This document shows positions 1 through 17,560 of a stretch of DNA of 17,560 nucleotides, piece after piece. The notes beneath the pieces were generated by a model that worked only from the letters and a program-made list of their open reading frames with translations, did no database searches and was not told the DNA's origin. This DNA comes from Thermococci archaeon. Lineage in GTDB: Archaea > Methanobacteriota_B > Thermococci > Methanofastidiosales > B48-G16. A program made the translations under genes and the position numbers. Numbering within the stretch: position 1 is the stretch's first letter; each line of letters begins with the position of its first letter. The stretch covers positions 1-17,560 of the forward strand of contig DAOVEQ010000003.1 of the NCBI GenBank assembly GCA_030668905.1, written 5' to 3'.

Positions 1-60
1 AACGTTCGTTCCACCGTGTCCCTTAAAAACTAGAAAGAAGGAAAAAAGATTGGTGAAAAA

Positions 61-879
61 ATGAAAAAAATTGCAATCGGATTGATTCTCCTGATGGTAC
101 TGGCAGCCATATCTGTCAACGCTGAGGAAAATTCCAAAACAAAGGCAGAAAGAATGATAGGACTGTGTGAAAAGGCACAAGCAAAATTGGGGTCTATTTT
201 AGATAGAATAGAAAACAACGAAGCCGAAGAATTATTCAGAGAAGCAAATGAGGAATTAGACAAGGCTAAAAACCTTTACAACGAAGAAGAATACGACAGA
301 GCTATAGAAAGCTGTTTAGAGGCAATGCATAAATTCAGAGAATGCGCTATGCTGTTAAAAGAAGAAGCTGGTGGAAAAGTTAAAGAAAGGATCGAAGGGC
401 AGATCGAAAGAATGGAAAGTTACATATCGAGAATAAGGGAAATAGTAGAGAATGAAGAGATTATAGCTCTGCTGGATAATGCAGAAACTCATCTGGAAAA
501 AGCAAGGACGTATTTAGAAAATGGAGAGGCAATAAAAGCAGAATCAGAGGTTCAAAAAGCAGGGAATATCTTAAAAAACTTGAAAGAACAGTGGAAAAAC
601 AGATATGGGGAAAAAATAAAGCAAAGACTCGAGAAACTCAATGAAACTGCAAAAAAAAGAATACAGTTCTATGAACAAGCGTTAGATAAACTTAGAGAAG
701 AGGGATACGATGTGCAAGATCTCGAAAAAGATCTTGGAAAGATCGAAAGTGATCTAAATAATGTTAATTCGTTGATAAATGAAGGAAAATACAAGGAAGC
801 TTTGCCAAAAATAAGAGAACTTTACAGAGAAATGCAGGAATTCCAGGAAAAACTTAGGGGAATCAGAAATGAATCCTAA
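61..879 (+). CDS. Secreted all-helical repeat protein of unknown function
   Basis: I do not recognise a named family. Residues 1-21 look like a cleavable signal peptide: a Lys pair, a hydrophobic core, and a cut near VNA-EE. The rest is highly charged, rich in Glu, Lys and Leu, and predicted helical. Three tandem units of about 65-70 residues can be aligned by eye at roughly 29-95, 108-174 and 198-258. Each ends in a helical hairpin with a pattern like LxxAxxLYxExxYxxAlexixxA, similar to TPR hairpins; examples are NLYNEEEYDRAIE near 71-83 and SLINEGKYKEAL near 237-248. The same hairpin recurs in the protein encoded at 1639-2028. The start at 61 is supported by a GGTGA Shine-Dalgarno site at 52-56. 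The stop overlaps the next gene by 11 bases, so the two are probably translated together. A role as an extracellular scaffold or binding partner of the neighbouring membrane proteins is inference only. Confidence 0.8.
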   Translation: MKKIAIGLILLMVLAAISVNAEENSKTKAERMIGLCEKAQAKLGSILDRIENNEAEELFREANEELDKAKNLYNEEEYDRAIESCLEAMHKFRECAMLLKEEAGGKVKERIEGQIERMESYISRIREIVENEEIIALLDNAETHLEKARTYLENGEAIKAESEVQKAGNILKNLKEQWKNRYGEKIKQRLEKLNETAKKRIQFYEQALDKLREEGYDVQDLEKDLGKIESDLNNVNSLINEGKYKEALPKIRELYREMQEFQEKLRGIRNES

Positions 880-1633
880 AATTCTCTTTTTTTTAATTTT
901 TTTTATGATACCTTGTATATACGGAGAAGAAACTCAGGAGTTAAGTATAACTGTTTACAGGGACGGATACTGTCATATTTCTCAGGTGTTGAATGTGGAT
1001 GAAGATATCATGATCAGTATTCCAGTTTTTGGAGAAAATTTAGATAATATTTTGGTTACAGGAAAGAAAGAGATACTCGATTATGATATCTCTGGAAATG
1101 AAATAATTATAGATACAGAAAATAATACAGAGATAAATATAGAGTATGATACTCCCGATCTCACAAGCAAAGAGGGAATAGTCTGGACCTTGGAGATCAC
1201 TTCCCCCATAGAGTTTACTGTGATATTTCCGGAAGGAATAACAGTTATAGATCTGAATAATATTCCATTAGAGATATCAGAAAACAAAATCAAAATATCC
1301 AAAGGTGATCAGGAAATAAGCTATTTCTTCACCGCAGAGACAAGAGAACAGAGTAAGTTTGTCTATTTTCTGGTAGGCATATGTGCGTTTTTATTCTGTC
1401 TGGGAGTTTATGTTCTGCGGGGAAAAAAAATAAAATTTTCAGGACTTACAAATGAAGAAAAAGAAGTAATAGAGTTTTTGAAGAAAAATGGGGATTCTTT
1501 ATCTTCCGATATAAGAAAGAGTTTGAATATCCCAAAAACAACAGCATGGAGGCTTTTCAAAAGATTGGAAGAAAAGGAGATAATAGAGATAAAGAAGGGC
1601 AAAGAAAATTATATAAAACTAAAGAGAGTATAG
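869..1633 (+). CDS. Membrane-anchored winged-helix regulator with extracytoplasmic beta domain
   Basis: A transmembrane one-component sensor/regulator is the likely role. Residues 1-19 form a signal peptide ending near IYG-EE. Residues 20-160 alternate short beta-like stretches and would lie outside the cell. Residues 164-183 form a single transmembrane helix, followed by a basic stop-transfer patch (RGKKIK). Residues 192-254 form a winged helix-turn-helix, with helix 2 and the recognition helix around SSDIRKSLNIPKTTAWRLFKR and a basic wing (IKKGKENY). The layout resembles halobacterial and euryarchaeal membrane proteins annotated as DUF7345/DUF7343 HTH regulators; that family link is from memory and not tested. 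A GGGGA-type ribosome site lies just before the ATG, inside the end of the upstream gene. The overlap with that gene and the 5-base gap to the next suggest one operon, so the extracellular domain may sense the repeat protein or glycans made by this cluster. Confidence 0.8.
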   Translation: MNPKILFFLIFFMIPCIYGEETQELSITVYRDGYCHISQVLNVDEDIMISIPVFGENLDNILVTGKKEILDYDISGNEIIIDTENNTEINIEYDTPDLTSKEGIVWTLEITSPIEFTVIFPEGITVIDLNNIPLEISENKIKISKGDQEISYFFTAETREQSKFVYFLVGICAFLFCLGVYVLRGKKIKFSGLTNEEKEVIEFLKKNGDSLSSDIRKSLNIPKTTAWRLFKRLEEKEIIEIKKGKENYIKLKRV

Positions 1634-1638
1634 ACGCT

Positions 1639-2028
1639 ATGGAAAGAGAAGATATTTTAAAAGAGATGGGTATAAAAGAGCCCCAGAAGGAAGATATAGA
1701 ATCGATACTGGAAAATGAGAATGTGGATTATCTTGTTGGCGGTAAAAAAATCTCAAAAAGAAAGTTATTACTAGCCATTATCGCAGGAACTCTCATATTT
1801 GTTCTTTTAATAAGTACTTTCTACTTCTTAACAAATTCACCAGAAAGAGAATATCGTGATAAGGTAAGAACATTTAAAAAAATGATCCAGGAGAAAAACT
1901 TGGAAGGAAAAGACGTTTCTAATGTAGTCGAACTTTCCAGAAAAGCGGAGATAGCTTATAGAAACGAAGATTATAATCTGGCGTTAGAACTGATTAAAAG
2001 AGCAGTTGAAGAACTCAGGAGATTGTAA
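1639..2028 (+). CDS. Single-pass membrane protein with one helical-hairpin repeat
   Basis: This 129-residue protein has an acidic cytoplasmic N-terminus (1-35), a basic patch KKISKRK, one transmembrane helix at about 43-64, and an outward C-terminal helical domain (67-129). Residues 95-129 (AEIAYRNEDYNLALELIKRA and flanks) align without gaps to the hairpins of the secreted protein at 61-879, so the two share a module. The open frame extends upstream to an ATG at 1546, inside the preceding gene. I chose 1639 because it lies 5 bases after that gene's stop and avoids a 31-residue extension that simply reads the winged-helix codons in another frame. No strong Shine-Dalgarno site is visible, so reinitiation after termination is plausible. 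Its stop (TAATG) overlaps the start of the next gene. Function unknown; it could tether or assemble with the secreted paralogue. Confidence 0.72.
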   Translation: MEREDILKEMGIKEPQKEDIESILENENVDYLVGGKKISKRKLLLAIIAGTLIFVLLISTFYFLTNSPEREYRDKVRTFKKMIQEKNLEGKDVSNVVELSRKAEIAYRNEDYNLALELIKRAVEELRRL

Positions 2029-3524
2029 TGAAAAAATTGAACAGATATGATCTATTGGCACTGGGAATTATAGTAGTAAGTACACTTCTCTCTCTAAAAA
2101 GGCTTAATATTTTTCCAGTTTTTGTGGACATCTTTTATCATATGAGTACAGCAAAAGGATTTGATATGGCAGGAGGCGTTGTTTTGCATGATTTCTGGGA
2201 GTTTGCACCTCTTGGAAGAACCCATCTGTATCCTCCTCTCCTTCACGTAATAATGGCTTTTATGTATGAATTCTTACCTATGGTAACTGTAGGGAAAATA
2301 ATAAGTTTTATAATGTTTCCTCTGGTGCAGTTATCTGTATTCTTTTATACAAGAGAAATATTTGATAGAAAAACAGCTTTTTATGTTGTTCTTTTGATTA
2401 CGATACCTTTCAATTTTTACAGGTCACAGGCTCTTACAAACGCCACATCTCTTGTTCTCGTTTTAACACCGCTAATATTCTGGGCTGTAGAAAAAAATAA
2501 ACTTTTAAGTTCTGTCATACTGATGAGTCTTGCGTTATATACTCATATTTCCATGCCCCATATTGTAGGGGCAGCCCTTATTATATATGCCGTATTAAAT
2601 AAAGATAAAAGAAAGATGGTCATGAAAACTCTTGCTTTCAGTTATCTGCTTTTTTTACCGTGGATGATACATATACTAATAAATTATGGGGAGATGACTT
2701 CAGAGACATTCGGCACGATCTTGCAGAGTGAGATTCATCTAATTCCTATGTTTTTTGGATTTATTGGGCTTGTTTACTGCTTTTTAAAGAAAAAACATTA
2801 TTACCTCCCGGCAATGTATTTCTTATCCATGATTGTGATCCTTTACAAATATCCAATGAGATTCTGGGCACATATAGCATTGGGAATTTCCATTCTTGGA
2901 GGTATAAGTCTTTCAGAGATTGAGAATTCCATACTCAGAAATCAAAAAAGATACGGCCTGAGAATAGGCTTTGTAGTGGCAATTTTGTTTTTAATAGGCT
3001 TCAATCTCTTCGATCCTGTCTTCAGCACGACTCCTCTTGGTAACGAGTTTGAGAACAAAAATCCAACAATCCTGACATTGGCAAAGGGAAATATTGCTCC
3101 GAGTCTCATCACTCAGGAGACAATGGATCTCTGCAGAATTGTCGAGAGTAATATAGAACCTGATGACATATTCTTTATAACGAATCCAACTATAGGATGT
3201 CTTATAACAAGCGTAACAGGGAGATCTCAGATGCAGGGCATGTGGCATGAGGTTCAACCCGATCTGAAAACGCCGCCCTCAGCAGCGAAACTTTTTATAG
3301 CTGATACGAATTTTTTAAATGAGGCCAAAAAAAGAAATCCCGATTTCCTGAGAAATCTGACATACGTAGGAAGGACAGAGAGATATATCGTCTTTTTACA
3401 GGAAAATAAATTCATAACAGCTAAATCTAAAATTCCGAATACTGTTTTTCCAAAAATTTTAGCTTATATACTCCTATTTTTAAGCTTCGTGGGCTTGATA
3501 ATTGATCATCGTTTTAAGCTATAG
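2028..3524 (+). CDS. Polytopic membrane protein, GT-C-like glycosyltransferase fold
   Basis: The protein has 498 residues with about ten hydrophobic segments, a first segment at about 9-27, and a loop holding Asp34 and His38 (FVDIFYH). A conserved-looking HLYPPLLH follows near residues 66-73. An acidic residue in the first outer loop followed by aromatic/proline helices is typical of GT-C enzymes that transfer sugars from polyprenyl-phosphate donors. It also resembles the archaeal and bacterial proteins labelled PTPS-related membrane proteins. Residues about 345-460 form a larger soluble segment, followed by a last helix near 470-492. No WWDYG motif is seen, so it is not an AglB oligosaccharyltransferase. 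The start codon shares an A with the upstream stop, indicating translational coupling. The gene ends with a 6-base convergent overlap with dys. The glycosyltransferase role is inferred from topology only. Confidence 0.68.
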   Translation: MKKLNRYDLLALGIIVVSTLLSLKRLNIFPVFVDIFYHMSTAKGFDMAGGVVLHDFWEFAPLGRTHLYPPLLHVIMAFMYEFLPMVTVGKIISFIMFPLVQLSVFFYTREIFDRKTAFYVVLLITIPFNFYRSQALTNATSLVLVLTPLIFWAVEKNKLLSSVILMSLALYTHISMPHIVGAALIIYAVLNKDKRKMVMKTLAFSYLLFLPWMIHILINYGEMTSETFGTILQSEIHLIPMFFGFIGLVYCFLKKKHYYLPAMYFLSMIVILYKYPMRFWAHIALGISILGGISLSEIENSILRNQKRYGLRIGFVVAILFLIGFNLFDPVFSTTPLGNEFENKNPTILTLAKGNIAPSLITQETMDLCRIVESNIEPDDIFFITNPTIGCLITSVTGRSQMQGMWHEVQPDLKTPPSAAKLFIADTNFLNEAKKRNPDFLRNLTYVGRTERYIVFLQENKFITAKSKIPNTVFPKILAYILLFLSFVGLIIDHRFKL

Positions 3525-4433
3525 TTTCTGCAATAACGCCAGAGTTAGTATAGGAAGAATTATTGTGGCGTCACCTTCTATGGTGACATATTTTGCATTT
3601 TCTTTTATCTTCCCCCACGATATTCCTTCTCTCACTCTTGCGCCGGAGAGAGAGCCGTCCCATTCTGGTGCAGTGGTAATGTAAACAGCATAGTCTAATC
3701 CCCCTCTAAACTGGTTCCACCATATCGTATGGTGCTTCGAGATTCCACCTCCGATCATCAACGCTCCTGTTTTTCCAGCCGAATATATTATCTCAGAGAG
3801 TTCAGTTTCATCTTTCAGCGGGTCTACTCTCAATTTGTTTTCCTGAGCGTACATCCATAACTGGAACCCAAATGCACCATCCGTAATACCGGGGACAAAT
3901 ATAGGTATCTTGTTTTTATATGCCCAGTAAACTATGGAGTCTTTGGAGCTTATATTTTTTCCAATCTCCCATATGAGTTCCTTTGAAGAGTAATCTTTAT
4001 TCTCTATCTTCTCAAATATCTTCTGGAGTTTTTCTTCGAGAATTATACCGTAAGATTCGTTTGGAACCAATACATTTCCTAACCTGTTTATTCCTTCTTT
4101 ATGAAGTTTAACATCGTCTAAATTGAAGTCTCCATGGTAATAATCTTTCCAGATTCTTGCCAGATCGTGATCTAAAGTCCCGCACGTAGTAATAATACAA
4201 TCAAAGAGTTTGTTTTTTATCAGATCTTTTATAACACCCCTGGCACCTGTAGCTATTATACATGCGGGAAATGAAAGGAACTTGTAGCATTCTTCTTTCT
4301 CCATTTTTTCTAGAATATTCAATCCCAAAGCCATTTTTTTACCAGTGAATCCACCAGCTTCATACATCTCGTCTATTAGATCCTTAACGCTCATGTCTTT
4401 CCTTATCTTTATATCCTCAACTTTTTTCTGCAA
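3519..4433 (-). CDS. dys: Deoxyhypusine synthase
   Basis: It transfers the aminobutyl group of spermidine to a lysine of translation factor aIF5A, an NAD-dependent first step of hypusine formation. The family signatures are clear: ITTCGTLDHDLAR at 81-93, FVPGITDGAFGFQLW at 179-193, GGGISKHH at 228-235 with the catalytic Lys233, and APEWDGSLSGAR at 255-266. The length of 304 residues is normal for archaeal enzymes. The start appears to be TTG at 4433, because an excellent site GGTGATC lies just before it. That site falls in the 9-base gap after the SppA-like gene stop, so the two are probably cotranscribed. The next in-frame ATG (residue 14) would be the alternative. The 3' end overlaps the convergent membrane gene by 6 bases. 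Archaeal enzymes may use homospermidine or agmatine-related routes; the sequence does not decide this. Confidence 0.96.
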   Translation of the reverse strand: MQKKVEDIKIRKDMSVKDLIDEMYEAGGFTGKKMALGLNILEKMEKEECYKFLSFPACIIATGARGVIKDLIKNKLFDCIITTCGTLDHDLARIWKDYYHGDFNLDDVKLHKEGINRLGNVLVPNESYGIILEEKLQKIFEKIENKDYSSKELIWEIGKNISSKDSIVYWAYKNKIPIFVPGITDGAFGFQLWMYAQENKLRVDPLKDETELSEIIYSAGKTGALMIGGGISKHHTIWWNQFRGGLDYAVYITTAPEWDGSLSGARVREGISWGKIKENAKYVTIEGDATIILPILTLALLQKL

Positions 4434-4442
4434 ACGATCACC

Positions 4443-5246
4443 TTAGAAGTCAAAGCCTTTAATCAAGGATTTTTTCAGTATATCCCAGGAGCTATCTTCC
4501 TGGCAGACGAGTATATACTTCTTTACTCTGGAAAGTTCTTTTGTTTTCTCCAGAGCATCTTCAAAGTTTCCTATAGAATCTATGTATCCAAGCGATACAG
4601 CATCACTTGCAAGATATGCCATCCCGTTAGCGTCTTTTCTCACCGTTTCTATATCCATGTTTCTGTTCTCCGCTACTGTTTTTATGAATTCCTCGTATAT
4701 AATGTCTATCTGCAATTGGAGCAGTGCTTTCTCTTCTTCTGTAGGGGGTCTCCACGGAGCACCAAAATCTTTTTCATCCGAAGATTTCCAGACCCAGTAT
4801 GTTATTCCTTTCTCTTCGTTGTATTTTGAGTAATCAACCCACACAGCAAGAACGCCTATAGCCAGTGTCGTGGAGTTTTCATAAGCATATATATATGAAG
4901 TTGCAGAAGCAACATAGTATGCTCCAGAAGCACCATAATCTTCGATTATACAGACTACAGGCTTCTTTTTCTTTATATCTTTTACAGCTTTTTCTAACTC
5001 TCTCGAAGCGTAAACCCCCCCTCCAGGGCTGTTGACCTTGAGAACTATACCTTTAACGTTTGGATCGGAGCCCACTTCTGTTAAATTCTCTGCCATTTCA
5101 AAGTTTTCTATAACACCCTTTACTTCAAAGACCTCTATTCTGTTTTTGTAATATGTAGAACAGTTTACAGCATAAGCAAGAATAAATATCGCTATTATCA
5201 GCGCAGCCGAGATTTTTATGGTTTTTTTAAGATTGAACTCTTTCAT
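4443..5246 (-). CDS. sppA: Signal peptide peptidase SppA-type (S49 family)
   Basis: This is a membrane-anchored serine/lysine protease that degrades cleaved signal peptides or membrane-protein remnants at the outer face of the membrane. Residues 10-29 form one N-terminal transmembrane helix. The catalytic core runs from about 37 to 240: NSPGGG at 72-77 (oxyanion region), the nucleophile Ser107 in DYGASGAYYVAS, and the general base Lys159 in EKDFGAP. The Ser-Lys distance of 52 residues matches that in characterised SppA enzymes of Bacillus and Thermococcus as I recall them. At 267 residues it is a single-unit, short archaeal form. It is followed after 9 bases by dys. A TATA box 28 bases upstream of the ATG gives it its own promoter although pheT ends only 63 bases away. 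An AAGGT site also precedes the ATG. Confidence 0.94.
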   Translation of the reverse strand: MKEFNLKKTIKISAALIIAIFILAYAVNCSTYYKNRIEVFEVKGVIENFEMAENLTEVGSDPNVKGIVLKVNSPGGGVYASRELEKAVKDIKKKKPVVCIIEDYGASGAYYVASATSYIYAYENSTTLAIGVLAVWVDYSKYNEEKGITYWVWKSSDEKDFGAPWRPPTEEEKALLQLQIDIIYEEFIKTVAENRNMDIETVRKDANGMAYLASDAVSLGYIDSIGNFEDALEKTKELSRVKKYILVCQEDSSWDILKKSLIKGFDF

Positions 5247-5269
5247 ACGATTACCTTTAAATATGATAA

Positions 5270-5277
5270 TTTATAAA
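5270..5277 (-). promoter_or_regulatory. TATA box for the sppA-dys unit
   Basis: On the minus strand the sequence reads ACCTTTATAAATT, and TTTATAAA is centred 27-28 bases upstream of the sppA ATG. This spacing puts the transcription start at or next to the start codon (leaderless). The preceding ACC resembles the element in front of the MFS gene. Confidence 0.6.
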
Positions 5278-5309
5278 GGTTGTTGTATTGGGTAGATACG
5301 AATTTTTTT

Positions 5310-6941
5310 TCAAACCCTCTTATAAACTTCATTTAGATTTATTTCAAAGATCGCTACTGGCATTCCGATGTTCCAGTTCGAAAGTATCTGGGGATGAATC
5401 TCGCCTATGTATCCTATTTGTTTTCCATCTATCATGATACTGCCAGCCCTACCTTTTATGAAGCATTTTCTTTCTTTTTCTTCTATATCATATTTTATCC
5501 CCAGATTTTCGAAAAACGAATTTAAAATCTCCTTACACTCTGTAAAATTAGCCTTTTCATGGCATATACCAACAGAAAGATTAACTTCTTCCTGTATCTT
5601 TCCATTTTCGATTCTGAAAACTTCTCCCATCTCAAATATGTTTTGAGGATATTCATAATGGGTATTTATAGAGTATGCGCGCATTAATCCTTGTATTAAC
5701 GAGTTTCTCAGTACGTTATACTCCACAGTCAAAGCATTTTGCATCTCAGCTATTCTCTCTTCTTCCAAATTCATTTTTTTAAAGAGATCTTCTCCGTTTG
5801 TCAGGACATAATTTTTTATCTCCGTTAATTTAAAACCTATAACCAGATTTCTTATGATCCTTAAAAACTCTTCAAACGGATCGTTTTCACCAATAGTTGA
5901 TATATTTGGAATCTCAGGCTTGAAGTTGTTAAATCCATATGCTATGGCAACATCTTCTACAATATCAATTTTATGCATTATATCTGCCCTGTATGCAGGA
6001 ATAAGGACATTTTTACCTTCTATATCATATCTCATTCTTTTTAGAAACTCTGAGATTTCGTTAGAGCTTAAATCAAGTCCTAGAACTTTGTTTGTATAGT
6101 CTACGTCTATCTCCATCTTTTTTGAGGTCATATCTGGGTATCTATACTCTCTATTTCCATCTTTAACATTTACAGAATAAATTTTTCCCTTTCTAATTGC
6201 CAGACTCATTATGAGGATGTTCAAAGCCTGTTTTAGGTATTTAAGCCCGTATCCCGTGATATCTATGAAAAGACTTTTTGTAGTTTCTGTTACCTTTGTA
6301 TACTCCGAGTTTATTATAGGCGGCATTGATAGAACTTGTTCCTTGGAGTCTATCCAGAGAGGATACTCTTCATATTTTTCTAGAAGATGCTTATATTCCA
6401 CTCCTTTTTTGTGTTTCTGAAGGATCCCATCTAAAGTCATTTCCCCCTCACATTCCAAAGGTATAAATTTGTAATCTTTTGGCATTGTCGTGTAGCAAAC
6501 AGGAAAATCTATTTTGTCAAGATCGTGAACACCTATGGCCACTCTTTTCCTGTTTCTTCCGTGTGTAAGGTGCAGTTTCTCCTGCACCTGCATTAAGGAT
6601 TTAATAGCAGCATCATTTAGCCCTATATCTTTTACAACTGCACAGACAGCGTCAGGTCTCACTTTTTTTACTTTTTCATCTATAAAAGCTCTGTATTTAG
6701 AGTCATTGGATTTAAAATGATATAATCCTGTCTTAATGTCTAAGAATCCCTGAAGTGCCAAAGCAAACCCCTCGACGGAGAGCATATCAGGTCTATCAGG
6801 GAATATTTCAACTGTTATTTCATCACCGAAACTCTCCAGTTCGGTTCCCATCATCGGTATTTTCTCCGTCAAAATCTTATTATCTATTTCTTTCCCGATC
6901 AATTCCAGAAGATCGTCCTTATCAATAGTTATTGTGGGCAT
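5310..6941 (-). CDS. pheT: Phenylalanyl-tRNA synthetase beta subunit
   Basis: This is the non-catalytic but structural and editing subunit of the alpha2-beta2 enzyme that charges tRNA-Phe. Its 543 residues match the short archaeal/eukaryotic form, which lacks the bacterial N-terminal EMAP-like and C-terminal anticodon domains. The N-terminus (MPTITIDKDDLLELIG, then VEIFPDRPDMLSVEG near 44-58) is typical. The B3/B4 editing module follows at about 75-260, including IINSEYTKVTETTKSLFID. The B5 domain (near 270-340, ending IPAYRADIMHKIDIVEDVAI) and the synthetase-like core to the C-terminus complete it. The pheS stop codon TGA lies inside the AGGTGAG ribosome site of pheT, and the gap between the genes is 4 bases, which indicates tight translational coupling and balanced subunits. 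Confidence 0.97.
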   Translation of the reverse strand: MPTITIDKDDLLELIGKEIDNKILTEKIPMMGTELESFGDEITVEIFPDRPDMLSVEGFALALQGFLDIKTGLYHFKSNDSKYRAFIDEKVKKVRPDAVCAVVKDIGLNDAAIKSLMQVQEKLHLTHGRNRKRVAIGVHDLDKIDFPVCYTTMPKDYKFIPLECEGEMTLDGILQKHKKGVEYKHLLEKYEEYPLWIDSKEQVLSMPPIINSEYTKVTETTKSLFIDITGYGLKYLKQALNILIMSLAIRKGKIYSVNVKDGNREYRYPDMTSKKMEIDVDYTNKVLGLDLSSNEISEFLKRMRYDIEGKNVLIPAYRADIMHKIDIVEDVAIAYGFNNFKPEIPNISTIGENDPFEEFLRIIRNLVIGFKLTEIKNYVLTNGEDLFKKMNLEEERIAEMQNALTVEYNVLRNSLIQGLMRAYSINTHYEYPQNIFEMGEVFRIENGKIQEEVNLSVGICHEKANFTECKEILNSFFENLGIKYDIEEKERKCFIKGRAGSIMIDGKQIGYIGEIHPQILSNWNIGMPVAIFEINLNEVYKRV

Positions 6942-6945
6942 TTTC

Positions 6946-8427
6946 TCACCTTTTGAAAAATAACTTTAATTCTCTCAGTTGTTTTAGATCATTTTTGTAG
7001 AGATCCCTCAGGTCAACGATATTCCAGTATTCTCTTATTATTCTTTCAGGACCAGGCCCCCATGCAAGCACGGGGATATCTTCTCCAAGCAGAGGAACTA
7101 CCACCTCGGGTCTGAATATTCCAGCTCCAAATAACTCCACCCACTGTTTTTTTATAGGATGAAATACTTCTGCTTCAACGCTCGGTTCCGTGTACGGAAA
7201 GTACGCGGGCCTGAATCTAAATTTTTCGAATCCCATCTTTACCAGATATCTTTTTAAGTACCCCAGAAGTTGCCTGAAGTTGGCATTTTCATCGACTACA
7301 ATACCATCTGCCTGGTAAAACTCGGCTAAATGATTCCAGTCTAATGTTTCATTCCTGAAGACTTTTCCTATAGAGAAAAATTTGGCGGGAATATCGTCTT
7401 TACTCAGCTCTGCCAATGTTCTTGCGGATAGACTTGTAGTGTGCGTTCTCAAAATGAGTTTTTTTGCTATGTCTTCATTCCATTTATATCCCCAGCCTTC
7501 CATTATTCCGTTTTCATGCATATTCTTCACGCTTTTTACCAGTTCTCTTCTTGGGAGAGGACCTTCTTCGGGATATTTTAAAAAGAACGTGTCCTGCATA
7601 TCTCTGGCAGGATGGTCTTGCGGCTGGAAAAGAGCATCGAATACCCAGAACTGTGTATCCACTATAGGACCTTTCATCTCTTTGAAACCCATCTCTATCC
7701 AGATACTTCTCACATATTCTAAAGCTTGGTTCACAAAGTGTTTTTTTCCAGGGTGTATATTCTTTACATCTGTTCGTATATTGAATTTTTTAAATTCTGC
7801 ATTTTTCCATGACTGTTTAATTATTATTTCTGGTGTCAGCTGCGATACCTCTTCTTTTAGGACTATACCTTTTTTTATTTCCTGAATCCCGAGATCTGTC
7901 AGGATAATATTTCTTCTGATCTTCTCTTTTATTACTATAGCTTTTCTGGATTTTAAAATGTCCAGAACGTTTTTCGGAATTTCCTGGAGGCTCATCTTGC
8001 CTTTTTGTAGTTTTTCTAGAATTTTTTCATCTTCTGTTTTCTTATTTAAGAAATTTTTACTCTCTTCGGTAATTTCCAAGAAATTTCTGTTTTCTATCCT
8101 TTTAATTCCGGCCCAATTTCTTTTTTTAAGCCATCCGAGTGCAATTCCATTTTCCAGGTGCATCTGATCGAGAAATATTCCTTTTCCTATCTTCCTTAAT
8201 ATTTCTCTTTCAGGCAGCTTTTTCGAAAGTTTTCTTCCTTCATCCGTAATTTTGACGATTTTCTCAGTTTTTTCTTCAATTTTTATCAAGTTCTTAGAAG
8301 AAAGCCAGAGTGCAGCTCTCATTACAGCAACTTCGTCCAGTCCTGCTATTTCTGCCGTATTTTCTACACTCTCTTCTTTATTCTCCTTTAAAGCCATAAG
8401 AACTTTTTTTTCGTGTAAACTAAGCAT
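6946..8427 (-). CDS. pheS: Phenylalanyl-tRNA synthetase alpha subunit
   Basis: This is the catalytic class II synthetase subunit. The 493-residue length is typical of archaea. The N-terminal ~200 residues contain consecutive winged-helix modules (about 1-70, 75-125, 130-190) that contact tRNA. The catalytic part follows: motif 1 region beginning near HPGKKHFVNQ (226-235), DTFFLKYPEE near 279-288, the RTHTT segment at 328-332, motif 2 SIGKVFRNETLDWNHLAEF at 352-370, and motif 3 with GAGIFRPEV (434-442) and WGPGPERI (456-463). The ATG at 8427 has a near-perfect site AAGGAGGT at 8434-8441 with six intervening bases. It heads the pheST pair and has its own promoter and an untranslated leader of about 65 bases. 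Confidence 0.97.
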   Translation of the reverse strand: MLSLHEKKVLMALKENKEESVENTAEIAGLDEVAVMRAALWLSSKNLIKIEEKTEKIVKITDEGRKLSKKLPEREILRKIGKGIFLDQMHLENGIALGWLKKRNWAGIKRIENRNFLEITEESKNFLNKKTEDEKILEKLQKGKMSLQEIPKNVLDILKSRKAIVIKEKIRRNIILTDLGIQEIKKGIVLKEEVSQLTPEIIIKQSWKNAEFKKFNIRTDVKNIHPGKKHFVNQALEYVRSIWIEMGFKEMKGPIVDTQFWVFDALFQPQDHPARDMQDTFFLKYPEEGPLPRRELVKSVKNMHENGIMEGWGYKWNEDIAKKLILRTHTTSLSARTLAELSKDDIPAKFFSIGKVFRNETLDWNHLAEFYQADGIVVDENANFRQLLGYLKRYLVKMGFEKFRFRPAYFPYTEPSVEAEVFHPIKKQWVELFGAGIFRPEVVVPLLGEDIPVLAWGPGPERIIREYWNIVDLRDLYKNDLKQLRELKLFFKR

Positions 8428-8522
8428 AGAAAAACCTCCTTACTCTATGCAAGGGGATCAAAATTGGCGGGGATCACGCACCTTGTTTTTCATGATAAAA
8501 ATAGGAGGAGACACTTTAAAAG
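8428..8522 (-). promoter_or_regulatory. pheST promoter and 5' leader with a duplicated GGGGATCA
   Basis: On the minus strand a BRE-like GGAAACC is followed by CTTTTAAAG (8514-8522), which predicts a transcript start near 8492 and a leader of about 65 bases. The leader holds an exact 8-base repeat, read on the plus strand as GGGGATCA at 8453-8460 and 8469-8476, exactly 16 bases apart. A short CAAGG/CCTTG complementarity (8450-8454 with 8481-8485) encloses both. The strong Shine-Dalgarno site is at 8434-8441. A repressor site or RNA control element is possible but unproven. Confidence 0.45.
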
Positions 8523-8567
8523 GTTTCCTATATCAACTTCATTTATTTTTAGCAATCCACGATAACC

Positions 8568-8575
8568 TTTATAAG
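8568..8575 (+). promoter_or_regulatory. TATA box for the MFS transporter, leaderless geometry
   Basis: AACCTTTATAAG ends here. TTTATAAG is centred 27-28 bases upstream of the ATG at 8599, so transcription should begin at that codon. This decides the start against the in-frame ATG at 8581, which lies only about 10 bases from the TATA centre and would be upstream of the transcript. Confidence 0.65.
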
Positions 8576-8598
8576 CATATATGCGCACCCATACAACA

Positions 8599-9789
8599 AT
8601 GAACTTTATAAGTAAAAATTACAGGGTCATTAAAGAGTATAAAAATTTAGCAGAGTTACTTTTTGCAGTCTTTGTCAGTATGCTCGGATTTGGCTTGATA
8701 ATACCTCTTCTTCCTCTTTATGCAAAGGATTTTGGAGCCACAGGAGTCGAATTGGGGGTTCTTACGGCTATGTTTGCTCTTACAAGAACACTAACATCAT
8801 ATCCGGGGGGACATTTGGCAGATAAGATTGGTAGAAAGAAGCTCATTGCTTTTGGATTGTTTATATATGCAATAGACATGTTTCTTTTTGGCGAAGCGAC
8901 ACAGCTATGGCATCTCTACGCATTACGAGCGATACAGGGAGCTGCCTCAGGTATCGTCTGGCCCGCTGCTACGGTGATGGCTGCAGATATTGTAAGATTT
9001 GAAGATAGAGGAAAGGCTATGGGACTCTTTTCAATGATGTGGGATCTTGGATTGGCTTTTGGTCCATTTATAGGTGGTACACTCTCAGGGATATTTTCTA
9101 TGTCCTTCAGTTTTCATATATGTTCCATAATGGCTTTTATCAGCGCCGTTTTAATTGTTTTGAGGGTAAAAGAAACAGCACCACATATTGTATCCAAAGA
9201 AATAGTAGTGAGAAAAGAACTTACACCCTATAAAACTGTTTTGTATGGTGTATGTGTTGCCGGATTCACAACTGCCTTTGCACTTGGATTGACGATGACT
9301 ATTCTATCTGTTTATGCTAAAGATATACTGGGATTATCCACTGTAGCCATCGGCATAATTTTTGGAGTGAGAGGTACAGTAAGACTCATTATAAAACCAA
9401 TAACAGGAGAGCTCTCGGATAATTATGGGAGAAGAACCTTTCTGATCCTGGGAAGAACATTAAGCTCTTTAGGTACATTAGCAATAATATTCGCTAGGAA
9501 ATTCTCTACACTCTTGTTCCCCATTATTTTCGCAGCATTGGGCACTGGAATGGCGAGGCCTGCAAACGATGCTATAGTTACTAGTATCGCTTATAAAGAG
9601 ACAAGAGGAAAAGTAATGGGTATTTTTACCACATGGAGAAACTTGGGACTCCTTGCGGGTCCGTTAATTGGAGGCTGGGTTTATGACAACATAGGCGTAA
9701 AGGAACCGTTTGTTCTCTGCGGTTTCGTCGGTTTTTTAGGAGTTATAGTACTTTTCTTTACTGTTCATGACCCTGAAAAGTTGGAATAA
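8599..9789 (+). CDS. Major facilitator superfamily transporter, drug-efflux-like
   Basis: This is a 396-residue, 12-helix membrane transporter, probably a proton-coupled exporter of small molecules. The N-terminal half carries the MFS motif A after helix 2 (GGHLADKIGRKKLI, about residues 71-84). A helix-4/5 region with ALRAIQGAASGIVWPAATVMAAD follows, and then a GPFIGG motif (motif C-like, typical of antiporters). The second half repeats motif A as GELSDNYGRRTF and motif C as AGPLIGGW. The substrate cannot be read from the sequence. The frame is open from an ATG at 8581, but the promoter geometry and lack of a ribosome site favour 8599 as a leaderless start. The 3' end overlaps the convergent HAD gene by 32 bases. 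It is transcribed divergently from pheS. Confidence 0.9.
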   Translation: MNFISKNYRVIKEYKNLAELLFAVFVSMLGFGLIIPLLPLYAKDFGATGVELGVLTAMFALTRTLTSYPGGHLADKIGRKKLIAFGLFIYAIDMFLFGEATQLWHLYALRAIQGAASGIVWPAATVMAADIVRFEDRGKAMGLFSMMWDLGLAFGPFIGGTLSGIFSMSFSFHICSIMAFISAVLIVLRVKETAPHIVSKEIVVRKELTPYKTVLYGVCVAGFTTAFALGLTMTILSVYAKDILGLSTVAIGIIFGVRGTVRLIIKPITGELSDNYGRRTFLILGRTLSSLGTLAIIFARKFSTLLFPIIFAALGTGMARPANDAIVTSIAYKETRGKVMGIFTTWRNLGLLAGPLIGGWVYDNIGVKEPFVLCGFVGFLGVIVLFFTVHDPEKLE

Positions 9790-10435
9790 TCCTTAGAATC
9801 TCTTCTAGATCTTTTATAACATAATCTGGCTTTATATCAGATTTTCTGTTTTCTTTAATAAAAAGTCCATTCTCAAAAAGAATAGTTTTTGCGCCTATAA
9901 ACTTTCCCCCTTCGATATCTGTTTTTATTCTGTCTCCTATCATGTAATCCGCTCTTTTTATTATTTTAAAAGCTTCCGGATTGATTTTTGAGATTTTTGT
10001 TTCCCCAGAGATATATATCTCCTTAAAATATTTTTCAATATCTAGAAATTTTATTTTTTTTCTCTGATACTCTGAATCGCCGTCCGTAATAAGAATGAGT
10101 TCATGATCTTTTAATTTTTTCAGAACAATTTTTGCTTCTGGATAAAGTTTAAAATGAGAATAAAAGGCTTTATTAAAGATATCATCCGCTTCCTGAACTG
10201 TTTTTGGGTCAGATTTTCCATAACAGAACTCTATGAACTTTTTAATTATTCTGTAGGGATTATCTAAAAGGAGAGATTCATCTTTAACAAACTCTTCATT
10301 TTTTCTGAATAAAATAAGAATAACAATTTTAAACATTCTTTTTTTAAAAAAGAACTTTACAAGTTCTTTAATTCCCTTTCGTGACGCTTGCCATGAGTTT
10401 TCTAATGTGTCATCAAAGTCGAAAACTATTCTCAT
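9758..10435 (-). CDS. HAD-superfamily hydrolase, phosphatase-like
   Basis: All four haloacid-dehalogenase motifs are present: I, VFDFDDTL with Asp6 nucleophile and Asp8 acid/base; II, LILITDGD with Thr117; III, Lys150 in SKINPEAF; IV, MIGDRIKTDIEGG with Asp168 and Asp173. The helical cap lies between motifs I and II (about residues 13-105), as in the subfamily I phosphoglycolate-phosphatase-like group. A small phosphorylated metabolite is the likely substrate, but its identity is not evident. The length of 225 residues is normal. The C-terminal 11 residues are encoded inside the 3' end of the convergent MFS gene. No Shine-Dalgarno site precedes the ATG. A weak TTTTTAAT about 25 bases upstream could serve a leaderless transcript. 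Confidence 0.9.
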   Translation of the reverse strand: MRIVFDFDDTLENSWQASRKGIKELVKFFFKKRMFKIVILILFRKNEEFVKDESLLLDNPYRIIKKFIEFCYGKSDPKTVQEADDIFNKAFYSHFKLYPEAKIVLKKLKDHELILITDGDSEYQRKKIKFLDIEKYFKEIYISGETKISKINPEAFKIIKRADYMIGDRIKTDIEGGKFIGAKTILFENGLFIKENRKSDIKPDYVIKDLEEILRIIPTFQGHEQ

Positions 10436-10484
10436 AATAAAGGTTTATAAAAAGACATTAAAAACATTTCTCAAAAAAGATAGT

Positions 10485-10667
10485 ATATTAGCAAAAATAG
10501 AGATCATAAAAGGAGATATCACTAAGCAAAAAGTAGATGCCATAGCTGTGTTGCTTCTTGGTGGAGGAGTAGATGGAGCCATTCATCGTGCTGCAGGTTC
10601 AGAGTATGAAAATATCTTTATGATGAGGGACCTCACTCATGGCACATTGATTCTTCCCATAACTTGA
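10485..10667 (+). pseudogene. Decayed macro-domain (ADP-ribose-binding) gene
   Basis: The frame reads KIEIIKGDITKQKVDAIA, then LLLGGGVDGAIHRAAGSEYE, unmistakably the beginning of a macro domain, whose usual text is GDIT..VDAIVNAAN..LLGGGGVDGAIHRAAG. The VNAAN segment with the key asparagine is deleted, and one glycine of the GGGG loop is missing. After AAGSEYE the text becomes unrelated and ends at TGA 10667, so about two thirds of a normal ~170-residue domain is gone. No convincing start codon precedes it: an ATA stands at 10485, and the only upstream ATG (10407) lies inside the HAD gene. A TATA-like AGGTTTATAAAAAG at 10441-10454 may be its relic promoter. Family members remove ADP-ribose or deacetylate O-acetyl-ADP-ribose; this copy should be inactive. 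Confidence 0.8.
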
Positions 10668-10681
10668 TCCCTCACAGGAGA

Positions 10682-10690
10682 TTTTATAAA
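10682..10690 (+). promoter_or_regulatory. TATA box for the BPL_N-like lipoprotein gene
   Basis: TTTTATAAA is centred about 47 bases before the ATG at 10733. It predicts a start near 10711 and a leader of about 22 bases that would include the AGGT ribosome site at 10724-10727. A second AT-rich stretch (TTTTTTATAT, 10703-10711) could instead give a leaderless start. Confidence 0.4.
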
Positions 10691-10732
10691 TGGTGCAGAA
10701 GTTTTTTATATGAAAGAATTTATAGGTAAAAT

Positions 10733-11554
10733 ATGAAATTAAAACACATTATTTTAATTTTTGTCTTGATTTCAACAATTTTTATTTCAGGCTGTATAAA
10801 CCAAGAAATAGAAAAGGATACGAGTCAGAGTCCACCGGATAAAAGTATTATCATAGCCCTTTATTCAGATCAAGGTGCCGATGAAGGCTGTATCCAAGCT
10901 ACTAGAAGCATGTTTGAATGGATGGGGTATACGGTCATATTGGTAAAAGCAGATTACATTAACAATGAGGGACTTGGCAATTTCAGTATTCTGTGTATTC
11001 CTGGTGGTGACATGTACCAGTATTCCCGGGATATTTCTTCAGAAGGCAAAGAAAACATAAGGAATTTTATTCGTGAGGGAGGAAGTTATATTGGAATATG
11101 TGGCGGAGCCTACTTTACAGGAGAGAAGGTTATCTGGCAGGGGGATCAACTCCCCGTGACACCCTTAGCGATATTCCCCGGCACGACCCAGGGTCCTATT
11201 GATGCGATCGCACCATATCCCCCCTGTACTATGTGCGAAGTAAATATCGTGGATCACACTCATTCTATAACACAATCCAAGCAAGATTCCGTATGGATCG
11301 CTTACTGCTACGGGCCAACGTTTTTACCGAACGAGGATGCCGATATTGAGATCTTAGGGAAGTATGAGATCGTAAATCAGCCTGCAATGGTAGCCTTCGA
11401 GTATGGTCTTGGCAGGGTATTCATAATCGGTGCCCATCCCGAATTCGAGGAGGACAGTGATCGCGATGGATTTCCTCCTAGTGATAAATGGGATGATCAG
11501 GGTTCGGACTGGGAGTTGATGAAAAAAGCGGTTCTCTGGTGCTTAGAGAAATAA
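10733..11554 (+). CDS. Lipoprotein with glutamine-amidotransferase-like (BPL_N-type) domain
   Basis: The first 20 residues are a lipoprotein signal with lipobox FISG-C, making Cys21 the probable lipid-anchored residue. A polar linker follows to about residue 36. Residues 38-273 form a class I glutamine-amidotransferase-like fold: CIPGGDMYQY (88-97), the nucleophile elbow IGICGGAYF with Cys123, and GAHPEFEED with His235 and Glu237, so a Cys-His-Glu triad appears complete. The arrangement matches the domain found at the N-terminus of eukaryotic biotin-protein ligases (BPL_N), whose stand-alone prokaryotic relatives have no settled function. Five further cysteines (53, 88, 165, 168, 192) could form disulfides outside the cell; the CTMC pair at 165-168 is notable. 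The gene stands alone. An AGGT site precedes the ATG. The amidotransferase reaction is doubtful because no synthase partner or ammonia channel is visible. Confidence 0.85.
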   Translation: MKLKHIILIFVLISTIFISGCINQEIEKDTSQSPPDKSIIIALYSDQGADEGCIQATRSMFEWMGYTVILVKADYINNEGLGNFSILCIPGGDMYQYSRDISSEGKENIRNFIREGGSYIGICGGAYFTGEKVIWQGDQLPVTPLAIFPGTTQGPIDAIAPYPPCTMCEVNIVDHTHSITQSKQDSVWIAYCYGPTFLPNEDADIEILGKYEIVNQPAMVAFEYGLGRVFIIGAHPEFEEDSDRDGFPPSDKWDDQGSDWELMKKAVLWCLEK

Positions 11555-11582
11555 ATATGGGGATATATACACTTCATAACAC

Positions 11583-11590
11583 TTATATAA
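11583..11590 (+). promoter_or_regulatory. TATA box for the SnoaL-like gene
   Basis: TTATATAA is centred about 24-25 bases before the ATG at 11611, with no ribosome site between, which fits a leaderless mRNA. An ACACTT motif occurs twice just upstream (11570-11575 and 11580-11585 approximately). Confidence 0.6.
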
Positions 11591-11610
11591 TCTGATAATT
11601 TACTGGTGTT

Positions 11611-11988
11611 ATGGAAATTGAAAAAACACTGAAACTATATCTACAAGCATTAGAGAAAGGCAGTTATGGAGATATCATAAAATTATTTACAGAAGATGCC
11701 GTGGTCAATTCTCCTTTATACGGGAAAATAAAAGCATCAGAGTTTTATAAAAAACTGTTCAAGGATACGGCAAAATCAAAAATAACGTTACTGAATCTAT
11801 TTACAAATAAGAATAATAGAAATGTTGGAGCAGCACATTTTCTTTATGAATGGATGTTAAAAGATGGGACACCAACATCTTTTGAATGCGTCGATGTCTT
11901 CAAGTTCTCTGATGGTAAGATAAAATATCTCACGATTATTTACGATACCTACAAAACTCGTCAGAGTTTTGAGAATTGCAAAAAATAA
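11611..11988 (+). CDS. SnoaL/NTF2-like small protein
   Basis: This is a 125-residue protein with the cone-shaped alpha+beta barrel pattern of the NTF2-like superfamily. An N-terminal helix (IEKTLKLYLQALEKGSYGDI) leads to LFTEDAVVNSPLYGKIKA, where the F-x-x-D-x-V-x-x-S-P layout is typical of SnoaL-like domains. A helix follows (ASEFYKKLF), then strands ending in FECVDVFKFSDGKIKYLTIIYD. Relatives include ketosteroid isomerases, polyketide cyclases and many proteins of unknown role. Residues in the pocket cannot be assigned to a reaction. It stands alone with its own leaderless-type promoter and ends in a shared hairpin with the convergent gene at 12019-12561. Confidence 0.82.
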   Translation: MEIEKTLKLYLQALEKGSYGDIIKLFTEDAVVNSPLYGKIKASEFYKKLFKDTAKSKITLLNLFTNKNNRNVGAAHFLYEWMLKDGTPTSFECVDVFKFSDGKIKYLTIIYDTYKTRQSFENCKK

Positions 11989-12020
11989 AAAAGAGATTTT
12001 ATTAATGTCGTGTCTCTTTT
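11987..12020. terminator. Bidirectional hairpin between convergent genes
   Basis: AAAAGAGA (11989-11996) and TCTCTTTT (12013-12020) form an 8-base-pair stem with a 16-base loop. The stem touches both stop codons, and each strand ends the stem in T residues, so it could stop transcription from both sides. Confidence 0.55.
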
Positions 12021-12561
12021 ATATCATGCCTTCAGCTAATTTCTTAGCATTATTCTTTGGACCTTCTCTGCCTTCGCCTACCACGATTATGACGTCTTTA
12101 CCTTTTGCGAATGCATCAATGACGTACATATAAGTAGATCCCTCTATGGTCATATTTTTCATATCGCAGAGTTCTTTTGTAAGTGTATTACGTATTACCC
12201 GTTCACCATTATAATCAATTAGTTCAGGCCCACCCACAAGGAGGATGTTATACGTATTTTTCATATCTTCCGTTACTTCATTATCATTTATGATTAGAGA
12301 TTCCGGATCTATTGTTGTTCCTTTTTCCTGAGCCAGAGTTTCCATTGCCGCAGCTATCCATGCCGCTCCTGTAACATCAGTAGCTGGTGCATTTCTCCCC
12401 ACAACTATTATTGCTATATGTTTACCTTCGGAATCCACAAAAAAATCTTTAAGATCCTTGGGAGTTCCTAAGGTTACTTCTTCATTTCTGTTCAAAGCCC
12501 ATGCAGTTGCCGATACAAGCAACACAGCACATACCATAAGAACAATCACACCTTTTTTCAT
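12019..12561 (-). CDS. Secreted S-layer-like domain protein
   Basis: A signal peptide spans residues 1-22 (MKKG, a hydrophobic core, then ATAWA). The mature part resembles the repeated domain of methanogen and other archaeal S-layer proteins. It has IIVVGRNAPATDVTGAAWIAAAM (52-74), LIINDNEVTEDMKNTYNILLVGGPELID, and a C-terminal VIIVVGEGREGPKNNAKKLAEGM. The pattern of hydrophobic strand-VG-x-x-A-x-x-D-x-x-x-A, then LVGGP, then VVxG with an AAKxLA-like helix, matches. At 180 residues it is far shorter than a structural S-layer protein and has no membrane anchor, so it may be a single-domain secreted relative. It is convergent to the SnoaL-like gene and divergent from the membrane methyltransferase. 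The upstream region contains a perfect inverted repeat over a possible TATA box, which suggests regulation. Confidence 0.75.
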   Translation of the reverse strand: MKKGVIVLMVCAVLLVSATAWALNRNEEVTLGTPKDLKDFFVDSEGKHIAIIVVGRNAPATDVTGAAWIAAAMETLAQEKGTTIDPESLIINDNEVTEDMKNTYNILLVGGPELIDYNGERVIRNTLTKELCDMKNMTIEGSTYMYVIDAFAKGKDVIIVVGEGREGPKNNAKKLAEGMI

Positions 12562-12578
12562 ACTACCACTTCTTTATA

Positions 12579-12595
12579 TGCAGTTTTATACTGCA
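12579..12595. promoter_or_regulatory. Inverted repeat TGCAGT-N5-ACTGCA over the S-layer-like gene promoter
   Basis: The two 6-base arms (12579-12584 and 12590-12595) are exact complements around TTTAT. On the minus strand this reads TGCAGTATAAAACTGCA, so the dyad encloses a TATA-like ATAAAA centred about 26 bases before the ATG at 12561. A repressor bound here would block TBP. If transcription instead starts from the TATA at 12621-12628, the dyad would be a leader hairpin. Confidence 0.55.
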
Positions 12596-12605
12596 CTGTT
12601 CCTAA

Positions 12606-12625
12606 TATATGCTCCCGAGTATATA
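12606..12625. promoter_or_regulatory. 20-base imperfect dyad in the divergent intergenic region
   Basis: TATATGCTC-CC-GAGTATATA pairs at 8 of 9 positions per arm. It lies between the two divergent genes and its right arm merges with a minus-strand TATA-like sequence (GTTTATATA). The core CTCCCGA recurs at 13249-13255 near the trpB2 start. Confidence 0.4.
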
Positions 12626-12657
12626 AACTTTTCTGATCCTCTAAGTATAATAGAAAG

Positions 12658-12666
12658 ATTTAAATG
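12658..12666 (+). promoter_or_regulatory. TATA box for the membrane methyltransferase gene
   Basis: AGATTTAAATG contains TTTAAA centred about 25 bases before the ATG at 12687. No clear ribosome site lies between, which again fits leaderless transcription. Confidence 0.5.
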
Positions 12667-12686
12667 ATTTTAAAAAGAGATTAACT

Positions 12687-13187
12687 ATGAAACGGTGGAG
12701 CGGATGGAAATCGATCTGGGGCGTTGCAATTGCTCTGATGATAACGGAAGTCGCACTCTTTATTTTTAATTATCATACGCCTGCAAATGAATTACTTGGC
12801 AATCTCGGATGGTTAATCCTCTTCGCTGCAGCCTTCTTAGCCGTTATACCTGTCTTCACGTTTCGCAAAAAAGGCGGAGTGCCAGAAGGAGAAAGCTACA
12901 TTAATACAACTGTTATTGTCGATACAGGAATATACGCCGTTATCCGGCATCCGCAATATCTGTCTTTTATTTTGATATGTCTTGGCATCATTATGGTTGC
13001 GCAAAAATGGTTAATTACTACTATTGGCATTCCGGCGGCGATACTGATTTATATAGCAATATGGCAACAAGATTATTTCCTCATAGGGAAATTTGGGGAG
13101 GATTACAAACGCTACATGGAGAAAGTACCGAGAGTGAATTTCTTGCTGGGAATCATACGGTTAATGCAGCGAAGAAAGAAAGAGTGA
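12687..13187 (+). CDS. Membrane methyltransferase of the ICMT/PEMT family
   Basis: This is a small integral-membrane, SAM-dependent methyltransferase. Four hydrophobic segments are visible at about 10-28, 39-58, 93-108 and 109-127. The conserved C-terminal core follows the family pattern: DTGIYAVIRHPQYLSFIL (79-96), where the RHP-x-Y-x-x motif helps bind the cofactor, and then KFGEDYKRYMEKVPRV (135-150). The usual Glu pair before the last motif reads WQQDYFL here. Family members methylate isoprenylcysteine ends, phospholipid head groups or other membrane substrates; the archaeal substrate is unknown. At 166 residues the length is normal for prokaryotic members. It is divergent from the S-layer-like gene and stands alone, ending 75 bases before trpB2. 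Confidence 0.85.
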   Translation: MKRWSGWKSIWGVAIALMITEVALFIFNYHTPANELLGNLGWLILFAAAFLAVIPVFTFRKKGGVPEGESYINTTVIVDTGIYAVIRHPQYLSFILICLGIIMVAQKWLITTIGIPAAILIYIAIWQQDYFLIGKFGEDYKRYMEKVPRVNFLLGIIRLMQRRKKE

Positions 13188-13229
13188 AATCTTTAGGAAG
13201 AATGTGCTTGTGAAAAGCATACCAAAGCG

Positions 13230-13243
13230 CAAATCTTTTAAAC
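13230..13243 (+). promoter_or_regulatory. BRE and TATA box for trpB2
   Basis: CAAATC followed by TTTTAAAC gives a textbook BRE-TATA pair, with TTTAAA centred about 24 bases before the ATG at 13263. No ribosome site is present, so a leaderless or nearly leaderless mRNA is expected. Confidence 0.6.
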
Positions 13244-13262
13244 TATACTCCCGAATAATATT

Positions 13263-14552
13263 ATGCGTACTGAAATCATTCTTCCTCCAGAAGAGATGCC
13301 TAGAAAATGGTACAACATTGTTCCAGATTTGCCTGAGCCGCTGCCCCCACCCAAGGATCCCGAAGAAGGTGAATCCAGGCTGGATTTTTTGTCCAAAGTC
13401 CTGATAGGTGAATGTTTGAAGCAAGAAATGTCCCAGGAGAGATGGGTGGATATCCCTGAGGGTATCATGGAGTTGTATGAGCAGGCGGGACGACCTCGGC
13501 AGTTGTTTAGAGCCAGACGACTTGAAAAGTATCTAAATACGCCTGCACGAATGTACTACAAAGCTGAGTTTTACTCTCCTACGGGATCTCATAAGGTGAA
13601 TACGGCTTTAGCCCAGGCGTACTATGCAAAAAAAGAAGGATTTGAGCGGGTAACTACAGAAACTGGAGCGGGTCAATGGGGAACAGCTTTGGCGTATGCG
13701 GCTCGTTTATGCGATTTGGAGTGTACTGTCTACTGGGTGAGAGCAGTGTACAACTGGAAGCGTGATAGAAGGAGTTTCATGGAAATGTACGGAGCGAAGG
13801 TGTATGCCTCCCCCAGCGATAAGACTGAAGTTGGAAGGGAATTGTTAAAGGAAGATCCAGAACATGTGGGTTCTTTAGGAATTGCCATATCCGAAGGACT
13901 GGAAGATGCAGAGGGAGACCCGAACGCAGTTTACACTTTGGGATCAGTTTTAAACCATGTTTTGATGCACCAGACTATAATTGGGCAAGAGACCAAGAAA
14001 CAGTTCGAGTTGATTGATGAGTATCCCGATGTGGTTATTTCCTGTATAGGTGGCGGGTCCAATTTCGGCGGGTTTGCCATTCCGTTCTATCATGATCTCT
14101 TGAAGAAAAAGAAGGAGATACATTTCATTGCAGCACAGAGTGAGGCTTCTCCCAACTTACAGGGGAAGTACAGGTATGATTTTGCAGATCACGCTGAAAA
14201 GACGCCTATGTTGAAAATGTATACTTTGGGGCATCAAGTGAAAATGGTGCCTATAAAAGGAGACGGTTTACGATATCACGGGTGTTCACCAATTTTGAGC
14301 TTGCTGAGGCATAAGGGGATGCTGGATACGATTGCTTATCCTCCGGATGAGGAGTATGTATTTAAGAAGGCCCAGATGTTTGTTCAAAAAGAAGGATTTT
14401 TACCTGCTCCGGAGTCTGCATACAGTGTTTGTTGTGCTATTGATGAGGCTCTAAAGTGCAAAAGGAATAATGAGGAGAAGGTGATTGCCTTTAATGTATC
14501 CGGTCATGGATTGCTGGATCTGGAAGGATACCAGGAAGTTCTCAAATTTTGA
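13263..14552 (+). CDS. trpB2: Tryptophan synthase beta chain, TrpB2 type
   Basis: This is a pyridoxal-phosphate enzyme that joins indole and serine to give tryptophan. The PLP-binding lysine is Lys111 in SPTGSHKVNTA. Other signatures are ETGAGQWGTALAYAA (133-147), SLGIAISEGLEDA (204-216), YTLGSVLNHVLMHQTIIG (224-241), the phosphate-binding loop CIGGGSNFGG (261-270), GDGLRYHGCSP (333-343) and FNVSGHGLLDL (410-420). The N-terminal ~60-residue extension and the LFRARRLEKYL segment place it in the TrpB2 subgroup rather than TrpB1. No trpA or other trp gene is adjacent, as is common for TrpB2, which is thought to use free indole. The segment VYNWKRDRR (162-170) departs from the QKPYR-type sequence I expect here, and SHKVNTA replaces SHKPNTA. 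Transcribed alone. Confidence 0.94.
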   Translation: MRTEIILPPEEMPRKWYNIVPDLPEPLPPPKDPEEGESRLDFLSKVLIGECLKQEMSQERWVDIPEGIMELYEQAGRPRQLFRARRLEKYLNTPARMYYKAEFYSPTGSHKVNTALAQAYYAKKEGFERVTTETGAGQWGTALAYAARLCDLECTVYWVRAVYNWKRDRRSFMEMYGAKVYASPSDKTEVGRELLKEDPEHVGSLGIAISEGLEDAEGDPNAVYTLGSVLNHVLMHQTIIGQETKKQFELIDEYPDVVISCIGGGSNFGGFAIPFYHDLLKKKKEIHFIAAQSEASPNLQGKYRYDFADHAEKTPMLKMYTLGHQVKMVPIKGDGLRYHGCSPILSLLRHKGMLDTIAYPPDEEYVFKKAQMFVQKEGFLPAPESAYSVCCAIDEALKCKRNNEEKVIAFNVSGHGLLDLEGYQEVLKF

Positions 14553-14599
14553 AATGGAACAATTAAAGGCTAGAAAGAAAAGCTTATGATATTATTGGT

Positions 14600-14618
14600 C
14601 TTTGTTAGCTAAGCAAAG
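14600..14618. terminator. Hairpin downstream of trpB2
   Basis: CTTTGTT-AGCTA-AGCAAAG forms a 7-base-pair stem with one G-T pair and a 5-base loop, 48 bases after the trpB2 stop. No T tract follows, so a terminator role is uncertain; it may be a 3' stability element or an operator. Confidence 0.35.
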
Positions 14619-14629
14619 GGAGATCGGAT

Positions 14630-14662
14630 ATTTGTACAGATTACAAAAATATTTAAATAATT
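14630..14662 (+). promoter_or_regulatory. Promoter of the geranylgeranyl reductase homologue, copy 1 of a shared element
   Basis: ATTTGTACA, then TTACAAAAAT and TTTAAATAATT. It aligns with 16489-16522 upstream of the MGMT gene at 29 of 34 columns with one gap. TTTAAA is centred about 32 bases before the ATG at 14687, giving a leader of only about 6 bases. The GGAGG at 14663-14667 would then be upstream of the transcript and cannot serve as ribosome site. Confidence 0.6.
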
Positions 14663-14686
14663 GGAGGAACAAGAATCTGTATAACT

Positions 14687-15832
14687 ATGTACGATTTAAT
14701 TATTGCAGGCGGCGGACCTTCCGGATCGGCGGCAGGCAGGATCGCAGGAAATATGAGTTTAGAAACTCTCTTAATTGAAAAAGAAACGTTCCCAAGATAT
14801 AAACCCTGCGGGGGAGCTTTTTCTGAACAGGCAATGTCGTATCTTGATTTTACTATTCCTAAATCCATTCACGAGAGAGATATATTCGGGGCCAGGGTGC
14901 ACTTCAGAGACCGAGTTATTGAAAAACACAAAAAGTATCGGATAGCAACTCTGGTAACCAGGAGTATTCTGGACAATTATCTATTGGAAAAAGCCAAAGA
15001 AACTGGAATTGAAGTAAAGATGGGAGAAAAAGTTATCGATTATAAAGAAAATTACAACTACGTAGAAGTATATACCGATGCGGGTGTGCATAAAGCGAAA
15101 TTCGCTATTGTGGCAGAAGGATCGCAAGGAAAACTTAAAAATCGAATAAGAAGGAGAGATAAAAGGAATGAGTACGGTATATGCATGGTTACGGAAATTA
15201 AAGAAGAGAATGAAGAAATAGATAGATACATCCATAACGCTATAGATATTCACCTCGGTATATCAAAAATGGGTTACGGCTGGATACTCCCTCATAAAAA
15301 TTACTACTCCGTAGGGATAGGGGGGCTGGCAAAGGATTTACCCTCTCCCAAGAAAACGATGATAAATTTTTTACGTAGCAATGGCTTTAACAACAAGTAT
15401 GAATTGAGAGCTCATTTGATTCCTGTCGGAGGACTAAAGCGAAATACGGTAAGCTCAAGAGTCGCCTTATGTGGAGATGCTGCAGGATTCGTAGATCCAT
15501 TTTATGGAGAGGGCATCGCGTATGCAATAAGATCAGGACAGATAGCGGCAGAAATAATATCTGATATTCTATTGAATAAGAACGAGTTAAGCTCATTGAA
15601 GAAGTATGAATCAATCTGTGAACTAGAATTTGCCGATAATTTAAAATATTCACTGATGCTTTCAAGGATGATGCATCGTTTTCCCGGAATCTTCTTTAAA
15701 ATCTTTACCAGTAACGAAGAGATCCTCGATAAATACCTCGAAGTTCCTGCTTTAAAAAGGACATACAAAAGTTACATTAAATGGTTAATTCCGAGGGTGC
15801 CGAAGTATCTTCTTTTTGGATCATTGATTTAA
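14687..15832 (+). CDS. Geranylgeranyl reductase family flavoprotein
   Basis: This is an FAD-dependent enzyme that most likely saturates isoprenoid chains of archaeal ether lipids (digeranylgeranylglycerophospholipid reductase type) or a related prenyl compound. The N-terminal dinucleotide fold is IIAGGGPSGSAAG (5-17). PRYKPCGG (36-43) is the family's signature, with Cys41 at the active site. The middle contains GYGWILPHKNYYSVGIGG (196-213). The second FAD motif is LCGDAAGFVDPFYGEGIAYA (261-280). The length of 381 residues is normal. The C-terminal ~70 residues are basic and hydrophobic (WLIPRVPKYLLFG) and probably lie on the membrane. The gene stands alone between trpB2 and hicBA. Several paralogues usually exist per archaeal genome, so the exact substrate is uncertain. 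Confidence 0.9.
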   Translation: MYDLIIAGGGPSGSAAGRIAGNMSLETLLIEKETFPRYKPCGGAFSEQAMSYLDFTIPKSIHERDIFGARVHFRDRVIEKHKKYRIATLVTRSILDNYLLEKAKETGIEVKMGEKVIDYKENYNYVEVYTDAGVHKAKFAIVAEGSQGKLKNRIRRRDKRNEYGICMVTEIKEENEEIDRYIHNAIDIHLGISKMGYGWILPHKNYYSVGIGGLAKDLPSPKKTMINFLRSNGFNNKYELRAHLIPVGGLKRNTVSSRVALCGDAAGFVDPFYGEGIAYAIRSGQIAAEIISDILLNKNELSSLKKYESICELEFADNLKYSLMLSRMMHRFPGIFFKIFTSNEEILDKYLEVPALKRTYKSYIKWLIPRVPKYLLFGSLI

Positions 15833-15998
15833 TTGGTTGATTTTTCTTTATCTCAAATATGGAAACAGATATATATCTTAGTAGGGTAGAGATTTTTAAA
15901 ATATAATGTTAGAAAAATATGACACATCCATATAAAACCGATGAGATCTATAGAAAAAAGAAAAAGATTTATTAAAAGAAGTGATAGTAGGTGATATC
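15833..15998 (+). promoter_or_regulatory. Intergenic region before hicBA, with palindrome and TATA box
   Basis: A T-rich stretch (TTTTTCTTT, 15841-15849) after the reductase gene may end its transcript. A perfect 12-base palindrome AGATATATATCT lies at 15867-15878. A TATA box ATATAAAAC at 15930-15938 predicts a start near 15960 and a leader of about 40 bases with the ribosome site AGGTGAT at 15989-15995. The low-complexity palindrome could be an operator, but chance is not excluded in such AT-rich DNA. Confidence 0.4.
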
Positions 15999-16232
15999 AT
16001 GAAACTATTAAGCTATAGAGTTCTGCTTAGGAAAGAGCCTGAGGGAGGTTATACGGTAACAGTTCCATCTCTCCCCGGTTGTATTACATACGGGGACACA
16101 ATAGAAAAATCAATAGAGATGGCAAAGGAAGCCATCGAATTATACATAGAAAGCTTGAAAGAGCACGGTGAAGAGATACCTACGGAGAAGGAGACTTTAG
16201 AATACACCCTAACGGTAGAAGCTCATGCCTAA
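15999..16232 (+). CDS. hicB: HicB-type antitoxin
   Basis: This is the antitoxin of a type II toxin-antitoxin pair, which binds and masks the HicA ribonuclease. The partial RNase H-like fold is evident: SYRVLLRKEPEGGYTVTVPSLPGCITYGDT, followed by the helix IEKSIEMAKEAIELYIESLKEHGEEIP. This is the standard HicB signature (GGY.V.VP.LPGC...G.T..EA). At 77 residues it is a short form with no C-terminal ribbon-helix-helix or HTH domain, so it probably cannot repress its own promoter alone. The frame opens at a GTG at 15981, but the ATG at 15999 is preceded at perfect distance by AGGTGAT and fits the family N-terminus. It overlaps hicA by 8 bases. Confidence 0.92.
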   Translation: MKLLSYRVLLRKEPEGGYTVTVPSLPGCITYGDTIEKSIEMAKEAIELYIESLKEHGEEIPTEKETLEYTLTVEAHA

Positions 16233-16452
16233 ACTTCCAACCCTTACTCCTAAGAAAACTATCAAGATTCTCGAAAAGAAAGGATTCGTACTGGATAGGG
16301 TGAAAGGAAGTCATCATATTTATTACCATCCAGTAACAAAAAGGAGAGTTATTGTTCCTCTCCATAAAAGAGATTTGCCAAAGGGAACATTGATCGAAAT
16401 TTTAAAACAGGCAGGCATAAGTAGAGAGGGGCTGAAAAAGATACTTGAGTGA
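16225..16452 (+). CDS. hicA: HicA-type mRNA interferase toxin
   Basis: This is a small double-stranded-RNA-binding-fold ribonuclease that cleaves mRNA when released from HicB. The 75 residues show the whole family pattern: KKTIKILEKKGFVLDRVKGSHHIYYHP with catalytic His30 in the GSHH motif, then RRVIVPLHKRDLPKGTLIEILKQAGIS. It follows hicB with an 8-base overlap; antitoxin-first order is common for short HicB partners. No separate ribosome site is needed if translation is coupled. Toxicity and target sites cannot be judged from the sequence. Confidence 0.94.
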   Translation: MPKLPTLTPKKTIKILEKKGFVLDRVKGSHHIYYHPVTKRRVIVPLHKRDLPKGTLIEILKQAGISREGLKKILE

Positions 16453-16488
16453 ATTCCGCCATCCTATGTATGGGCTAATAAAGCAATG

Positions 16489-16522
16489 ATTTGTACAAAA
16501 TTACGAAAAGGTTTAAATAATT
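16489..16522 (+). promoter_or_regulatory. Promoter of the MGMT gene, copy 2 of a shared element
   Basis: ATTTGTACAAAAT, then TACGAAAAGG and TTTAAATAATT. TTTAAA is centred about 65 bases before the ATG at 16580, giving a leader near 40 bases that includes the AAGGA site at 16570-16574. ATTTGTACAAAAT is a near-palindrome centred on TGTACA. A second AT box (AATATAAAC, 16542-16550) could also start transcription. Confidence 0.55.
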
Positions 16523-16579
16523 TAATAGGGTAGGATTGTAGAAATATAAACGAGTTAGGCGAAAGTTAAAAGGATTATC

Positions 16580-17131
16580 ATGAAGTTGAATCATTATTAT
16601 AAATCTTTTAAATTGAAATTCTATAATGTAACCATATTATGGTGCTTTACTAATAGTACTCCTAAAACAACAAGGATATACCTTCAAGAAAAAAGTGAAT
16701 TATCGAAATTGGGTACTTTATCTAATTTAAAAGAATACACTTGTAATATAGTTGATGATTTGATGTTTAATATGATAGAATTTTTTAAGGGTATTGATGT
16801 CAAATTTAATTTAGATAGCATTGATATTGACTTATGTTCTGATTTCCAAAAACAAGTTCTATTAGCTGAATATAACATTCCCCGAGGTTACATAAGCACA
16901 TACAAGAGAATTGCTACATTCATTGGTAATCCAAAAGGTTCAAGAGCCGTTGGAAATGCTCTAGCAAATAATCCATTCCCTTTAATTATTCCATGCCATA
17001 GAGCTGTAAAATCAAATGGTGAACTGGGTGGATTCCAAGGAGGTTTAAAAATGAAACAAGAATTGCTACAATTAGAAGGTATTAAATTTAATAAAAAAAA
17101 TAGAGTTATTTCAAAAAATGTATATTATTAG
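16580..17131 (+). CDS. ogt: Methylated-DNA-protein cysteine methyltransferase
   Basis: This is a suicide repair protein that moves methyl groups from O6-methylguanine to its own cysteine. The C-terminal domain is classic: FQKQVLLAEYNIPRGYISTYKRIATFIG (89-116) containing the helix-turn-helix, RAVGNALANNPFPLIIPCHR (122-141) with nucleophile Cys139 and arginine finger Arg123, and GGFQGGLKMKQELLQLEG (150-167). The N-terminal ~85 residues are poorly conserved, as is usual in this family. The 183-residue length is normal. The ATG has an AAGGA site five bases away. The coding sequence is visibly more AT-rich than its neighbours (long runs of AAT, TTA and ATT codons), which suggests later acquisition. 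Its promoter is shared in sequence with the reductase gene at 14687. Confidence 0.94.
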   Translation: MKLNHYYKSFKLKFYNVTILWCFTNSTPKTTRIYLQEKSELSKLGTLSNLKEYTCNIVDDLMFNMIEFFKGIDVKFNLDSIDIDLCSDFQKQVLLAEYNIPRGYISTYKRIATFIGNPKGSRAVGNALANNPFPLIIPCHRAVKSNGELGGFQGGLKMKQELLQLEGIKFNKKNRVISKNVYY

Positions 17132-17225
17132 TTTTTAACAGTTCATTGAATATCGTTTTTATAGTCGCTTCACTAATAAAAAATTATTTTGCTCCATATA
17201 AATGCAAATCCTTATTCGAACTTTC

Positions 17226-17560
17226 TCACTCAACAGTCACACTTTTAGCAAGATTCCTGGGTTTATCTATGGGGAGTCCTTTTTCTCTGGCTACGTAATA
17301 TGCGAGCAACTGGCCGATGATCGTGGCAGTGATGGCAAACTTTTCATCTTTTGATGTTCTTAGATAGAAATCAGGTTTTGTCTCTTTCTTATTGGAGATC
17401 TTTATCACTCTCGCTCCTCTCGCTTCAACTTCTTTCGTGTTGGAGATCATCTCATGATCATTATACGATATCAGCGAGATCACGGGTGTGCCATCTTCTA
17501 TTAACGCCAATGTTCCATGCTTTAGTTCTCCCCCCATCATTCCCTCTGCATGTATATATG
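17226..17560 (-). CDS. glmS: Glucosamine-fructose-6-phosphate aminotransferase, C-terminal part
   Basis: Only the end of the gene is in the window; the frame stays open past the right edge. The 111 visible residues begin [20 protein letters not shown] and end [25 protein letters not shown]. Both are hallmark segments of the second sugar-isomerase (SIS) domain of GlmS, including the lysine/histidine region ELKHG that lines the sugar pocket and the invariant [11 protein letters not shown] tail. The full enzyme makes glucosamine-6-phosphate from fructose-6-phosphate and glutamine, the entry to UDP-GlcNAc for surface glycans. An in-frame ATG pair at 17535-17540 is internal, not the start. It is convergent with the MGMT gene, with a 94-base AT-rich gap holding T runs that may end both transcripts. 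Confidence 0.94.

Follow-up and report, generated by a model that had tools for sequence, protein, structure and literature searches.

The G1-G2 gene pair of a Thermococci archaeon as a candidate autoregulated signaling module with a promoter site shared across distant archaea

Do four closely packed envelope genes at the beginning of a Thermococci contig constitute one system, or is a smaller unit among them the conserved one, and how would it be controlled? The window, i.e., the whole stretch of 17,560 nucleotides that was analyzed, carries on its forward strand G1 (61-879, 272 aa), predicted to be secreted and composed of helices only, and a candidate extracellular modulator; G2 (869-1633, 254 aa), a putative transmembrane transcription regulator; G3 (1639-2028, 129 aa), a predicted single-pass membrane protein whose C-terminal part is weakly TPR-like; and G4 (2028-3524, 498 aa), which is polytopic and possibly GT-C-like. 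These coordinates bear out the four genes and the tight packing given in a preliminary description of this DNA, with an 11-base overlap between G1 and G2, a 5-base gap between G2 and G3 and a 1-base overlap between G3 and G4. The identical order and overlaps were found in two more genomes of the window's genus, the locus being complete in one (L033) and cut by a contig end inside G4 in the other (L031); in a fourth genome of the genus (L032), the contig end falls inside G2. The four-gene arrangement is not due to chance. A TrpB-like gene is also encoded in the window, and a tRNA scan of the window found no tRNA gene.

The idea of all four genes as one old system was rejected, given that G3 and G4 do not accompany G1-G2 from genome to genome. 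Full-length matches to G3 were present in 3 of 61 genomes, all of the window's genus, and relatives of G4 in 22 of the 61, with none of their listed places outside the genus adjoining a G1-G2 pair; furthermore, in the inspected loci of other families, unrelated genes follow G2, often on the opposite strand. On these comparisons, the four-gene set is found only in the window's genus, where G3 and G4 appear as a local addition. Of the conserved order that had been proposed for checking, the G1-G2 part recurs across genomes, whereas the G3 and G4 part does not recur outside the genus; the refuting condition named beforehand, homologues that do not co-occur in other genomes, holds for G3 and G4 but not for G1 and G2. 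Regarding G3, previously taken for a membrane-tethered paralogue of G1, hydropathy gave the one transmembrane segment expected (near residue 43), but kinship to G1 is the weakest statement, with a BLASTP E of 0.14 over 26 residues (database of one sequence) and a score of 14.7 bits with the profile of G1. Similarly, eight hydropathy segments over threshold agree with a polytopic G4, whereas Pfam PMT_2, at 20.5 bits against a cut-off of 26.1, was sub-threshold and short of a GT-C assignment; surface modification by G4 is a guess. A four-part surface-modification machine, in which G4 would move a lipid-linked sugar onto either G1 or a target in the S-layer, G2 being the regulator and G3 the anchor, would be in line with the close packing maintained within the genus, the weak GT-C-type match of G4 and a G2 ectodomain fold like that of an oligosaccharyltransferase subunit, but G3 and G4 are not found beside G1-G2 outside the genus, and we consider this explanation highly improbable.

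Outside-to-inside signaling, as initially suggested for the whole cluster, is well supported for G1-G2, with a link to G3 and G4 only within the genus. Of 115 genomes of the window's phylum, 98 contain a G2 match at E<=1e-40 (a hand count from the results table; all 115 pass E<=1e-5, a level that a winged helix can attain by itself). Around a korarchaeon, 21 of 26 genomes have one at E<=1e-10. Among the 61 genomes, 42 of 48 G1 matches lie immediately upstream of a same-strand G2 match, and four of the six without an adjoining G2 match are long. Conversely, the immediate upstream neighbor was G1-type for 71 of 81 G2 proteins, as defined by single linkage (phmmer E<=1e-3), with the qualification that G1 proteins are helical and of low complexity, so links among them may be partly compositional; since these loci were chosen for holding G2 or G1 matches, the pairing rate applies to such loci. 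The ten exceptions comprise six G2 located after an HTH-like protein of 113-115 aa, three after another gene and one at a contig end. A G1-type upstream neighbor was also found for 32 of 35 G2 in a second, partly independent collection, at least 4 of whose 30 contigs are apparently already in the first set, and in the korarchaeal set for 25 of 29 rows at the loose cut-off E<=1e-2. Judged from these gene neighborhoods, G1-G2 is an old archaeal pair and the conserved unit of the locus; this unit, its candidate operator and an operator remnant at bases 1-13 go beyond the preliminary description.

The predicted anatomy of both proteins is compatible with such a role. G1, the product proposed to be exported, indeed has a single hydrophobic segment by hydropathy, located N-terminally, and its AlphaFold2 model (mean pLDDT 85.5) displays eight helices, including the signal peptide, and zero strands. 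Foldseek with this model matched nothing at E<=0.001 and VIA-align mainly returned designed proteins and generic helical bundles, so no family was assigned to G1 by fold. G2 corresponds to the membrane-spanning protein with a winged helix inside and a beta domain outside that had been described, according to Pfam, hydropathy and AlphaFold2 predictions. Its hydropathy profile shows a signal-like segment and one transmembrane segment near residue 165; the ectodomain (926-1333, residues 20-155) is predicted to be beta-rich, and the predicted transmembrane helix (1349-1420, residues 161-184 by hydropathy and AlphaFold2) is followed by RGKKIK, a positive side which we read as cytoplasmic. The winged helix extends over 1445-1630 (residues 193-254) and contains the recognition helix PKTTAWRLFKRLEE (1532-1573), near invariant in the operator-bearing class, all of these features lying on the forward strand. 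The C-terminus exceeds the Pfam cut-offs of TrmB (26.4 bits) and HTH_24 (25.0 bits), the latter matched at E<=0.01 by 28 of 32 aligned G2 members. DUF7343 (PF24034) was also matched at E<=0.01 by 28 of 32 members, L049, L051 and L053 exceeding its cut-off, with the G2 of the window below it (22.2 against 27.6 bits).

Is G1 a ligand of G2 or just the product of the operon? In 67 pairs picked by length and neighbor filters, the divergence of G1 correlated with that of the ectodomain (r 0.88); given the winged helix, the partial r was 0.75, a value reached by 0 of 500 permutations (which ignore the tree), whereas the partial r between G1 and the winged helix given the ectodomain was -0.12. G1 has diverged in step with the ectodomain of G2 rather than with its winged helix. 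This result, together with four G2 of 188-197 aa that have no winged helix and are each still found behind a G1, argues against G1 being merely an operon product, such as a structural or chaperone-like envelope protein, with G2 sensing membrane state, ions or temperature and the pairing reflecting output. The existence of solitary G1 genes with an operator and a G1 model that is a plain helical array with no clear fold match would fit that explanation, to which we assign a rather low probability.

Comparison shows a candidate operator conserved across distant archaea as the site of the G1-G2 promoter. In the window, the contig begins inside this site, leaving a truncated form, AACGTTCGTTCCA, at 1..13, and a promoter element, TCCCTTAAAAA, follows at 19..29 on the forward strand, which we read as TATA-like with a weak BRE; the full form in relatives, TGGAACGNNCGTTCCA, is complete at the same place in L031, L032 and L033. 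Two candidate forms were recognized, GRAAC repeats with a period of 10 bp and a palindrome of the GRAACGNNCGTTYC type, both picked after inspecting these promoters; an 11-bp direct-repeat period was tried first (0/73) and 10 bp afterwards, so the pattern is fitted on those promoters. It occurs upstream of 61 of the 73 genes preceding G2, whereas 8 of 674 other genes and none of 80 G2 have it, and the Markov expectation is 0.2 of 74. The 73 are all same-strand genes of at least 200 aa directly before G2, 70 of them G1-type, and without the other three (L052, L053 and L054) the operator is present at 61 of 70; the window is absent from them, as it has too little sequence before G1. Grouping by alignable upstream DNA gave 17 clusters, of which 13 carry the operator, or 13 of 15 when the two non-G1-type clusters are left out. 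The second collection gave 24 of 30 versus 5 of 191 other genes, four of these five sharing an intergenic gap with a G1 that faces them and the fifth being a G1. A general promoter element is ruled out by the 8 of 674 other genes, and by the G1 linkage of all five in the second set. The 12 genes without a site include three that are not G1-type, five or six that make up a single class in genus g8, and another with one palindrome mismatch.

Site presence also varied with the recognition helix: 52 of 55 G2 with PKTTAWR[ML] have the site, two are without it and in one (the window) it is truncated, and it accompanies 0 of 5 G2 with PKTTVWRM and 0 of 5 with PRTTTWRI. A strict scan of the 61 genomes placed 28 of 38 sites at G1-family genes, 4 of the 28 being solitary and 2 having a called ORF start that precedes the site; the backwards control yielded 29 sites, with three genomes contributing 20, so the location of the sites is informative and their total is not. 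Two of four long solitary G1 genes have no operator site. Perfect 14-of-14 palindromes occur at four promoters from three families, and among 38 G1-type promoters with a relaxed palindrome, 34 show an operator-to-promoter distance of 21 or 22 nt. In the korarchaeal set, the repeat GTTCC-N5-GTTCC, picked after inspecting those sequences, was found at 5 of 23 upstream genes, but at none of 64 other genes and none of 29 G2.

Based on these findings, we propose that G1-G2 is probably an autoregulated transmembrane one-component signaling module, in which G1 would feed back via G2 on its own promoter. Exported G1 would bind the beta ectodomain of G2 outside the membrane, and G2 would relay the state of G1 through its one predicted transmembrane helix to the cytoplasmic winged helix, which would bind the GRAAC-repeat or palindromic operator just before the TATA-like box and its weak BRE. 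Because of the operator position next to the weak BRE, activation by TFB recruitment is judged most likely: free G2 would recruit TFB, and G1 occupying the ectodomain would turn G2 down, resulting in a feedback loop that can be titrated and may have G1 itself as its main output. G3 and G4, behind the pair in this genus only, may represent an added envelope output; the cellular role of the module is one that we infer. As for the sign of regulation, we lean slightly toward activation over repression. A promoter-proximal GTYCC half-site occupies the BRE position in several promoters, where it fits repression equally.

The same circuit with the opposite sign would make G2 an autorepressor covering the BRE and released by G1 or a G1 ligand. 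Besides that half-site, GTYCC-N5-GTYCY at 7 of 73 upstream genes versus 3 of 678 others is in accordance with it, and Pyrococcus Lrp inhibits its own gene (PMC5937170, in excerpt). However, the palindrome is located upstream of the BRE and TATA, the usual place for archaeal activators, and the sequence at the BRE position departs from the BRE consensus, VRAAA (same excerpt). We regard autorepression as possible, though on the doubtful side, and retain activation by free G2 as the preferred reading.

Several known systems resemble the proposed module. In ToxR-ToxS, a membrane-bound transcription regulator is controlled by a second, outside-facing protein, and in CpxP-CpxA a secreted helical protein feeds back on the membrane sensor controlling the CpxP gene; CpxA is a histidine kinase, whereas G2 would be sensor and DNA binder in one protein. 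TcpP-TcpH likewise places a membrane-bound transcription regulator under a second, outside-facing protein, but TcpH is a single-pass membrane protein (PMC11323476, in excerpt), whereas G1 is predicted to be secreted and helical and is encoded upstream. Thermococci are among the clades in which transmembrane transcription regulators (TTRs) make up a high share of signaling genes (PMC10269533, in excerpt), and G2 shares with TTRs a DNA-binding domain (TrmB and HTH_24 over cut-off) and at least one predicted transmembrane region (hydropathy, AlphaFold2 helix 161-184) within the same protein. As far as the available part of that survey extends, G2 differs from the surveyed TTRs in having its DNA-binding domain C-terminal, behind a signal peptide and an ectodomain, and the pair differs in its neighboring secreted partner across distant archaea and in a defined own-promoter site. 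TFB-RF1 of Pyrococcus furiosus, which activates its own operon and has a very narrow regulon, likewise has a palindrome that adjoins a weak BRE on the upstream side, and a partner gene precedes it in the operon (PMC5937170, in excerpt); the site described here lies directly upstream of a weak BRE by sequence comparison only, and the TFB-RF1 palindrome, TCTG-N5-CAGA, is unlike the GRAAC-repeat or GRAACGNNCGTTYC-type site. ArnR/ArnR1 of Sulfolobus are, like G2, archaeal membrane-bound one-component regulators (PMC6396743, in excerpt), but they carry the HTH toward the N-terminus (PMC13286277, in excerpt), whereas that of G2 is C-terminal with the ectodomain in front. A literature search by titles and abstract starts found no description of the G1-G2 pair or its site. 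A viral module was also considered and discarded, as a pattern scan of viral contigs confirmed no G2 relative.

The predicted fold of the G2 ectodomain is like an oligosaccharyltransferase subunit, by inference OST1, and M1-peptidase N-domains. It is conceivable, though improbable, that the ectodomain and transmembrane helix are genuinely related, as an archaeal cousin, to the luminal domain of OST1/ribophorin I, with the module reporting the secretion or protein glycosylation state at the membrane to the chromosome. Pfam Ribophorin_I (PF04597) was over cut-off in 0 of 61 genomes, with sub-threshold matches of 15.2 and 14.4 bits in genomes G004 and G007, that of G007 within a G2-like gene; in the control set, 2 of 14 genomes gave sub-threshold matches and none exceeded the cut-off. 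The OST1-type cytosolic ribosome-binding domain (PMC11417166, in excerpt) is absent from G2, which has a winged helix in that place. If this kinship were true, a DNA-binding domain would stand in place of a ribosome-binding one, G1 would be a titrated reporter and the genus-specific G4 a glycosylation output, and the module would be a minimal archaeal analogue of the envelope or ER stress response.

Genetic tools exist for Thermococcus and, as relatives appear to be present there, the hypothesis of a G1-G2 feedback circuit is directly testable. For the wider question of how archaeal cells monitor their envelope, G1-G2 offers a compact and widespread sensor candidate with a ligand candidate and a DNA site. 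Should the half-site that Thermococci share with the korarchaeal set prove real, sequence would allow a promoter circuit of unusual age to be traced.

The conserved unit is the pair formed by G1 (61-879, forward strand), encoding a secreted helical protein, and G2 (869-1633, forward strand), encoding a predicted transmembrane winged-helix regulator with a beta ectodomain. A search at E<=1e-3 found G2 relatives in 50 of the 61 genomes scanned; at E<=1e-40, by a tally of the search table with the phylum as delimited by the search tool, 98 of 115 phylum genomes had one. The ten family f4 genomes gave matches far weaker than this level. Across the 61 genomes, 42 of 48 G1 matches had a G2 match directly downstream on the same strand. 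The window and 70 fetched loci held 81 G2-like proteins, and for 71 of these the immediate same-strand upstream gene belongs to one linked G1 cluster; the other ten were preceded by an HTH-like protein of 113-115 aa (six), a membrane protein of 206-207 aa (two), a gene of another kind (one) or a contig end (one). Sixteen loci carry two G1-G2 pairs. Further, G1 lay upstream of 32/35 G2 matches in a second collection of named contigs; of the three exceptions, one lies where a contig begins, one is a split G2 and one follows a different gene. Among the named relatives, Thermococci archaeon B48_G16 is closely akin to the window (G2 identity, 91%). In genus g8 (L048-L050, L069, L070, L103), G2 proteins of a further class follow the HTH-like protein of 113-115 aa; members of this class have neither G1 nor the candidate operator described below.

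One named contig with G2 came from Candidatus Methanodesulfokora, class Korarchaeia. G2 was present in 21 of the 26 genomes searched in this class, with a G1-type gene upstream in 25/29 rows at a loose cut-off, and a wider search around this organism added three genomes, one with a G2 match. In this korarchaeal set, GTTCC-N5-GTTCC preceded 5/23 upstream genes, versus 0/64 other genes and 0/29 G2 genes.

The preliminary description had joined G1 and G2 with G3 (1639-2028, a single-pass membrane protein) and G4 (2028-3524, a polytopic, possibly GT-C-like protein), and the packing it gave, with overlaps of 11 bases and 1 base and a 5-base gap, is borne out by the sequence. The G2 winged helix is the sole part of the window proteins above Pfam cut-offs; all matches of G1 and G3 fall under them, and the PMT_2 match of G4 is sub-threshold. 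That the four products constitute a four-part surface-modification machine appears improbable. At E<=0.01, G3 had matches in 7/61 genomes, full-length in three, all of the window's genus; G4 relatives (E<=1e-5) occurred in 22/61 genomes, and among the places listed none stood beside G1-G2 outside the genus. Because full-length G3 was seen only in the genus and G4 was not found adjoining the pair elsewhere, the cluster looks like a genus-level operon added onto an older G1-G2 pair. The N-terminal residues of G3 are similar to the C-termini of other small proteins from the genus, as seen at L115 (3168-3626) and L116 (3055-3516); this stretch may be a common docking peptide. The gene at 3519-4433, convergent with G4 and presumably deoxyhypusine-synthase-like, has a counterpart directly upstream of G1 in four family f3 genomes (L034-L037), which makes it a further companion of the pair. 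Two small adjoining genes at 15981-16452 are presumably a HicB-HicA toxin-antitoxin pair.

Four promoters from three families carry the palindrome TGGAACGNNCGTTCCA in full upstream of G1, and 33/74 upstream stretches have it at >=11/14 positions, against about 0.7 in order-1 Markov sequences; direct GRAAC repeats with a 10-bp period occur in many G1 promoters, and the very start of the window is the final 13 bases of the palindrome. Counting either form as the site, it preceded 61 of the 73 genes directly before G2, three of which are not G1-type (61/70 among G1-type genes), versus 8/674 other genes and 0/80 G2 genes in the same loci. It was found in 13/17 clusters of alignable upstream DNA, at two of four solitary G1 genes, and in the named contigs, a collection partly overlapping the first, at 24/30 versus 5/191 others. 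In 34/38 cases, the palindrome stands 21 or 22 nt from the promoter element.

A strict scan of the 61 genomes returned 38 sites, spread over 33 genomes. Judged by coordinates, 25 of them lie where a G1-type gene begins (a solitary one in one case) and three more before solitary genes with G1-profile matches of 301-390 bits, that is, 28/38 at G1-family genes. The backwards pattern, used as control, gave 29 sites, 20 within three genomes; hence, the excess of the true pattern is one of location. Two strict sites and one relaxed site lie 25-50 bases upstream of similar-looking genes for proteins of 106-123 aa (L280, 2316-2636; L267, 107-439; L272, 1555-1926), for which Pfam returned no match. The remaining eight strict sites, inside called ORFs (one 72 bases past the called start), were taken as chance. 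Solitary G1 genes, with no G2 match found nearby, were seen in L085, L086, L088, L089, L244, L256 and L258, some with the site; several adjoin what we take to be a leucyl-tRNA-synthetase- or Xaa-Pro-peptidase-like gene.

Over 67 pairs, G1 distance correlated with ectodomain distance at 0.88 and with winged-helix distance at 0.70, the partial correlations being 0.75 and -0.12, respectively. In two-pair loci, the nearest paralogue by G1 was also the nearest by ectodomain in 0.90 of comparisons. In L057, L067, L111 and L112, G2 is 188-197 aa long and stops after the transmembrane helix, so that no winged helix is present. These loci still have G1 upstream, preceded by the site, and the retention of G1 there fits an extracellular partnership. 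As for the winged helix, recognition helices of the form PKTTAWR[ML] coincided with the site in 52/54 scorable loci and PKTS[AS]WRM in 3/3; the site was present in 0/5 loci with PKTTVWRM, 0/5 with PRTTTWRI, 0/2 with PKTSLSKL and 0/1 with PKTSTWRM, whose palindrome has one mismatch. This association holds across related sequences and falls short of proof that helix and site touch.

Transmembrane transcription regulators are a kind already known (PMC10269533); in the literature searched, with most subscription papers outside its scope, no description was found of a secreted partner retained across such distant archaea together with a conserved own-promoter site. We consider it probable that G1-G2 is an autoregulated transmembrane one-component module; our confidence here and in the four-part machine was slightly lowered because of the three upstream genes of other type and the overlap between collections. 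Since the site abuts a weak BRE, activation is somewhat favoured over repression: G2 would activate its own promoter by TFB recruitment, and G1, outside the cell, would damp this activation. By analogy with CpxP, a ligand at the surface or a damaged protein of the envelope may in turn titrate G1.
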